From assembly GCA_016218825.1 (NCBI GenBank), contig JACRCV010000091.1, positions 1 to 64,000 of the forward strand: a stretch of 64,000 nt of DNA. The letters run 5' to 3'. Below, in pieces: positions 1-64,000 of the stretch. Made by a program: the position numbers and the translations under genes. Positions within the stretch are counted from its first letter, which is position 1, and each line of letters opens with the position of its first letter. The stretch comes from Deltaproteobacteria bacterium (GTDB lineage: Bacteria > Myxococcota > XYA12-FULL-58-9). The notes under the pieces were generated by a model, which was given only the letters and a program-made list of their open reading frames with translations, did no database searches and was not told the origin of the DNA.

Positions 1-713
1 TCCGCGATCAGCCACTCCATGACGCGCTGGTCGATGTTGTCGCCGCCCAGGTGCGTGTCGCCGTTGGTGGCGAGCACCTCGACCGCGCCGTCGCCCATGT
101 CGAGGATCGAGATGTCGAACGTGCCGCCGCCGAAGTCGTAGATGGCGACCTTCTCGTTGCTCTTCTTGTCGAGGCCGTAGGCGAGCGCCGCGGCGGTGGG
201 CTCGTTGACGATGCGGCGCACGTTCCAGCCCGCCAGGCGGCCGGCGTCCTTCACCAGGCTGCGCTGGTGGTCGCTGTAGTAGGCCGGCACCGCGATCACC
301 GCGTCGGGGATGTCTTCGCCGAGGTGGATCTCGGCGTAGCGCTTGATCTGGCGCAGGATCTGCGCCTGCACCGTCGACGCCGAGTACAGTTTGCCGCCGA
401 CCGCGCCCGCCGCCTCGCCGTTCTCGCCTTGGACGATGTTGTAGGTGAAGTAGCGCTTGAGCTCGGTGACGACGCGCGAGCTGTACTGCCGGCCGAGGAG
501 GCGCTTGATTCCGTAGATCGTGCGGTCGGGCTCGGTGAGGATCCGGTCTTTGGCGGCCTGACCCACGAAGGTGCTGCCGTCCTCGGCGTAGGTCACGACC
601 GAAGGCATGGTGTTGTAACCCGCCTCGGTGGGGATCACTCTGGGGATCTTGTTCGACACGAACGCCATGCAGGTGTTCGTGGTGCCGAGGTCAATCCCAA
701 CCACTCTGGTCAT
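1..713 (-). CDS. dnaK: DnaK-like Hsp70 chaperone, N-terminal part (runs off the left edge)
   Basis: The frame reading leftward from the ATG at 713 encodes the first ~237 residues of an Hsp70. It opens with [15 protein letters not shown], the phosphate-1 loop of the actin/Hsp70 ATPase, and later shows [11 protein letters not shown] followed by [13 protein letters not shown] (phosphate-2 and connect-1), so the visible part is the ATPase half. The substrate-binding domain lies outside the window. Hsp70 refolds clients in the cytosol by ATP cycling with a J-protein and a nucleotide exchange factor. No grpE or dnaJ is adjacent; the next gene is divergent. Organisms of this group often carry several Hsp70 paralogues, so this need not be the principal DnaK. 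Family identification is secure; which paralogue is not. Confidence 0.93.
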
Positions 714-839
714 GAGTCACGATTGCGGTGAAGCCGGCGCTACAGTAGGGGGCACGCGAGGGCCGAGTCAAGGAACTCCGCCGTCGGATTGACCCGCGAG
801 GCGGCCTCGTGGTCTTTCGGCGCTGTGACCACCCTCGCG

Positions 840-2951
840 ATGCCACGCTTGTGCCGCGACGCCGCCGGCACCCCCGGGATCCTGGCGGCGAGCCCGCTCG
901 AGGCCTACCACGGCCTCGGCTTCCTGCACGGTCGCTATCGCGGCCTGCAGGCCCTGCTGATCACCGCCGCCGGCCGCGGCGTCCTCGCCGCGCCCCTGTT
1001 GCCGCGCGCCGATCTGCTGCGCCTCGACGTCCTCGCGCGCCGCCTCGACCTGCCCGGACGCGGCCGCGCCGAGGCCGACCGGGTCCCGGAGCCCGCCGCG
1101 AGCTTCCTGGACGCCTACCTCGCCGGCTTGCACCGCGGCCTCGCCGAGGCCGGCACCCCCCTCGAGCTCAGGCCGCTCTTCGCACACCTGCCGCTCCCGG
1201 ACCGCGCCAGCATCCTCGCGGCGCTGTTGCTCTCCGCCTACCTCGGCCTCGCCGAAGGCCAGGAGCGCATGGAGCACGCCCTCATCGAGGCGCTCGCGGC
1301 CGGCGCCAACCCGGCGCTGCTCGAGAGGATGTTTCACCCCCACCTCGCCGGGTGGGATCCGCGCCGCCTCGCGCGGCTCGGCGCCGCATCGCCCGCTGCC
1401 TCCGGCCGCGTCGGCTCGCTGGGCGGCAGCAACGCCTGGGCGGTGGGCGGCGAGCGCGCTGCCGGCGGCAAGCCGATCCTCGCCGGCGATCCGCACCTGC
1501 AGATCAATCAGCTGCCGGCGGTGTTCTTCGAGATCCGCGCCCGAGTCGGCGACGGCTATTGGCTCGGCGCCACGATCCCCGGGCTCCCCGGCATCGCCGT
1601 CGGCCGCAATCGCCACGTCGCCTGGAGCGGCACCTTCGCCTGCGCCGACAACGTCGATTGGTTCGTCGAGGAGGCAAGCGACGCGGGCGGGCCGGGACAC
1701 CCGGAGGTCGTGGTCCGCGAGGTGGAGATCGGCCGACGATTCCGCCGGCCGCTGAAGCTGTCGTTCTTCGACACCGGGCGCGGCACCCTCGTAGGGCCGC
1801 CGGACGAAGGCGCGAGGCTCGCGAGCCGCTGGGCGGGTCTGGACCGCGCGGCGCTGTCGCTGGCGGCGCACCTCGAGCTGCCGCTGGCAACGAGCGTCAC
1901 CGACGCCGGCCGGATCCTGCAGCGCGCCCAGGCGCACAGCCTGCACTTCGTGCTCGCCGACACCGGCGGCGACATCTGCTACCAGCAGCTCGGCCGGGTG
2001 CCGCGCCGGAGCGCCGGCTGGTCGGGCCTCTACCCGGGAGACGCCGGCCAACACTGGCGCGGCTTCTACGAGGGTGAGAGCCTGCCGCAGGCGACGTCGC
2101 GAAGCGGGGCGATCGTCAGCGCCAACGAGGCCCGGATCACCACCGACGGCGCCGCGCTCGCGACCCTGGCGCAGCCGAGCTACCGCAGCGATCGGATCAC
2201 GGCGATGCTCGCCGCCCAAAGCCACCACGATCGAAGGACCATGGCCGAGATCCAGCTCGACCTCGTGTCGCTGCAGGCCGTGGCCCTCCGGCCGCGGCTG
2301 CTGCCACTGTTGCCGCCGGGCGCTCTGTGCCGCGCCTTGACGTCGTGGGATTGTCGCTACGACGTCGACAGCGTCGGCGCGCACGCCTTCGAGATCGTCT
2401 ACGGCGCGCTGCTCTCGGCCCTCGGCGCCGAGCTGGGCGGCGACTGGCTGCGCGCCAAGCTCGATCAGAGCGAGCTCGGGGTCTGGTGGTTGAGCGCCTT
2501 CGACCGGGTGCTGAACGACGACGCCACTTGGCTGGGGATGCGCGGCCGCTCGCTCTTTCGAGCGCTGGCGGCGGTCAGCGCCAGGACGCCCCGCCCGTGG
2601 GGCGAGGTGCAAGAGCTCACGCACCGCAACCTGGTGTTGGGCGGGCTGCCACGCTACTTCGGCATGGACCGCGGGCCGTACCCCCTTCCGGGGTCGAAGG
2701 CGACGGTGCGGCAGGGAAACGTCCTGACGGTGGACGGCGGCACGATCGCGGTCGGGCCGAGCTATCGAATGATCGCCGACCTCTCTGCCGACGACCTCTG
2801 GACCGCGCTGCCGGGCGGCATCGACGGTGATCCGCGCGCCGCCAGCTACGCCTGCTGGCTTCCCGCCTGGCACCGCGGCGACTACCACCGCGTCGCGCCG
2901 CCGGAGCTCGACGAGCCCGAGCTGGATCCCTTCGCCCCACTCGGGGGCTAG
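840..2951 (+). CDS. Penicillin-acylase-family Ntn hydrolase
   Basis: This protein of about 703 residues has the penicillin amidase family pattern: an N-terminal RDAAGTPGI block, then a GYVH-like GFLHGRYRGLQ block, and at residue ~197 the GGSNAWAVGG motif, whose serine (codon 1428-1430) would become the N-terminal nucleophile of the beta subunit after autocatalytic cleavage. The conserved SNAW and the following GDPHLQI are intact, so it should be active on some amide, such as an N-acyl amino acid, an acyl-homoserine lactone or a beta-lactam side chain; the substrate cannot be read from sequence. The frame is open from a TTG at 789, but the ATG at 840 directly precedes the first conserved block and is preferred. 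From either start there is no signal peptide, unlike the usual periplasmic members. It is divergent from dnaK and convergent with the next gene. Confidence 0.85.
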   Translation: MPRLCRDAAGTPGILAASPLEAYHGLGFLHGRYRGLQALLITAAGRGVLAAPLLPRADLLRLDVLARRLDLPGRGRAEADRVPEPAASFLDAYLAGLHRGLAEAGTPLELRPLFAHLPLPDRASILAALLLSAYLGLAEGQERMEHALIEALAAGANPALLERMFHPHLAGWDPRRLARLGAASPAASGRVGSLGGSNAWAVGGERAAGGKPILAGDPHLQINQLPAVFFEIRARVGDGYWLGATIPGLPGIAVGRNRHVAWSGTFACADNVDWFVEEASDAGGPGHPEVVVREVEIGRRFRRPLKLSFFDTGRGTLVGPPDEGARLASRWAGLDRAALSLAAHLELPLATSVTDAGRILQRAQAHSLHFVLADTGGDICYQQLGRVPRRSAGWSGLYPGDAGQHWRGFYEGESLPQATSRSGAIVSANEARITTDGAALATLAQPSYRSDRITAMLAAQSHHDRRTMAEIQLDLVSLQAVALRPRLLPLLPPGALCRALTSWDCRYDVDSVGAHAFEIVYGALLSALGAELGGDWLRAKLDQSELGVWWLSAFDRVLNDDATWLGMRGRSLFRALAAVSARTPRPWGEVQELTHRNLVLGGLPRYFGMDRGPYPLPGSKATVRQGNVLTVDGGTIAVGPSYRMIADLSADDLWTALPGGIDGDPRAASYACWLPAWHRGDYHRVAPPELDEPELDPFAPLGG

Positions 2952-3017
2952 CGAGAGTGGGGGTCACGGAGCGCCGCGGCCGCTGCGGCGCGGGAATCAA
3001 AGCGAGTGCCGAGCGCT

Positions 3018-4253
3018 CTAGTAGCGGAACGAGACCCGCAAGAAGAGGTCGTTGTGGCGGTAGTTGATCTTGATCTGTGACGGATCGGCCCGATAGGTCG
3101 AGTCGAGCAGGTTCACGCGGTCGGCCAACGACACGGTCACGAGGTCGGTCACCTGGTAGGCGAACGTCGCCTCACCGACCAGGTTGCCGTCGGTGCGCGG
3201 GCTCCGGTCCGTACCCAGGACCGCGCTGCCGAAGGTGATGTAGTCGTAGGCCAACGTCAGGCCGGTCTGGATGCGGCCGGAAAAAGCCTGGCTGTACGTA
3301 AGGTAGGCGCGGTTCAGCGTGAAGTACTTGAAGACGCTGGTCGGCTGCGCGGTGCGGGCGATGCCGCCTTTGAAGCCGGTGGTCTCGGTGAACGCGTAGT
3401 TGACCTCGGCCTGGCCCACCGCCGAGTTGAAGTTGTCGCTGCCGGGGATGAAGGTGTTGCCGTAGCCGGCCTTGAGGAGCGCCGAGATCCTCGAGGTGAT
3501 GGAGCCCGCGGCGCCGAGGTAGGCGAGCAGCAGGTTCGAGCCGACATTCGGGTTGGGCGGACTCGGCGGATCTGCCTTGCCATAGAACCGGGTGATGTAG
3601 CCCTCGGCCTCCAAGAAGATCGCGGTCTTCGGCAGGAACTTCCACGCCACCCGCAGCCTGGGGTTGTGGCGCATGTTGTCGAGATAGGCAGGGACCGCGA
3701 CGTCGTTGTCGCTGCGATCGTAACGGTCGAGGAAGAAGCTGTAGTCGGCGCTGAAGATCAGGGCGCCGCCGCCGGGACGGAATTCGGCGCCGAGGCCGAC
3801 GTCGTTGACCACGTGCAGCAGCCGCTTGCCGACGGCCACCTGGCCGGGATCGGCGTCGCGGGTGAGGGTCTCGTGCAGCCGGAGCTGCAGCGCGCTCTTC
3901 TTGTTGATCACGCTGGTGAGACCGGCGCGGCCCGCGAAGGTCGAGTAGTCGCGCGTCGACGCCGACCGCACCCCGAGATAGCGCTGGTACTCGACGTCGC
4001 CCAAGAACTTCAGGTCGAGCTTGTCGGACGGCAGCTCGAAATCGAGGCCGGGGCGGATCACGAGCACCATGTCATCGGGGGAGTTCGTCGTGTAGCCAGG
4101 GTCGGTGACGTAGTGCGTGTCGGCCTGCACCGAAGGATGCAAACGACCGTCACCCACCTTGATGCCGTCGCCGCCGGCAGACGTGCTCTGCGCTCGCGCC
4201 ACGCCTGCGACGAGGAGCGCGAGACAAACCAGAGCAGTCGACCGAGAGTTCAA
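3018..4253 (-). CDS. Outer-membrane beta-barrel protein (BBP2-like)
   Basis: The product is 411 residues long, with a signal peptide ending near ARA-Q (residues 1-21). The rest alternates short amphipathic strands and turns and ends in RVSFRY, the aromatic C-terminal residue expected of a barrel inserted by BAM. Strand-rich composition and phrases such as VIRPGLDFEL and GDVEYQRYLG resemble the putative beta-barrel porin 2 group, which often accompanies polysaccharide export, though no export genes are adjacent. The start is a TTG at 4253 with GGGAG about 8 nt upstream. A promoter with an overlapping inverted repeat lies 38-66 nt upstream. The gene is monocistronic as far as can be seen. Its transported substrate is unknown. 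Confidence 0.8.
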   Translation of the reverse strand: MNSRSTALVCLALLVAGVARAQSTSAGGDGIKVGDGRLHPSVQADTHYVTDPGYTTNSPDDMVLVIRPGLDFELPSDKLDLKFLGDVEYQRYLGVRSASTRDYSTFAGRAGLTSVINKKSALQLRLHETLTRDADPGQVAVGKRLLHVVNDVGLGAEFRPGGGALIFSADYSFFLDRYDRSDNDVAVPAYLDNMRHNPRLRVAWKFLPKTAIFLEAEGYITRFYGKADPPSPPNPNVGSNLLLAYLGAAGSITSRISALLKAGYGNTFIPGSDNFNSAVGQAEVNYAFTETTGFKGGIARTAQPTSVFKYFTLNRAYLTYSQAFSGRIQTGLTLAYDYITFGSAVLGTDRSPRTDGNLVGEATFAYQVTDLVTVSLADRVNLLDSTYRADPSQIKINYRHNDLFLRVSFRY

Positions 4254-4290
4254 CAGAGCTCTCCCACATTACCGGCAAGAAAGAGTGGTT

Positions 4291-4319
4291 TTTTTAACCG
4301 TGACAAGTGACATTGTCAA
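4291..4319 (-). promoter_or_regulatory. Sigma-70-like promoter with overlapping inverted repeat upstream of the barrel gene
   Basis: Read leftward, TTGACA (4319-4314, perfect -35) is followed by a 17-nt spacer and TAAAAA (4296-4291, 4 of 6 matches to TATAAT), 38 nt before the TTG start at 4253. The spacer and -35 are covered by TGACAA (4301-4306) and TTGTCA (4313-4318), a perfect 6-bp inverted repeat with a 6-nt centre, which would suit a dimeric regulator occluding RNA polymerase. Binding by any protein is inference. Confidence 0.6.
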
Positions 4320-4326
4320 ACTCAAG

Positions 4327-5031
4327 TCACGATGTCCAATGTTTTCGGCCCATTAGCACGCTGGCGAAGGCCAGGTCGACGGCGTCCTCGATGTCGAGCG
4401 CGCGGGCGCGCGGTAACACCAGCGCGACGCTCTTGCCGCTGACGAAGAAGCGCCGGTGGCGTTTGAGCCAGGCGGGCGACGCGACGTACACCGCGCCGCA
4501 GACCCGATACTGCGCCGGCGCCTCCTGGCGACGACCGATCCGATCCTTCGCGGTCGCCACCAGCCGCCCCCCGGCGAGCCGCAGGCGCCAGGCCGGCGGC
4601 ACCGGATCCGACGTGACGCTGACCACCGAGGTGTGACTCTGTCGATGGCGACGGATCGCGCGCCGCACGTCTTGCACCTCGGTGAGCGGTGTCGCGGCCG
4701 AGAGCAGCACCACGAGATCGAAGCGGTCGCCGGCTTGCTCCAGGGTCGCGAGCGCGTGCAGCACAGCGTCGATGAGCGGCGCCCGGTCACCGGCCAGCGC
4801 CCGCGGTCGCAAGAACGGCACCTCGGCGCCGGCCCGCTCTGCCACCCTGCGGTAGTGTGCCGAGTCGGTGCTGACGACCACCCGCCAGGTCTCGCCGCGC
4901 CGCCGGCTCCGGTTCGCCAGCTGCACCGCGCGCACCAAGAGCGGCACGCCGCCGACTTGCCGGAGGTTCTTGTGCTTCAGGCCCTTGGAGCCGGCGCGCG
5001 CCGGGATCAAGGCCAAGATCTTGAGCGCCAT
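4327..5031 (-). CDS. Acylneuraminate/CMP-sugar cytidylyltransferase family protein
   Basis: This 234-residue protein begins with ILALIPARAGSKGLKHKNLR, the nucleotide-binding signature of CMP-sialic acid synthetases (NeuA) and related CMP-nonulosonate synthetases. Later STDS and LLSAATPL are the equivalents of the STDS and LQPTSPLR blocks. The reaction would be CTP plus a nonulosonic acid to CMP-sugar for surface glycan assembly in the cytosol. The length is that of the stand-alone catalytic domain. It sits 41 nt downstream of uvrC on the same strand and may be read through from it. No nonulosonate biosynthesis genes are next to it, so the exact sugar is open. ATG start at 5031. Confidence 0.85.
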   Translation of the reverse strand: MALKILALIPARAGSKGLKHKNLRQVGGVPLLVRAVQLANRSRRRGETWRVVVSTDSAHYRRVAERAGAEVPFLRPRALAGDRAPLIDAVLHALATLEQAGDRFDLVVLLSAATPLTEVQDVRRAIRRHRQSHTSVVSVTSDPVPPAWRLRLAGGRLVATAKDRIGRRQEAPAQYRVCGAVYVASPAWLKRHRRFFVSGKSVALVLPRARALDIEDAVDLAFASVLMGRKHWTS

Positions 5032-5072
5032 CGGCTCACTCTAAGACAGGAGCCGGCGCTGCACCAATCGTC

Positions 5073-6917
5073 TCAGCCTCGATCGTGCTGCCCGAGCGCG
5101 GCGACGATGACCGCCGCCAACTTCTCGCCGACGACCGCCGCGATCTCCGGCGCCGAGGCACGCCGCAGCTCTGCGAGCGAGCCGAAGGTCGACAACAACG
5201 CCCGCCGCCGCCCCGCGCCGATGCCGGGGATGGCGTCGAGCGCCGAGTGTGTCTGGGCCTTGCGCCGCCGCCGCCGCTGCGCCCCGATCGCGAAGCGATG
5301 CGCCTCGTCGCGCGCCCGGGTCAACAGGAAGAGCTCCGCCGAGTCCTGCCGCAACACCACCGGGTTCTTGTGCCCGAGGACGAAGACGCGCTCCGGCGAC
5401 GACCGCCGGGTGCCGCTCGCCGCCTCGACGTCGCCGACCGGCCGCGCCTTCGCCAGACCCACCACCTCCACGGTGTCGACGCCGTGATCGTCGAGCGCCG
5501 CCTTGGCGGCCGCGAGCTGGCCCTTGCCGCCGTCGATCACCATCAGGTCGGGCAGGTCGCCGTCTTCGACGCCGCGCCGCGCGCGCCGCAGCACCACCTC
5601 GTAGATCGCGGCGAAGTCGTCCTGGCCCGCGAGGCTCCGGAGGTTGTAGTGCCGGTAGCCGTCCTTGTGCGCCAACCCCATCTCGAAGCGGACCACCGCG
5701 GCGACGATGTGGGTGCCCTGCAGGTGGGAGACGTCGAAGCACTCGATGCGCTCGGGCGGCCGCCGCAGCCGCAGGGTCTTCTGCAAGCGCTCGACCGCGG
5801 TCGCCGCCGCGCCACGCTCGCGCTCCTTGTCGATGAACGCCTGTTCGGCGTTCTTCGCCGCGAGCCGCACCAGGCTCGCCTTGTCGCCGCGTTTCGGGAC
5901 CAGCACCGCGACCTTGTCGCCGCTCTGCTCGCTCAATAGCTCGGCGAGCGCCGCCGCCCACTCCATCTCCGCCGGCAGCAAGATCTCGCGCGGCAGCCCG
6001 CGCCCCGCCTCGTAGTAACGCATCGCGAAGTCGGCGAGGAGCTCGCCGGTCGGCACGTCGGTGTCCGGCAGCGAGAAGCGCTTGGCCTCGACCAGCCGCC
6101 CCTGGCGGGTGCACAGGACGCTGATCTCGACCGCCCGCCCCTGGCGAAACAAACCGACGATGTCGCGGTCGATCAGATCCGGGCTCACCACCCGCTGACG
6201 CTCGAGCGAGCGCTGCACCGCGTACATCTGATCCCGCAGCACCGCCGCCGCCTCGAACTCTTCGGCCGCGGCGTGCGCCCGCATCCGCACCTCCAGCGCC
6301 GTGACCAGATCCTGCTGCCGCCCCTCGAGAAACGCGACGACGCTGTCGACGTTGGCGCGATAGCGGCCGTCCTTCAGATCGAAGACGCAGGGCGCCGGAC
6401 AGCGCTTCAGCTGGTACTGCAGGCAGGGTCGCTCGCGGTTGGCGAGGGTGTGATCGGAGCAGGTGCGCAACTGGAAGTGGCGATTCACCAGCCGCAAGGT
6501 CTCGCGGATCGAGCCGGCGTCGTGGTACGGCCCGAAGTAGCGGGCGCCGTCGGCGACGAAGCGCCGCACGACCTCGAGGCGCGGGTAGGGCTGGCGCAGA
6601 TCGAGCCGCAGGCACGGAAAGCGCTTGTCGTCGGTGAGCAAGACGTTGAAGCGCGGCCGGTGCGTCCGGATCAGATCGCTCTCGAGGATCAGCGCCTCCT
6701 TCTCGGTGTGCGTCAGCACCACCTCGAGATCGAAGAGCAGGCGGTCGAGCTCGGCGACGAAGGCGCGCGCGTCGCTGCCGGAGAAGTAGCTCCGCACCCG
6801 ATCGCGCAAGCTCTTGGCCTTGCCGACGTAGAACACCTTGCCGTCGGCGTCCTTCATCAGATAGACGCCGGGCGCCGCCGGCAGCGTCTTGAGCTTGAAG
6901 GCGATCGCGTCCCGCAT
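5073..6917 (-). CDS. uvrC: Excinuclease ABC subunit C
   Basis: UvrC (614 residues) makes both incisions around a lesion once UvrB is loaded. The N-terminal GIY-YIG nuclease (about residues 12-90) shows PGVYLMKDADGKVFYVGKAK. A cysteine cluster follows (RTCSD, CLQYQLKRCPAPC), known in the family as an iron-sulfur site. A UVR motif (AAEEFEAAAVLRDQM) contacts UvrB, the RNase H-like half starts around ECFDVSHLQGT, and a helix-hairpin-helix end (IPGIGAGRRRALL) closes it. All landmarks are present, so it should be functional. It starts 3 nt after the uvrB stop (TGA, TC, GATG arrangement), so the two are translationally coupled. Confidence 0.97.
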   Translation of the reverse strand: MRDAIAFKLKTLPAAPGVYLMKDADGKVFYVGKAKSLRDRVRSYFSGSDARAFVAELDRLLFDLEVVLTHTEKEALILESDLIRTHRPRFNVLLTDDKRFPCLRLDLRQPYPRLEVVRRFVADGARYFGPYHDAGSIRETLRLVNRHFQLRTCSDHTLANRERPCLQYQLKRCPAPCVFDLKDGRYRANVDSVVAFLEGRQQDLVTALEVRMRAHAAAEEFEAAAVLRDQMYAVQRSLERQRVVSPDLIDRDIVGLFRQGRAVEISVLCTRQGRLVEAKRFSLPDTDVPTGELLADFAMRYYEAGRGLPREILLPAEMEWAAALAELLSEQSGDKVAVLVPKRGDKASLVRLAAKNAEQAFIDKERERGAAATAVERLQKTLRLRRPPERIECFDVSHLQGTHIVAAVVRFEMGLAHKDGYRHYNLRSLAGQDDFAAIYEVVLRRARRGVEDGDLPDLMVIDGGKGQLAAAKAALDDHGVDTVEVVGLAKARPVGDVEAASGTRRSSPERVFVLGHKNPVVLRQDSAELFLLTRARDEAHRFAIGAQRRRRRKAQTHSALDAIPGIGAGRRRALLSTFGSLAELRRASAPEIAAVVGEKLAAVIVAALGQHDRG

Positions 6918-6920
6918 CGA

Positions 6921-8921
6921 TCAACCGAGGTGGAGGTGGAGCCGCTCGAGCTCCCGGATCCGGTCGCGGACACGGGCGGCGTGCTCGAACTCCAACGCCT
7001 CGGCCGCCGCCTGCATTTCCTTGCGCAGCGCCGCCAGCAACCGCGGCAGATCGTTGAACGGCGTCTCCGCCGCGAGGTGGTCGAGAGCCGCGGTCGGCCG
7101 CTCGGCGTCTTGCAGCACCGCCGGGACCTCGCGCAGCGCCTTCTCGATCGAGCGCGGCGTGATCTGGTGCTCGGTGTTGTACGCCAGCTGCCGCGCCCGC
7201 CGCCGGTTGGTCTCCGACAGCGCCTGCCGCATCGCCGCGGTCTCGTGATCGGCGTAGAGGATGGCGGTGCCGTCGATGTTGCGCGCCGCGCGGCCGACCG
7301 TCTGGATCAGCGAGCGCTCCGAGCGCAGGAAGCCCTCCTTGTCGGCGTCGAGGATCGCGACCAGCGAGACCTCCGGGAGGTCGAGCCCTTCGCGCAACAG
7401 GTTGATGCCGACCAGGACGTCGAAGGCACCGCGGCGCAGCGCCGCCAAGATCTCGACCCGCTCCAAGGTCTCGACGTCCGAATGCAGGTAGCGGACCCGC
7501 ACCCCGACGTCGGCCAAGAACTCGGTGAGATCTTCCGCCATTCGCTTGGTGAGCGTGGTGACCAGCACCCGCTGCTTCTTCTCGACGCGCTTGCGGATCT
7601 CCGCCAATAGATCGTCCACCTGGTTCGCCGCCGGTCGCACCTCGACCTGCGGATCGACGAGGCCGGTGGGCCGGATCAGCTGCTCCACCACCACGCCCTC
7701 GGTCGCCTTGAGCTCGTACTCGGCCGGGGTCGCCGACACGAAGATCACCCGATCGAGCAGCGCCTCGAACTCCTCGAAGCGCAGCGGCCGGTTGTCGAGC
7801 GCCGACGGCAGCCGAAAGCCGTACTGCACCAAGGTCTCTTTGCGCGCCCGATCGCCGCGATACATGCCGGCGACCTGCGGGATCGACTGGTGGCTCTCGT
7901 CGGCGATGAGCAGAAACTGGCGCGGGAAGTAGTCGACCAAGGTCGGCGGCGGCTCGCCCGGGGCGCGGCCGGTCAAGTGTCGGGAGTAGTTCTCGATCCC
8001 GTGGCAGTGGCCCATCGCCTCGAGCATCTCCAGATCGAAGCGGGTGCGCTGCTGCAACCGTTGGGCCTCGAGCAGCTTGCCGGCCGCCTTGAGCTCGGCG
8101 AGGCGAAGGTCGAGCTCGGCGGCGATGGCGTCCAAGGCGCGGCGGCGTGACAGGGCGGTGACCACGTAGTGGGTCGAGGGATAGATCGCGATCTTCTCCA
8201 ACGCCTCGAGCCTCTGACCGCGCAACGGATCGATGCTGGTGATGTTCTCGATCTCGTCGCCGAACCACTCGACGCGCACCGCGCGCTCGGCCTCGTGCGC
8301 CGGGAAGATCTCGAGGACGTCGCCGCGCACCCGAAAGGTGCCGCGGTGGAAGTCGACCTCGCTGCGCTCGTACTGAATGTCGACGAGCTTGCGGATCACG
8401 GCGTCGCGATCGATGGTCTCAGAGCGCTCGAGGAACACCAGGGTGTCGTGATACGCCTCCGCCGAGCCGAGGCCGTAGATGCACGAGACGCTGGCGACGA
8501 TGATGACGTCGTTGCGCTCCAAGAGCGAGCGAGTCGCGGCGTGCCGCATCCGATCGATGGCGTCGTTGATCGTCGACTCTTTGTCGATGTAGGTGTCGCT
8601 CGAAGGCACGTAGGCCTCCGGCTGGTAGTAGTCGTAGTACGACACGAAATACTCGACGGCGTTCTCCGGAAACAGCTCCTTGAGCTCGCCGTAGAGCTGC
8701 GCCGCGAGCGTCTTGTTGTGCGCCAGCACCAGCGTCGGCAGGTTGAGCGCGGCGATCACGTTGGCAGCGGTGAAGGTCTTGCCGGAGCCGGTGACGCCGA
8801 GCAGCGTCTGTCGCTTCAGGCCGCGCTGAAAGCCGGCGACGAGCTCGTGAATGGCGCGCGGCTGATCACCGCAGGGTGCGAACGCGGCGCGCAGAGAAAA
8901 CTTTCGCAGCGGCTCGCTCAT
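6921..8921 (-). CDS. uvrB: Excinuclease ABC subunit B
   Basis: UvrB (666 residues from the ATG at 8921) is the DNA-damage-verifying helicase-like subunit of nucleotide excision repair. Walker A GVTGSGKT lies near residue 40, followed by the beta-hairpin segment ([21 protein letters not shown] region) that inserts between strands, DESHQ as motif II, and helicase motifs V/VI ([16 protein letters not shown]). A C-terminal UVR motif precedes the stop. The frame stays open to 8987, but family proteins start at the MSEPLRKF position. The upstream edge of the gene lies 60 nt from the divergent promoter of the 24-codon peptide gene. It is followed immediately by uvrC. Confidence 0.97.
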
Positions 8922-8980
8922 CGTCGCTCTCGGCTCACGCGGATCGATCTCGACTCGACGCGCCGGCCCTCGAAAAACCG

Positions 8981-9009
8981 TTGACACTGAAAACCGTCAC
9001 ACCTAAGAT
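8981..9009 (+). promoter_or_regulatory. Strong sigma-70-like promoter of the 24-codon peptide gene
   Basis: A perfect TTGACA (8981-8986) is followed by a 17-nt spacer and TAAGAT (9004-9009, 4 of 6). The ATG at 9047 lies 38 nt downstream of the -10 end. This is among the clearest promoters in the window and it serves only the micro-gene, because a terminator follows the stop codon. Confidence 0.7.
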
Positions 9010-9046
9010 TCACGCCATCAGTAACCACCCATACCGGAGGTTGGCA

Positions 9047-9121
9047 ATGGTAGCGAAGAAGAAGAAGGCGACGAAGAAGAAGGCCACCAAGAAGAAGACC
9101 ACCAAGAAGAAGAAGAAGTAA
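9047..9121 (+). CDS. 24-residue lysine-rich micro-protein (histone H1-tail-like)
   Basis: The peptide starts MVAKKKKATKKK and consists after Val3 of only Lys, Ala and Thr, in repeated KKKAT/KKKTT units; 17 of 24 residues are lysine. Such AKKK/TKKK runs are typical of histone H1-like tails and bacterial nucleoid proteins, so nucleic-acid or polyanion binding is a reasonable guess, but no family can be named. The gene is well supported as real: GGAGG at 9036-9040 sits 6 nt before the ATG, a sigma-70-like promoter lies upstream, and an intrinsic terminator begins 23 nt after the stop. It would be expected to be highly expressed. It lies between uvrB (divergent) and the M42 peptidase gene (convergent). 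Confidence 0.75.
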   Translation: MVAKKKKATKKKATKKKTTKKKKK

Positions 9122-9143
9122 CTCCGGTCTTCTCAGTTGTAGT

Positions 9144-9179
9144 AGGAAGGGCAGCCCTCGGGCTGCCTTTCCTGTTTTT
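9144..9179 (+). terminator. Rho-independent terminator after the micro-gene
   Basis: Two arms of 14 nt (9144-9157 and 9160-9173) pair with one G-T wobble; the innermost pair must open, leaving a CTCG-type loop. The hairpin is followed by GTTTTT (9174-9179). It is correctly oriented for rightward transcription and ends the micro-gene transcript. In the opposite direction there is no T-run, so it does not serve the convergent M42 gene well. Confidence 0.85.
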
Positions 9180-9195
9180 GGGGCCGGCGTTGGAT

Positions 9196-10335
9196 CTAGA
9201 ACGTCGTGCCGCGCGGGTAGCCGGTCGCCGGATCGATCGGGGCCCGCAGCCGCTCGCGCCCGTCTTGTGACCCGACCACCAGCTCGTTGCGCAACAGATC
9301 GAGGTCCTCGGTGCCGGCGCCGGCGCGGAGCGCGACCGCCGACAGCAGGATCGTGGCGCCCTCGAGATCGCGTAGATCGATCTCTTCGGCGGCGACGCCC
9401 TGCGGGCCCTGGTTGTGGTAACACAGCAGCGGCAGCGCGATGCCGCCGGCGGCGTAGTCGAACGCCGCGAACGCGGTCGCTTCACACGTGCCCCCGGCCA
9501 TCAACGCCGATTGGTAGGCGAGCTTCTTGCTGCCGAGGGCGCGCGCCGCGCCGTCGATGAGCATCGCGGCGCGCGGATGAAAGGGCCCGGCGCGATCGCC
9601 CAACCGCACCACCGGTCCTTTGCCCAAGGCGACGTCGCCGTAGGCGCGGCTGCACTCGACCGACACCACCACGGTGTCGCGCGGCAGGCGATTCTCGATC
9701 GCGACGCTCAAGGCGCCGACGAAGCCCACCTCCTCGGCGCGGGTGAACACCGCGACGACGTCGACGGCGGCGCTCTGCCGCGACAGATCCGCGAGCGTGC
9801 CGACGATCGCCGCGCAGCCCGCGAGATCGTCCGCGACCCGCATCTTGGCGCGGTGACCGCTCACCTTCAACGGCGGCAGGTCGAAGATCCCGAAGTCGCC
9901 GACGCCGGGCTTCGGCCCGTGGGCGGCGACCTTGATCTTGGCGCTCTGGATCCGCGCCCGACCCTTGTGGACCTCGATCTTCGCGGCCGCCACCTTGCCG
10001 ACGACGCGGCCGGCTGCGGCGCGCGGAAAACACACCTTGGCCCCTTTGACACCGACGGTCGGCAGCCCACCCTCGGCCACGCACGTGACCTCGGAACCCT
10101 TCACCGCGGTCACCCGAAACGCCGGGTGATCGAGATGGGCCACGAGCGCCACCTGACGCCGCGGGTGACCGTAGCGCACCCGCACGTAGGTGTTGCCGAA
10201 TAGATCCATCTCGTACGGCAGGCGCAGCTCGCTCAACCAGGCGCACAGCGCCGCGCGGGTGGGGAGCTCGTCGTAGGGCGCGGTCTCGGCCGCGGTCAGA
10301 CGTTTGAGGCCGTGGAGGAGGTGCGAACGGTTCAT
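9196..10335 (-). CDS. M42-family-like zinc aminopeptidase
   Basis: This 379-residue protein shows the di-zinc layout of M42 (FrvX/TET) aminopeptidases: AHLDHP near residue 65 (first metal His and Asp), RVADDLAG as the bridging aspartate block, TRAEEVGFVGA with the general base and metal Glu pair, VSVECSR, and CYHNQGPQG as the last His ligand region. The block between the first and second ligands is the extra dimerisation domain. It would release N-terminal residues from short peptides in the cytosol; there is no signal peptide. The ATG overlaps the pssA stop (ATGA), showing coupling to pssA. HLDH rather than HMDE is slightly divergent, so peptide preference is unknown. Confidence 0.82.
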   Translation of the reverse strand: MNRSHLLHGLKRLTAAETAPYDELPTRAALCAWLSELRLPYEMDLFGNTYVRVRYGHPRRQVALVAHLDHPAFRVTAVKGSEVTCVAEGGLPTVGVKGAKVCFPRAAAGRVVGKVAAAKIEVHKGRARIQSAKIKVAAHGPKPGVGDFGIFDLPPLKVSGHRAKMRVADDLAGCAAIVGTLADLSRQSAAVDVVAVFTRAEEVGFVGALSVAIENRLPRDTVVVSVECSRAYGDVALGKGPVVRLGDRAGPFHPRAAMLIDGAARALGSKKLAYQSALMAGGTCEATAFAAFDYAAGGIALPLLCYHNQGPQGVAAEEIDLRDLEGATILLSAVALRAGAGTEDLDLLRNELVVGSQDGRERLRAPIDPATGYPRGTTF

Positions 10336-11201
10336 GATCTCTTCTCTGATGGTGAAGGGAGGGGTGCGGCGCTCGGCGGCGTCGGATCGGCGGGCGGGTG
10401 CGGCGGCGTGCCCTCGTGGCGGCGGCGGCGGAAGAAGATGACCTCCTCCAGCATCCCGAGGGTCAGGTAGCCCCAGGAGAACGCCAACAACGCGAAGGTC
10501 GGCTTGACCTTCGCCGAGATCGCCGCGAACAGCACGAGGAGCGTGAAGATGATCGTCAGGCTCTTCCGGGTCGGTCGCAGATCCTTGAAGGTGCGATAGC
10601 GGACGTTGGAGATCATCAGGTAGGAGACGATCAGCACCAACACCAGGATGCTCTCGACGTGGCCGGGGGGCGTCGCGAAGGTCCGCTGGTGGAACATCAC
10701 CAGCGCCAACAGCACCCCGGCGGCGGTCGGAATCGGCACGCCGATGAAGTACTTCATCGGCCCGGGCGATCGGGCCGCGAGGACGTTGAAGCGCGCCAGT
10801 CGCATCGCGCCGCAGGCCACGTAGACGAACGCCGCCGCGACCCCCAAGAGCCCCATCGACTCCAGCGCCCAGTGGTAGAGGATCACCGCCGGTGCGACCC
10901 CGAAGGTGCCGAGATCCGCGAGCGAGTCGAGCTGGACCCCGAACGCCGACTGCGTCCGCGTCAGGCGGGCGACCCGGCCGTCGGCCATGTCGAAGAACAC
11001 CCCGAAGAACACCGCGACGCTGGCGCGGTAGAGCTGCTCCGGCGCCGGCTCCTGACCGGCGAGGATGATGGCGTAGAAGCCGCAGAAGATCGACGACAGC
11101 GTGAACAGGTTCGGCAGCACGAACACTGCCTTGCCCAGATTGAAGGCCAACAGCCGACGGCGCATCCGGGCGCGGCGGCTCAGTTTGTGTAGCGGCTCCA
11201 T
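10332..11201 (-). CDS. pssA: CDP-diacylglycerol-serine O-phosphatidyltransferase
   Basis: The CDP-alcohol phosphotransferase signature D-x2-D-G-x2-A-R-x8-G-x3-D-x3-D is fully present as DMADGRVARL followed by GVQLDSLAD. The 289-residue protein has about six to eight hydrophobic segments, beginning at FVLPNLFTLSS, which is characteristic of the Gram-positive/proteobacterial type II PssA. It makes phosphatidylserine from CDP-diacylglycerol and serine, the precursor of phosphatidylethanolamine. The tail (from about residue 265) is proline-rich and polar. It lies 9 nt after the small Cys-rich gene and overlaps the peptidase gene by 4 nt. No psd decarboxylase is adjacent. Confidence 0.92.
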   Translation of the reverse strand: MEPLHKLSRRARMRRRLLAFNLGKAVFVLPNLFTLSSIFCGFYAIILAGQEPAPEQLYRASVAVFFGVFFDMADGRVARLTRTQSAFGVQLDSLADLGTFGVAPAVILYHWALESMGLLGVAAAFVYVACGAMRLARFNVLAARSPGPMKYFIGVPIPTAAGVLLALVMFHQRTFATPPGHVESILVLVLIVSYLMISNVRYRTFKDLRPTRKSLTIIFTLLVLFAAISAKVKPTFALLAFSWGYLTLGMLEEVIFFRRRRHEGTPPHPPADPTPPSAAPLPSPSEKRS

Positions 11202-11210
11202 CCGGTGCCG

Positions 11211-11489
11211 TCAGCGCGGCGGCTCGGTGCTCATACCGCAGGCGTCAAGCTCTCCGGCCTCGAGCTTGGCGCAGGTACAGGTGTCGAGGCGGTCAGCGCA
11301 CACGCCCTGCTGCTCGGCGCTGGCCTTCGGCCGCGAGGAGCTGTCGACCGTCTGGGTGCAGGCGCTCTGCTCGGCCTCGGTCGGTTTGCATCTGCAAATC
11401 TTCTTGGCGAGATCGACACAAGGATCGCCGCACGACACCCCGAGGACCCCAAGGAACACGAGCACCGCGAGGAAACGTTGTGGTAGCAT
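11211..11489 (-). CDS. Small cysteine-rich exported protein or lipoprotein
   Basis: This 92-residue product has a hydrophobic leader (FLAVLVFLGVLGVSC) with a cysteine that could be lipidated, although Gly at -3 makes a poor lipobox. The mature part carries eight further cysteines in a Cx8CxC / CxC pattern (DLAKKICRCKP, TCTCAKLE), suggesting a small disulfide-bonded domain in the periplasm. I do not recognise a family. It is the first gene of a three-gene leftward operon with pssA and the M42 peptidase, and is divergent from the coiled-coil gene. Confidence 0.6.
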   Translation of the reverse strand: MLPQRFLAVLVFLGVLGVSCGDPCVDLAKKICRCKPTEAEQSACTQTVDSSSRPKASAEQQGVCADRLDTCTCAKLEAGELDACGMSTEPPR

Positions 11490-11561
11490 GACGGTCCAGA
11501 CGCCGAATAACAGGCCGAGGTCGGCGGCGCAAGGCGCCGGACGCCGCGGGGAATCCGAGCA

Positions 11562-12776
11562 ATGGTCGAGCTCAACGAGGCCTACGTCACCGGGTTGCTC
11601 GCCGATCTCGAGACCGAGGTTCCGAGGCTGCAGGGTGAGCTAGGCCAAGCGCGGGCGCGCGCCGCCGCTGTCGGCGCCGAGCTCTCGAGCCTGGTCACCC
11701 GCCTCGACGGCTGCAAGACCACCCAGGCCGAGCTCCAAGACCGCGGCCGGCGCGGCGCCTTGGACCTGAACGACAAGAACAGCCGCATCGCCAGCCTGCA
11801 CCAGGAGCTCGCCGGCCTGAAGCGCCGCAGCGACGATCTGAAGACCGAGATGGATCGGGTCGGCGAAGGCGCCATCCAGCGCAAGCTGCGCCGCGATCGC
11901 GCCAAGCTCTCGGTGCAGATCGAAGATCGCGAGGTCGAGGTGCAGAAGCGGCGCGCCGAGGTCGACGCCTTGCGGCAGCAGGTGCACGACGCGGAGGTGG
12001 CGCTCACCCACGAGCGCGACAAGATGCGCGCCATCGGCAAGGAGCTCGATCTGCTGCAAGGCCAGCTCGTCGACCCCTACCTCTACACCCGCCTGTTCGA
12101 TCGCATCGCCGCCCGCGGCCACTGCCGGTTCTTCTTCGACCGCAACGGCGCGGCGTGGGCCGCCGAGCTCGCGAGCGCTATCGGCCTGGTCCTCGAGCTG
12201 CACTCGGAGCTGCGCGCCGGCAAGTACCGCCTCGACAAGAACAGCGACATCGTCGGCGGCCGGGCGATGGCGACCGCCGAGGCGCTCTACGGCGCGGTGG
12301 CGCTCGACGACCGCAAGCGGGCGATCGCGCTCTTCGAGCTCGCGACCGACCCCGGCCTCTACTTTCACCAGATCTTCAACGTCTTCCGCGTCTGGTGCCT
12401 GGGGCTGCTCTTGACCGAGCGCTACACCGAGCTCAAGGAGCTGATGCGCACCCACCGCTACGCGCTCGGCTTGCGGGGCGGCTACGTCCAGACCTGCATC
12501 GGCCTGGTGGCCGGTGACGCGGCGGCGGTGAGCGCCGGGCTCAAGGCGATCGTCGAGGCCGAGTGGGAGATCTGGCAGGACCCGAGCCTGGTGCGCGGCG
12601 CCGGCGTCATCAACCTCGGCGGCCTGGCGTTCGCGCGCCTGGCGACCGCGCGGGGCATCCCGGTGCGGCTCCCCGGCCCGACCATCCCGGCCGAGCTGTT
12701 GCGGAGCGCCCGAAAGCCCGCCCCGGCGCCGCCGACAGCGCCGACCCGGCCGCTCTTACAGCACGGCCGGCGCTAG
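11562..12776 (+). CDS. Coiled-coil protein with alpha-helical C-terminal domain
   Basis: This protein has 404 residues and no signal peptide. Residues ~10-165 form an uninterrupted heptad-rich coiled coil (Leu/Arg/Glu/Asp/Gln-rich). From LVDPYLYTRLFDRI onward a globular helical domain of about 220 residues follows, ending in a Pro/Ala-rich tail. The last part (YVQTCIGLVAGD, then INLGGLAFARLATARGIPV) weakly recalls the Imm49-type immunity fold, which has a similar ending, but this is only a resemblance. The ATG at 11562 has GGGGAATCCGAG upstream. It is convergent with the large Cys-repeat lipoprotein gene. Function unknown. Confidence 0.7.
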   Translation: MVELNEAYVTGLLADLETEVPRLQGELGQARARAAAVGAELSSLVTRLDGCKTTQAELQDRGRRGALDLNDKNSRIASLHQELAGLKRRSDDLKTEMDRVGEGAIQRKLRRDRAKLSVQIEDREVEVQKRRAEVDALRQQVHDAEVALTHERDKMRAIGKELDLLQGQLVDPYLYTRLFDRIAARGHCRFFFDRNGAAWAAELASAIGLVLELHSELRAGKYRLDKNSDIVGGRAMATAEALYGAVALDDRKRAIALFELATDPGLYFHQIFNVFRVWCLGLLLTERYTELKELMRTHRYALGLRGGYVQTCIGLVAGDAAAVSAGLKAIVEAEWEIWQDPSLVRGAGVINLGGLAFARLATARGIPVRLPGPTIPAELLRSARKPAPAPPTAPTRPLLQHGRR

Positions 12777-12805
12777 ACGTCCGCGATCCAGTGACCGGCG
12801 TCAGC

Positions 12806-15800
12806 TCAGAATTCGCAGCTGGTGCTCGGTGGATCGGCGCAGCCGAGCGTCGTCTGATCACAACAGCCGGAGCCGCACTCGTCGTCGTGCACGCAACGGG
12901 TGATGTTGCAGTTGGCGCTGCCGCACAGCCCCGAGACCTCGTCGCAGCAGCCGTTTGTGCAGTCGGCGTCGAGCATGCAGGCCACACCGTCAGCCACCGC
13001 GCCGCCGAGGTGCGGGGCGCAGATCGACTGCAACCCGAAAGCCCCGCCGCGGTCATCATAGATCGTGCACTCGCCGGTGTACGCCGCGGTGACGTCGTCC
13101 CAGCCACAACCAAGGCCGATGCCCCAACAATAGTCCGAGCACCACAGGGTCTGGCTGTCGCGCGTCATGCACAGGCTGTTGGGACACGAGGGCACGTCGT
13201 TCAACAGCCCGGTCGCGGCCTCGGCGCAGCCGGCGTCGAACTTCAGGCTCCTGAAACAGAACGAGCGGTAGTCGCCCAGGAAGGCGCTGCAGGAGTGCTC
13301 CGCGGCGCAGGTCGCGCCGCCGGTGCACTCCCGGGCGCAGTAGCCCAGACACGTGCCGCTGGTGCACTCGAAGTCGAAGCTGCACAGCGCCTCCTCCACC
13401 CGGTTCATCTCCCGGTTCGGCCAACAGACGCTGCCGAGCGAGAAGGTGGTGAGCGCGGTGAGCGTTTCGCCGGCGCCGATCGCGACGCGGTAGTAGTCGA
13501 CGTCGGTGCCGCTCGCGAGGCTCGCTTGCACCCGCTGCGGCTGGCCGACGCCGCCCAAGTCCTGGGCGTCACCGATCGTGTCGTTGGTGACGGGCGGCGT
13601 CCTGAGCTCGCTCTCGGCAATCGGGAGGGTGAAAGGCGGCGCGTGCAACTCGGTGAACACCTGCAGCTGATAGTCGCCGACGGCGCCAACGACGCCCTCG
13701 ACCTTGACGAGTACGTAGCGCGCCGAGCCGCCGGTGTTGGTGAACGTGGTCGGCGAGTAGTAGCTCACCAGCGTGCCGTTCGCGAGATGGTTGTCGTCGA
13801 CCGGGGGCACGAGCTCGGCGCCGGCGGTGCTCAAGATCGTGATCTGGGTGTCGGTCTGCCGCGTGGTGTCGGCGGTCACCTGGTCGAAGAACACGCAGCC
13901 GGCGTTGCGGCCGCAGTCGAGGCCCGAGAGCGAGCACGTGTCGACACAGAAGGTCGCCTGCCAACACCAGTTGCTGGCGCAGTCCAGGTAGTCGGAGCGA
14001 CAGGGATCGCCGGGCGCCCCGACCCCGGCGTTCGGCACGCAGGCGTAGGTCGCGTCCGGCTGCAGCTGACAGGCGACCGGGACGCCGGTGTAGAGGTTGC
14101 CGGTGCAGGTGACGTCGGTCGGCCCCGAGCAGGTGTCGGCGCAGAACCAGGTGTTGCCGCCGGCGAAGCAATAGCCGCTCAGACAGTCGGCGTCGCCGTT
14201 GCACGGCCGGCCGTTTGCGAGGTCGCCGTTGCCGCCACAGGTGGTGGCGCCGCCGCCGACGTCGACGCAGCAGTAGTCGACACACGTGGCCGAGGCGCAA
14301 TCGGAGTCGAGGTTGCACGGGGTGCCGACCGCGCCCGGCGTCGGGTTGTAGTTGGAGAGGGCGTTCTCCGGCTGACAGAGCTCGGCGACGCAGACGTTGC
14401 CGGCGCTGCAGTCCGCGTCCCAGACGCAGTGGGCGCCGGGAGCGGCCTTGGGGCTGAGGGTGGGCACGCAGGCGGTGCCGTAGATCGGATCGGCGGCCGA
14501 GCACATCCCGGCGGCGCCGCAGGCGCTGTTCGCCGCGGTGCAAGCGTCGCCGCACTGGTAGGTCGCGCCGTACTTGTGCTTCAGACAGACGTGCGAGGCG
14601 CAGTCGTGCGGGCCGGTGCAGCTCTGGCCGAAGGTGCGGTTGCCGAGGCCGACGGCGCCGGCCGGGAAGCAGTAGCCCTGCGCCGGGCTCATGTCATTGA
14701 ACAGCTGACAGATGCCGCCCGCGCACTCGCTCGACTGGGCGCAGGCCTTGGCGCAGAACGACTCGGTGCCGACGCGGATGAACGGGAAGCAGTCGTTCTG
14801 ACAGGTGGCGTCGGTCACGCACTGCGCGCCGTCCGGCGCCAGCGCCGCGCCGGTAATGCAGACCGGCATCGACGCCGCGGTGGTGGCGACCGTCAGGTTG
14901 CCGGTGGCGTTGGCGGCGCTCACGACCTTGAACCAATCGACGTCGGCGGTGGCGCCCTGGTCGACGAACATGGCCTTCACCTTCGCGGGCATGGTCAGCG
15001 CCTGCGCCTGATCGACGAGCGGGTTCGTGGTCCAGACGTCGTTCGGCTCGACCTCGTTGGTGGTGGAAGCCGCCACCGCCGCGTCGAGCGACACGCTGAG
15101 GTCGTAGGGGCCGGCGGGGGAGCCGTCGTAGCGCGTCACCCGGACATAATAGGTGGTGCTGGTGGCGCTGAGGTCGAGGGCCTTGCTCAAGAGCGAGAAG
15201 TAGCCCGGGCCGGAGTCGTCGTCCTGGCCCCAGACGGTCGTGGCGCTCGACGCGTTGTAAACCTCGACCACGGTGTCGAGCGCCGGCCCGGCCTCGACCT
15301 GAACACAGTGCAGGCCGCCGCTGCAGCTGCCGGCAGCGCAGGTGTCGTGGCAGGTCGCGCCGGTGCCTTCGTCGAAGCACACCAGGGTCGTCTGGCACTC
15401 GCCGTTGAAGCTGCAGGCCTCGCCGACGCCCTTGCGGGAGCCGTTCGGCAGGCAGACCGCGCCGCCCGGGTAGTCGGTGGCGCAGTAGGTGTCACCGATG
15501 CACTCGGTGCCGGCCGGGCATGGCCGGCGGCAGGTGCCGGCGACGCACGCCAACGGATCGACGCAGTCGAACGACGCCTGACAGCTGCCGCCTTCGGCCT
15601 GGCGCGGGCGGGAGGTGGCGACGCAGATGTAGATCGCACCGTAGATCGGATCGACGCCCAAGAGCTCGCAGGTCGCCGCGGCGGTGCAGCCGTTCGGGTC
15701 GGTCGCGGCCGCGGTCGGATCGCACTGCTTGGTGCAGAAGCTCTCGTCGAAGCACAGGCCGTCCTTGCAGTCGAAGGCGCCGGAGACACAGGCGGCGCCG

Positions 15801-16918
15801 ACGGCACCGGCGCCGGGGCCGGGGATGCACGCCGCGCCCGTGGGGCTGACCTCGTCGGCTTGGCACTCGAGCCCGGCGGTGGTCGCGGTGATCGGCGTGG
15901 CGCAGGGCTCGGCGCAGACGTAGGAGTCGCCGCCGGCAAAGCAGTAGCCCGACAGACAGGAGCCGTCGACGTCGCAGGCCCGCCCGAGCGGCAGATCGCC
16001 GTCGTGGACGATGGCGCCGACGCCCTCGGCGCCGCAGTAGTAGCTCGAGTTGCAGCTGTGGCTGACGCAGTCGGACGCGAAGTTGCACGGCTCGCCGTCC
16101 GCGAGGTTGACGTTCAACGCCGGGGACTGTTGCCGATAGACGTCGGGGCCGGTACAGCCCGCCGGGGTGCCGGTGCACCCCGAGGTGTCGAGCTCGCGAC
16201 AATTGGCGCCGGCCTTGCACGCGAGGTTGCCGCCGGTGAAGCGCAGGCTCTGGCAGGTCTTGCCGCCCAGGTCGGAGCCGTCGCAGACCTCGTTGCTGTT
16301 GTCGATGTGGTTGTTGCCGCACTGCGCCGGCTGCCCGGTGCAGGCGCTGGTCTCGAACTCGGAGCAGCTCGAGCTCGCCTTGCAGGTGAGCGTGCCGCCG
16401 CCGAAGCCGAGCTGCGCGCAGGTCATCGTACCGATGTCGGTGCCGTCACAGATCTCGGTGCCCTCGCGGCGGTTGTTGCCGCACGACGCCGGCTGACAGC
16501 CGGTGGTGTCGAACTGGGCGCAGCTGCCGCCGCACTTCAAGGTGCCGCCGGCAAAATGTTGGGTCTCGCAGGTCTCGCCGTTGAGGTTGGCGTCCGCCGC
16601 CGGCGTCCCGAGACCGCCTTTGTCGCAGACCTCACCGGACTCGATGCGGCCGTTGCCGCACTTGGCGCTGTTGGCACAGGCCGAGGTGTCGAAGGTGCAG
16701 ACGGTGGTGCACTTGAGGGTGCCGCTGGTGTAGCCGCGGTTCAGGCAGGTGACGCCGCCGAGCTCGGCGCCGTCGCAGTCCTCGCCGGTGTCGATCGCGC
16801 CGTTGCCGCAGGTCACCGTCGGCTGAACCTCGGTCTTGGTCGGGCGGCTGCCGCCACCACACGCCGCGAAGGCCAGGAGCATCAGAGAAGTCAGGAGTAC
16901 GCGACCGGTGTTTGGCAT
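12806..16918 (-). CDS. Giant cysteine-repeat surface lipoprotein
   Basis: The product is about 1370 residues, starting at the ATG at 16918 (GAGG 8 nt upstream) rather than the open-frame GTG-type start at 16933. The leader ends at LAFAAC with a lipidatable Cys20. Residues ~35-270 hold five tandem units of the type CGNG-x-I-D-x-GE-x-CDG-x-LGG-x-TC-x-GGTLxC, the Myxococcus-type cysteine-rich repeat. The remainder is a series of Cys-rich EGF-like blocks (GDADCLSGYCFAGG, CNLDSDCAS types), with at least three beta-sandwich inserts resembling the pre-peptidase (PPC) domain, e.g. around TTYYVRVTRYDGSPAGPYDLS. Adhesion or cell-surface recognition is the likely role; no catalytic motif is visible. Confidence 0.85.
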   Translation of the reverse strand: MPNTGRVLLTSLMLLAFAACGGGSRPTKTEVQPTVTCGNGAIDTGEDCDGAELGGVTCLNRGYTSGTLKCTTVCTFDTSACANSAKCGNGRIESGEVCDKGGLGTPAADANLNGETCETQHFAGGTLKCGGSCAQFDTTGCQPASCGNNRREGTEICDGTDIGTMTCAQLGFGGGTLTCKASSSCSEFETSACTGQPAQCGNNHIDNSNEVCDGSDLGGKTCQSLRFTGGNLACKAGANCRELDTSGCTGTPAGCTGPDVYRQQSPALNVNLADGEPCNFASDCVSHSCNSSYYCGAEGVGAIVHDGDLPLGRACDVDGSCLSGYCFAGGDSYVCAEPCATPITATTAGLECQADEVSPTGAACIPGPGAGAVGAACVSGAFDCKDGLCFDESFCTKQCDPTAAATDPNGCTAAATCELLGVDPIYGAIYICVATSRPRQAEGGSCQASFDCVDPLACVAGTCRRPCPAGTECIGDTYCATDYPGGAVCLPNGSRKGVGEACSFNGECQTTLVCFDEGTGATCHDTCAAGSCSGGLHCVQVEAGPALDTVVEVYNASSATTVWGQDDDSGPGYFSLLSKALDLSATSTTYYVRVTRYDGSPAGPYDLSVSLDAAVAASTTNEVEPNDVWTTNPLVDQAQALTMPAKVKAMFVDQGATADVDWFKVVSAANATGNLTVATTAASMPVCITGAALAPDGAQCVTDATCQNDCFPFIRVGTESFCAKACAQSSECAGGICQLFNDMSPAQGYCFPAGAVGLGNRTFGQSCTGPHDCASHVCLKHKYGATYQCGDACTAANSACGAAGMCSAADPIYGTACVPTLSPKAAPGAHCVWDADCSAGNVCVAELCQPENALSNYNPTPGAVGTPCNLDSDCASATCVDYCCVDVGGGATTCGGNGDLANGRPCNGDADCLSGYCFAGGNTWFCADTCSGPTDVTCTGNLYTGVPVACQLQPDATYACVPNAGVGAPGDPCRSDYLDCASNWCWQATFCVDTCSLSGLDCGRNAGCVFFDQVTADTTRQTDTQITILSTAGAELVPPVDDNHLANGTLVSYYSPTTFTNTGGSARYVLVKVEGVVGAVGDYQLQVFTELHAPPFTLPIAESELRTPPVTNDTIGDAQDLGGVGQPQRVQASLASGTDVDYYRVAIGAGETLTALTTFSLGSVCWPNREMNRVEEALCSFDFECTSGTCLGYCARECTGGATCAAEHSCSAFLGDYRSFCFRSLKFDAGCAEAATGLLNDVPSCPNSLCMTRDSQTLWCSDYCWGIGLGCGWDDVTAAYTGECTIYDDRGGAFGLQSICAPHLGGAVADGVACMLDADCTNGCCDEVSGLCGSANCNITRCVHDDECGSGCCDQTTLGCADPPSTSCEF

Positions 16919-17077
16919 CGTCAACCTCGTCAACTATTGAGTGGCGTCGGGCATGGGTGCCGCTGTCGACCAGAAGTGCTACCTGATTGGGGCGGCGGTT
17001 GTAAAGGGAAGGCGCCGGTGCCGGAAGACGCCGTTGCACCGTTGCACGGCCTGCGGCCAGGCCCTACGATTGGCCCG

Positions 17078-17521
17078 ATGGCAAAGGAGCACCGCCCGCC
17101 CCCGTTGAAGCCGAGCGCCCCCCGGCCGTCGCCTCTCGACGACCACGAGTCCAAGGTCGAAGGCCGCCCGGCCGCCACGCGGCCCGAGACCAAGCGGGTC
17201 TTGGGGCGCCTCGACAAAGAGGACTCGGTGAGCTTGAGCGCGCCGTCGCCGCTCAAGAAGGGCACTCGGTTGGTGCCGCGGGCCGCGGTGGGGTTGCGCG
17301 CCGCGCCCAAGGAGGTCGCGACCTCCGAGAAGGCGGTCGCCGCACACGGCACGGTGCGTCAGAAGGTGCGCGAGTCCCGCGATCAGCACCGCCAGCGGGT
17401 GTGGGACAAGCTCGACGCCGCGCGCCAGATCGCCGACGAGAAGAAGCCCCGCCTCGACCGCTTCAGCCCGCGCCGCGGCGACGAGGCGGCGCCCGACGAG
17501 CCGCCCGAAGACGAGCGCTGA
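17078..17521 (+). CDS. Hypothetical basic, disordered protein
   Basis: The protein is 147 residues long from the ATG at 17078, rich in Pro, Lys, Arg and Glu and with almost no hydrophobic core. Residues 90-125 could form one helix (TVRQKVRESRDQHRQRVWDK). I recognise no domain. It has codon usage like its neighbours, faces the LysR-type gene convergently (10 nt apart) and is divergent from the Cys-repeat lipoprotein gene. The frame lies inside a much longer open frame that is antisense to the lipoprotein, so only the part after 17078 is counted as a gene. Confidence 0.5.
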   Translation: MAKEHRPPPLKPSAPRPSPLDDHESKVEGRPAATRPETKRVLGRLDKEDSVSLSAPSPLKKGTRLVPRAAVGLRAAPKEVATSEKAVAAHGTVRQKVRESRDQHRQRVWDKLDAARQIADEKKPRLDRFSPRRGDEAAPDEPPEDER

Positions 17522-17531
17522 CGGCGCGCCG

Positions 17532-18434
17532 TCAATCGACGACCGGCGCCAGCGCGTGCCCGAGCACCGCGGTCGCCCCCGGGTGCGGGGTGTCGACGCG
17601 CAGCACGCTGCCGTAGTAGCGCGCCCGAACCTCGCGGGTGCGGCCGACCACCTGGACGTGGTGGGCGCGACACAGCTCAACCTCCAAGACGCTCGGGGCG
17701 ACGAACACCCCGTCCTGGCGCTCGCCGCAGGCAAACGCCAGCTCGCTGTCCTCGAACTCGCCGACGGTCTGCGGCACCAGCCGTGACGCCTCGAGCCACT
17801 CGTCGAGGTCGCGGCGCAGAGTGCTCTGGGGCCCGGGCCAACACAGCGGCGCGCCGTGCAGCGAGCGCGGGAAGCCGTGCCGCAGGCGCCGCGCGAGCTG
17901 CGGCGCCGCCAAGAACGACGTGGCGCACTCGGTGAGCAGGTGGCTGTGGGTCCGCATCTTCGAGTTGGACGCCGCCGGCCGGTCGGCGACCACCAGATCG
18001 AGGCCGTGCGCCCCCTGCGCGGCGAGGAAGTCTTCGACCACGGCGTCGCCGCGAAACTCCAGCCGATAGCTGCGGCCGTGCGCGAACAGCGGCGCGAGGA
18101 GACGGCGTGCCATGGCGCGGGGGACGACGTCGGCGATGCCGACCGTCATCCGCAGGGTCGGCTCGCGATCCTGGGACTTGACCCGGTCGAGGAGCTCGCG
18201 GCCGGTCGCGAAGATCTCGTTGGCGTAGCGCAGCACCACCTGGCCGGTGTCGGTGAGCGCCAAGCGGCGGCCGGTGCGCACGAAGAGCTTGGTGCCGAGG
18301 GCGTCCTCCAGCTGCCGGATCTGGCTGCTGACCGCCGACTGCGACAGGTGCAGCTCGGCGCCGGCGCGCGCGATCGTGCCCTCGCGGGCCGCGACCGAGA
18401 AGTAGAGCAGGTGATGATAGTTGAGCCACTCCAC
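17532..18434 (-). CDS. LysR-family transcriptional regulator, NhaR-like
   Basis: From the GTG at 18434 (AGGGGGA 5 nt upstream) the protein is 300 residues. The first 60 residues are the winged HTH (NYHHLLYFSVAAREGTIARA, then LHLSQSAVSSQIRQLE). The effector domain has the NhaR-specific phrase GEFEDSELAFAC-x6-GVFVAPS, matching GEFDD and IFVAPT in E. coli NhaR, the sodium/pH-responsive activator of the NhaA antiporter. No nhaA is adjacent, so the regulon here is unknown. It is divergent from the PilZ gene across a 131-nt gap that would hold its autoregulatory site. The open frame extends to 18647, but the added residues are not family-like. Confidence 0.85.
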   Translation of the reverse strand: MEWLNYHHLLYFSVAAREGTIARAGAELHLSQSAVSSQIRQLEDALGTKLFVRTGRRLALTDTGQVVLRYANEIFATGRELLDRVKSQDREPTLRMTVGIADVVPRAMARRLLAPLFAHGRSYRLEFRGDAVVEDFLAAQGAHGLDLVVADRPAASNSKMRTHSHLLTECATSFLAAPQLARRLRHGFPRSLHGAPLCWPGPQSTLRRDLDEWLEASRLVPQTVGEFEDSELAFACGERQDGVFVAPSVLEVELCRAHHVQVVGRTREVRARYYGSVLRVDTPHPGATAVLGHALAPVVD

Positions 18435-18565
18435 GGCGTCCCCCTGCTCGGTGACTAAGGTCGAAACCACCCTAACAGTTTTTGCGCTGGTCGGAAATCG
18501 ATCGGGGCTCGTACAATCACTCCTGGCCCGCGGACGGATCCTGGAGGTTGAGCTGGAGGTGCAGG

Positions 18566-19390
18566 ATGAGAGAGACGGCCCACCGCAACGACTCGGACCG
18601 CGATCGTGACGTCTTCGCACCAGTTCGATTCGATGCGATGGCCGCACCGTCCGCGGGCCCGGCGGCAGAGCGTCGCAACACCGGGCGCGCGGCGCTGTCG
18701 GTGCCGGCGGCGGTGATGGTCGCCGGCCGCCGCCTCACCTACGCCTGGCTGAAGAACATCTCCGAGCAGGGCGCGATGCTGCGGGCGCCGACGATGATCG
18801 CGCCCGGGACCGTCGTCGAGCTGGTGCTGTACGCCTCGGCGTTCCCGACGATCTCGGTGACCGCGGTGGTGGTGAGCGCGGTGCCGCACCGCGGCCCGTC
18901 GCCGCTGCGCCTCGGCCTCGAGTTCATCGGCGTCGACAGGAGCACCCACGACGCGATCACCAAGGTGATCAGCGCCACCCGGCGCCGCGGCCTCGACCCT
19001 TGTGACTGCGGGGTGCTGGTGCTCTCCGACCCGTCGCTCACCTACGGCCACCTGGAGGACGCGATCGCCAAGCTCGGCCGCTACCCGATCGCGGTGCATT
19101 CGCGGTCGGACGTCGCCCGCTGGCTACAGGACAGCACCACCCGCATCGACACGGTGATGATCTCCGCCGATCGGCCGCGCCTCGAGGTCCTGGAGCTCTT
19201 CGACTTCGTCGCCGCCGAGAGCCCCCAGGTCCGCCGGGTGCTGTTCGCCGCGACCCCGCTGCCGCCCGGCCTGTGGTCGGCGTTCATCAGCGGCCGCCTC
19301 GACGCGGTGTTGCACCTGCCGGCGAACATCGCCGACCTCGCCTGCGCCCTCGGCACCTCGCCCGAGGGCATCGATCCCTACTGCGGTTGA
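18566..19390 (+). CDS. PilZ-domain protein with degenerate receiver-like C-terminus
   Basis: The 274-residue protein starts at the ATG at 18566 (GGAGGT 5 nt upstream). Residues ~35-135 form a PilZ-like beta-barrel: ERRNTGRAAL gives the basic RxxxR-type entry, ISEQGAML the D/NxSxxG-type loop, and LGLEFIGVD the last strand. PilZ domains bind cyclic di-GMP. Residues ~145-270 have the alternating helix/strand order of a CheY-like receiver (GVLVLSDPS, VMISAD, RVLFAATPLP, LDAVLHLP), but the acidic pocket and switch lysine are missing, so it is probably not phosphorylated. It is convergent with the REC-GGDEF-EAL gene 16 nt away, suggesting a shared c-di-GMP circuit. Confidence 0.75.
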   Translation: MRETAHRNDSDRDRDVFAPVRFDAMAAPSAGPAAERRNTGRAALSVPAAVMVAGRRLTYAWLKNISEQGAMLRAPTMIAPGTVVELVLYASAFPTISVTAVVVSAVPHRGPSPLRLGLEFIGVDRSTHDAITKVISATRRRGLDPCDCGVLVLSDPSLTYGHLEDAIAKLGRYPIAVHSRSDVARWLQDSTTRIDTVMISADRPRLEVLELFDFVAAESPQVRRVLFAATPLPPGLWSAFISGRLDAVLHLPANIADLACALGTSPEGIDPYCG

Positions 19391-19406
19391 GCGCGAACGG
19401 CGAGCC

Positions 19407-21188
19407 TCACGAACCGGTCAGCTGCCGGCGCAGCCGCGCCTCGACGTGCTCCGCCGACATCGGCGGCGAGAACAGGTAGCCCTGGGCGTACTCGACCGCC
19501 ATCGCCCGCAAATCGCGGAGCTGGTCCTCGGTCTCGACGCCCTCGGCGACCACCGGCAGCCCGAGGCTGTGCGCCAGGTTGACCGCGGCGCCCACCAGGA
19601 TGTGGCTCTTGCGCTCCGAGCACAACCGGGCGACGAAGGTGCGATCGATCTTGATCTCGTCGACCGGGAACTGGTGCAGCCAGCTGAGCGACGCGTAGCC
19701 GGTGCCGAAGTCGTCGAGACAGACCGCGACCCCCATGCGCCGCAGGTCCTGCATAGTCTCCGCCGACACCGCGGTGTTGTCGATCGCCACCGCCTCGGTG
19801 ACCTCGATCTTGATGGCGCCGGGCTCGAGGCGATACTGCTTCAGCAAGCGCTCGATGTCGGCGACGAAGCCACGCCGCATCAACAGCGGCGGCGCGACGT
19901 TGACGTTCATCGTGATCCCGAGGTTGCGGCCGTAGCGGTCGAGGAGCTGGCGCTCCTCCTGGCACGCGGTGTCGGCGATCTGCCAGCTGATCTCGGCCAG
20001 CGCCCCGGTCTGGATGGCGCGGCCGAGGAATTGATCCGGGGCGAGCAGGCCGCGCTTCGGATGACGCCAGCGGGCCAACGCTTCGAAGGCGACGATCCGC
20101 CCGCTCTCCACCGAGATGATCGGCTGGTAATGGGCGATGAACTCGCGGCGCGCCAGCGCCTCCTTGAGGCCCTGGTCGAGGGTGAGGATCTCGACGGCGC
20201 GGCTGTGCATCTCGCGCACGAACACCGCGTGCGTGCCCTTGCCGGCGATCTTCGCTTGCACCAGCGCGGTGCCGGCGTCGCGCAGCACGTCCTCGGCGCG
20301 CTCGTAGGCCGCGTCGCTGGCGCAGATGCCGACCGAGAGGCTCACCGAGACGTCGCGGCCGGCGACCGTGAAGCGCTCGAGCGACAGGCCGTTGATCCGC
20401 TGCGCCACCTCGACCGCCTCGGTCGCGTCGCGGATCTGGTGCAACAACAAGGTGAACTGGTCGCCGCCGATGCGCGCGAACACGTCGCCGGGCCGGATGA
20501 GGCCCGCGACCCGCTGGCTCCACTTGACGAGGAGCTCGTCACCCGCAGTGTGCCCGAGGCTGTCGTTGACCCGCCCGAAGTCGTTGAGGTCGAGCACCAA
20601 CACCGCGAAGCGGCCCTCGACCGAGGCCTTGGCCAGCACCAACGCGTCGGCGATCCGCACCACGAAGCTGGTGCGATTCAACAGCCCGGTGAGCTGGTCG
20701 TACGCCGCCTGGTGCTCGCGATCGCTCGCGGCCGCGGCCTGAGCGCTCGCCACCGCCTGCCGGCTCTGCTCCTCGAGCTCGCGGCGCCGGCGCTCGTCCT
20801 CGCGGGTCTGGTGCACCCGGGCGATCGCCTTGTCCACCACGAGCTCGACGTCGGCGAGCGCCTCGAAGGGCTTGCTCATGTAGTCGAAGAGCCCGAGGCG
20901 CACCGCCTCCACCGCGGACTCGGTCGTCGGAAACGCGGTCATGATCACCGCGGCGACGTCTTGATGCCGCGCCTTCAGGCCGCGCACCACCTGCAGCCCC
21001 GACATGTCGGGCAGGTTCTTGTCCACCAACGCCACTTCGATCGACGTCAGCTCGTCGGCGCGCTCCAGCGCCTCGGCGCCGCTCGCGGCGCACAGCACCC
21101 GTCGGGTCGGGGTCGCGAGCAGCCGGGAGAGCAGCGTCCGCAGGACTTCTTCGTCGTCGACGACGAGGATGGTGGTCAGATCTTCCAT
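19407..21188 (-). CDS. Response regulator with degenerate GGDEF and intact EAL domain
   Basis: From the ATG at 21188 the protein has 593 residues. A receiver (1-125) has DDE at 11-13, phospho-acceptor Asp56 in VALVDKNLP and the switch Lys in MSKPFEA. A coiled linker (125-160) leads to a GGDEF domain whose active site reads GGDQF (241-245), preceded by an intact inhibitory RxxD site (RPGD 232-235). The EAL domain has FEAL (368-371), DDFGTGYASL and KIDRTF, i.e. the residues for c-di-GMP hydrolysis. The likely activity is therefore a phosphorylation-controlled phosphodiesterase, with the GGDEF domain as an allosteric nucleotide sensor. Starts at 21236 and 21245 are also possible. No cognate kinase is adjacent. 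Confidence 0.9.
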   Translation of the reverse strand: MEDLTTILVVDDEEVLRTLLSRLLATPTRRVLCAASGAEALERADELTSIEVALVDKNLPDMSGLQVVRGLKARHQDVAAVIMTAFPTTESAVEAVRLGLFDYMSKPFEALADVELVVDKAIARVHQTREDERRRRELEEQSRQAVASAQAAAASDREHQAAYDQLTGLLNRTSFVVRIADALVLAKASVEGRFAVLVLDLNDFGRVNDSLGHTAGDELLVKWSQRVAGLIRPGDVFARIGGDQFTLLLHQIRDATEAVEVAQRINGLSLERFTVAGRDVSVSLSVGICASDAAYERAEDVLRDAGTALVQAKIAGKGTHAVFVREMHSRAVEILTLDQGLKEALARREFIAHYQPIISVESGRIVAFEALARWRHPKRGLLAPDQFLGRAIQTGALAEISWQIADTACQEERQLLDRYGRNLGITMNVNVAPPLLMRRGFVADIERLLKQYRLEPGAIKIEVTEAVAIDNTAVSAETMQDLRRMGVAVCLDDFGTGYASLSWLHQFPVDEIKIDRTFVARLCSERKSHILVGAAVNLAHSLGLPVVAEGVETEDQLRDLRAMAVEYAQGYLFSPPMSAEHVEARLRRQLTGS

Positions 21189-21902
21189 CGGCGTGCGATC
21201 CAATACCACGGGCGGCGACGCCGACGTAACCCCCATCAGCCCCATCGGCGCACCCCAGACCCGCGCGCCACCACCGCCCCCGACGCCGCGCAACCTCCCC
21301 CGGGGCCGCCGCCACCTCGCCATCCGGGGGCGCCCAATGCGTAGATTCGCCGTTTCTTGCCCCCCGCCAGATCCCCGATCCGGTGACACGCGGCCGCGAC
21401 ACCCCTACGCGATCCTCGGTCCTTGTCGGCCAAGGCTCTGCGTGGCAGATCCTTATCGCTGCCTTGTCCCGCAGTCTCCTCAGATCATTCTGCGCCGCAA
21501 AGCGCTGGGGCCCAATGACTCGCCAATTAACGACCCAGAAGACGTCTATGCCGCAAGGCCACGCTCACTCAATCACCTTTCGGCACTACACTGCATTATG
21601 TTGCCCCGCACTCGATGTGGTCGCTGGCGCAACGCGCCATAGGGGCGGCGCGGGGATCCCCGTAGAAAAATCGCCGGGTTAGATCGGTCCGATCCGACTC
21701 GAACGGTTAGAGCTTGACCGGAGGCCCAGGATTCGCGAAAGGGTGACGGTCCGCATTTGGGAGCCATCGTTTCGGGGAGCTCGTTCGACCAGAAGAACAC
21801 CACAAGAAGAAGCGGGACCTTGCCCTGACCGTATGCGCGTGCGCGAGGGGTCGGCCAAGAGGTCGTGTCTTTTCGCCCGCGTTTGACAGGAGGGAGCGTT
21901 CG
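21189..21902. other. Gene-free leader upstream of nrdJ
   Basis: No frame in these 0.7 kb looks coding; GC is lower than in the flanks, particularly at 21470-21620. Class II reductase genes are often under B12 riboswitches, but I cannot find a B12 box or the conserved core here. A short palindrome GATCGG-T-CCGATC lies around 21683-21695. The last bases carry AGGAGG as the nrdJ ribosome binding site. The TTGACA immediately before that site is too close to the ATG to be a promoter. The transcription start is unresolved. Confidence 0.5.
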
Positions 21903-24677
21903 ATGCAGGACTCGTTGACAGGTCAAAAGAAGGGTGACTCCTTAATAGTGCGGACGACCCAGGAGTCGCGGCGGGAGAAGCGGAAAGTGAGAGCACGAAC
22001 GCACCAGGAGAAGGACGCGAGCCCGCCGACCGGGTTGTCGCTCGCGCGCCGCTTCTCGACCGCCGGCGTCGACCCGTTTGACCAGATCGAGTGGGAGAAG
22101 CGCGCCGCGCTCATCACCGGCGACAAGGGCCAGGTGGTGTTCGAGCAGACGAACGTCGAGGTGCCGGCCACCTGGAGCCAGCTCGCCACCAACGTCGTGG
22201 TGTCGAAGTACTTCCGCGGCGGCGTCGGCACGCCGGAGCGCGAGTCGTCGGTCAAAGATCTCGTGAACCGCGTCGTCAACACCATCACCGGCTGGGCGCA
22301 AAAGGGGCGCTACTTCGCGACCCCGCAGGCCGTCGAGGTGTTTCGTGACGAGCTGAAGTTCCTGCTCGTGCGCCAGTACGCCGCCTTCAACAGCCCGGTG
22401 TGGTTCAACGTCGGCGTCGAGGCCCACCCGCAGTGCTCGGCGTGCTTCATCAACTCGGTCGAAGACACGATGGAGTCGATCCTCGAGCTCGCGAAGACCG
22501 AGGGCCGGCTGTTCAAGTACGGCTCCGGCACCGGCACCAACCTGTCGCCGCTGCGCGGCAGCAAAGAGTCGCTGGGCGGCGGCGGCCAGGCCTCGGGCCC
22601 GGTCAGCTTCATGAAGGGCTACGACGCCTTCGCCGGCGTCATCAAGTCGGGCGGCAAGACCCGGCGCGCCGCGAAGATGGTGATCCTCGACATCGATCAC
22701 CCGGACATCGTGCCGTTCATCAACTGCAAGGCCAACGAAGAGAAGAAGGCCTGGGCGCTGATCGACGCCGGCTACGACGGCGCGGTGGACGGCGAGGCCT
22801 ACGGCTCGGTGTTCTTCCAGAACTCCAACAACTCGGTGCGGGTGACCGACGTCTTCATGGAGGCGGTCGCGTCCGACGGCGTCTTCAAGACCCTGAACCG
22901 CGTCGACGGCTCGGTCGCCGGCTCGTACGAGGCCAAGGCGCTGATGGGGATGATCGCCGAGGCCGCCCACCTCTGTGGCGACCCCGGGCTGCAGTTCGAC
23001 ACCACCATCAACCGCTGGCACACCTGCAAGGCGACCGACCGGATCCACGCCTCGAACCCGTGCTCCGAGTACATGTTCTTGAACGACTCGGCCTGCAACC
23101 TGGCGTCGTTGAACCTGATGAAGTTCCGCGACGCCGCCGGCGACCTCGACATCGCCGCGCTGAAACACGCCACCGACGTGGTGCTGACCGCGCAGGAGGT
23201 CATCGTCGACGCCGCGAGCTACCCGACCGAGCGCATCGGCAAGAACTCGCAGAAGTTCCGGCCGCTGGGGCTCGGCTACGCCAACCTCGGCGCGCTGTTG
23301 ATGGCCCGCGGCCTGCCCTACGACTCCGACGCCGGCCGCGCTTACGCCGCCGCCCTGACCGCGATCATGACCGGCGAGGCCTACGCGCAGTCGGCGAGGC
23401 TGGCGCAGGTCAAGGGGCCCTTCGAGGCCTACGAAGAGAACGAAGAGTCGATGCTCGGTGTCGTCCACATGCACCGCGACTCCGTGGAGCGCATCGACGA
23501 GGCGCTCTTGCCGGCCGGGATGCTGGAGGCGGCGCGGGTGGTGTGGGACGAGGCCCTCGAGGTCGGCCTGCGCTCCGGTTTCCGCAACGCGCAGACCACG
23601 GTGCTTGCGCCCACCGGGACCATCGGCTTCATGATGGACTGTGACACCACCGGCATCGAGCCCGACATCTCGCTCATCAAGTACAAGAAGCTGGTGGGCG
23701 GCGGCCTGTTGAAGATCGTCAACTCGACGGTGCCCGAGGCCCTCGACCGGTTGGGTTACACCAACGGCCGCAAGGCTTCGATCCTCGAGTACCTCGAGAA
23801 GGAAGAGACCATCGAAGGCGCGCCCTTCCTCGGCGAAGACCACCTCGCGGTGTTCGACTGCGCCTTCAAGCCACGGCAGGGCAAGCGCAGCATCGGACCG
23901 CTGGGGCACGTGCGGATGATGGCGGCGGTGCAGCCGTTCATCTCCGGCGCGATCTCCAAGACCGTCAACCTCTCCGAGGACGCGACCGCGGTGGAGATCG
24001 CCGACATCTACCTGACGGCGTGGAAGATGGGGCTGAAGGCGATCGCGGTCTACCGCGACGGCTGCAAGCGCTCGCAGCCGCTCAACACCAGCATCAAAGA
24101 GAGGGCCGCGGCGCAGGTGGTAGACGCCGGGCCGCGCCGGCATCGGCTCCCCGACGAGCGCCAGGCGATCACCCACAAGTTCTCGATCGCCGGCCACGAG
24201 GGTTACATCACCGTCGGTCTCTACGAGGACGGGATGCCGGGCGAGGTGTTCATCACCATGAGCAAAGAGGGCTCGACGATCTCGGGCCTGATGGACTCGA
24301 TGGCGACCTCGATCTCCTTGGCGCTGCAGTACGGCGTGCCGCTGTCGGTGTTGGTCGACAAGTTCACCCACACCCGCTACGAGCCGTCGGGCTTCACCGG
24401 CAACAAGGACATCCCGATCGCGAAGTCGATCACCGACTACATCTTCCGCTGGATGGCGCTGAAGTTCATGCAGCACGAGGCGCCGGTCGCCGCCGACGAC
24501 CTGTCGAGCAAGGCGATGAACGAGCGCACCGAGAAGGTCCGCTTCGAGGCCAAGGAGAAGTCGGTGTTCGCGAACCAGGCCGACGCGCCGGCGTGCTCCG
24601 ACTGCGGCTCGATCATGGTGCGCAGCGGCACGTGCTACAAGTGCGTCAACTGCGGCACGACGAGCGGCTGCTCCTGA
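21903..24677 (+). CDS. nrdJ: Vitamin B12-dependent (class II) ribonucleotide reductase
   Basis: This 924-residue enzyme makes deoxyribonucleotides from ribonucleotides with an adenosylcobalamin-generated thiyl radical, independent of oxygen. NSPVWFNVG and CSACFINS (178-186) with NPCSEYMFLN (385-394) give the redox cysteines and the radical/catalytic region; SGTGTNLSPLRGS and LAPTGTIGFMMDCDTTG are further family blocks. The C-terminal ~25 residues hold CSDCG and CYKCVNC, the Zn/redox tail of the Streptomyces-type NrdJ. The N-terminal 45 residues are a polar extension without an obvious ATP cone. AGGAGG precedes the ATG. No nrdA/B or nrdD lies in the window. It is convergent with the glycosidase-like gene. 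Confidence 0.96.
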   Translation: MQDSLTGQKKGDSLIVRTTQESRREKRKVRARTHQEKDASPPTGLSLARRFSTAGVDPFDQIEWEKRAALITGDKGQVVFEQTNVEVPATWSQLATNVVVSKYFRGGVGTPERESSVKDLVNRVVNTITGWAQKGRYFATPQAVEVFRDELKFLLVRQYAAFNSPVWFNVGVEAHPQCSACFINSVEDTMESILELAKTEGRLFKYGSGTGTNLSPLRGSKESLGGGGQASGPVSFMKGYDAFAGVIKSGGKTRRAAKMVILDIDHPDIVPFINCKANEEKKAWALIDAGYDGAVDGEAYGSVFFQNSNNSVRVTDVFMEAVASDGVFKTLNRVDGSVAGSYEAKALMGMIAEAAHLCGDPGLQFDTTINRWHTCKATDRIHASNPCSEYMFLNDSACNLASLNLMKFRDAAGDLDIAALKHATDVVLTAQEVIVDAASYPTERIGKNSQKFRPLGLGYANLGALLMARGLPYDSDAGRAYAAALTAIMTGEAYAQSARLAQVKGPFEAYEENEESMLGVVHMHRDSVERIDEALLPAGMLEAARVVWDEALEVGLRSGFRNAQTTVLAPTGTIGFMMDCDTTGIEPDISLIKYKKLVGGGLLKIVNSTVPEALDRLGYTNGRKASILEYLEKEETIEGAPFLGEDHLAVFDCAFKPRQGKRSIGPLGHVRMMAAVQPFISGAISKTVNLSEDATAVEIADIYLTAWKMGLKAIAVYRDGCKRSQPLNTSIKERAAAQVVDAGPRRHRLPDERQAITHKFSIAGHEGYITVGLYEDGMPGEVFITMSKEGSTISGLMDSMATSISLALQYGVPLSVLVDKFTHTRYEPSGFTGNKDIPIAKSITDYIFRWMALKFMQHEAPVAADDLSSKAMNERTEKVRFEAKEKSVFANQADAPACSDCGSIMVRSGTCYKCVNCGTTSGCS

Positions 24678-24684
24678 GTCCGTC

Positions 24685-26271
24685 TCACGGCCGTTTCACC
24701 AGGTGGTAGACCCAGTCGCTTGAGCTCGGCTTGGTGATCGTCCGCACCGCGCCGCCCTGGACCGTGGTCTCGGCCTTCAGCTGTCCGGTCTTCGGGTTGT
24801 AGAAGCGCGCCGCGAACGCGCCGGTCACGCCGGTGAGGTTGACGGTGAAGGTCGCGCCGCTCTGCGAGTAGATCACGTACTCCCGACCGGCGGCGGCGAG
24901 GCACACCCCGGTGGACGTCAACCCCGGGCGCGGCCGCATGCCGCTCAGATCGACGTGGTCGGTGAAGAACGCCGCGCAGCGCCCTTCGCGATCGAGGGCG
25001 GCGTCGCGGGCCGCGGCGTAGGCGGCGATCTTCGCGTTCGGTGCGAACCCGAAGCTGGTGTCGTTCTGGAACACGACGTTGGCGCCGGCGAGCGCGGTGC
25101 CCCAGATCATCCGGGTCGCGGCGTCGAGCCAGCCGACGTCGCCGCGGTACTCGGGCACCGGCTCGGTGAAGAACGCCGGCTTCGCCGGGGTGGCGTTGAA
25201 GTGCGCCGCGAACGCGTCGAAGAACTCCTTCGCGGTGCTGGCGGTGTCCCAGTTCGGCATGTGGTACGACAGGGCGCTGCACTCGGCGTTGCCGCGAAAC
25301 AGCTCGCCGAAGAAGTCGCTGTCGACGAGCGTCGGCGCCGCGCTCCGGCGGCGGATGACCGAGAGGAAGTGCGCCTGGTGGGCCTGGATGCGGGCGCGGT
25401 CGTACCACTCGCCCTCGTTGAAGATCTCGTAGACGACGTTGCTCAAGCCGCCGAGCTCGGTCGTGACCCGGATCACGAATTGTTCCTGGAAGAACTGGTT
25501 CTTGCGCTGCCAGCTCCAGCCGGCGGCGTACGGGCCGCTGATCTCGTGCTCGTAGTCGGCGAGCACCACGTAGTCGTTGTTGTCGGCGAGCGGCCCGCCG
25601 CTCTGCGCGTTGAACGGGTGGCCGGGGTAGCCGGGGTCGGCGCCGAAGCGGGTCTTGGTCCAGCCGTCGTGCAGCGTCAGCACCACGATGATGTCGCGCG
25701 CCGCCGCGGCCGCGACGAAGGCCCGGAGCCTGGTGAAGTAGCCCGGGCGCAGGCGGGTCAGATCGAAGCGGCCGTTGACGCGGACCCACGGCCAGATCTC
25801 GGGGCTGTCGTAGCCGATGCGCGAGTCCTGCAGCTGGTTCTGAACGCCGACGAACGCCCAGATCAGGAGCGCGTTGATCCCGCGCGCCGCGAGCGCGTCC
25901 AGGTAGCGCCCCTGGTTGAAGTCGGTGCCGAGCTCCATCCAGCCCTGGGTCAGCGAGTCGCCGACCAAGAGCGTCCGCTTGCCGCCGGTCTCGAAGAACC
26001 GGCCGCGGACCGCGAGCGCGTCGGGGGGGAGCGCGGCGTCGGCCTCGGGACGATCCTGGTCGCCGGCGTTCGCGGCATCGCCGTCGGGCACGACGTCCCC
26101 GAAATCCCGCAGGTCGCCCTGCAGCCGGACGTCGGCGCCGAGGCTCGCGTCACCCTCGTCCAGGTCCGCCGCAGCGTTCACCGGCAACCGTCCCAAGTCC
26201 ACAGCGCCGCCGCAGCCGATGACGCACGCCACCGCGAGCCCAACGCCGACCCTCGAGACCCGTCGCATCAT
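24685..26271 (-). CDS. Glycoside-hydrolase-like (TIM-barrel) lipoprotein
   Basis: The product is 528 residues from the ATG at 26271 (GGAGG 5 nt upstream). The leader ends in VIGC, a good lipobox, followed by an Asp/Ala-rich linker to residue ~75. The body resembles clan GH-A barrels: YLDALAARGINALLIW, IIVVLTLHDGW, and YEIFNEGEW, whose NE would be the acid/base, while FFTEP near residue 380 would hold the nucleophile. The last ~90 residues form a beta domain (EYVIYSQSGATFTVNL and RFYNPKTGQ) like the collagen-binding/GH140-associated C-terminal domain. It is probably an outer-membrane-anchored glycan hydrolase; the substrate is unknown. It overlaps nothing and is convergent with nrdJ. Confidence 0.75.
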   Translation of the reverse strand: MMRRVSRVGVGLAVACVIGCGGAVDLGRLPVNAAADLDEGDASLGADVRLQGDLRDFGDVVPDGDAANAGDQDRPEADAALPPDALAVRGRFFETGGKRTLLVGDSLTQGWMELGTDFNQGRYLDALAARGINALLIWAFVGVQNQLQDSRIGYDSPEIWPWVRVNGRFDLTRLRPGYFTRLRAFVAAAAARDIIVVLTLHDGWTKTRFGADPGYPGHPFNAQSGGPLADNNDYVVLADYEHEISGPYAAGWSWQRKNQFFQEQFVIRVTTELGGLSNVVYEIFNEGEWYDRARIQAHQAHFLSVIRRRSAAPTLVDSDFFGELFRGNAECSALSYHMPNWDTASTAKEFFDAFAAHFNATPAKPAFFTEPVPEYRGDVGWLDAATRMIWGTALAGANVVFQNDTSFGFAPNAKIAAYAAARDAALDREGRCAAFFTDHVDLSGMRPRPGLTSTGVCLAAAGREYVIYSQSGATFTVNLTGVTGAFAARFYNPKTGQLKAETTVQGGAVRTITKPSSSDWVYHLVKRP

Positions 26272-26527
26272 GGCAACCTCCACGCGCTGCGCGCGATGCG
26301 CGTCCGGCAAGATCGTTGCAGCGCGTATGCCACCCACGCCGGGCGCGAATTATGATGAAAACACAGGGGAAAAATGGTCGGCGGCTGCGCCACCCCGTGC
26401 GCATCGGGAACCGCTCGGCGGTCGGCCGGGAACGGCCAGGTTCGACGGTGGGGCCACCCGCGCGCTGCCGTCTTCCGGCTCTCGACGACCCCAGCGGGCG
26501 TGGTAGGATGCTCCGTAAAGGCGCACG

Positions 26528-28153
26528 ATGAGCAAGAAGATAGCGATAGGCAAGATTGCCGATACGAGCCTGCTCGGCGCGAGCGTCGAGGCCGAAGCCG
26601 TCGATTCGAAGCACGCCGAGCTCAAAGACGCGATGGCGCGCGCCGAGGTCGTGGCGGCCTCGCCCTCCGCCGACGCCGCGGTCCTCGCTCGCGGTGATGG
26701 CTTCGAAGTCGTACGGCTCCGCGAGCTCGGCGGCGCCGAGCCGGGCGGCAGAGCCCGGTCGTTGTCTGGAGGCGCGCCTGGTTTGGTGGGGGTCTTCGCC
26801 GGCACCGACAAGACCGGGGTGCGCCTGGTGCGCGCCAGCGACCGCTCGACCCTCGTGGACCGCTTCGCGAGCGCGCTGACGGCAGGCGGGTTGGCGCCGG
26901 GCACGGCGTCCCTGATTGCCGGCAGCGGCTTGGCGCCGGACCAGGCGGCGAAGCTCTGCGCCGAGCTCTTGAGTGAGAAGGAGCCGCGGCTTCGCAGCTT
27001 CGGTCCGACGCTGCTCACCGTCCGCCTGCTGCAGGACGTCGCGGCGGCCGGCAACAGCTCGTCGAGCGCCGAGCTGCTCGCTCGCTTCGCGGCCTACGAG
27101 TCGATGCTCACGCTGCGCCCCGACGGTTACCTCGTGCGACTCGGCACCGGGGCGGCGCTGCAGAAGGCCGGTCCGATCGAGGCCGGCGGCGGGTCGCTTG
27201 CCGCCGGCCGATTCGCGCTCGGCCAGCTCTACATCAACGCGGGCGGCGTGCTCTACGCGGCCGATGGCGCGTTGCGGCCGGTGGGATCGCCGATCGCCGA
27301 GCTCGGGCTCGAAGGCGGCTTCGGGGCCGTCGGCCGGATCCTCGACGGCGTCGAGACCGCGCTGCTCGTCGACACCGTGGGCGGGCTCGTCAAGCTCGTC
27401 ACCGATCCCGCCGGCAGCCTCGCGTCGGTCGCCGCGTTGCCGAGCGCGGTACGGGCGCTGTTCGACAACCGCGCCGAGCTCTGGGAGCGTTTTCGCGCCC
27501 TGCCGGCCGGCGACCAGCAGGCGCTGGTGTCGCGGATCGCGACGAACCTGGTGCTCACCGGGGCGGGCGGCGCCGGGCTCGCGGGGAGCGTCGGCCGCGC
27601 CGGCAAGGCGATCGGCAGCGTGCCATTGGCGATCACCGCGGTGCTGCAACCCGACATGAGCCTGGCCTTGGCGACGGTGTCGGTGAACGTCGGCGCCAAG
27701 GTCCAGGCGCTCGGCGCCCCGGCCGGGGCGCTCTACGTCCTGCACATGGCGAAGGCGAGCGTTCCCGAGGCGAGCGCCGCCAAAGCCGGCGCGGCGGGTG
27801 CGGGCGCGACCTCGACCTCGACCTCGACCTCCGGGACCCGGCTGACGAGCCGGATCCACGACAGTCCCTTCGCCCGGAAGCTCTCCGGCAAGCTCAGCGA
27901 CGCCGCGCAGCGCGATGTCGACGGCCTGCTCGCCCAGGCGCGCGCCGGCAACTTGAACCCGGGGATCGGCACCCGGGCGCTCGGCAAGGGCTTCTTCGAG
28001 CTGCGGGGGCGCAACTGTGGCCGGGTCATCATCAAGCAGACCGGCGAGCACAGCTACGACGTGGTCGGGAAGTTCGAGGGTCACGTGCGCGGCGACGCCG
28101 CGAACAGCAGCACGATCCAGAAGCTGGTCGAGGGCTACGGTGGCAACCCCTAA
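26528..28153 (+). CDS. Large protein with C-terminal RelE-like toxin domain
   Basis: This 541-residue protein has no signal peptide. Residues 1-~420 are Ala/Leu/Gly-rich and unrecognised, with hydrophobic helices around 335-415. A short STSTSTSG linker (encoded by a 6-nt repeat near 27810) separates the last ~105 residues, which read like a RelE/ParE-superfamily ribonuclease: helix AAQRDVDGLLAQ, then GNLNPGIGTRALGKGFFELR, GRVIIKQTG, YDVVGKFEGH and a final helix TIQKLVEGY. That order (helices, a Gly-rich strand, ELR, RV strand, K) is usual in these toxins and in polymorphic-toxin tips. The small gene overlapping its end is a candidate antidote. The delivery route and the family of the N-terminal part are unknown. 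AAGG lies 8 nt before the ATG. Confidence 0.6.
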   Translation: MSKKIAIGKIADTSLLGASVEAEAVDSKHAELKDAMARAEVVAASPSADAAVLARGDGFEVVRLRELGGAEPGGRARSLSGGAPGLVGVFAGTDKTGVRLVRASDRSTLVDRFASALTAGGLAPGTASLIAGSGLAPDQAAKLCAELLSEKEPRLRSFGPTLLTVRLLQDVAAAGNSSSSAELLARFAAYESMLTLRPDGYLVRLGTGAALQKAGPIEAGGGSLAAGRFALGQLYINAGGVLYAADGALRPVGSPIAELGLEGGFGAVGRILDGVETALLVDTVGGLVKLVTDPAGSLASVAALPSAVRALFDNRAELWERFRALPAGDQQALVSRIATNLVLTGAGGAGLAGSVGRAGKAIGSVPLAITAVLQPDMSLALATVSVNVGAKVQALGAPAGALYVLHMAKASVPEASAAKAGAAGAGATSTSTSTSGTRLTSRIHDSPFARKLSGKLSDAAQRDVDGLLAQARAGNLNPGIGTRALGKGFFELRGRNCGRVIIKQTGEHSYDVVGKFEGHVRGDAANSSTIQKLVEGYGGNP

Positions 28154-28361
28154 GAGACCGACGCGCACCGTGCGGGAGCTGGGCGGCGAGGTGTTCGCCG
28201 CGCTCGAGGATCACCCCGACCTCGGCGTCGACTGGAAGGCGAGGAACGCGGTCGTCGACCTGTTGATGGGGGTCTTGGCGCGTCACGACGGCGCCCGGAT
28301 CGTGAATGACCCCGACCTGCCGGTGACGCCGCTGCCGGTCCAGCGGTCGAAACGGTCGTAG
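28140..28361 (+). CDS. Candidate antidote/immunity protein for the RelE-like toxin
   Basis: A GTG at 28140 with GAGGG upstream starts a 73-residue frame that overlaps the toxin-like gene by 14 nt. The product is mainly helical (VRELGGEVFAALEDHP, ARNAVVDLLMGVLARHDGA) with a basic N-terminus and no recognised family or HTH. The overlap, size and position immediately after a toxin-type C-terminal domain are the usual layout of a cognate immunity or antitoxin gene, which is the only basis for the call. Codon third positions are GC-rich, as in real genes here. Confidence 0.45.
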   Translation: MATPKRPTRTVRELGGEVFAALEDHPDLGVDWKARNAVVDLLMGVLARHDGARIVNDPDLPVTPLPVQRSKRS

Positions 28362-28416
28362 CCGCGAAACCCCAGGCGCGGGCGCGGCCGTGGCGGTCGG
28401 CCGGAGGCAAACGGAG

Positions 28417-30771
28417 ATGGGCCCATTGATGGGGCGTGCAGGGGATGAGCGGCGGCGGATGTCGTGTTGGTACGCGGCCGGCGCCGGGCGGCTGGCCGCG
28501 GGTCGCCGCCCGCCGCTGCGGGTCGCGCTGTTGTTGCTCGCCGCGGCTGGGTGCACAAACAGCACCACGGTCATTGCCCAAGCCATCGTCTGCAACCAGG
28601 ACCGCGAGTGCCGCGCGGACGAGGAGTGCGCCGAGGGTGTCTGCACCGCCTGCGCCGGCATCTGTCCGAACCTCGCCTGCCTCGGCCCGGACGGCGTCGA
28701 GATCGTCCACGGCGACAGCAAGGTCTTCTACTCGGCGCCGACTGTTGCCCATGGGTTGAGCTGCCTGTCCGAGCTCCGGAGCTGCGACGACGGCTACCTG
28801 AGCGGCACCTACGCTGACGCCACCTGCACCGCCCAAGCGCCCGCGAGCTGCACCGGCCCGGATGCGAGCATCCCCCACGGCGAGAGTCGGACCTACTTTG
28901 CCACGGCGAGCGTGTCATACGGCGGCAGCTGCGAGTCAGAGGTGCGGGTGTGCGACAACGGCGTGCTGAGCGGCAGCTTCACCCAAGCCTCGTGCACCGT
29001 GGCGGCGGCGGCCGACTGCACCGGCCCCGACGGCGTGGTGATCCTTCACGCGCAGAGCCGGACCTACTACGCCGCTGCGACTGTCGCCGCCGGGTCGAGC
29101 TGCGCGTCGGAGCTGCGAACCTGCAGCAACGGCACCCTGAACGGCACCTATCAACATCCGGGGTGCACGGTCGCAAGCGGCAGCGACTGCATCGGCCCGG
29201 ATACCAGCCTGATCGCACACGGCAGCGCCAAGACCTATTTCGCCACCGCCGGCGTGGCGTATGGCGGCAGCTGCGTCTCGGAGTCGCGGACCTGCACCAA
29301 CGGCGTCCTGAGCGGCACCTACGCCTATCCGGCGTGTACCGCAGCGCCGGGCCGAAGCTGCACCGGCCCGGACGGCAGCGCGATCGCCCACGGCCAGAGC
29401 TCCCAGTACTTCGCGACGCGCTTCGTCCTCAGCCCGCGGACGTGCGCGGCAGAGACGCGAACCTGTGTCGATGGAACCTTGTCGGGAAGCTACGCGCAGC
29501 CGGTCTGTTGCCCGGCCGCCTGCCAGGTCGCGGACGGCGTCGGCAACATCTACCTGGGGTGCTACTACACGCCGGGGTTGACCGAGCGCTCGAGCCCGGC
29601 GTCGACCGACACGCGGTTCTTCTGTGGCGAAGGCGGCGCCTTCTTTCGCTGCGCGGTGCCGGCGACCGTGGAGGAGGCCGCATACTGGAACAGGATCTCG
29701 TCGCCGGTGCAGACCGGCCAGACGATTGGCACCGCCTACTGCAACGGCTCTGGCTGGGTTGACCGCGCCGCCGCCGGCGTCAGCACCCTCTACTGGGGCG
29801 GCAGGTACGTGCCCGGGACGGATGGCGCCGGGACCACGCGCCTGCATTGGACCTACGTCGTCGAGGACTCGGTCATCGGTCAGGTGCAGACGGCGTTCGG
29901 CTCGAGCGATCTGAGCCCGGCCGGCGGCGCCGACGTCTGCGTGATCCTCTACCATCCGGCGGGTCTGGCGTGGAACAACGTCGGCGAGCACGAGGCCAAG
30001 TGCCACCTCGCCAACACCGCGGCCGGCAACCCGCAGTTCACCGACAACACCGTGAGTTGGTTTGCGCCCGCCGGAACCTGGGTGTGGTGCGGCTCGACGC
30101 TCTGGGCCGCGACCCATCCCGAGCAGGCGTACTTCGCCTGCTCGCTCTACACCGCCCCCTATGTCGGCCAAGATCCCGTGCATCGCGTCCTGCGCGCGCC
30201 ACCCATCGACATGTACGCCCCGGCGACCGCGACGCCGGGTGCGTCGACCAGCATTCCCGTGACCACCTGGCGATCGACCGCGTCATTCGCGATCGAGGTC
30301 ACCGGATTTTCGGCCTTCACCTCCTTTCTCGCCACCACTGAGGTGGACGCCTGTCTGTGGTCGACGGACGCCGACGGCGCCCTGCTGCAGCGCGAGTGCA
30401 TGCCGCACCGTCTCCTGTCGCAGGAGGCCACCGCGACCCCCGCGGTCTACACCTTGTCGCCGACCTGGAAGATCCCCGCGGGCGGCACGCTGAGCGCCGG
30501 TTGCACCTTCTATGGCGACACCGATCCCGGTCGGGTCCGCAACGCCGGCCTCGCCGACTGCGTGCCACCGAACCCGCTAAAGTCCGCCGACGTACCGCTC
30601 TCCGACTGCGGCCTCTTCATCAATGTCAACCTGGTCGCCTCGCAACGAACGGTCCGCGGCACCTTCGGGCCGGAGATCTACCCCGAGGGCATCGTCGACT
30701 TCTGCAACACCTATGCCGGCTACGCCTGCGCAGATCCCGCGACCTGCGTCACCGATCACACCGGGCCGTGA
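28417..30771 (+). CDS. Repeat-containing cysteine-rich surface lipoprotein
   Basis: The frame is open from a GTG at 28390; the ATG at 28417 has GGAGG 9 nt upstream, and ATGs at 28429 and 28459 are alternatives. The leader ends LLLLAAAGC. After a short CNQDRECRADEEC disulfide block come five ~55-residue tandem repeats (see the repeat entry). From about residue 375 a different region of ~400 residues follows, with CYYTPGL and paired tryptophans (NRISSPVQTGQTIGTAYC, TWVWCGSTLW), probably a beta-rich domain. No catalytic motif is seen. An outer-membrane-anchored adhesin or binding protein is likely. It is encoded just after the toxin/antidote pair on the same strand, 55 nt from it, and could be co-transcribed. 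Confidence 0.75.
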   Translation: MGPLMGRAGDERRRMSCWYAAGAGRLAAGRRPPLRVALLLLAAAGCTNSTTVIAQAIVCNQDRECRADEECAEGVCTACAGICPNLACLGPDGVEIVHGDSKVFYSAPTVAHGLSCLSELRSCDDGYLSGTYADATCTAQAPASCTGPDASIPHGESRTYFATASVSYGGSCESEVRVCDNGVLSGSFTQASCTVAAAADCTGPDGVVILHAQSRTYYAAATVAAGSSCASELRTCSNGTLNGTYQHPGCTVASGSDCIGPDTSLIAHGSAKTYFATAGVAYGGSCVSESRTCTNGVLSGTYAYPACTAAPGRSCTGPDGSAIAHGQSSQYFATRFVLSPRTCAAETRTCVDGTLSGSYAQPVCCPAACQVADGVGNIYLGCYYTPGLTERSSPASTDTRFFCGEGGAFFRCAVPATVEEAAYWNRISSPVQTGQTIGTAYCNGSGWVDRAAAGVSTLYWGGRYVPGTDGAGTTRLHWTYVVEDSVIGQVQTAFGSSDLSPAGGADVCVILYHPAGLAWNNVGEHEAKCHLANTAAGNPQFTDNTVSWFAPAGTWVWCGSTLWAATHPEQAYFACSLYTAPYVGQDPVHRVLRAPPIDMYAPATATPGASTSIPVTTWRSTASFAIEVTGFSAFTSFLATTEVDACLWSTDADGALLQRECMPHRLLSQEATATPAVYTLSPTWKIPAGGTLSAGCTFYGDTDPGRVRNAGLADCVPPNPLKSADVPLSDCGLFINVNLVASQRTVRGTFGPEIYPEGIVDFCNTYAGYACADPATCVTDHTGP
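28678..29511 (+). repeat. Five tandem ~55-codon repeats inside the Cys-rich lipoprotein gene
   Basis: Each unit reads approximately C-x-GPDG-x3-HG-x-S-x-TYFA-x4-V-x-YGGSC-x-SE-x-RTC-x-NG-x-LSGTY-x4-C. The units begin at the Cys of CLGPDG, CTGPDA, CTGPDG, CIGPDT and CTGPDG, and the array ends at PVCC. Protein similarity is much stronger than DNA similarity, so the array is old rather than a recent duplication. Confidence 0.8.
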
Positions 30772-30975
30772 TCGCCGCGGCGGCCCGGTGGGCAATGCGG
30801 GTCGCGCCACCCTCGGGCAGCTTCCTAGGCCGACCTCGCTGCAGCTCCTAACCGGAAAACCGGCGGCGCCCGATGGAGCCGGGGCCGGCAGGACGGTAAC
30901 CATGAGCGTCGAGCCTGACGGCGGCGCCGGGTTGGCGCGGTGCAGAGGCGCAGGACGCGCGGAGTGGGGGACGGC

Positions 30976-31389
30976 ATGGCGAAGATTCGGTCGGGGGCGG
31001 GTAGCGGTGAATCGACGCTGCGAACCGGTGTGAATGGCCGCACCCGGCGGCAAGCACTTTGCAGGCCGTTGCGGTTGACGGCACGGTCCGGACCGAAGAG
31101 CACCGAGCGCCGCAACGACTGGACCTGCCGCCGCGCGGCGCAGAGCGCGACCGAAGGCTGGAGCGAAGCTCGCGCCTGTCAGCTGGTGCGGCGGACCCTC
31201 GACGAGATTGCCGCCGACTACCCAACGATCGGCGGCCCGTTCGACGGCACCCTGTTCCAGGTGTTCGATCTCGAGGTCGCCGCCGCGTTTGCGCGCCGCT
31301 CGCTCGAGGAGGTCGGCTTCCTCTGTTCGTGGTACCGCACCGAGCTCGTCGAACGAGCGCTGCGCACGATCGAATCGCAGACCGCCTGA
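30976..31389 (+). CDS. Hypothetical protein
   Basis: The ATG at 30976 follows GGGGGA by 4 nt and opens a 137-residue frame. The first 55 residues are Arg/Ser-rich and not clearly protein-like, whereas the last ~70 (ACQLVRRTLDEIAADYPT, FQVFDLEVAAAFARRS) have the composition and GC-rich third positions of a true helical protein, so the true start could be further in. No family recognised. It ends 33 nt from the convergent transporter gene. Confidence 0.4.
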   Translation: MAKIRSGAGSGESTLRTGVNGRTRRQALCRPLRLTARSGPKSTERRNDWTCRRAAQSATEGWSEARACQLVRRTLDEIAADYPTIGGPFDGTLFQVFDLEVAAAFARRSLEEVGFLCSWYRTELVERALRTIESQTA

Positions 31390-31421
31390 CCGCACACGAC
31401 TCAATGCGGCGGCGCGCGGGC

Positions 31422-33188
31422 CTAGAACGGCCAGAGCAGCGGCGCGAGCGCGATGGTCGCCGCGGCGACGATCAGGTTCAACACCCCGCCGAAGCGCAGG
31501 TAGTCGCCGAGGTGGTAGCCGCCGGGGCCGTAGACCATCATGTTGGTCTGGTAGCCCATCGGGGTCGCGAAGCCGCACGAGGCCGCGACGGTGATCGCCA
31601 TCACGAAGGGCATCGGGTTGACCCCGAGCCGATGGGCGCTCGCCCAGGCGATGGGAAACAGCAGCACCGCGGCGGCGTTGTTGCTCAAGAGCTCGGTGAA
31701 CAGCATCGTCGCCAGGTACAAGATCGCGAGCGCCATCCACGGTCCGTGATCGCCGCTGCCGAGCAGCAAGCCGGCGATGTGGTTGGCGAGGCCGGTCTTC
31801 TCGAGCGCCTTCGCGAGCCCGAACGACGCGGCGATGAGGAGCAGGGTGTCCCACTCGAGCGAGCGGCGCGCTTGCGACGCCGGCAGACAGCCGACGATGA
31901 CCATCAGCGCCGCGGCGATGAGGGCCGCGTGCAGCATGCTCATCAGCTCGAGGGACGCCACGGCGACCATCGCCAAGAGGATGAGCGCCGCGGGCCACGC
32001 CTTGTGGTGCAGCGGCGGGTGCGACTCCGGCACCTCGCTCACCAAGAAGAAGTCGCGGCTGTTCTTCTGGCGCTCGATGAACGACGGCGGGCCCTCGATC
32101 AGCAGCATGTCGCCGGGGCGGAGCACGATGTCGCCGATCTTCTTGTTGAGGCGCTCGCCGTCCCGACCCACCGCGATAACCGCGGCGTTGTAAACCGTAC
32201 GGAACTTGGCGTCGCGGATGGTCTTGCCGATCAGCCAGCAGGAGGTGGAGACCACCGCCTCGATGAGCCGATGCCCGGCGCGGGTGGGGCTGAGCTTGAA
32301 GACCTGGTCGGTCGCCGGGACCAGGCCGCGGATCCGCTGCAGATCGACCACCGACTCGACGGTGCCGGCGAACACCAGTTGATCGCCGTCTTGCAGGTGC
32401 TCGGTCGGCGCCACCGCGGCGAGGGTCTCGCCGCCGCGGTTGATCTCGATGACGAACATCCCGGGCAGATGCCGCAGGCCCGCCGCCTCGATGGTCTTGC
32501 CGACCAGCGCCCCGCCCGGTTCGACCTGCATCTCCACGGTGTAGGCGCGGGGGTCGTCTTGCTGACTGACGACCGGCTTGCGGTCGGCGAGCAGCCGCCT
32601 GCCGAAGATCAACATGTAGATGACCCCGACGACGAGGAGCGGCACGCCGAGCGGCGTGATCGCGAACATCTCCAACCCGGCGCCGGTCTGCTCGCGGTAG
32701 AGGCCGCTGACCACGACGTTGGTGCTGGTGCCGATCAAGGTACAAAGGCCGCCGAGCACCACGGCGTTGTTCATCGGCAAGAGCAGCTTCGAGACGCTGA
32801 TGCGGTTATTGCGGGCCCAGTCGCGGATCACCGGGGTCATCATCGCGACGATCGGCGTGTTGTTCATGAAGGCGCTGACGATCGCGGGCGGGATCATGAC
32901 CCGCGACTGCGCGGCGACCAGGCTCTTCGGGCGCCCCATCAGCCGGTCCACCAGCATGTTGATGATGCCGGTGCGCTCGACCGCGGCGGTGACGACGAAC
33001 AGCGCCGCGACCGTGATCATGCCCTCGTTGGCCATGCCGCCGAGCGCTTCCTTCGGGTCGAGGATCCCGACCGCGAGCAGAAACACCACGCCGGCGAGCA
33101 TCACCAAGTCGGCGGCTTGCTGCGCGAAGATCATGCCCACGACCACCGCGATGATGGTCGCGAGCGTCGTCCATGCGGAAACGCTCAC
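31422..33188 (-). CDS. SLC13/DASS-family anion transporter with two RCK_C (TrkA-C) domains
   Basis: This 588-residue inner-membrane protein is divided into an N-terminal transport half with AFMNNTPIV and TLIGTSTNVVV (the SNT-type sodium/anion-binding hairpin), a cytosolic insert (about residues 215-395) holding two TrkA-C-like domains (ALVGKTIEAAGLR, WLIGKTIRDAKFR), and a second transport half with TELLSNNAAAVLL and TPMGYQTNMMVYGPGGY, the symmetric binding site. The family carries dicarboxylates, sulfate or phosphate with sodium. The insert type is typical of bacterial sulfate-permease-like SLC13 members, but the substrate cannot be assigned. The start is a GTG at 33188 with GGGAGGG upstream. 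Confidence 0.9.
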   Translation of the reverse strand: MSVSAWTTLATIIAVVVGMIFAQQAADLVMLAGVVFLLAVGILDPKEALGGMANEGMITVAALFVVTAAVERTGIINMLVDRLMGRPKSLVAAQSRVMIPPAIVSAFMNNTPIVAMMTPVIRDWARNNRISVSKLLLPMNNAVVLGGLCTLIGTSTNVVVSGLYREQTGAGLEMFAITPLGVPLLVVGVIYMLIFGRRLLADRKPVVSQQDDPRAYTVEMQVEPGGALVGKTIEAAGLRHLPGMFVIEINRGGETLAAVAPTEHLQDGDQLVFAGTVESVVDLQRIRGLVPATDQVFKLSPTRAGHRLIEAVVSTSCWLIGKTIRDAKFRTVYNAAVIAVGRDGERLNKKIGDIVLRPGDMLLIEGPPSFIERQKNSRDFFLVSEVPESHPPLHHKAWPAALILLAMVAVASLELMSMLHAALIAAALMVIVGCLPASQARRSLEWDTLLLIAASFGLAKALEKTGLANHIAGLLLGSGDHGPWMALAILYLATMLFTELLSNNAAAVLLFPIAWASAHRLGVNPMPFVMAITVAASCGFATPMGYQTNMMVYGPGGYHLGDYLRFGGVLNLIVAAATIALAPLLWPF

Positions 33189-33294
33189 GATACCCTCCCG
33201 AGGCCGGGCCGCGACACGGCAGGCGCCTGCCCGACGTTATCGGCAAGACCCTCGCGCCGGTCAAGGAGGCCGCGACGCCGCGGGGCTTGGATCG

Positions 33295-34437
33295 TCAGGG
33301 CACGCAGGCGCAGAGGTAGCGTCGAGGCGTGCTGCAACCCCCGTTGGTCGTCGCGGCCAGCCAGGTAGCGTCGGTCGCGGACGCGACGCCGTGGAAGTCG
33401 TAGGTCCCGGTGCCGGTCGTCGAGGTGAAGCCGCTGCAGGTGTTGGACGCCGGCGCGCCGTCGCTCGAACAGCCGGTGTAGTAATACGCGATCCCGGCGC
33501 CGGTGCCGGCGTTGGCGCTGCGCTCGATGCTGCCGTCCAGGACGTCGCCCCAGTCCTCGCCGACCTGCGACAAGATGCCGCCGCTGGCGTCGTACCAGTA
33601 GACCGGCCGGGTGCGCGGATACCCGTAGTTGTTCGGCATGGTGCGGACCGAGTCGCCGGCGCTGACGCAGAGGAAGGCGTGGATCGCGGTGCAGGCGAGG
33701 GCCCCCGGCTTCTCCGCCGCACACAGCTCGTCTGCCCCGACGCGGCCGCCGACGTTGCCGGTGTGGTTGGCGCTGCCCATGTAGAGGATCGTGTAGGTCT
33801 CCGCGATCGCGGCGGCGATCTGGAGGTCGACGTAGTGCTTGGTGGCGACGTCGGTCGCCAGCACCGGATCACTGGCGTTGCGCACCTGGTAGGTGGGCGA
33901 GCTTCCGGCGAGGCGGAGATCGGCGTTGATCTCGACCTCGCCGCCGTTGTCGCGGACCGCCGAGTCGCCGAGGGTGCCGGCGCCGCTCCACTTCGGGAGC
34001 GCGTTGAGGGTACCGGTCCCGGCGACGCCACCGCCACCGCCGTTCGCGGCGGTGCCGCAGAACTCGGCGTAGCTGGCGTAGGCGGCGCTGCCCACGAAGA
34101 CGCGCGGCATCTCGGCGTCAGCGCCGACCGTGACCCCCAACCAGAGCTCCGCGTGCTCCCGAAACAACTCCGGAGAGAGACGCTCGATCTCCCCCAGATA
34201 GGCGACGAACGCGCCGCGCTCGACCGCGATGTTCTGGGTCTCTTCCCACAGCGGCTCGGCGTCGGTGGCGGTGGCGTGGATCGCGAAGCGAAACGGCACC
34301 AGACCCGCGAGCGGCGCGCCCTGGGCATCCTCGAGCGGGCCCTGAATCGGCAGGTACGGCGGCGCCCCGGCCGCGGCCGGACCGCTGGCGACGACGAGCA
34401 CCAGCCCAACGCTCAACGACCAACGCGCGGTCCGCAT
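33295..34437 (-). CDS. Exported DUF1554-type protein
   Basis: This 380-residue protein has a signal peptide (VLVVASGPAAAGA). Residues ~25-130 resemble the N-terminal domain found in phage-tail-like/collagen-region exoproteins of this group (YLPIQGPLEDAQG, LWLGVTVG). A Gly-rich linker (ANGGGGGVAGTG) leads to VRNASDPVLATDVATKHYVD, then the C-terminal ~150 residues with GNVGGRVGADELCAAE, HAFLCVSAGDS and RPVYWYD, which match the Leptospira-type DUF1554 lectin-like fold with three disulfide pairs. A secreted or surface-binding role is likely. It lies upstream of the transporter on the same strand, 106 nt away, without an obvious functional link. Confidence 0.7.
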   Translation of the reverse strand: MRTARWSLSVGLVLVVASGPAAAGAPPYLPIQGPLEDAQGAPLAGLVPFRFAIHATATDAEPLWEETQNIAVERGAFVAYLGEIERLSPELFREHAELWLGVTVGADAEMPRVFVGSAAYASYAEFCGTAANGGGGGVAGTGTLNALPKWSGAGTLGDSAVRDNGGEVEINADLRLAGSSPTYQVRNASDPVLATDVATKHYVDLQIAAAIAETYTILYMGSANHTGNVGGRVGADELCAAEKPGALACTAIHAFLCVSAGDSVRTMPNNYGYPRTRPVYWYDASGGILSQVGEDWGDVLDGSIERSANAGTGAGIAYYYTGCSSDGAPASNTCSGFTSTTGTGTYDFHGVASATDATWLAATTNGGCSTPRRYLCACVP

Positions 34438-34633
34438 GTTGCACCCGCCCCTGGAGACGTTCGCACCTGATGGCAGAGAGGATCACCCAGCCCTTCGTCG
34501 GCGTCAACCACGCGGCGGCGTCGCGGCGGAGCGGCGCGCGGAGCTCACGGCGCAGACTGTCGAGGCCCGGGGCTCGAGCGGCGCCATCACGGCGTCGTAG
34601 ATCACGGCGGCGATGCGACCCATGTCACCCAGG

Positions 34634-35779
34634 TCACCACGAGCGTGCCACAGGGCACGATCCCGGCTCCGCTTTGTCCGTCCCCTCCTGGCTGGATTGG
34701 GTGATCACCGAGGTCTCGCCGGCCGGCAGCGCGCCGACGCCGGGGCAGCTCTCACCGCGGAGCGCTGCCAGCGCCTGGAACAGTCCCTCTTGGCTCTGCT
34801 TGCCGACGAGGCGCGCGACCTCGACGCCGTCCGCGCTCAGGAAGACGAACGTCGGCACGCCCACCAGCCGGTGTTGGCTCACGAGGTGACGGTTCTCGGG
34901 GGCGCTGACGTCCAGCATCGCAAAGGTGACACCCTTGCCTTCACAATGCTCGGTCACGGCCGCGACCACGGGCTGCATCTCTCGGCAGATCGGGCAGTCC
35001 TTGGCGTAGAGCTCCAACATCGCCGGCGCCGACGCGGTCGGCGTGACCCCGGACGACCATGGCGCGGGCGGTGCTGGCGCAGCCGCAGGCGACCCGAGGG
35101 ACGGCAGCAGCGACCAACCGAAGAGCAGCGACGCCGCGACCAGGACCAGCGCACCGCCGAGCACCCGCTCGAACACCGGCAGCCCGCGGCGCAGACGCCG
35201 GAGCGCGCCGAGTCCGGCGTCGGCGAACAGCGCGGTCAGGAGCAGGGGAAGCGCGATGCCCATGCCGTAAACCGCGAGGTAGATCGCGCCGGTATAGGGG
35301 CTCGAGGTCGTGGACGCGGTGTAGGTGAGCACCGAGCCCAGGACCGGCCCGATGCACGGCGACCAGGCGGCGGCGAACCCGACGCCCATCAGGAGCGCGC
35401 CGGCCCCCGAGACCCGGGTGCTGAGGGCGCGGTCATCGGCCCGCAGCACGCGGTCGAGCCACGGGATCTGCAAGACCCCGAGGAGCTTGAGCCCGAACAA
35501 CAGCACCAGGACACCGCCGAAGATCTGCACCTCGTTCTTGTGACTGGCGAGCGCCCGACCGACCCCCGAGGCGCCGACCCCCATCAGCGTGAACACCGCG
35601 ACGAACCCGGCGGCGAACAACGCGGCGCGCGACACGAGCTGGGCGCGGCCGGTAGCGCCCATCGCCCGCACGTCACCCCCCGCGAGGCTCGCGAGGTAGA
35701 TGGGGACGAGCGGCAACACGCACGGCGAAAGGAAGGTCAGCAGACCGGCGCCGAAGATGGTGACGAGACTCGAGCTCAT
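34634..35779 (-). CDS. CcdA/DsbD-type membrane protein fused to thioredoxin
   Basis: From the ATG at 35779 the protein is 381 residues. Residues 1-220 form six transmembrane helices with LSPCVLPL (Cys20) and WSPCIGPVLGS (Cys142), the redox pair of CcdA/DsbD that carries electrons across the inner membrane. After a Pro/Ala linker comes a thioredoxin domain with CPIC (262-265) and the cis-Pro loop VGVPTFVFLS. The fusion delivers reductant from cytosolic thioredoxin to a periplasmic thioredoxin domain, for c-type cytochrome or disulfide reduction; c-heme proteins are encoded at 42-44 kb. The frame is open to 35950, but family members start here. The ribosome binding site is weak. Confidence 0.88.
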   Translation of the reverse strand: MSSSLVTIFGAGLLTFLSPCVLPLVPIYLASLAGGDVRAMGATGRAQLVSRAALFAAGFVAVFTLMGVGASGVGRALASHKNEVQIFGGVLVLLFGLKLLGVLQIPWLDRVLRADDRALSTRVSGAGALLMGVGFAAAWSPCIGPVLGSVLTYTASTTSSPYTGAIYLAVYGMGIALPLLLTALFADAGLGALRRLRRGLPVFERVLGGALVLVAASLLFGWSLLPSLGSPAAAPAPPAPWSSGVTPTASAPAMLELYAKDCPICREMQPVVAAVTEHCEGKGVTFAMLDVSAPENRHLVSQHRLVGVPTFVFLSADGVEVARLVGKQSQEGLFQALAALRGESCPGVGALPAGETSVITQSSQEGTDKAEPGSCPVARSW

Positions 35780-35973
35780 GCCTACGGAGAAAGAGACGCC
35801 GACCGCCCGCAACGGTGCAGCCAACGATACCAGCCACGAGGCTGAGCCCGCGCCCGCATCTCCCACCCGGGGGCTCTCCAAACCACCCGCTGGTTGCCGG
35901 TCCCTCGCCGACAGCGCCAGCCTGCCGGGACGAGAGGCTCCGCCATCCATGGAACGAGAGTTGCACCGCCTCG

Positions 35974-37548
35974 ATGATGATGCAGGCCGCGCGACTCAGT
36001 GGGTACCTCGCAGCCGTGGCGATGGTGGTCCAGGTTTCCGGTCGACCGGCGGCGGCGGCGGTGTTCCCCGGCGTCACCTGGCAGACGCGGACCCCGGCGG
36101 AGGTCGGGCTCGACGCCGCCAAGCTCGCCAGCTATCGCAACGCCGCGAGCCCCAACGGCCCCGGCGTCATCATTCGCGGCGGCTATCTGGTCTACAGCTG
36201 GGGCGACGCGTCGGCGCGCGGTGACTGGGCGTCGGCGATGAAGCCGGTGATGTCGACGCTGTTGTTCTTCGCGGTCCACGAGGGGCGCCTCGCCGGCGTC
36301 GATGCCAAGGTGCGGGACTGGGGTTGGGCGCTGCAGAGCAAAGATCGGGAGATGACCTTCGCCCACCTGGCGAACATGACGAGCGGCTACGCGTTGCCGG
36401 AGGCGCCGGGAGCGGCGTGGGGCTACAACGACTACGCGATCACCCTCTACTCCAAGACCCTGTTCGACCGGGTGTTCGCGCAGGCGGCCAACGACGTCGC
36501 GGCGGCGCCGAACCGCCTCGGGCCCTTGCAGCTCCAGGACGGCAGCTTCTTCGGCTCACGCAGCGGCCGGGGGGTTGACGCCTCGCCGCGTGACTTCGCG
36601 CGGATCGGTTGGTTCTGGCTGAACCGCGGCAACTGGCGCGGCGCCCAGCTGCTGCCGCAGCGCTTCTTCGATGACTACGTCAAGTCGCAGGTGCCGGCCA
36701 GCCTGCCGCGCACCACCGGCACCGACAGCAACATCAACGACTACCTCGGGGTGGGCAGCATCGGCGGCGGCGTCAACCAATGCGCCGAGGGCCCGGGCCG
36801 CTATGGCTTCAACTGGTGGTTCGGCGGCGACGTCCTGACCGCGGCGCCCCCCGACCTGTTCATCGCCGAGGGCCACGGCGGCCGCGAGCACATGACCATC
36901 ATCCCCAGCCAGTCCCTGGTGGTGGCCTACCGCGGCGGGCAACCCAACACCGGCCTCAACGGCTATCTCCGCCTGCTGATGGAGGCGGTGGTGCGACCGT
37001 GGGACGAGACGCCGCCGACACCGCCCGTAATCCAGTCGGCCGTGGTCGAGGGGGTGACGAGCGTGCTGCTCACCTGGGCGCCGGCGACCGATCCGGAGAG
37101 CGGCGTGGACGGCTACCTGGTCTATCGCGACGGCGCGCTGGTGGCGACGACCGCGGCGACGAGCCTCGCGGAGGACGAGCTCGAGGAGTCCACGACCTAC
37201 AGCTACGCGGTGTCCGCGAAGAACGGCGCCGGCATCGAAGGACCAAGGAGCAGCGCGGTGACGGTCCGCACCTCCACCCCGAGCCCCGAGGAGCCCGAGC
37301 CGCACGACGGCGCGCCCGGTGATTCCGGCGGCACGGACGCCGCGAGTCCCGGAGATCCAGGCCCGGTCTCCACGGACGGCGGTGGCGCCGACAGCGTGAC
37401 GGCGGGCGGTCCGGGCCCGAGCTCCGGCCAGCCGCGGCCGGAGCCCGCGGTGCTCGTAGGCGGCTGCAACGCCGGCGGCGCGGTGAGCCTGGCGCCCTTG
37501 GCGGCCCTGCTCGTCTTCGGGCGCCGACGAAGCCCCGCCGCTCACTAG
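35974..37548 (+). CDS. Exported serine beta-lactamase-fold hydrolase with FN3 and MYXO-CTERM tail
   Basis: There is a signal peptide after three consecutive ATG codons (35974, 35977, 35980). Residues ~30-350 form a class C beta-lactamase/esterase fold: SAMK gives the SxxK nucleophile, YND replaces the usual YxN, and GHGGREH is the HxG/KTG equivalent. A fibronectin type III domain (about 355-435) precedes a Pro/Asp/Gly-rich stalk. The end, GGCNAGG, a hydrophobic stretch and GRRR, is a MYXO-CTERM sorting signal, so the protein should be processed by a myxosortase and shown on the surface. Peptide, ester or beta-lactam hydrolysis is possible. The Asn-to-Asp change may alter specificity. Confidence 0.85.
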   Translation: MMMQAARLSGYLAAVAMVVQVSGRPAAAAVFPGVTWQTRTPAEVGLDAAKLASYRNAASPNGPGVIIRGGYLVYSWGDASARGDWASAMKPVMSTLLFFAVHEGRLAGVDAKVRDWGWALQSKDREMTFAHLANMTSGYALPEAPGAAWGYNDYAITLYSKTLFDRVFAQAANDVAAAPNRLGPLQLQDGSFFGSRSGRGVDASPRDFARIGWFWLNRGNWRGAQLLPQRFFDDYVKSQVPASLPRTTGTDSNINDYLGVGSIGGGVNQCAEGPGRYGFNWWFGGDVLTAAPPDLFIAEGHGGREHMTIIPSQSLVVAYRGGQPNTGLNGYLRLLMEAVVRPWDETPPTPPVIQSAVVEGVTSVLLTWAPATDPESGVDGYLVYRDGALVATTAATSLAEDELEESTTYSYAVSAKNGAGIEGPRSSAVTVRTSTPSPEEPEPHDGAPGDSGGTDAASPGDPGPVSTDGGGADSVTAGGPGPSSGQPRPEPAVLVGGCNAGGAVSLAPLAALLVFGRRRSPAAH

Positions 37549-37637
37549 AAATGCTTCGCCCCTGTGGTATAGTGCCGCAACAATAGAGTGTTGTTCGCGG
37601 CCGCCTGGGAAGTCGGCGCGAGACCACAGGAGCGACC

Positions 37638-40016
37638 ATGCCGACCACCATCGACCCCGTCACCGGCGCGACCGTTGTCACCGGCCCGACGCCGGCGGCG
37701 CCTGCGCGCGTGGATCCGAACGCCGGCACCACTGCCCCGCAACAACCGGCGAGCCCCACCGACGCGTTCGCGGCCGGCGGCACGTTCACTCCGCCGCCAC
37801 CCGCGCCCGGGGCCCCGACGCCGCTCGGCACCTTCGGCACCGACAACGTGGTGGTCGACGCTCAAGGCCGCCTGGGTTTGGGCACGGTGTCGTTGACGCC
37901 GAACGACCAGATCAAGGCGGTGCGCGCCGCGATGCTCCAGGCCCCGAGCCAACAACCGTTCGCGAGCGTCACCGACCCCGCGCTGCTCACCCGCATCGGC
38001 GACGCCGGCAAGGCGTTGTTCAAGACCTGCCTGCGCACCCCGAAGAACGACGGCGACGCGCTGCAGCTTCGCCTCGGCCGGGCCTCGGCGCTGGCGCTCA
38101 TCGAGGCGGTGGGACGTCGCTTGACGGCGCTCGGCAACGCGCCGCTCGCGGCGAAGGTCGCGAAGAGCCTGACCGCCACCGTCGCCGCCGAGCCGCATCC
38201 GGCGCTGAAGCGCTTCGCCTACCAGAGCTACCTGAACCGCGCCAAGGCGGGTGAGCTGCCGGCGAACGCCCGTTTGGGCGAGACCCTCTATCCGACGAAG
38301 CCGCCCTACAAGGAGTGGCTCAAGGACGACAAGATCAAGGTCGTCTACTACACCGACAACAACGGCAGCCCGCGCGCCGACCACGTGCAGATGCTGAAGG
38401 ACTGGGGCTTCACCGGCGTCGACAACCCCGACGGCACCACGACCTTGACGTTGAAAGAGCCGGGCGCGAACACCATCGAGGTCCTGCTGCAGCCGGCGCC
38501 CGCGGTCGACACCCCGCCGGCGCTCTTCGAGCACATGAACACCCCCGACGCCGACATCATCGTCTACTGCGGCCACGCCGGCTACGGACGGCGCGTCGAC
38601 CAGGCGGTGGCCGCCGGCGTCGACGGCTCCGGCAAGGGCAAGCTGGTGGTGCTGTTGCAGTGCTACGGCGAAGGCAACATCGAGTCGGTGTCGCGCGCCT
38701 ATCCCGAGTCGCAGCTGATCTCCACCCGCCGCGCCAGCGACGACAACCTCGACCAGAACCTCCTCTCCGGGGTGCTGTTCGGGGCGGCGAACGGCGAGGG
38801 CTACGTCAAGATGCGCAAGACCACCCTCGACGAGTTCAAGCAGATGGCGAAAGACGATCCGACGGTGGACGAGTACGACACCTTCCCGATCGAGACCCAC
38901 TACTTCTTCCCGAACGACGTCGACATCGTCGCGCCGAAGACCGACCTCGACAAGGACGGCGTCCCCGACGTCCAGGACTCGATCTTCAACGTGGTGTTCC
39001 CGAAGTGCGTCGACGCCGCCGGCGGCTTCGATCCGCTCGACATCGGCGCCCCCAAGGACGGCCTGGACGGCACCGCGTTGAACGCCGCGACCGCCAACGC
39101 CAACCACGTGGCGCGCTACGCCGTGTTCCCCGACGCCCTCACCTCGCGGCTCGCGGGCGCGGTGCCGTGGAACCCGGAGACCTTCGTGTCGGCCGGTTAC
39201 TTCGACCCGGCCCAAGACGAGATGCGCGCCTTCAAGCTCGAGGTCGACCCGACGACCCGGCACATCCGGGTGTCGCTGTCGACCCGCTACGCCCACACCC
39301 CGGAGCTCGCGCTGTCGCGGATGCTGGCGATCGAGGCGGCGCTGTTCGTCGGCGAGCGAGCACAGCTCGCGAACAACGAGCGCGCGGCGCTGGCGCTGTC
39401 GTTCTTGGAGCGCGTCGTGCATCAACAGGCGGCGGCGGCGAACGAGACCGACAGCGACCTGTTGGCGCGCACCTCGGCGCAGGAGCGCCTGCTGGGCAAG
39501 CGCTACTCGATCCCGATGAGCGTCGCCGAGCTCAAGGCCCTCTCCGGCAACCCCGACGACTTCGTCGCCGCCACCTACGACGCCATCCTCGCGAAGGTCG
39601 CGAGCACCCCGGCGCTCTCTGGCATCGCCACCGCGACCCCGGTGAAGACGATGCGCACCCTGCGAGTGCCGGCCGACGTCCCGTTCCAGGGCAGCCTGCA
39701 CCCGCTCACCGTGACGCAGCTCATGAACCGTCTCGGGGTCCAGGGGACGCTGCAGGCGAACAGCACCATCTGGGCGCCGTATCGCGGCGGCCGGGTGTAC
39801 GTCCCGATGAACGACCCCGCCGGCAAGCCGCTCACCGTGGTGTTAGCGGTCGACAGCGGCGGCATGCTGCGGGCCGCGAGCGTGATGGACACGCCGCCAC
39901 CGGCGACTCCGGCGACTCCGACGACTCCGACGACTCCGGCGACTCCGGCGACTCCGGCAGCTCCGGCAGCTCCGGCAGCTCCAGCCGCGCCAGCGGGACC
40001 CGCCGCTCCGGTCTAG
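37638..40016 (+). CDS. Caspase-fold-like (clan CD) cysteine peptidase candidate
   Basis: This 792-residue protein has no signal peptide; AGGAG lies 5 nt before the ATG. The first 65 residues are Pro/Thr/Ala-rich. In the middle, DADIIVYCGHAGYG (His313) is followed 29 residues later by KLVVLLQCYGEGN (Cys342); a hydrophobic strand ending in a Gly-flanked His and a second strand ending in a Cys is the catalytic dyad layout of clan CD peptidases (caspases, gingipain, CHAT). Then DLDKDGVPDVQDS (436-448) is a calcium-type Asp loop. The tail (from ~752) is Pro-Ala-Thr repeats. The stop shares CTAG with the convergent Tgl-like gene. The peptidase call rests on this motif only; no family was matched directly. 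Confidence 0.6.
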   Translation: MPTTIDPVTGATVVTGPTPAAPARVDPNAGTTAPQQPASPTDAFAAGGTFTPPPPAPGAPTPLGTFGTDNVVVDAQGRLGLGTVSLTPNDQIKAVRAAMLQAPSQQPFASVTDPALLTRIGDAGKALFKTCLRTPKNDGDALQLRLGRASALALIEAVGRRLTALGNAPLAAKVAKSLTATVAAEPHPALKRFAYQSYLNRAKAGELPANARLGETLYPTKPPYKEWLKDDKIKVVYYTDNNGSPRADHVQMLKDWGFTGVDNPDGTTTLTLKEPGANTIEVLLQPAPAVDTPPALFEHMNTPDADIIVYCGHAGYGRRVDQAVAAGVDGSGKGKLVVLLQCYGEGNIESVSRAYPESQLISTRRASDDNLDQNLLSGVLFGAANGEGYVKMRKTTLDEFKQMAKDDPTVDEYDTFPIETHYFFPNDVDIVAPKTDLDKDGVPDVQDSIFNVVFPKCVDAAGGFDPLDIGAPKDGLDGTALNAATANANHVARYAVFPDALTSRLAGAVPWNPETFVSAGYFDPAQDEMRAFKLEVDPTTRHIRVSLSTRYAHTPELALSRMLAIEAALFVGERAQLANNERAALALSFLERVVHQQAAAANETDSDLLARTSAQERLLGKRYSIPMSVAELKALSGNPDDFVAATYDAILAKVASTPALSGIATATPVKTMRTLRVPADVPFQGSLHPLTVTQLMNRLGVQGTLQANSTIWAPYRGGRVYVPMNDPAGKPLTVVLAVDSGGMLRAASVMDTPPPATPATPTTPTTPATPATPAAPAAPAAPAAPAGPAAPV
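39900..39980 (+). repeat. Nine tandem copies of a 9-nt repeat
   Basis: The unit is CCGGCGACT with CCGACGACT and CCGGCAGCT variants, in phase with the reading frame and encoding Pro-Ala-Thr, Pro-Thr-Thr and Pro-Ala-Ala. It makes the flexible C-terminal tail of the caspase-like protein. Copy number could vary by slippage without breaking the frame. Confidence 0.85.
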
Positions 40017-42055
40017 CGGCCCGGCAGGCGTCGGGTGCTGCCGTTCTCACCGACGACGAGCGCGGCCCCGATCGGCCGTACCGCCGTCAGCGCCTGGGTG
40101 ACGTCGTGAAGTAGCCCGAGGTAGGCGCCGTTCTTCGTCGTCGTGCCAGCCATGTGGATCGCCGCGACCTGTCCGTGGACCCCGGCGAGCAGCGCCTCAA
40201 GGAGCTCGCGGGTCTCGTGGTCGTAGCGCTCGCGCTCGGCGTCGAGGTTCAGCGTGCTCTCCCTGGTGCCACCGTCGTGGGCGTTCTGCAGAGTATCCTT
40301 GCGCTTCTGGACGCTCGCGTCGATCCGCGCCCGAATCGCCTTGAGCTCCACCTTGATCGCCTCGAGCTTCGATTTGCTGGCGGCGTCGATCGGCGGCGAC
40401 GCCGGCGCACCAGCGCCGGCCGGTGTCGGGCCGAGCGCGAGATCGATCGCGTTGAGGGCCGCATCCAGTTGCGGCGCGCTCTCGACCTCGACCTCGAAGC
40501 GGTGGCTGTTCAAGCACGCGAGGATGCTCTTCTCGGTCGTGATCCCAAACGGATGGCCGTAGTACAAATGATCGCCACGCTTGTAGCCTGGGCCGTCTCT
40601 GCGGGCCTTGCCGAGATCGATGACGTTCTCGCCCGACCAGCCCATCGCTTCACCCTTCAGGCTGACCGCGGCGTTGTAGAAATATCGATAGTCGCCGGGC
40701 ATCGCGCCGAACTGCTTCGACCAAGTGTCGAGCCGCTCCTTGGCGCCGTCTTCGTCGCCGACCCATTCGCCGCCCTGATCGACGATCGTGCCGATCTCCA
40801 TGCCGGCGAAGCGCGCGTCAAAGCGCCGATCGGCGTCCGGACCGAACTTCGCCTGGTAGTAGCGATACTCCGCCACCTTCCAAAAGACAGCGATGCCGGT
40901 CGCACACTCGAACTTGTACTTCTCCGGGTGCGCGAGCATGTCCTTGATGGCAGCGCTGGCGCTCTTGCCCGACTTGAGCTTGTACGAATGGTCGCGGAGC
41001 TCGAAGAGCTCGGCGTTGGCGGTTGGCTTGCCGACCTGGAACGCGAACTTCGACCGCCCCTTGGCGCCCACCAGATCCGCGGCCGCCTGCTGCGAGGCTT
41101 TCGCGAAGATCAGCTGGTCGGCGAGCGTCGGATCGACGGCTTGGAGCACCACGACCTCGCCGAGCTTCATCGTCACCAAATCGCCGCCGTTCAGCTGCTT
41201 GTTCTTGTCGCTGTCGACGACCACGACCTTCATCTTGTCGAGCGCCGCGATGCCGTCCTTCAGCACCGCGAGCCGGTCGGCAGAGTTGGCGGCGTCGGCC
41301 TTGGCGACGACAGCGACGAACGCCGCGCGATACGGCTCGCTCATCGTCTGCGCCAGCGCCGCGACACCGTCGTCGAGCAGGCCGGCGTTTGCGAGCGCGG
41401 TCGCGAGCGCGGCGAAGCTCTCGGCGTGGCCAACGAGCGCGAGGTCGGCGGCGGTCACGTCGGGCCGCGACGCGAGATGCTCCGCGAGCACGGTCGTGGT
41501 CTCATTCAACACCCGGCTCTGGACATAGAACGCGTAGTTCGCCGAGTGGCTCGCGAGCGGCGAGCCGAACGCCTTGGCCAGCTGGGTCACCTGGCCCTGA
41601 TCCAGCTTGTGGATCGTCGTGCCGCCCACCCCGACCCCGAGCTCACCGAGGATGGTGCGACGGGCTTGGAGCAACGCGGCGTCGGGGGCCAGACCCTTTG
41701 CGACGTAGTAGCCCTGCACGGCGTCGAGCGCGTCCTTGATCTCGGTTCCTTGCAGGACGCCGTCACGACCGGCTGCGATCTGCAGCGCAACCTTGCTGAC
41801 CGACACACCGCCGTCCGGGGCCTTGAGCGCCGGCAGCATGGTCTTGAGCAAGGTCGGCGCGAGCTTGAGCGTCGCGGCCGCGGGGGTCGACTCGATGACG
41901 TCGTGGATCGCCTTGAGCTCCGCGGAACTGAGCTCGACCTTGGCCTGCTTCGCCTCGCGCAGCGCCCCGAGAAGAGTGGCGTCGCTGAGCTTGTTCGCCG
42001 CCGCGAGCGTCGTCACCCGGGCGCGAAGGTCGTCGAAGCTCGAGATCGTGGTCAT
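40013..42055 (-). CDS. Protein with Bacillus Tgl-type transglutaminase domain
   Basis: This 680-residue protein has no signal peptide. Residues ~335-520 match the small spore-coat transglutaminase Tgl in order and spacing: LKSGKSASAAIKDML, FECATGIAVFWK (Cys384 nucleophile preceded by Glu383), RFDARFAG, then MGWSGENVIDLG (Glu476) and YYGHPFGIT-x-EKSILACLN. Tgl crosslinks Gln and Lys side chains. DSDKNKQLNGGD (281-292) is an EF-hand-like loop. The N-terminal 330 residues are helical and unrecognised; residues ~525-640 are coiled and basic, and the final 40 contain a predicted short strand region. The start is the ATG at 42055. It faces the caspase-like gene, sharing the CTAG at the stops. Sporulation genes are absent nearby. 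Confidence 0.72.
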   Translation of the reverse strand: MTTISSFDDLRARVTTLAAANKLSDATLLGALREAKQAKVELSSAELKAIHDVIESTPAAATLKLAPTLLKTMLPALKAPDGGVSVSKVALQIAAGRDGVLQGTEIKDALDAVQGYYVAKGLAPDAALLQARRTILGELGVGVGGTTIHKLDQGQVTQLAKAFGSPLASHSANYAFYVQSRVLNETTTVLAEHLASRPDVTAADLALVGHAESFAALATALANAGLLDDGVAALAQTMSEPYRAAFVAVVAKADAANSADRLAVLKDGIAALDKMKVVVVDSDKNKQLNGGDLVTMKLGEVVVLQAVDPTLADQLIFAKASQQAAADLVGAKGRSKFAFQVGKPTANAELFELRDHSYKLKSGKSASAAIKDMLAHPEKYKFECATGIAVFWKVAEYRYYQAKFGPDADRRFDARFAGMEIGTIVDQGGEWVGDEDGAKERLDTWSKQFGAMPGDYRYFYNAAVSLKGEAMGWSGENVIDLGKARRDGPGYKRGDHLYYGHPFGITTEKSILACLNSHRFEVEVESAPQLDAALNAIDLALGPTPAGAGAPASPPIDAASKSKLEAIKVELKAIRARIDASVQKRKDTLQNAHDGGTRESTLNLDAERERYDHETRELLEALLAGVHGQVAAIHMAGTTTKNGAYLGLLHDVTQALTAVRPIGAALVVGENGSTRRLPGR

Positions 42056-42130
42056 TGGCGGCTCGCTGCGATCGTACCAAGAATGGCGGAGCGCCGGTAG
42101 CGGCTCCGGCGCCGCGGGACGCGCCGCGCG

Positions 42131-43357
42131 CTACCGTCTCGGGTGCGGGTGCGAGGCCTTGTCTTCGTACATCTTGGCGTCGGCGCTCGCGAGCAGCTCG
42201 TTGAGGCTCACCGGCGCGGCCGGATTGAAGACGACCACGCCGACGCTGAAGCACAACCGCCATGGCGCCCGCTCGCGGACGACGATCTCCTCGGCGCGCT
42301 CGTGCAGCGCCGCCCGGGCCGCGGCGACGCCGTCGGCGCCGGTCTCCGGCAAGAGCGCCGCGAACTCGTCGCCCCCGAGCCGCGCCAGGATGTCGGAGGC
42401 GCGAAACGCCGTCGACATGACCTTGCCCGCCTGGCGCAGCGCGTCGTCCCCGGCGCGATGGCCATAGCGATCGTTGATGCTCTTCAACCCGTCGAGATCG
42501 GCGAACAAGAGCAGCATCGGCCGGTGGCTGCGCTCGGCGAGGCGGAGTTGGCGCTCGGCGAGCAGCAGGAAGCCGCGGCGGTTGTGCAGGCCGGTCAGCG
42601 GATCTTCGAGCGCCAGCTCCTCGAGGTGTTGGGCGTGCCGCATCTCCTTGCGATAGCCGCGGGCGACGACGATGGCGAGCACGACCCCGAGCACCCAGAG
42701 GATCGCGGTCGCCAGCAGCCGGGTGCGGGTGAAGGCCCGCCGCGCCAGGACCACGTCGGCGGCCGGTAACGTGATGCTGGTGCCGCCCCGCAGATCGCCG
42801 ACCGCGTAGTCTCGCGAGCAGTGACAGTTCCTACAGCTCGGCTCGACCCGCACCGGCGCCATGTAGCGAAACAGGTCGGTCCCCGAGGAGTCGACGATGA
42901 ACGCGGCGTACTCGGTGCTGCCGGCGGCGAGCGCCGCGAGCGCTTGGTGCTCCCAGGCGTCGATGTAAGAGTCCGGTCGGACCGGCTCCTCGCTCGTGAG
43001 CCGGAGCTCGATGCCGTAGCGGGCCGAGATCTCGCCCAGCTGGCGGATCATGTAGGACGGGTTGATCATCGTCAGGTGTCGGCCGTCGACGGCGACCAGA
43101 TCGCGGCGCTCCGGATCCAACAACGGGTTCGGCGGCGCGCCCGGTGACAGCTCGACGTAGACCCCGCCGTGGGAAGCGTTCCAGCTGCGGGCGTCGGCGA
43201 GCAGCCGCGCCAGCGCCCGGGCCTGACCGACCGCGACCGCGAAGATCTTCTCCCGCTCCAGCCGGTCTTCGAAGTAGTACGCCGCGCCCAGAAAGACGGT
43301 CCACACCGCAACCGCAACGGCGCCGAGCAGATACGGTCGCTGGAGCCCTAGACGCAC
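42131..43357 (-). CDS. Membrane diguanylate cyclase with c-heme-binding DUF3365-type sensor
   Basis: From a GTG at 43357 the 408-residue protein has one N-terminal transmembrane helix (8-28), a periplasmic domain of the DUF3365/Tll0287-like type ending with CRNCH (a CxxCH covalent heme site) near residue 180, a second helix (LLATAILWVLGVVLAIVVA), then a cytosolic GGDEF domain with intact LGGDEF, DLDGLKSINDRYGH and an RASD inhibitory-site equivalent. It should make c-di-GMP in response to redox state, oxygen or a heme ligand. A c-heme lipoprotein gene lies 67 nt upstream on the same strand, so the two probably form an operon. Confidence 0.88.
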   Translation of the reverse strand: MRLGLQRPYLLGAVAVAVWTVFLGAAYYFEDRLEREKIFAVAVGQARALARLLADARSWNASHGGVYVELSPGAPPNPLLDPERRDLVAVDGRHLTMINPSYMIRQLGEISARYGIELRLTSEEPVRPDSYIDAWEHQALAALAAGSTEYAAFIVDSSGTDLFRYMAPVRVEPSCRNCHCSRDYAVGDLRGGTSITLPAADVVLARRAFTRTRLLATAILWVLGVVLAIVVARGYRKEMRHAQHLEELALEDPLTGLHNRRGFLLLAERQLRLAERSHRPMLLLFADLDGLKSINDRYGHRAGDDALRQAGKVMSTAFRASDILARLGGDEFAALLPETGADGVAAARAALHERAEEIVVRERAPWRLCFSVGVVVFNPAAPVSLNELLASADAKMYEDKASHPHPRR

Positions 43358-43424
43358 CGCGGCATGGTAGTATCGCCGTCATCAATGTCAACCCTGGCCT
43401 CGGCGACGGCGGCCACTACCGGAA

Positions 43425-43937
43425 TCAGGGGACGTCGCAGGCGCTCTGCGGGGCACCGAGGTCCAACCAGCTCAAGACCGTGGTGCGCTCGCTGCCGTAG
43501 ATATAGTGGCCCTGATTCGTGTAGCTGCGCAGCAAGCCGTTCGCGACCCAACGCGAGATGCCGGCATAGGTCGAGGTGTAGGAGCGGTGACAGCGCACGC
43601 AGCGGTTCTGCATGATGGTCTTCACCGGCGAGTCCCAGGTCGGCTTGTGCGCCGGGTTGCAGCCGTTGCTGGCGGTCGCGCCGTCGCCGAAGAGGCCGCT
43701 GTCGCCGCCGTCCGCGTCCCCGGAGGTAGCCGGATTGTACTGGCTCGGATGGAGGTAATAATCCGGGGGCACGCCGTTGACGCAGTCGGGGAGCGGGTCG
43801 TCACCGACACACAGATCGACACCGGAGTCGCCGAGGCAACCGACGAGCAACCCCACCGCCACCACTCCCGCCGCCGCCAACGCCGCTTGCCACGCCTTCG
43901 GCAAGCCCTTCGCGCGAGTCAGCCTACTCTCGTGCAT
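43425..43937 (-). CDS. c-type cytochrome-like lipoprotein
   Basis: The product is 170 residues with a leader ending LLVGC, a perfect lipobox. After a Gly/Asp-rich linker, CVRCHRSYTSTYAGISRWVA carries a CxxCH heme site, and the context resembles the short cytochrome domains used in this lineage where 'CxxCH' is followed by 'YxGxxxW'. Two further Cys (near GCNPAHK and SACDVP) may pair. It would be anchored in the envelope and probably carries electrons or reports redox state to the adjacent heme-sensing diguanylate cyclase. No partner oxidase is adjacent. Confidence 0.75.
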   Translation of the reverse strand: MHESRLTRAKGLPKAWQAALAAAGVVAVGLLVGCLGDSGVDLCVGDDPLPDCVNGVPPDYYLHPSQYNPATSGDADGGDSGLFGDGATASNGCNPAHKPTWDSPVKTIMQNRCVRCHRSYTSTYAGISRWVANGLLRSYTNQGHYIYGSERTTVLSWLDLGAPQSACDVP

Positions 43938-44044
43938 GTGATGCTCTCGGGCCCATGACCGTCCGGCCGAGCCGGCAGGTGATTGCGGGACGGGGACGTC
44001 TATGGTTACGTCATCGGTCGCAAAAGAACCAAGGTGCTAGAAAT

Positions 44045-45325
44045 ATGTTCCCAGACAACGTTCGTCAATGGATCCGAGCCGCGACCGGGATCGCCGGCAT
44101 CGCGCTCGTCGCGGCGATCATCGCGGCTGCGCCCCAAGACGCGCGCGGCGAGCCCATCACCCACGACCGCCCGCCCGCGACCAGTCTCGCCCCGGAGCCG
44201 ACGCCGACCGACACGCCACCGCCGGCCCCAACCCCGGCCCCGACCCCGAGCCCCGAGCCGCAGAAGCCGCCGGCCGCCGGCAGCGAAGAAGAGGTCGTGG
44301 ACTTCGACGCCGAAGAGAAGGCGAGTGACGCGCGCTCGGCCGCGGCCCACGGGGGGGCTGGCGCGCACGGCGAATCGGGCCTGCCCGGCTTCAAGCTGAT
44401 CCTCGACCTGCTGTTCCAGTACGAGCTCGCGAAGAAACGAACCGACTTCTTGCCGCACCACACCAACGTCATCATCGAGGTGGCGCCGACGCCGACGTTG
44501 TCGGTGGCGATGGACATCAGCCCGGCGCCGTTGTTTTACGAGGCCGCCTGGACGCCGTTTCGGCGCCTGACGTTCAGGGCCGGCAAGATCTTGATCCCGT
44601 TCGGCTCCAACCAGTTCCACCACCTGATCGGCGGCCGCATCGACGAGCAGTCGGAGTTCTTGCCGCAGCTGTGGGCCGACTACGGCGTCGCGTTGACCCA
44701 TCGCCTCTACGACGGTGAGCGCCTCTACGTCGAGTACGACCTCTACGCGGTGAACGGCTTCTCCGGCACCGACGCCCCCGACACCACGATCACCTTCGCG
44801 CCCGACGCCAACGCCTGGAAGGGCTCGGGGGCGCGCCTGAAGGTGAGCCTGTTCTCCCACTACGATCTCACCGGCAGCGTCTACTACGACCGCTGGGATC
44901 CGAAGCAGCACGACGCCTTGATGTACTATTCGCTCGCCTTGCAGCTCGGCGAGGGGTTCATCCCGCTGCCGGTGGTGCGGCGCCTGCGGCTGCGCGGCGA
45001 GTGGGCGCGGGCCGAGCTGCAGCTCGAGCACGCCAACTACCAGCACGGCCTGCTCGACTACGCGATCGGCCGCGCCGGCTTCTACGGCGAGGCCCAGCTC
45101 GGGATCCTCGACACCCTCGCGGCGCGCTTCCGGGTCGGGCAGCTGAACCCCAACGACACCGTCAACGACGATCGCGACATCTTCCTCTTGGAGCCGGCGG
45201 TCATCATCGGCAGCAGCCGGCTGTCGGTGCTGCTCGCGTACCAGCTGTGCGTCAACCCGGGCTACATCTACGATCCGCGCTCGCCGGGCGACATCCTCTA
45301 CCTCAAGTTCTTCGTGCAGTACTGA
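44045..45325 (+). CDS. Porin-like outer-membrane beta-barrel protein
   Basis: The start is the ATG at 44045 (AAGGTG 9 nt upstream), not the open-frame start at 43955. It gives 426 residues with a signal peptide ending near ARGE, a Pro/Thr-rich periplasmic stretch (50-85), then a barrel of ~300 residues with alternating aromatic strands (LFQYELAKK, RLTFRAGKILIPFG, YVEYDLYAVNGF, SVYYDRWDP) ending in KFFVQY. The FRAGKILIPFG motif is common in phosphate-selective (OprP/OprO-type) porins and related DUF barrels. The substrate is unassigned. The following metalloprotein gene starts 45 nt later and may be in the same operon. Confidence 0.8.
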   Translation: MFPDNVRQWIRAATGIAGIALVAAIIAAAPQDARGEPITHDRPPATSLAPEPTPTDTPPPAPTPAPTPSPEPQKPPAAGSEEEVVDFDAEEKASDARSAAAHGGAGAHGESGLPGFKLILDLLFQYELAKKRTDFLPHHTNVIIEVAPTPTLSVAMDISPAPLFYEAAWTPFRRLTFRAGKILIPFGSNQFHHLIGGRIDEQSEFLPQLWADYGVALTHRLYDGERLYVEYDLYAVNGFSGTDAPDTTITFAPDANAWKGSGARLKVSLFSHYDLTGSVYYDRWDPKQHDALMYYSLALQLGEGFIPLPVVRRLRLRGEWARAELQLEHANYQHGLLDYAIGRAGFYGEAQLGILDTLAARFRVGQLNPNDTVNDDRDIFLLEPAVIIGSSRLSVLLAYQLCVNPGYIYDPRSPGDILYLKFFVQY

Positions 45326-45370
45326 GGCGACCTCCGGCGGTGGCCAAATCCTCGCCAGTGACTACACTCG

Positions 45371-45928
45371 ATGACAATGACCCGCCGTCAGCCGAGACCC
45401 GCGGCCCTGGCCGCCTCGTCGGCCGTGCCGCTGCCGCCCTATGCGCAGGTGGTGCGGACGCTGCCGACCGGGCTGCATCCCTATCTGGCGTTGCTGCCCG
45501 AGGCGTTGTCGAGCCCGGCGATGTGTCGCATCATGCCGGACGCCCGGGTCCGGCCGCGCTTCGTCGCCGGCGCCAAGGTGCGGATCAGCAGCGAGCGCGG
45601 CTTCGCCTACGTCGACGACGAGGAGCGGGAGATCATCATCGCCGAGGGCTACTATCGCCGCGGCGCCGCGGTGGACCTCTACCTCGATCTGCTGCACGAG
45701 CTCACCCACATCCGCCAGCTCGACCAGGGCAAGAACCTCTGGGACGAGAGCCTGCCCTACCCCGATCGGCCGACCGAGGTCGAAGGCTACGCGGTCGCGG
45801 TCGAGGAAGGCCGGCGCCTCGGCATGAGCGAGCCGGAGATCGTCCTGCACCTGACGAACCCGTGGATGAGCGCCGCCGACATCGAGCGGCTGCACGCGAG
45901 CGTCGTCCTGTGGTTGCGCCGCGGCTGA
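45371..45928 (+). CDS. HExxH putative zinc metalloprotein
   Basis: This 185-residue protein has no signal peptide. HELTHIRQ at 109-116 is an HExxH zinc motif, and EVEGYAVAVEE (136-146) supplies a glutamate some 24 residues later, as in gluzincins. The sequence around it (LYLDLLHELTH; NPWMSAADIERLH) suggests a small cytosolic metallopeptidase or a zinc-bound structural protein. I cannot name a family. It follows the porin gene. Confidence 0.6.
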   Translation: MTMTRRQPRPAALAASSAVPLPPYAQVVRTLPTGLHPYLALLPEALSSPAMCRIMPDARVRPRFVAGAKVRISSERGFAYVDDEEREIIIAEGYYRRGAAVDLYLDLLHELTHIRQLDQGKNLWDESLPYPDRPTEVEGYAVAVEEGRRLGMSEPEIVLHLTNPWMSAADIERLHASVVLWLRRG

Positions 45929-46045
45929 TGCATCCGCAAGCGTTCACGGGGTCATCACGATGGCTCTCGTAATACACGGAGGACGCAGAGCCGCGCCACA
46001 ACGCCTTGTTTTCGCCGAGGATCTTCTCGCGGCGGGCGGTCCCCC

Positions 46046-46681
46046 GTGAACGGTAACGTGCATCCTTCGGCGTGGTGCCTCCCCGGCGCCCTGTTGCTGT
46101 CGGCCGCACCGGCGGGGGCGCACACGCTGGGGAGGAGCTTCATCGACGTCACCCCGACCGCGAGCGGCGCCGCCGTGCTCCTCGACTTCGACACCACCGA
46201 CCTCACCGAGACCCTCGGCGCAAGGCTCGACTCCGACGGCTCCGGCCGGGTCGACGAACGGGAGCTCGTCACCCACGAGCGCGTCCTCTTGGCGCTCGCG
46301 ACCGGTGGCCTGGTGCTGCACCGCGGCGGCGCCCGCTGTCGTCCCGACGTTGCCGCGCCGTCCTTGGTCGCCGAAGGCTTGATCCGCTGTCGCCTCGCCT
46401 ACACCTGCGGCAGCGGCGGGCCGTGGGCCGTGGACTACCCGCTCATCGAACAGATGCGCGCCGGCCACGTCGGTCTGTTGGCGCTGCGGCTCGAAGATCG
46501 CGTCGTCACCGCGAGGTTGAGCCGCGCGACATCTGCATGGAGCGAGGCGACCGAGGCCGCAGGGCACGCGGCCGCCCGGCAGTCTCTGAGGCTTCGCGAC
46601 GGGCTCATCGCGGGCGGGGTCTTGGTGGCGGTCGCGGCGCTCGGTCTCGGCGTGCGGATCCGGAGACGCAGGCACCGCTGA
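46046..46681 (+). CDS. Exported membrane-anchored protein with EF-hand-like loop (HupE N-domain-like)
   Basis: The start is a GTG at 46046 (another at 46058). The 211-residue product has a signal peptide ending in APAGA, a domain of ~150 residues and one C-terminal transmembrane helix followed by RIRRRRHR. LDSDGSGRVDERE (near 63) is an EF-hand-like calcium loop; the mixture of LLDFDTTDLTETL and this loop resembles the N-terminal domain of HupE/UreJ-type metal permease proteins, but the permease part is missing. The protein would sit in the periplasm on the inner membrane. Its function is unknown. Confidence 0.55.
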   Translation: MNGNVHPSAWCLPGALLLSAAPAGAHTLGRSFIDVTPTASGAAVLLDFDTTDLTETLGARLDSDGSGRVDERELVTHERVLLALATGGLVLHRGGARCRPDVAAPSLVAEGLIRCRLAYTCGSGGPWAVDYPLIEQMRAGHVGLLALRLEDRVVTARLSRATSAWSEATEAAGHAAARQSLRLRDGLIAGGVLVAVAALGLGVRIRRRRHR

Positions 46682-46771
46682 CCGCGTCGCGCCGGCGTGC
46701 CGATGCCGCGGCCGACCTCCGTCACCGACGAGGTTGCCTTGGGTGGGGTTCCGCACGTATGGTCAGCCCCC

Positions 46772-47809
46772 GTGAAGACCCGCAAATCGACCAAGCGCCG
46801 CGCCCGCGCCGCGTTCGCCGCCCCGAAGGACAACGACGCTCGCCGACGGACTTTGGCCGACGCCCGCGCGGTCATCGACGCCGAGGGCCAGGCGGTGCTG
46901 AGCCTCTTGGATCGCCTCGACCGCGGCTTCGCGGCGGCGGTGGAGCAGATCTTGGTGTGCCAGGGCCGCGTCGTCGTGACCGGCCTCGGCAAGAGCGGCA
47001 TCGTCGGCCGCAAGCTCTCCGCGACCCTCGCCTCCACCGGCACGCCGTCGCTGTTCATCCACGCCGCCGAGGCGGTGCACGGCGACTTGGGGCGCATGAC
47101 CCCCGAGGACGTGGTGTTGGCGATGTCGTACTCCGGCGAGTCGGAGGAGATCATCCGCCTGATTCGACCGGTCAAGGCGCTCGGCGCCACTCTGATCGCG
47201 CTGACCGGCCGCGCCACGTCGACCTTGGGACGCCACGCCGACGTCGTGGTGAGCGTCGGCAACGTCGCCGAGGCTTGTCCGATGGGCCTGGTGCCGACCG
47301 CGAGCACCACCGCGATGCTGGTGATGGGCGACGCGCTGGCGATCGCGCTGTTCAACCGCCGCGGCCTCGACCGCGAGGACTACGCCCGCTTCCACCCCGG
47401 CGGCCAGCTCGGCCGCAAGCTGATGAAGGTCACCGAGGTGATGCGCACCGGGCTCGAGAACCCGATCGCCCGCGACACCGCGTCGCTCGGCGCGGTGGTA
47501 GCGGTGATGACCACGACCCCGGGCCGGCCGGGCGCCGCGTCGATCGTCGACAAGCACGGCAAGCTCGTCGGCTTCTTCACCGACGGCGATCTGCGCCGCC
47601 TGCTCTCTGACCCGAGCTTCTCGGTGAGCGTCCCGATCCGCGAGGTGATGCACCGGTCGCCGAAGACCGTGCGCCACGATCAGCTGATGGTCGAGGCCGA
47701 GGCGCTGTTGCGCAAGCACAAGATCGACAACGTCCCGGTGGTCGACACCCACGGCCGCCCGATCGGGCTGGTCGTCGTGCAGGATCTGCTCAGTACACGG
47801 GTGGTCTGA
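46772..47809 (+). CDS. kdsD: Arabinose-5-phosphate isomerase (KdsD/KpsF/GutQ family)
   Basis: The protein is 345 residues from a GTG at 46772; the frame is open from an ATG at 46697. It has an SIS domain with TGLGKSGIVGRKL, SLFIHAAEAVHGDLG, AMSYSGESEEII and LGRHADVVV, then two CBS domains (from VMRTGLENPIARDTASLG and HRSPKTVRHDQLM). It interconverts ribulose-5-phosphate and arabinose-5-phosphate, the first step of Kdo synthesis. The conserved active-site His of this family lies in HAAEAVHGDLG. The first ~15 residues are basic and extra to the family. No other kds or lpx genes are adjacent. Confidence 0.92.
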   Translation: MKTRKSTKRRARAAFAAPKDNDARRRTLADARAVIDAEGQAVLSLLDRLDRGFAAAVEQILVCQGRVVVTGLGKSGIVGRKLSATLASTGTPSLFIHAAEAVHGDLGRMTPEDVVLAMSYSGESEEIIRLIRPVKALGATLIALTGRATSTLGRHADVVVSVGNVAEACPMGLVPTASTTAMLVMGDALAIALFNRRGLDREDYARFHPGGQLGRKLMKVTEVMRTGLENPIARDTASLGAVVAVMTTTPGRPGAASIVDKHGKLVGFFTDGDLRRLLSDPSFSVSVPIREVMHRSPKTVRHDQLMVEAEALLRKHKIDNVPVVDTHGRPIGLVVVQDLLSTRVV

Positions 47810-47884
47810 CGCCCCCGGCCTCGGGGCCGTGGCCGCAGGCCGCGATCTGGCCAGCGTCGCCGGCGCGCCCAACGCAGCATCGTA

Positions 47885-47941
47885 GTAATGACCTATATAT
47901 TGACCGTTACATAGAGTAGCGGTCATGTTATAGTGCATTAC
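47885..47941 (+). promoter_or_regulatory. Nested palindromic operator/promoter of hipBA
   Basis: A 57-bp AT-rich dyad lies just before the hipB ATG. The inner arms TGACCGTTAC (47901-47910) and GTAGCGGTCA (47916-47925) match in 9 of 10 positions around ATAGA. The outer arms begin GTAATG (47885-47890) and end CATTAC (47936-47941), and continue as TAATGACCTATA/TATAGTGCATTA with two mismatches. TATAGT (47929-47934) is a likely -10 but no well-spaced consensus -35 is present, as expected for a repressor-controlled element. Multiple HipB dimers probably bind here for autorepression. Confidence 0.7.
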
Positions 47942-47943
47942 AT

Positions 47944-48297
47944 ATGGCAAAGAAGCGCCCGCCCCTGCCGCCGAGTGTCCTGCGGTCGTTGCGCGCTCTG
48001 GGGCGCGGCATCGACGACGCTCGGCGCCGGCGTCGAATCCCGGTGGCGGTGCTCGCCGACCGTGGCTTGATCGCCCGGGGCACGTTGCGACGCGTGTGTA
48101 CCGGCGATCCCGGCGCGTCGATGGGCGCCTACGCCAGCGTTCTCTTCGCGCTCGGGCTCGGGGAGCGCTTGGAGATGCTCGCGCCGGCCGGCGCCGACAC
48201 CGTAGGGCTGCAGCTCGAAGACGAGCGCTTGCCGAAACGCGTTCGCCGGCCGAGACCGCGGTCGCCCTCGGCACCTCTGCGGCCGAGGACGTCGTGA
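47944..48297 (+). CDS. hipB: HipB-type antitoxin (XRE-like HTH)
   Basis: This 117-residue protein carries a helix-turn-helix of the XRE/HipB type around VAVLADRGLIARGTLRRVCT, followed by a Arg/Pro-rich C-terminus. It overlaps the HipA gene by 4 nt (GTGA), and a palindromic operator precedes it. It would repress its own operon and neutralise HipA by binding it. The ATG at 47944 follows the operator directly, leaving almost no leader, so translation may be leaderless or start inside the operator. Confidence 0.75.
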   Translation: MAKKRPPLPPSVLRSLRALGRGIDDARRRRRIPVAVLADRGLIARGTLRRVCTGDPGASMGAYASVLFALGLGERLEMLAPAGADTVGLQLEDERLPKRVRRPRPRSPSAPLRPRTS

Positions 48298-49568
48298 GCG
48301 ACCCGACGGCGCACGTCTCTGTGGATCTGAACGGCGCCGTCTGCCCGGTCGGCCGGCTGTGGACGTCCGCGACCAAGGGACAAGAGCGAGCCGCGTTTCA
48401 ATACGACCCCGAGTGGCTCTCGCACCCGCGGAGGTTCCCGCTGGAGCCAGCCCTCCGCCTCGACGCCGCACCGCACCACACCGCCCTGGGGCGCGCCCTC
48501 TTCGGTGCCCTCGGCGACTCGGCGCCGGACCGCTGGGGCCGTGCTCTCGTTCAGCGTTCCGAGCGCGCGCAGGCGCGAGCCGCGGGCCGCGCACCGCGGA
48601 CGCTCTTCGAGATCGACTACCTGTTGGCGGTCACCGATCAGATCCGACCGGGCGCCCTTCGGTTTCGCCGCACCCCTACCGGCCCGTTCGTTCGCGAGAC
48701 CGAGCCCGACGGCATTCCACCCCTCGTGCGGCTCCCGAGTCTCTTGGCGGCGAGCGACGCCCTCCAGCAGGACGACGACGACAAGACCGCCGCCGCGGCG
48801 CTCCGGCTGCTCTTCGCCCCCGGATCGTCGCTCGGCGGCGCTCGCCCGAAGGCGTCGGTCTTGGACCACGAAGGTCGACTGCACATCGCCAAGCTGCCGG
48901 CCCGCTCCGACGAATGGAGCGTCCAACGCTGGGAAGCGCTTGCCCTCACCCTCGCCCGTCGTGCCGGCATCGAGGTGCCCAGCTTCCGCCTGGAGTCGAT
49001 CGCTCGGCGCGACGTCCTGCTGAGCAAGCGTTTCGACCGCCGCGCCGCCGGCGACGCCGTGCGCGTGCCCTTCCTGTCGGCGATGAGCGCGCTCGGGGCC
49101 GGAGAACAGGACCCGAGATCGTACGTCGACATCGCTGGTTTCCTCCGCCAACATGGTGGCGCAGCGACCGAGGACCTCCGCGCCCTCTGGCGACGTCTCG
49201 TCTTCACCATCCTGATCAACAACACCGACGATCATCTCCGCAATCACGGGTTCCTACTCCACGACGCGAGCGGGTGGCGACTCTCGCCGGCGTACGACCT
49301 GAATCCGGTCCCACTGGACGTGCGGGATCGATATCTCTCCACGCCGATCACCGACGACGGCGACACGAGCGCGGCGCTCGAGCTCGCCCACGCGGTCGCG
49401 CCGCAGTTCGCCCTCGCCGGCAAGGCAGCGACTCGCATCGCCAAGGAGGTCGCGACCGCGGTCTCCGCCTGGCAACGCGTGGCGCGCGAGCTGTGCATCG
49501 GAAAGTCGGAGATCGCCCGCATGGAATCGGCGTTCTCCCACCCCGATCTCGGCGCCGCGCGGGCCTGA
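48294..49568 (+). CDS. hipA: HipA-family Ser/Thr kinase toxin
   Basis: The protein is 424 residues from the GTG at 48294. The HipA fold is clear: SLGGARPKASV (phosphate-binding loop and autophosphorylated serine region), HIAKLPA (Lys for ATP), NNTDDHLRNHGFL (catalytic Asp and Asn), LSPAYDLNPVP (DFG-equivalent Asp). HipA phosphorylates a tRNA synthetase and stalls growth unless bound by HipB. All catalytic residues are present, so it is presumed active. Its GC3 and codon use are like the neighbours, so there is no clear sign of recent transfer. ORF overlap gives translational coupling with hipB. Confidence 0.9.
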   Translation: MSDPTAHVSVDLNGAVCPVGRLWTSATKGQERAAFQYDPEWLSHPRRFPLEPALRLDAAPHHTALGRALFGALGDSAPDRWGRALVQRSERAQARAAGRAPRTLFEIDYLLAVTDQIRPGALRFRRTPTGPFVRETEPDGIPPLVRLPSLLAASDALQQDDDDKTAAAALRLLFAPGSSLGGARPKASVLDHEGRLHIAKLPARSDEWSVQRWEALALTLARRAGIEVPSFRLESIARRDVLLSKRFDRRAAGDAVRVPFLSAMSALGAGEQDPRSYVDIAGFLRQHGGAATEDLRALWRRLVFTILINNTDDHLRNHGFLLHDASGWRLSPAYDLNPVPLDVRDRYLSTPITDDGDTSAALELAHAVAPQFALAGKAATRIAKEVATAVSAWQRVARELCIGKSEIARMESAFSHPDLGAARA

Positions 49569-49617
49569 ACGGCCGCCGGGGCGGCAGCGATCGGCTGGAG
49601 GTGTGTTTGCGCCGCGG

Positions 49618-49862
49618 TCACCGAGATGACGCGGGATCGAGCGCGTCGATCGCGGCAAAAAGCGCGACCCCCTCCTGCCGGAACAGCGCTGCCTGCGTCG
49701 TGTCGCCCACGAAGCCCAGACCCGACCGCTTCACGGCGTCCCGGAGAACCTGCAGCGCCCCGGCGATGGCCTTCGCGAAGGCGGGCTCGGACGATAGGCG
49801 CTGGCGGATGTGTTTGCTCTTCCTCCTGGTGGGTTCGAAAGTCCGCGGTCGCTGTTTGCGGG
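49618..49862 (-). other. Coding-like tail following the unknown gene in a different frame
   Basis: After the stop of the 237-residue gene (49863), a second frame one nucleotide back reads about 80 residues with normal GC3 and protein-like composition (FAKAIAGALQVLRDAV, ALFRQEGVALFAAIDALD). AGGAGG lies at its beginning, but no ATG, GTG or TTG follows at useful spacing in that frame. It is either a separate small gene with an unusual start codon, a frameshifted C-terminus of the upstream gene, or chance. No slippery heptamer is visible. Confidence 0.3.
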
Positions 49863-50576
49863 TCAGGCCGCGGCGTCGGCGGCGATGCCCATGACGTACA
49901 TCAAGGCGAACAGGCGGTCGGCGCGGGTCGCGCACCTCGTCGCGCTGGGGTGCTCGGGGATCGGCGCGCCGCTCGCGAGCTCCTGCTGGCGATACTCCCC
50001 GATCGCCCGCGCGAGGAGCACGAGCTCCCGCTTGCCGAGGGTCACGGCCTTGGTCTCGCCGGGCGCCTGGTAGCGCACCGACCAGCGGGGCTCGTTCGGC
50101 CGATCGAAGGTGCAGGTGGTCTCGAAAACGCCGAACCGGCCCCGGACCCGATGCCGGCAGCCGACGCGGCCGACCGAACCCAGGTAGGTGACGGTGGCGT
50201 TGGCGAACGCGATCGGGTTGAACAACCGGCGGTCGACCGGCCCGCCGCTCGGAGCGGCGCCGACGCCGGCCGAGGAGTGCGAATGCACCGCGCGCAGCTG
50301 GCCGCCCGGCTTCAGGCTGCCAACGGCGCGCACGAACACCTCCGGCTTGCTGCGGCAGCCGTCGGTGAAGAACCGCAAGATCTTCGCCGCCGGGATGTCC
50401 TGCCGTTCGATCAGAACCTTGGCGAGGGCAGCACGTCCATCCTCCTGCTTCACCAGGCCCTTGAGCGCCGCGACCGCGCCGGGAATCGTCTCCAGCTCGA
50501 TGACGCGTGGGTGGATGTCGGATGAGCCCAATGCACGCTTCGTCGAGCCGGTGCCGGAGAATCGGACGATGGACAT
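49863..50576 (-). CDS. Hypothetical protein
   Basis: The ATG at 50576 has GGAGG 6 nt upstream, giving 237 residues. I recognise no family. The protein begins with MSIVRFSGTG and is divided between a helical part (GAVAALKGLVKQEDGRAALAKVLI) and a strand-rich basic part (VTYLGSVGRVGCRHRVRGRFG; TCTFDRPNEPRWSVRYQAP). No signal peptide or transmembrane helix is seen. A coding-like stretch continues in another frame after its stop, so the natural protein may be longer. It is divergent from the multicopper oxidase gene. Confidence 0.65.
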   Translation of the reverse strand: MSIVRFSGTGSTKRALGSSDIHPRVIELETIPGAVAALKGLVKQEDGRAALAKVLIERQDIPAAKILRFFTDGCRSKPEVFVRAVGSLKPGGQLRAVHSHSSAGVGAAPSGGPVDRRLFNPIAFANATVTYLGSVGRVGCRHRVRGRFGVFETTCTFDRPNEPRWSVRYQAPGETKAVTLGKRELVLLARAIGEYRQQELASGAPIPEHPSATRCATRADRLFALMYVMGIAADAAA

Positions 50577-50787
50577 GAGACGCCTCCCAGGCTCTGGATC
50601 CTAGCTCGCCGCACGATCGGGGTCTACAGCGCTGGTTGGATCTCACCCGCGTCCGGGCGCGCGTCGAGGACTTCCGCCTCCTTGACACGCCTGCCCACGA
50701 TTCCCACCGTTCCGGCAAACAAACTCAGCGAGCGCACGCGTTTGGCTCCCGCTGACCACCAAACCGCACCTCCGGGGGGGAAAGATC

Positions 50788-51945
50788 ATGTCGACCAGGA
50801 ATCTGCGCTCCGTAGCCGCTCTCTGTCTTGCGCTCGTGTCGCTCACCAGCGGCTGCTCGTCGAGCGAAGACTCGGGACGGCCCTACACGCCGCGAACCCG
50901 CACCTACTACATCGCCGCCGACGAGGTGGATTGGGATTACGCTCCGAGCGGCATGGACAGGCTGATGGGCATGCCGTTCGACGCGGACGCCCTCGTGTTC
51001 GTCGAGCCGGGGCCGGAGCGCATCGGCCGCGTGTACAAGAAGGCCCTCTACCGCGAGTACACCGACGAGACCTTCACGCAGCTCAAGGAGATCCCCGCCG
51101 CCTGGCAGCATCGCGGGGCGCTCGGTCCGATCATTCGCGGCGTCGTCGGTGACACCATCGAGGTGTTCTTCAAGAACAACAGCACGGACTACAGCTACGC
51201 CATCCATCCGCACGGCGTGCTCTACAAGAAGGACTCCGAGGGGGCGCCGTACAACGACGGCACCACGGGGGCTGACCGCGCCGACGACGACGTGGCCCCG
51301 GGGGGCACGCACAAGTACGTCTGGCAGGTCGAGGAGCGCTCCGGCCCGGGCCCGCTCGACCCGAGCTCCGTCGCCTGGCTCTACCATTCGCACGCCGACG
51401 AGCCGGCCGACACCAACGCCGGGCTCATCGGTCTCATCATCATCACCGACGACGAGAAAGTGGGCGACGCCGACCTCGCGACTCCTGCCGATGTCGACAG
51501 CGAAGTCGCGCTCTTGTTCACCGTCTTCGACGAGAACATCAGCTGGTACTTGCAGGACAACATCCAAGAAAAGATCACCGCCAACGGCGGCGATCCGGCC
51601 ACGATCGATCCCGGCAACGAGGACTTCATCGAGAGCAACCTGATGCACAACATCAACGGCTTCGTGTACGGCAACCTGCCCGTGCCGCAGCTGGCTCTCG
51701 GCGGACGGACCCGTTGGTACTTCACCGCCATGGGGACCGAGGTGGACATCCACACCCCGCACTTCCACGCCAACACGCTCGACTGGCACGGCAACATGGT
51801 GGATACCGTCGAGGTCTTCCCGGCGTCGACGACGCAGGCGGATATGGTGACGGACAACCCCGGCATCTGGATGTTCCACTGCCACGTCAACGACCACATC
51901 TATGCCGGCATGGGCGGCCGGTACGAGGTCGTCGCCGCGCCGTAG
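50788..51945 (+). CDS. Two-domain multicopper oxidase lipoprotein
   Basis: This 385-residue protein has a leader ending LTSGC (Cys23), so it is probably anchored in the envelope. Copper ligands are IHPHG (139-143), WLYHSHADE (198-206), HTPHFHAN and MFHCHVNDH, the four His/Cys blocks of the family; the last holds the type 1 Cys and flanking His residues. The arrangement and phrases such as HPHGVLY and EGAPYNDGT match the hephaestin/ceruloplasmin-like two-domain oxidases, which work as trimers and oxidise copper, iron or phenols with oxygen. GGGGGG lies near the ATG at 50788. No copper-export gene is adjacent. Confidence 0.9.
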   Translation: MSTRNLRSVAALCLALVSLTSGCSSSEDSGRPYTPRTRTYYIAADEVDWDYAPSGMDRLMGMPFDADALVFVEPGPERIGRVYKKALYREYTDETFTQLKEIPAAWQHRGALGPIIRGVVGDTIEVFFKNNSTDYSYAIHPHGVLYKKDSEGAPYNDGTTGADRADDDVAPGGTHKYVWQVEERSGPGPLDPSSVAWLYHSHADEPADTNAGLIGLIIITDDEKVGDADLATPADVDSEVALLFTVFDENISWYLQDNIQEKITANGGDPATIDPGNEDFIESNLMHNINGFVYGNLPVPQLALGGRTRWYFTAMGTEVDIHTPHFHANTLDWHGNMVDTVEVFPASTTQADMVTDNPGIWMFHCHVNDHIYAGMGGRYEVVAAP

Positions 51946-52003
51946 GCCCGGGGGGACCTTCGAGATCACAGGTCCGCCGACGATGGCTGGACCCGCTGCG
52001 CGC

Positions 52004-52732
52004 CTATCTGCCGCTGGTGGTCGTGGTCGAGAAGGTGGCGCCGGCGCTCGTGGCGGCCTCCGGCGGCAGCGTCATGAGCTGGTGCTGAACGAAGTTGGCG
52101 TCCTTGGCCAACGCCGTCTTCGGCGCCAGGATCGCAAAGGTTCGATACCGCGCGGCCGCCTCGGCCTTCTCTCCGAGCAGTTGCAGCGCGACGCCCTCCC
52201 AGAGATACGGCGCGGCCCTGTATGGATCGCGCTCGCGGGCACAGACGGCGAAGATCCGCAATCGGCCGGGGTCGTCCAAGGTCGCGAGCAACAGGCGCGC
52301 CGCCCGCAGGCATGGAATCGGAGTGCGGTCCAACAGGCCGCGCGCGCGGTCATACGCCTCCAGCGCCTCGGCCTTGCGCCCCACCCGGGCGAGACGATCG
52401 CCTTGCCGCAGCCAGAACCGTCCGCGCGCTACGCGATCCGGACGCCCGGCAACTTGGTTGTCGGCGAGCTGGTCTTCAACTTCGTCGCGATCGGGCTCCA
52501 GCGATCGCTCCAACGCAGACCTGAGGCCGTCGTCGGGCTGCCGCTGCCGGTCTTGGCTCTCTCGCGATGCTGACTGCAGGGTGCGATGCGTGACCCCCGC
52601 CGCCCACATCACGCCCACGCCAACGAACATCACCAGGCCGAAGCTGCCGACCACGACGAGCCGTCGCGACCGCCCGTGGTTTCTCTGTGGCTTTGGCCGC
52701 ATTACGGCGGTTTCGTAGGCTCGCAGGACCAT
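52004..52732 (-). CDS. Membrane-anchored tetratricopeptide-type protein
   Basis: The start at the ATG at 52732 gives 242 residues; an ATG at 52702 is equally possible and the frame is open to 52927. One transmembrane helix (VVGSFGLVMFVGVGVMWAA) lies in the first 50 residues, with a basic N-terminus, so the body is outside the cytosol. The remaining sequence has two to three helical-pair repeats (ALEAYDRARGLL; EKAEAAARYRTFAILAPK) resembling TPRs, which would mediate protein contacts. No known partner is adjacent. No ribosome binding site is clear. Confidence 0.6.
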   Translation of the reverse strand: MVLRAYETAVMRPKPQRNHGRSRRLVVVGSFGLVMFVGVGVMWAAGVTHRTLQSASRESQDRQRQPDDGLRSALERSLEPDRDEVEDQLADNQVAGRPDRVARGRFWLRQGDRLARVGRKAEALEAYDRARGLLDRTPIPCLRAARLLLATLDDPGRLRIFAVCARERDPYRAAPYLWEGVALQLLGEKAEAAARYRTFAILAPKTALAKDANFVQHQLMTLPPEAATSAGATFSTTTTSGR

Positions 52733-52961
52733 GAGCCCGATCGATGCACCAACCGAGCCAGGCACGGCCCTGGCCAATCGCGCAGATTCAGAGGGTCCGG
52801 CCGGGCTCGAACCGGGTCCCCGTGACTCAGCGGGTAGCACGAACCCCTCCCCCGTCGCCGAGGTTGCCGTTGTCGCCGGCGAAGCAGCGCCTCGCACGCT
52901 CGCCGCGCCCGCGGCAACGCGGTACAATCTCTCGGCCTGCTGACTGGGCGCGGAGATGGTG

Positions 52962-54986
52962 ATGGCGGTTCGCTTCCGCGGTGGAACCTTGGACTACGGC
53001 TCGACCGGCGAGTGGTCGGGCGGCGAGGCCCGCGGGGTGATGCGCGGCTTCATCGTCGGCCAGGGCCGGGTCGGCATCGATCGCTTGGCGGACGTCCGGC
53101 AGATGGTGCCGCCGACGCCGACCAAGCCGGTGCCGAGCACCGATCTCCTGTACGCCACCACCGACCAGCTGGTCTCCGGGGACGCGGGCAAGTGGAAGAC
53201 CTTCTTCCCGCCGACCCAGGCGCAAACACCGGATCCCGCGGCCGCCGCCGAGCTCGCCAAGATCCTCGACCAGGTCCTCGCGGCGAGCGGGCTGGCCGCC
53301 GCCGTCGGCTCGACCACCCTCGGCCAAGGACAGTGGGGGCGGCTGCAAGGACCGCACCTGGCGCTGAGCATGCGCCCCGGGGTCGGCGTGTCGGCAGAGG
53401 AGGTCTATGCCCGGCTGAAAGCCGGCTGGCCGCGCCACGGCCTGCCGCTGCCGGCGCTGACCGTGTCCTTCGAGGTGTTCGGTCCGACCGGCGCCCCGCC
53501 GCCGTCGACGCCGCAGGCTCCGGGACCCCTGGCAGAGCAGATCATCCACGAAACCGCCGACGGCAGGGTCGAGATCTCGGCGTCCCTGACCGCCGCGCAG
53601 CGCCGCCGCCTCGACCAGTGGGCGGCGCAGGTCGGAGTCAAGTCGACGTCGGCGACGACGTCCGAGAGGCTGCTCGCCGGGCTGCTGCGCGCCCGACCGT
53701 CGACTTGCACCCCGGAGGGCCGGGCGACCTTGGACGCGATGCGCGACCTCGGGCTGTTTTCGGGCCTCTGGCCCAAAGCGCTGACCATGCTGCAACGAGA
53801 ATTCGGGGACGCCGCGCTCGCAAAACGGCGCACCTTCTACAACGGCCACGCCACCTTCGCGATGGCGTCGCTGCTCCCGACCCTACGAGCGTTCGGCGCC
53901 GAAGAGTGCTCGATGTGGGTCTCCAACAAGAGCGGCACGCAGACGGCGCGGGAGCTGTTGCGCCTCGAGGGCCCGGATTTCTTCCGCTCCGACAGCCACG
54001 AGGACCACCTCGCGGTCAACGACTGCATCTACGACCTCTTGGTCAGCAAGAACACGCCGCTGATCGTCGACAAAGGACGCTCGGTCGTCGACATCCTGCG
54101 CCCGGAGTGGAAGAGCACGCCGTTCATCGGCGACGGCCGGGTCCGCTTCGTGGTCCACAACCGCGACGACGGCATGGGCCCGCTGATGCGCGAAGAGGGC
54201 TGGGGCGTCGATCTCGCCAACAGCCTGGTCAAGAAGCTCGAGGCGCGCTTCATCGGCGAAGCCCACGCCCTGATCGGGGCCCGCGAGGCCCGCACCAAGC
54301 TCGGCCGGCGGATCGGCGACACCCCGACGGTGATCATCGGCTTCGGGCTCTTGGGTGAGCAGGTCGCCCGCGCTCTCGCGCGGCTCGGCATGCCGCGCCG
54401 TCAGATCGTGGTCGAGGACACGGATCCCGCGGCCCGGGCGCGCGCCGAGCGGCTCGGGTTCTCGACCCGCCTCCCGGCACGACGCCCGCCCAAGGCCGTG
54501 GTCTACGTCGCCACCGCCGACACCGCGCTCAACGACGCCAACGCCGGCAAGTACGCCGACGACTGCGTCGTGATCGCCCTGACCTCGGCCGGCAAGGGCG
54601 TCAAGTTCGCGAGCCCCGGCGAATCGACCGCGGTGTATCGAACCGCGAACGCCGAGGTCCACGATCGGCGCCTGCGCCTGCCGGCGACGCCGCAGAACGC
54701 CGCAGCGGTGGTGCACCTGACGACCGACGGTCAGCCGGCGAATCTCGTGAACCCGATGCACCACGACCGCTTCGCGGTCACGAGCCTCGCGGTCGCAGCA
54801 GCGATGCTGCAGGCGGGGGTCCTGACCAAGCCCGGCATCGAGCCGTTGCGGCGCGCGGTCGACCGGGGCCTGGTCAAGCTGGCGTGGAAGAACGGCCTCT
54901 GGGAGCCGCGGCCGCTCGAGGCGCGGCCGGGCGAGGACCCGGCCGACCTGCGGCTGGACCTCGAGAGCTTTCGCCCGAGCCGCTAG
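52962..54986 (+). CDS. S-adenosylhomocysteine-hydrolase-like NAD-binding protein with unknown N-terminus
   Basis: The start at the ATG at 52962 (GGAG 6 nt upstream; another ATG at 52956) gives 674 residues. Residues ~290-610 resemble SAHH: HATFAMASLLPTLRAFGAE, then the Rossmann glycine loop GFGLLGEQVARALARLGM (460-477) with the VVEDTDP strand, and NLVNPMHHDRF (594-604), similar to the SAHH NLVGPNHHP block. The N-terminal ~280 residues match nothing I know. Whether it hydrolyses SAH is unclear, because the SAHH Cys/Lys/Asp/His catalytic set cannot all be placed. It is convergent with the phosphoesterase gene. Confidence 0.7.
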   Translation: MAVRFRGGTLDYGSTGEWSGGEARGVMRGFIVGQGRVGIDRLADVRQMVPPTPTKPVPSTDLLYATTDQLVSGDAGKWKTFFPPTQAQTPDPAAAAELAKILDQVLAASGLAAAVGSTTLGQGQWGRLQGPHLALSMRPGVGVSAEEVYARLKAGWPRHGLPLPALTVSFEVFGPTGAPPPSTPQAPGPLAEQIIHETADGRVEISASLTAAQRRRLDQWAAQVGVKSTSATTSERLLAGLLRARPSTCTPEGRATLDAMRDLGLFSGLWPKALTMLQREFGDAALAKRRTFYNGHATFAMASLLPTLRAFGAEECSMWVSNKSGTQTARELLRLEGPDFFRSDSHEDHLAVNDCIYDLLVSKNTPLIVDKGRSVVDILRPEWKSTPFIGDGRVRFVVHNRDDGMGPLMREEGWGVDLANSLVKKLEARFIGEAHALIGAREARTKLGRRIGDTPTVIIGFGLLGEQVARALARLGMPRRQIVVEDTDPAARARAERLGFSTRLPARRPPKAVVYVATADTALNDANAGKYADDCVVIALTSAGKGVKFASPGESTAVYRTANAEVHDRRLRLPATPQNAAAVVHLTTDGQPANLVNPMHHDRFAVTSLAVAAAMLQAGVLTKPGIEPLRRAVDRGLVKLAWKNGLWEPRPLEARPGEDPADLRLDLESFRPSR

Positions 54987-55003
54987 GGCTCCGGGCCGTG
55001 CCG

Positions 55004-56074
55004 CTACGGCGCCTCCGGACGCGGCGCGAAGGTCTTGACCTCGAACTGCGCCTTCTTGCCTTTGATGGTCAGGATCGCGGCGATGCCGGTGCGCGTCTGC
55101 CCGTCGTTCATCTTCCACGGATCGGCGGAGATGGTGCCGGCGCCGAGGTAGAGGCGCGTCGCCCAGGTCTTGGGCTTCACCGGCTTCGCGAAGTCCTTGC
55201 CCACCGCGGTGCCGCCGGCCTCGAGCACGTGGTCGAAGATGCCGAACGGAATGTCGTGGGCGGCGATGAGCTTTGCGAGCAGCGGATCGCCGACGTTGCG
55301 TTTGTCGTGGATGTAGTCGAGCGCCCGGCGCCCGCGGCCGAGCGGCGGCCCGTGTGACACCAGCACCACCGGCGCGTCCCCCGCCGGCGACAGCTCTTTG
55401 ATCATCTTCTTGATGTCGTCCTCGGTGTAGATGCACGCGGTGCCGGTGTGGGCGAAGCGCGAGTCGTAGTAGCCCGGCACCGTCCAGAGCTCGACGTCGT
55501 CCGCCACGATCCGCCGCACCCAGGCGCCGTTGACGAGGGTCGGGTACTTGTCGGCGCGGGCGGCGTAGGCGCGGGCAAAGCTGGCGCGGCTCTCCCAGTT
55601 GCCGGGGAGCATCAACGTCGGCAGCGCCGCTTGCCCCAGGACCTCCACGACCTCTTCGAGGCTGAGCTCGGTGGTCGCGAGATCGCCGTCGACGACGACC
55701 CACTCGACGTCGTTGTCGTTGAACCAGGCAAACGCGGCCTCGAGGTTGTTGCGGGTGCCGAACGTCAGGTCCTTGGGCGCGCCGAGGACGCCGAGCTTCA
55801 CGGTGGTGTCGCGATCCTTGTTCTCGACCGCGAGCTCGAAGCCGCTGTGCCGATAGCGCTTGCCGGCGAGGACCAGTGGTCGGGGCGGCTCGAGCATGTC
55901 GAAGGGCCCGGGGCACACCAGCATGTTGGCGTTCATGTAGGCCTGCCAGGTGTCATAGGCGCCGGCCTGCCGCGCCTCCGGGCTCAGGAGGGTTGAGCTC
56001 AACAGCAGGAGCCGCGGTGCGAGCGCGAGACCAGGCACAGCATCGAGGGTAACGCCGGCACCAGCGGCCCGCAA
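55004..56074 (-). CDS. Exported metallophosphoesterase-like protein
   Basis: The 356-residue frame opens at a TTG at 56074; a GTG at 56038 would give a cleaner signal peptide (LALAPRLLLLSSTLL). Calcineurin-like blocks are VVVDGDLATT (D-x-D/GDxxD-like), LPGNWE (GNHE-like with Asn, His replaced by Trp), and LVSHGPPL (SH of motif IV). The first DxH block is missing: the expected position reads LGAPKDLT. Metal binding and catalysis may therefore be altered. It is probably a periplasmic phosphatase relative. The gene is convergent with the SAHH-like gene and is the last of the leftward cluster, 28 nt after the beta-helix gene. Confidence 0.65.
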   Translation of the reverse strand: MRAAGAGVTLDAVPGLALAPRLLLLSSTLLSPEARQAGAYDTWQAYMNANMLVCPGPFDMLEPPRPLVLAGKRYRHSGFELAVENKDRDTTVKLGVLGAPKDLTFGTRNNLEAAFAWFNDNDVEWVVVDGDLATTELSLEEVVEVLGQAALPTLMLPGNWESRASFARAYAARADKYPTLVNGAWVRRIVADDVELWTVPGYYDSRFAHTGTACIYTEDDIKKMIKELSPAGDAPVVLVSHGPPLGRGRRALDYIHDKRNVGDPLLAKLIAAHDIPFGIFDHVLEAGGTAVGKDFAKPVKPKTWATRLYLGAGTISADPWKMNDGQTRTGIAAILTIKGKKAQFEVKTFAPRPEAP

Positions 56075-56102
56075 ATTCTCGGAGGAAGAGGTGGAGAGCG
56101 GC

Positions 56103-57410
56103 CTACGCCGGGAGCTTGCCGAAGCGGCTGAGGAGCACGGCGCCGGCGGCGGCGAGACTGACAGCGGCGAGGACGGCGCCGCCGAAGATCGGCACCAGAT
56201 CGACGGCGGTCACCACCACCATGCCCATCACCAACGCCGAAACCGGCGTCTTGTTGGCGGTGTACACCGGGATGCGATAGCCGAGCCACACCGCGAACGC
56301 GACCAAGCCCATCACCACCACCGCGATGAGCGCGAGGATCGCCACCGGGATGAGCGGGATGCCGACCAGGGTCACCGCCAACAGGATGCAGAGCGGCACG
56401 AACCCGAGCATCAGCCCGAAGCCGGTGACGAACGACTGCCCGGGCCTCGCCGCCAGCACCTCGCGCACGCCCTGGATCCGGCCGGGCGCGAACGCCAAGA
56501 GCAAGAGCCCGAGGATCAGCAGGGTGATCATCCGCACCAGGCTCGACAATACCCGGAGCACGATCGCCGGCAGCAGAAAACGCTCGGGGTTGAAGCTCGC
56601 CAGGCTCTTCACCACGCCGCCGAGCGACCCGCCGAGGCTGACGCGATTGCCGTTGAGCGTCGCGCCCTCGGCGACCTCGACGCCGCCACCGATCGCCACC
56701 GCGTCGCCGTCGACGACCGCCCCGGGCTCGAGGATCACGCTACCGCCCACCGCCACCGCGTCGCCTCTGACGTGCCCGGCGACCGTCATCGAGCCGCCCA
56801 CCGCCACCGCGTCGGCCACGGTCTCCCCGGCCTCGACCCGACCCTGGGCACCGACGACCACGCGGTCGTCCCGGTGCTGCTTGTGGCGCTGGTAACGGAA
56901 GTGCTTGCGCTCCTCGAAGTCGGGCCCGTCGTGGCCTTGCACCTTGAAGTGGACGTCCCCCATCGGCAGCTCGATCGAGCCGCGCACCCTTTCGCCCCCC
57001 TGGCCGCGGGCCTTCACCACCAGCGTGCCGCCGTTCATCTGCGCCTCGAGATCGCCGGCCTCGAGCACCGCCTCCAGCGCCTCGATGAGCGGGCGGTCGT
57101 GAACCTCGAGCGTCACCTCCGCCTCCCGCGCCGCGCTGCCGCCGGTGAACGCCAGGCCCCAATCCGCCTGCTTCGTGAGCTCCGACAGCACGTCGGCGAC
57201 CGACTCGTCCTCGACGTCGAGCGTGACCCTCGGCATCGGCTCCGGCCAGGTGCCGGAGAGCCTCGAGGCCGGCTTCTCGAGCGCCGGGTCGACGGCGGCC
57301 GGCGCTCTTTCGGGGAGGCGCTGTGCGGCCTGGGGCGCGGCGGCGGCGGTCGAGGCGACGAGCCCGAAGATCAACAGCGAGGTCGCGAAGCGTTGCGAGA
57401 GCCGAGCCAT
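56103..57410 (-). CDS. STN domain, beta-helix and membrane-helix protein (bactofilin-like)
   Basis: This 435-residue protein has a signal peptide (ending STAAAA). Residues 55-140 form a secretin/STN-like domain (VTLDVEDESVADVLSELTKQADWGLAF, then EALEAVLEAGDL). Residues ~180-265 form a repetitive left-handed beta-helix region (VADAVAVGGSMTVAGHVRGDAVAVGG units) like polymer-forming bactofilins. Four transmembrane helices follow (LLILGLLLLAFAPG onward). It probably assembles in the envelope and is the downstream gene of the sigma/anti-sigma pair, with a hairpin in the 67-nt gap. AAGGA lies 7 nt before the ATG. Confidence 0.75.
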   Translation of the reverse strand: MARLSQRFATSLLIFGLVASTAAAAPQAAQRLPERAPAAVDPALEKPASRLSGTWPEPMPRVTLDVEDESVADVLSELTKQADWGLAFTGGSAAREAEVTLEVHDRPLIEALEAVLEAGDLEAQMNGGTLVVKARGQGGERVRGSIELPMGDVHFKVQGHDGPDFEERKHFRYQRHKQHRDDRVVVGAQGRVEAGETVADAVAVGGSMTVAGHVRGDAVAVGGSVILEPGAVVDGDAVAIGGGVEVAEGATLNGNRVSLGGSLGGVVKSLASFNPERFLLPAIVLRVLSSLVRMITLLILGLLLLAFAPGRIQGVREVLAARPGQSFVTGFGLMLGFVPLCILLAVTLVGIPLIPVAILALIAVVVMGLVAFAVWLGYRIPVYTANKTPVSALVMGMVVVTAVDLVPIFGGAVLAAVSLAAAGAVLLSRFGKLPA

Positions 57411-57430
57411 GACATCATCCTTTGTTGTTG

Positions 57431-57449
57431 CGCCCGCGTGCTGCGGGCG
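57431..57449 (-). other. RNA hairpin between the anti-sigma and STN/beta-helix genes
   Basis: CGCCCGC (57431-57437) and GCGGGCG (57443-57449) form a perfect 7-bp stem with a 5-nt loop. No U-run follows on the reading strand, so it is not a standard terminator. It could stabilise the upstream segment of the transcript or mark a processing point. Confidence 0.35.
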
Positions 57450-57477
57450 ACAAGCACGATACGTGTCGGCCGCGAGC

Positions 57478-57981
57478 CTATTTCACCGCGGCGTCCGCGC
57501 CGAGCGCGTGGCCGACGACCCCGGCGCCGACGACCCCGGCGAGCGCGGTCACCGCCAGGGTGCCGACCAGCGCCGCGGCGAGCTTCGACGCCGCCAGGGA
57601 GACCAGGTGGACGGCGGCAACGAGGTACTCGACGCCGGTCGCGACCCCGACGCATACCGCGCTGAAGTTCGCCACCAGGATGAGGGCGATCGGCACGACG
57701 AGCGCCGACGCCGACAGCAACGCCGCGATCAGCAACAGAAGCCACGAACGACCGGGCGCGCGCTGCTCTGCTCGGGAGACGCGCGCCATGGCCTTGCCGA
57801 CGAAGTCCGGCGGGGTCTCGGGTTGCGGCAAACACTCGAGGCTCTGGGTGAGGGCGCGATCGCGCGCCAGGCTCGAGGCGCAGGCGCCGCAGCGCGAAAG
57901 GTGTGCCGCCTCTTCTTCGGTGGGCTCGCGGTTGAGCGACAGGCCGAGCTCGGCGAGGCGCTCTTCGGTCACGTGGCTCAT
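57478..57981 (-). CDS. Zinc-finger anti-sigma factor
   Basis: This 167-residue protein starts at an ATG at 57981 overlapping the sigma gene stop (ATGA). HLSRCGACA (HxxxCxxC) gives the zinc-type anti-sigma domain (about residues 1-65) that binds the ECF sigma in the cytosol. Two or more hydrophobic segments (WLLLLIAALLSASALVVPIALILVA and one near the C-terminus) put the rest in the membrane, where stress signals would release the sigma factor. The arrangement is typical of a membrane anti-sigma in an operon with its sigma factor. Confidence 0.85.
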   Translation of the reverse strand: MSHVTEERLAELGLSLNREPTEEEAAHLSRCGACASSLARDRALTQSLECLPQPETPPDFVGKAMARVSRAEQRAPGRSWLLLLIAALLSASALVVPIALILVANFSAVCVGVATGVEYLVAAVHLVSLAASKLAAALVGTLAVTALAGVVGAGVVGHALGADAAVK

Positions 57982-58559
57982 CGCGGCGCTCCTTGGCTCA
58001 CGGCGGTCTTGGTCCCCGGCGCGTCGACCAGCGCCTTGAGCTTGGCCCGCCCGCGGTGCAGGTGGGTCATCACGGTACCGATGGGCAGCGCGAGCACCGT
58101 GGCGATGTCGGCGTAGCTCAAACACTCGACGTGAAACAACAACAGCGTCTCCTGCTCGATGGGCTTCAGGGTCCTGATGCCGTTGGCGACGATCGCCAGC
58201 TCGGTTCGCGCCTGCAGCCGATCTTCGAGGCGCGCCGGGTCGGGCTTGTCACCGGCGTCGACGTCGAGCGTCGGCTTGTGCTTGCGATTGCGGTCGAGCG
58301 CCAGACGGCGGGCGATGGTGACGAGCCAGGGCAACAGCGGCCGGCCGGGATCGATCTTCTGCACGTGGACGTACGCCCGCACGAAGGTCTCTTGCGCCGC
58401 GTCCTCGGCCTCGGCGGCGTCGAGATGGCGCCGGCAGCAGCGGAACACCGGCCCCTGGTAGCGCACGACCAGCGCCGCGAACGCGTCCCGATCGCCGGCC
58501 TGAGCCCGGCGCACCAGAAACGCATCCGCCGCTCCATCCGCCTGGCCCGCAAAGCTCAT
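57978..58559 (-). CDS. ECF RNA polymerase sigma factor
   Basis: The protein is 193 residues from the ATG at 58559. Region 2 is DAAQETFVRAY with LPWLVTIARRLALDRNRKHK, and region 4 is the HTH LSYADIATVLALPIGTVMTHLHRGRAKLK. It directs core polymerase to an envelope-stress or similar regulon and is held by the overlapping anti-sigma gene. The upstream ser/thr kinase gene ends 62 nt away on the same strand, so the sigma may be co-transcribed with kinase, M48 protease and LemA. A specific target promoter is not evident. Confidence 0.92.
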   Translation of the reverse strand: MSFAGQADGAADAFLVRRAQAGDRDAFAALVVRYQGPVFRCCRRHLDAAEAEDAAQETFVRAYVHVQKIDPGRPLLPWLVTIARRLALDRNRKHKPTLDVDAGDKPDPARLEDRLQARTELAIVANGIRTLKPIEQETLLLFHVECLSYADIATVLALPIGTVMTHLHRGRAKLKALVDAPGTKTAVSQGAPR

Positions 58560-58621
58560 CCGTATCCAATGGCACGTGGCCGAAAACGCACCCACCCGCA
58601 GGGTACGGCCGGGGACCCGCT

Positions 58622-60007
58622 CTATTTCGCCCCGACCGCCGGCGCCGGCAACACACAGGTGGGGGTGGTCCCGTCCAAGAGCAGGACGTCCAGGCTCGAG
58701 AGCCCCGCCGCCGTCGCCACGACCAGCGTGTGCCGACCGACCGGGAGCCGCAGGCGGGCGCCGTCGACCCCGGTTGCCATCCGCAGCCCGTCGACCGACA
58801 CCGCCCCTTGGCCAGAAAACACAATGACAACATCGACTTCCGTGCGCCGCGGCGCCGCGGTCGCGACCGCGCTCGGGTCCGGCTTTTCCGGCGCCGGAGC
58901 GCGGCGAAGATCGGCGGCCCAATAGGCAGCGACGCCGAGCGCGGCCGACAACACGGCGGTCAAGAGCGCCGACGGCCCGAGGCGGGAAGGCAGGCGACCG
59001 GCGACGGCCGACGCGGCGACACCCACTGGCGCATCGATGCGGGGTGCCGCGGTCGAGGCGGGTGCGGCGGTCTTCGATGGCGCGCTGCTGACGGCGGCGG
59101 TCAGGTTGCGATCGCGCGCCAACAGCAGGCGGGGATCGGCGACCCCGAGCTCGTCCAGGACCCGGCGCAACGAGCGCGTCACGTCGTCGGCGGCGCTCGG
59201 CCGGGCGGCGACGTCTTTCGCCAGGAGCCGATCGACCAGACTCCCGAACGCCTCGGGGGCGGCGAGCATGCCGGTGAACGACGGCCGGCTGTCGGCGCTG
59301 ATCGCCTTGAGGATGACGTCGACGTCCTCGCCGTCAAAGGCCTGCACCCCGGTCACGAGCTCGTAGGTCACCGCGCCGAGCGCGTGCAGATCGACCGCCG
59401 GCCCCACCGCGCCGCCCTCGAGCTGCTCCGGCGCCATGTACGCCGGCGAGCCGTAGACGTTGGTGCCGTGATAGACCACGGTGTTGCCGAGCCCGGGCTT
59501 GCCGTCCAGGGCCTTGGCGATACCGAAGTCGGCGAGCACGACGCGCCCGGTGGCGGTCCAAAACACGTTCTCGGGCTTCAGGTCGCGGTGGATGACGCCG
59601 CGGGCGTGCGCGTGTCCGAGGGCGCCGGCGAGCTCGTAGGCGATGGCCGCGGCGACCGCGACCGGTAGCTTGCCGCGCTCGTCCAGTACCATCCGCAACG
59701 TCGGGCCGTCGAGGTACTCGCAGGCGAGGTAACCTTGGGCGGCGTCCGGGCCGGAGTAGTCGTAGACCTCGACGATCCCGGGGTGGCGCAGCGCCGCGGT
59801 CGCTCGGGCCTCGCGATGAAACAGGAAGCGGAGCTCGGCCTGCGCCTCTTCGGATACGCTCGCCGGCTCGACCAGCTTCAGCGCCACCTGGCGGCGCAGC
59901 ACTTGATCGAGCGCCAACACCACCCGGCCCATGCCGCCGTGGCCGAGGACCCGAATCAGGGTGTAGCGACCGACGCTCGCCGGCAACCCCGCGAGGCCCG
60001 CGCTCAC
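58622..60007 (-). CDS. Transmembrane Ser/Thr protein kinase
   Basis: This 461-residue protein has a kinase domain (14-285): GHGGMG (22-27), VALK (Lys44), HRDLKPEN (140-147), DFG (160-162) and APE, all intact. A transmembrane helix (~345-364) is followed by a ~90-residue external domain (VDVVIVFSGQGAVSVDG; LPVGRHTLVV), PEGA-like. The gene overlaps the M48 protease gene by 4 nt (ATGA at 60004-60007) and precedes the ECF sigma gene, so phosphorylation may feed the sigma factor or protease module. Substrates are unknown. Confidence 0.93.
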   Translation of the reverse strand: MSAGLAGLPASVGRYTLIRVLGHGGMGRVVLALDQVLRRQVALKLVEPASVSEEAQAELRFLFHREARATAALRHPGIVEVYDYSGPDAAQGYLACEYLDGPTLRMVLDERGKLPVAVAAAIAYELAGALGHAHARGVIHRDLKPENVFWTATGRVVLADFGIAKALDGKPGLGNTVVYHGTNVYGSPAYMAPEQLEGGAVGPAVDLHALGAVTYELVTGVQAFDGEDVDVILKAISADSRPSFTGMLAAPEAFGSLVDRLLAKDVAARPSAADDVTRSLRRVLDELGVADPRLLLARDRNLTAAVSSAPSKTAAPASTAAPRIDAPVGVAASAVAGRLPSRLGPSALLTAVLSAALGVAAYWAADLRRAPAPEKPDPSAVATAAPRRTEVDVVIVFSGQGAVSVDGLRMATGVDGARLRLPVGRHTLVVATAAGLSSLDVLLLDGTTPTCVLPAPAVGAK

Positions 60008-61215
60008 GGCGCGCTCATCGCCTTGCCGCAGGCGAGGCAGCGGATCTTGGTCTTGTTCGGATAGCCGGCAGGGATCTTGATCTTGGCGCCGCAGCCGCAG
60101 GTGTAGATCTCGTAGCCGGCGGCCTTCTTCACCGCGTCGAGCGCCTCGCGCCGCAGCACCCCGGCCGCCAGCGCCGCGACCGCCCCCCGACCCGCCCCCG
60201 ACGCCGTGGCCGCCGGTCTCGCGCTCACCGCGGCTTCGCCGATCGCCGACTTCGGCATGAAGCTGGCGCTCTTGCCCGCGACCTGAGAATACGCCGCCGC
60301 GTAACGCCGGTAGCTCAGCTCGCCGCCGCCCGCGAGCCGGCGGAGCACCGCGATGCGAGCGTCAATCGGCGGGTGGGTCGCGAACAGCGCCGGGCCCACG
60401 ATCAACAGCGGTTGCGCGACCTTCGGCACCGGCAGCTTGGTGCCGGCGATGTTTCTCGAGATCTTCTCGAGCGCGCTCGCCAGCGCCTCCGGGTTGCGGG
60501 TGAAGATCGCGCTCGAGGCGTCGGCCATGTACTCGCGGGTGCGGCTGACCGCGAAGAAGATCAAGCGCGCGACGATCGGCCCCAGGATCAAGAGGACGAC
60601 GCCGATGATGATCAGGCCGGCCTGGACGCCCGAGGCGCTCGAGCTCGAGCTCCGACTGCGACGCACGCCGCCGCCGTAGAAGAAGTAGCGCGCCACGACG
60701 TCGGCGATGATGGCGATGGCGCCGGCCATCACCAAGAGCAGCGTCAGGAACAAGATGTCACGGTTCTTCACGTGCGCGAGCTCGTGCGCCATCACCGCCT
60801 GGAGCTCGTCACGCGACAGCATGTTGAGCAGGCCCTCGGTCACCGCGACCGCGGCGACCTCGGGGCTGCGGCCGGTGGCGAAGGCGTTGGCGGCGTTGGA
60901 CTCGATCACGTAGATCTTGGGCATCTTCGTAAGCCCCGACGCGATCACCATCTCCTCGACCACGTTGGCGAGCTGCGGCGCGTCGCCCTTGTTCACCTCG
61001 CGAGCACCGGCAGCGGCGAGCAGCACCGAGTCGCCGGCAAGATAGCTGAGCATGAACATCCCGAGGCCGACGACCCCTGCCACCCCGACCCCGAGCGCCC
61101 CGGCGCCGGGCTCGATGAGCTCGGCGGCGACGTAGCCGACGGCGGCGAAGAGCAGCGCCATACCGCCGACCAGGAGGATGGATCGATTGCGGTTCTTGCG
61201 GACCAGCTCGAACAC
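60004..61215 (-). CDS. M48-family membrane zinc metalloprotease (HtpX-like) with zinc-ribbon tail
   Basis: This 403-residue protein has membrane helices at 10-30 and 45-65. HELAH (144-148) is the catalytic zinc motif, followed by two more membrane helices and the REYMADASSA block with the third zinc Glu. The C-terminal tail has CGCGAKIKIP and CLACGK, a four-Cys zinc ribbon not present in E. coli HtpX. It would degrade misfolded membrane proteins. The lemA gene lies 60 nt upstream, a common pairing. It overlaps the kinase gene. Confidence 0.9.
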   Translation of the reverse strand: MFELVRKNRNRSILLVGGMALLFAAVGYVAAELIEPGAGALGVGVAGVVGLGMFMLSYLAGDSVLLAAAGAREVNKGDAPQLANVVEEMVIASGLTKMPKIYVIESNAANAFATGRSPEVAAVAVTEGLLNMLSRDELQAVMAHELAHVKNRDILFLTLLLVMAGAIAIIADVVARYFFYGGGVRRSRSSSSSASGVQAGLIIIGVVLLILGPIVARLIFFAVSRTREYMADASSAIFTRNPEALASALEKISRNIAGTKLPVPKVAQPLLIVGPALFATHPPIDARIAVLRRLAGGGELSYRRYAAAYSQVAGKSASFMPKSAIGEAAVSARPAATASGAGRGAVAALAAGVLRREALDAVKKAAGYEIYTCGCGAKIKIPAGYPNKTKIRCLACGKAMSAP

Positions 61216-61275
61216 GTGACCCTCCGCGTGGTGACCTCGCTCACCCGCCGCGGCGGGAGGGTGAGGCCGCGAGGC

Positions 61276-61833
61276 TCAGGCGAAGCTGACTTTGGGCGCC
61301 TCGCGCTCGACGGCGTTCTCGATCTTCCAGTACGGCTCTTCCTTGAAGGCGAACATGCCGGCGATCAGCACCGCGGGGAACTGCTGGCGCTGGTTGTTGT
61401 AGGTCATGACGCTGTCGTTGTAGTACTGGCGCGCGAACGCGATCTTGTTCTCGGTCGAGGTCAGCTCCTCCTGAATCGCCAGGAAGTTCTGGTTGGCCTT
61501 CAGGTCCGGGTAGGCCTCGGCAACCGCGAAGACGTTGGCGAGCGCGGCCGACAGCTGCGCCTCGGCCTGGATCTGACCGGCGCGACCCTGGGCACCGATC
61601 GCCAGGTTGCGGGCCTTGGTGACATTCTCGAACACCTCGCGCTAGTGCTTGGCGTAGCCCTTCACCGCCTCGACCAGGTTGGGGATCAGATCGTGGCGTC
61701 GCTTCAGCTGGACGTCGATCTGGTTCCAGGCGTTCTGCGCCGCGTTCCGCTGCCGGACCAGGCCGTTGTACAAGCCGACGACGATGAGGATCGCCAGCAA
61801 CACCAGACCGCCAAACACCGCCGCCGCAATCAT
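61276..61833 (-). pseudogene. lemA: lemA interrupted by one in-frame TAG
   Basis: The N-terminal ORF (61833-61642) encodes one membrane helix and the LemA core ([25 protein letters not shown]), ending at a TAG at 61644-61642. In the same frame, CGC and GAG codons follow, then a GTG at 61635 that starts MFENVTKARNLAIG and runs to 61276. Restoring one sense codon gives a continuous LemA of ~185 residues (KGYAKH, stop, REVFENVTKAR). In relatives a Glu occupies that position, so GAG-to-TAG is a single base change. Both halves keep all conserved residues. Interpretations: sequencing error, recent nonsense mutation, readthrough, or reinitiation at GTG. The gene is 16 nt from the zf gene and upstream of M48. 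Confidence 0.75.
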
Positions 61834-61849
61834 GAAAGCCTCCGTTCGC

Positions 61850-62224
61850 TCAACCGATCACCCGTGCCACGTGGGTGAAGATCTTCTCCAGACGCGCCGC
61901 GCCGTCATTGGCGCCGTGGCTCTTGATGGCCGCCGCGAGCCGCGTCACCTCACCGGCGTCGAACCAGATGCCGTCGCCCGCCGGGCACAGATCGAGCTCG
62001 AGCCCCGGCGCCACCTCCTCGACGAGCAGCCGCCGATCACAGCGGGGACAGCGACGCCTGCCGGTCGCCGCCTTGGTCGCGGGCACCGTGGGCATCGAGG
62101 TCTGCAACAGCGCCTCGATCTCGCCCTCGTCGAACCAGACCCCGAGGTCGGCGGCGCAGTAGTCGAGCTCGATGCCTTCCACCTCGGCACAGAGCAGCGG
62201 TAGGCGACACCCGGGACAGCGCAT
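61850..62224 (-). CDS. Tandem zf-TFIIB domain protein
   Basis: From the ATG at 62224 (GGAG 5 nt upstream) the 124-residue product has two zf-TFIIB units: [10 protein letters not shown] with a second cysteine at [18 protein letters not shown], and RCPRCDRRL with [18 protein letters not shown]. Each CPxC-x-hydrophobic-C-x-GxWFD/E unit binds zinc. The C-terminus is a helix ([13 protein letters not shown]). This type of protein is often encoded beside LemA/M48 modules and may be a small metal-binding partner; its function is unknown. It is divergent from the FHA gene. Confidence 0.85.
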
Positions 62225-62330
62225 CCGGTCTCCATAACACAACCGGGGGTTGGCTCAACGGTGTGAACGCGTTATGAACGAAAGATGACATCTCGGTGTG
62301 ACGTGTTGCTCTGAGCACAGGAATGGAGCC

Positions 62331-62927
62331 ATGACCCAGCCATCGGCAGTAGCCGGATTCAAACGCGAGGCTCTCCCCCAGGACATCGAGCCCTATCGCC
62401 AGGAGGCCGCGAAGAACGACCAGACGTCGTTCGAGAAGCTCGTCCCCTACCCGTTCCTGCTCTACGTGCGGAGCAAACTGTGGGACAAGTCGCTGTTGGT
62501 CGCGCGCGGCCACGGCGGTGACGACGCCGGCGCCACCCGCATGGTCCGCTACGAGTTCTACGAAGGCGGCTACACCTTCCTGCATCCGGTGCGCAAACGC
62601 CAGACGAACCCCGGCGACGCCGCGATCATCCTCGGTCGCTCCACGAGCCAAGACCTGATCGTCCCGGTGCCGTCGATCTCCAACAGCCACCTCGCGTTCC
62701 TGCCGCCGACCGCCGGCGCCCGGCCGCTGTGGCACGTCAAGGACAACGGCTCCTCCAACGGCAGCTGGCTGAACGACACCAAGCTCGAGCCGCTGAAGCC
62801 GTATCCGATCCAGGACAACGAGTACCTCCGCCTGGGCGGCAACTTGATCGCCTGGTTCTTGTATCCCGGCCACCTGTGGTTCCTGCTCAACAACGACGAC
62901 GAGCTGAAGAAGCTGACGGACGTCTAG
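62331..62927 (+). CDS. FHA-domain protein
   Basis: This 198-residue protein starts at the ATG at 62331. The FHA domain (about 100-190) has LGRSTSQDLIVP (Gly-Arg), SISNSHLAF (usual SRxH site with Asn in the Arg place), NGSSNGSWLND and an LRLGG strand. FHA domains bind phosphothreonine, so it is a likely reader of the Ser/Thr kinases encoded on either side (60.0 kb and 63.9 kb). The N-terminal ~95 residues are not recognised. Replacement of the Arg in SRxH may weaken phosphopeptide binding. Confidence 0.82.
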   Translation: MTQPSAVAGFKREALPQDIEPYRQEAAKNDQTSFEKLVPYPFLLYVRSKLWDKSLLVARGHGGDDAGATRMVRYEFYEGGYTFLHPVRKRQTNPGDAAIILGRSTSQDLIVPVPSISNSHLAFLPPTAGARPLWHVKDNGSSNGSWLNDTKLEPLKPYPIQDNEYLRLGGNLIAWFLYPGHLWFLLNNDDELKKLTDV

Positions 62928-62994
62928 AGCGGCGGCGCCGGCGGCGACTGACTCCCACAGGACGCTGTGCTAGATTGATGCCCTGAGGGTCCAT

Positions 62995-63921
62995 ATGTCG
63001 AGCTCCGGGCAGCTCCTCGTGATGGGTGCGCTCTTCGGCCGCGTGGCGACGGTCGCCGCGACCGCGCCGGAGGCCACGGTGGAAACCCCACCGGCGGCCA
63101 CGGCCGAGACCACGCCCGCGAAGCTGGCCCGCGCCAGGGTGCTGTTTGCGGACCTGGAGTACGACGCCGTCATCCCGCTGGTCCAAGCGGTGCTGCAAGA
63201 CGAAGGCGCGGCGATCGATCTGCGCCTCGACGCCTACTACCTGCTCGGCAGCTCGCTGGCGATCGCCAACCGCGCCAGTGAGGCCGAGGCCGCGTTCCGC
63301 TTCTTGTTGCGTGGCCGGCCGGAGCTCGATCTGCCGCCGGCCGAGACCCCGCCCAAGATCTTGCGGGTGTTTCGCAACGTCAAGGTCGAGGAGGATCGGA
63401 TCCGCGCCGAGACCCGCGCCCTCGAGCACCGGCGGATCGTCGACGGCCTGAAGCTGTTGGGCAGCCCGCCGCCGCAGATCCTCGGCGGTGAGCCGATCCA
63501 CTTTCGCTTCCAGCTCCGCGACCCGACGAGCTCGGTGGCCGGCGTCCGCCTGGACTACCGCAAGACCGGGAGCGCCGGGTTCGCGTCTTTGCCGCTGAGC
63601 CTCGACGCCACCGGCGGCTGGATTGGCTCGATCCCGGCCAGCTGGACCGAGAACGACGACGGCATGACCATCGAGGTCGCGGTCTTCACGCTCGACCGGG
63701 CCGGCGAGCCGCTGCTCGTGGTCGGCGCGCCGCCGGAGCCGGCGATGCGGATCGCGGTCACCCCGGGGACCGTCGCCGAGCGGACGCCGATCTACACCTC
63801 GGTGTGGTTCTGGGCCGGCACCGGCCTGGCGGTGATCGGCAGCGTCACCGCGGCGGTGCTGGTGTACCAGCGCCAGACCGACGTGCCGGCGAGCGATCTC
63901 GGGGCGCTGCGGCTATGGTGA
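62995..63921 (+). CDS. Exported TPR protein with C-terminal membrane anchor
   Basis: The protein is 308 residues from the ATG at 62995. The N-terminus is a signal-type hydrophobic segment followed by a Ala/Thr/Pro linker; residues ~45-110 are TPR-like helices (ARARVLFADLEYDAVIPLVQAVL, DAYYLLGSSLAIANRASEAEAAFRFLLRG). Residues ~150-260 form a beta-rich domain (FRFQLRDPTSSVAGVRLDYRK, WIGSIPASW). A transmembrane helix (VWFWAGTGLAVIGSVTAAVLVY) is at the end. It is probably a periplasmic or lipid-side scaffold. It is 23 nt before the next kinase gene. Confidence 0.7.
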   Translation: MSSSGQLLVMGALFGRVATVAATAPEATVETPPAATAETTPAKLARARVLFADLEYDAVIPLVQAVLQDEGAAIDLRLDAYYLLGSSLAIANRASEAEAAFRFLLRGRPELDLPPAETPPKILRVFRNVKVEEDRIRAETRALEHRRIVDGLKLLGSPPPQILGGEPIHFRFQLRDPTSSVAGVRLDYRKTGSAGFASLPLSLDATGGWIGSIPASWTENDDGMTIEVAVFTLDRAGEPLLVVGAPPEPAMRIAVTPGTVAERTPIYTSVWFWAGTGLAVIGSVTAAVLVYQRQTDVPASDLGALRLW

Positions 63922-63943
63922 CGGACGAGGAGACGGGTGGCCC

Positions 63944-64000
63944 GTGGCCGAGCTGATCTTCGGCAAGTATGAGATCGTCCGCCGCTTGGCCGTGGGGGGC
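63944..64000 (+). CDS. N-terminus of a second Ser/Thr protein kinase (runs off the right edge)
   Basis: A GTG at 63944 starts 19 codons reading AELIFGKYEIVRRLAVGG. FGKYEIVRRLAVGG is the usual start of a bacterial Ser/Thr protein kinase (glycine-rich loop entry) preceded by a short N-terminus. GGAG lies 12 nt upstream. The frame is one of the first elements of a kinase encoded immediately after the TPR/TM gene; the rest is outside the window. Confidence 0.75.
   Translation, partial: MAELIFGKYEIVRRLAVGG

Follow-up and report, generated by a model that had tools for sequence, protein, structure and literature searches.

Clan CD of the cysteine peptidases, which includes C14 (caspases, metacaspases and orthocaspases), C25 (gingipains) and CHAT, is characterized by a His-then-Cys dyad, each residue following a beta-strand, and by a GH...C motif. 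Further marks of the clan are the caspase sheet order 2-1-3-4-5-6 and a peptidase activity of strict P1 specificity. The placement of the dyad after successive core strands serves as a criterion of the clan (PMC4357240). In the spore-coat transglutaminase Tgl of Bacillus subtilis (PF20085), the key residues are Glu115, Cys116, Glu187 and His200 (PMC6490927). Calcium loops of the Dx[DN]xDG type are found in EF-hand, thrombospondin type 3 and dockerin modules, with a strong bias towards proteins that are secreted or exposed at the surface (PMC3123361).

The window analysed here, a stretch of 64,000 nucleotides, carries two convergent genes, P0001 and P0002, whose products resemble these systems in part. 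We consider it likely that they encode two unrelated stand-alone enzymes, a clan-CD-like and probably calcium-binding cysteine peptidase and a Tgl-type transglutaminase, with the genes ending against each other. This account was built on the observed gene structure, conservation, profile similarity, Tgl residues and missing pairing elsewhere; catalysis, calcium binding, substrates and cellular site of the two proteins are predictions. The features of the pair and of P0001 are as follows.

37638 to 40016, forward strand: P0001, 792 residues, clan-CD-like putative cysteine peptidase of an undescribed family
37638 to 37817, forward strand: Pro/Ala/Thr-rich N-terminus, residues 1-60, predicted to be disordered (pLDDT about 30-60)
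37899 to 38246, forward strand: helical region before the peptidase core, residues 88-203 (AlphaFold2 model)
38286 to 38987, forward strand: alpha/beta peptidase-like core with the calcium-type loop, residues 217-450 (AlphaFold2 core model and 47-member alignment)
38574 to 38576, forward strand: codon of His313, predicted to be catalytic (conserved in 47/47)
38661 to 38663, forward strand: codon of Cys342, predicted nucleophile (conserved in 47/47)
38943 to 38978, forward strand: DxDxDGxxDxxD calcium-type loop, residues 436-447 (46/47 relatives)
39888 to 40013, forward strand: Pro/Ala/Thr-rich low-complexity C-terminal tail of P0001 (sequence, low pLDDT)
40013 to 40016, both strands: CTAG, common to both stop codons (sequence)
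40013 to 42055, reverse strand: P0002, 680 residues, with a Tgl-type transglutaminase core

The third-position GC contents of P0001 and P0002 were 0.93 and 0.89, respectively, and both genes are clearly coding. The two convergent reading frames, their stop codons overlapping in CTAG and the numbering of His313, Cys342 and Cys384 were all found as the initial annotation had described them. Its statement that both proteins lack a signal peptide agreed with a reading by eye, in which neither N-terminus looked Sec-like.

The P0001 family and its putative clan CD core

P0001 had no match above the cut-off in Pfam, NCBIfam, PADLOC or PHROGs, and no match in plasmids and phages; a scan of the genome collection with P0001 alone as the query found nothing. 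In a profile search with E<1e-25, the family was located at 76 places in 36 of the 195 genomes of the phylum, Myxococcota as judged by named relatives, and the genome of the window itself holds six copies by sequence and seven by profile. Since these copies of one genome were spread over several clades of the family tree, the family is old and diverse rather than recently expanded. The named relatives came from Myxococcota or Deltaproteobacteria metagenome-assembled genomes, together with one Planctomycetota record and one titled Candidatus Hydrogenedens. The aligned members shared only about 20-54% identity with P0001. Judged by these sequences, P0001 belongs to a divergent, undescribed and mainly myxococcotal family of multidomain proteins.

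When 30 family members were scanned for known domains, three of them matched PF01483, the P domain of proprotein convertases, which is typical of secreted proteases (best E=2.3e-20). P0001 matched neither Peptidase C14 (PF00656) nor Peptidase C25 (PF01364), and the list of 13 families obtained for the scanned members included neither. A P-domain-like stretch was observed in the N-terminal regions of the members L016 and L037. Moreover, in L017:1219-3597 and about 21 other members the core is preceded by an N-terminal helical domain of approximately 65 residues (LxxxLAxDGxLxxxDvxxLlxxAxxdGxlSxxEkxxLrxil), which some members carry in a doubled form of about 130 residues. P0001 lacks this domain, for which the libraries gave no name.

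The initial annotation had assigned P0001 a clan CD dyad of His313 and Cys342. In the alignment, both residues were invariant in all 47 family members, as were G312 and G317. The AlphaFold2 models of the whole protein (pLDDT 81, pTM 0.81) and of the core (pLDDT 91, pTM 0.89) both placed a strand at residues 307-311, followed by GH313, and a strand at residues 336-340, followed by C342. In the predicted secondary structure, the dyad thus lies at the C-terminal ends of the successive core strands beta3 and beta4, as clan CD requires. The family profile was furthermore compared with those of known clan members by HHalign. Against the C14 orthocaspases of the same genomes the score was 32.8 (shuffle maximum 18.0), with His aligned to His and Cys to Cys; against the gingipain-type C25 it was 28.3 (shuffle maximum 18.2), with His aligned. 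The CHAT profile was aligned correctly at a score of 15.7, which was not above the shuffles (maximum 16.9), and the alpha/beta-hydrolase control scored 19.9 and was aligned elsewhere. The known clan members scored 42-63 against one another, above the links of the P0001 family to C14 and C25.

Nevertheless, P0001 differs from the described clan members in several respects. It lacks a Pfam or NCBIfam match, has N-terminal helical and C-terminal regions of its own, carries a fused invariant DxDxDGxxDxxD loop, and spaces its His and Cys by 29 residues, shorter than MARTX-CPD (49) and PmC11 (46). Moreover, none of the 50 PDB matches that Foldseek listed for either the whole or the core model had a caspase fold; they were weak and GTPase- or nucleosidase-like (TM <= 0.49). 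No viral structure model was matched at E<=0.001. The dyad pattern and its predicted placement were borne out. The profile likeness exceeded the shuffles for C14 and C25 but not for CHAT, and the caspase fold expected of the AlphaFold models was absent from the listed matches. Because no caspase was present among these top 50 matches, we regard P0001 as a probable rather than a proven member of clan CD, as judged from profiles and models.

The generic alpha/beta folds matched by Foldseek and the missing Pfam peptidase match would also suit an alpha/beta (Rossmann-like) protein belonging to a different class of enzymes, in which the invariant His and Cys serve other chemistry. That P0001 is not a peptidase seems rather unlikely to us, given the order of the dyad, its strand-end position and the in-register profile alignment to C14 and C25. 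A GTPase-like P0001 is unlikely; small GTPases were the top Foldseek matches, but the P-loop-like GSGKGK is not kept in the family. Two other candidates were also rejected. An alpha/beta-hydrolase elbow (GHSxxG) looks similar, but 13 of the 47 members, among them P0001, have Ala in place of its Ser; the Gly residues are also wrongly spaced, and the hydrolase control profile was aligned elsewhere. A rhodanese match in the Pfam scan of the pair (E=0.087) was below the cut-off.

As a clan CD peptidase, P0001 would use His313 to activate Cys342 for attack on the peptide bond, with the two residues placed where successive beta-strands end. We tentatively suggest, at less than even confidence, that the family is a separate undescribed clan CD family with the fused calcium loop as a switch, of which Myxococcota keep up to seven stand-alone copies for lysis, predation or development.

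The calcium-type loop and the cellular site of P0001

Residues 436-447 of P0001 fit the pattern DxDxDGxxDxxD, and this loop was kept in 46 of the 47 family members. It is single and attached to the peptidase-like domain, and neither an EF-hand nor a thrombospondin type 3 domain was found, in which P0001 differs from the described Dx[DN]xDG loops. The initial annotation had proposed calcium-type Asp loops in both proteins; the one in P0001 was well supported by its relatives, whereas the one in P0002 was weaker and degenerate, with Lys for the usual Gly. Since the motif is conserved, P0001 probably binds calcium. The Asp loop adjoining the dyad domain would then bind the ion and probably stabilise or switch on the domain.

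Such loops reside mostly in secreted or surface proteins (PMC3123361), and with the P domain in three of the 30 scanned relatives this would be consistent with a calcium-switched protease of the same chemistry that leaves the cell by a non-Sec route and works extracellularly or in prey. This refinement of the two-enzyme account is possible but doubtful, because a Sec-type signal was not seen in P0001 by eye and no secretion gene recurred beside the family members.

The Tgl-type transglutaminase P0002

The features of P0002 are as follows.

40460 to 41056, reverse strand: TGL domain PF20085, residues 334-532 (E=3.7e-21, 75.9 bits against a cut-off of 23.7)
40553 to 40555, reverse strand: codon of His501 (Tgl His200), invariant
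40628 to 40630, reverse strand: codon of Glu476 (Tgl Glu187), invariant
40904 to 40906, reverse strand: codon of Cys384 (Tgl Cys116), preceded by Glu383; Cys invariant
41180 to 41215, reverse strand: degenerate calcium-type loop DSDKNKQLNGGD, residues 281-292 (alignment of relatives)

The Bacillus Tgl-type core with Cys384 that had been read in P0002 was confirmed by the Pfam TGL match and by the intact catalytic residues. Glu115, Cys116, Glu187 and His200 of Tgl correspond to Glu383, Cys384, Glu476 (followed by Asn477) and His501 of P0002, so that the catalytic core is complete. Cys384, Glu476 and His501 were invariant among 14 relatives, and the position of Glu383 was occupied by Glu or Asp. 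Among solved transglutaminases, P0002 matched 7c9j (E=4.8e-9) and 4p8i (E=0.0086). These similarities argue strongly for a Tgl-type transglutaminase, which would use Cys384 to crosslink Gln and Lys. The score against the NCBIfam equivalog was 65 bits, far below the cut-off of 307, and P0002 is therefore a member of the domain family rather than a demonstrated orthologue.

In comparison with B. subtilis Tgl, P0002 has about 330 extra N-terminal and 150 extra C-terminal residues. The long, unassigned and putatively helical N-terminus gave one weak library match, to phrog_26962 of unknown function (E=0.018), and no other. A domain common to this N-terminus and the P0001 family was considered and rejected; P0002 ranked 53rd of 7142 reading frames at E about 100, which is not significant. 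In the loop at residues 281-292, D281 was invariant and D292 nearly so, and the loop was degenerate in short relatives. Two tandem Tgl-type genes, each with a full DxDxNGxIxxxD loop, were observed at L047 of the genome G050. Matches to P0002 were present in 13 of the 195 genomes of the phylum, i.e. the transglutaminase is rare.

Relationship between the two genes

The initial annotation had viewed the pair as an undescribed unit of a protease and a protein crosslinker. When 45 neighbourhoods of P0001-family members, reaching as far as about 10 kb to either side and in some cases truncated by contig ends, were searched with the TGL profile, no TGL gene was found (0/45), nor was one found in five further named neighbourhoods (0/5). 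In these 50 neighbourhoods the homologues thus never lay beside a transglutaminase gene, which contradicts a conserved unit. Matches to both proteins were also present in 11 other genomes; they were on different contigs in all but one of these, where they lay 353 kb apart on one contig. The adjacency of P0001 and P0002 is private to the genome of the window as far as the data go, although a few cases might be concealed by breaks in the assemblies.

The CTAG overlap is itself unremarkable: a rough gene call of the window gave nine convergent pairs, and in seven of these the two genes terminate no more than 70 bp apart. Such closeness is normal there. As the genes are convergent, they share no promoter. 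No conserved neighbour was convincing around the family members either, the recurrent clusters being reading-frame shadows or common families, and PADLOC gave no anti-phage defence match for P0001 or P0002.

A rival reading is an effector or self-defence pair, newly assembled in this lineage, in which both enzymes act on the same substrates. We regard such a unit as very improbable: the overlapping stops, the acidic calcium-type loops in both proteins and the lack of visible export signals in either would suit it, but the pair was missing from every other genome searched, no defence library matched, and convergent genes often end this close together in the window. Chance is the most likely cause of the pairing.

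Some other neighbours were also observed. The gene upstream of P0001 (35815-37548) encodes a beta-lactamase fold and an fn3 domain, with a C-terminal tail resembling the MYXO-CTERM sorting signal. A GGDEF gene with a Tll0287-like sensor (42131-43357) lies 75 bp upstream of P0002 on the same strand; GGDEF genes also adjoin two other family members (L012 and L077), possibly because such genes are common. A further member is adjoined on the same strand by a gene whose product carries the metalloprotease motif GHEVGH, of the HExxH type (L065:6847-7554), and a similar gene is found near another (L064:15623-16315).

With P0001 and P0002 taken as two unrelated enzymes, P0002 extends the Tgl-type enzymes beyond spore-forming Bacillus, and a link to P0001 is not implied. 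Should P0001 indeed be a peptidase, a large number of caspase-like proteases with an integral calcium loop would be present in Myxococcota without annotation, missing from Pfam and NCBIfam, and these would be concrete candidates for roles in the lysis, predation or development of multicellular bacteria.
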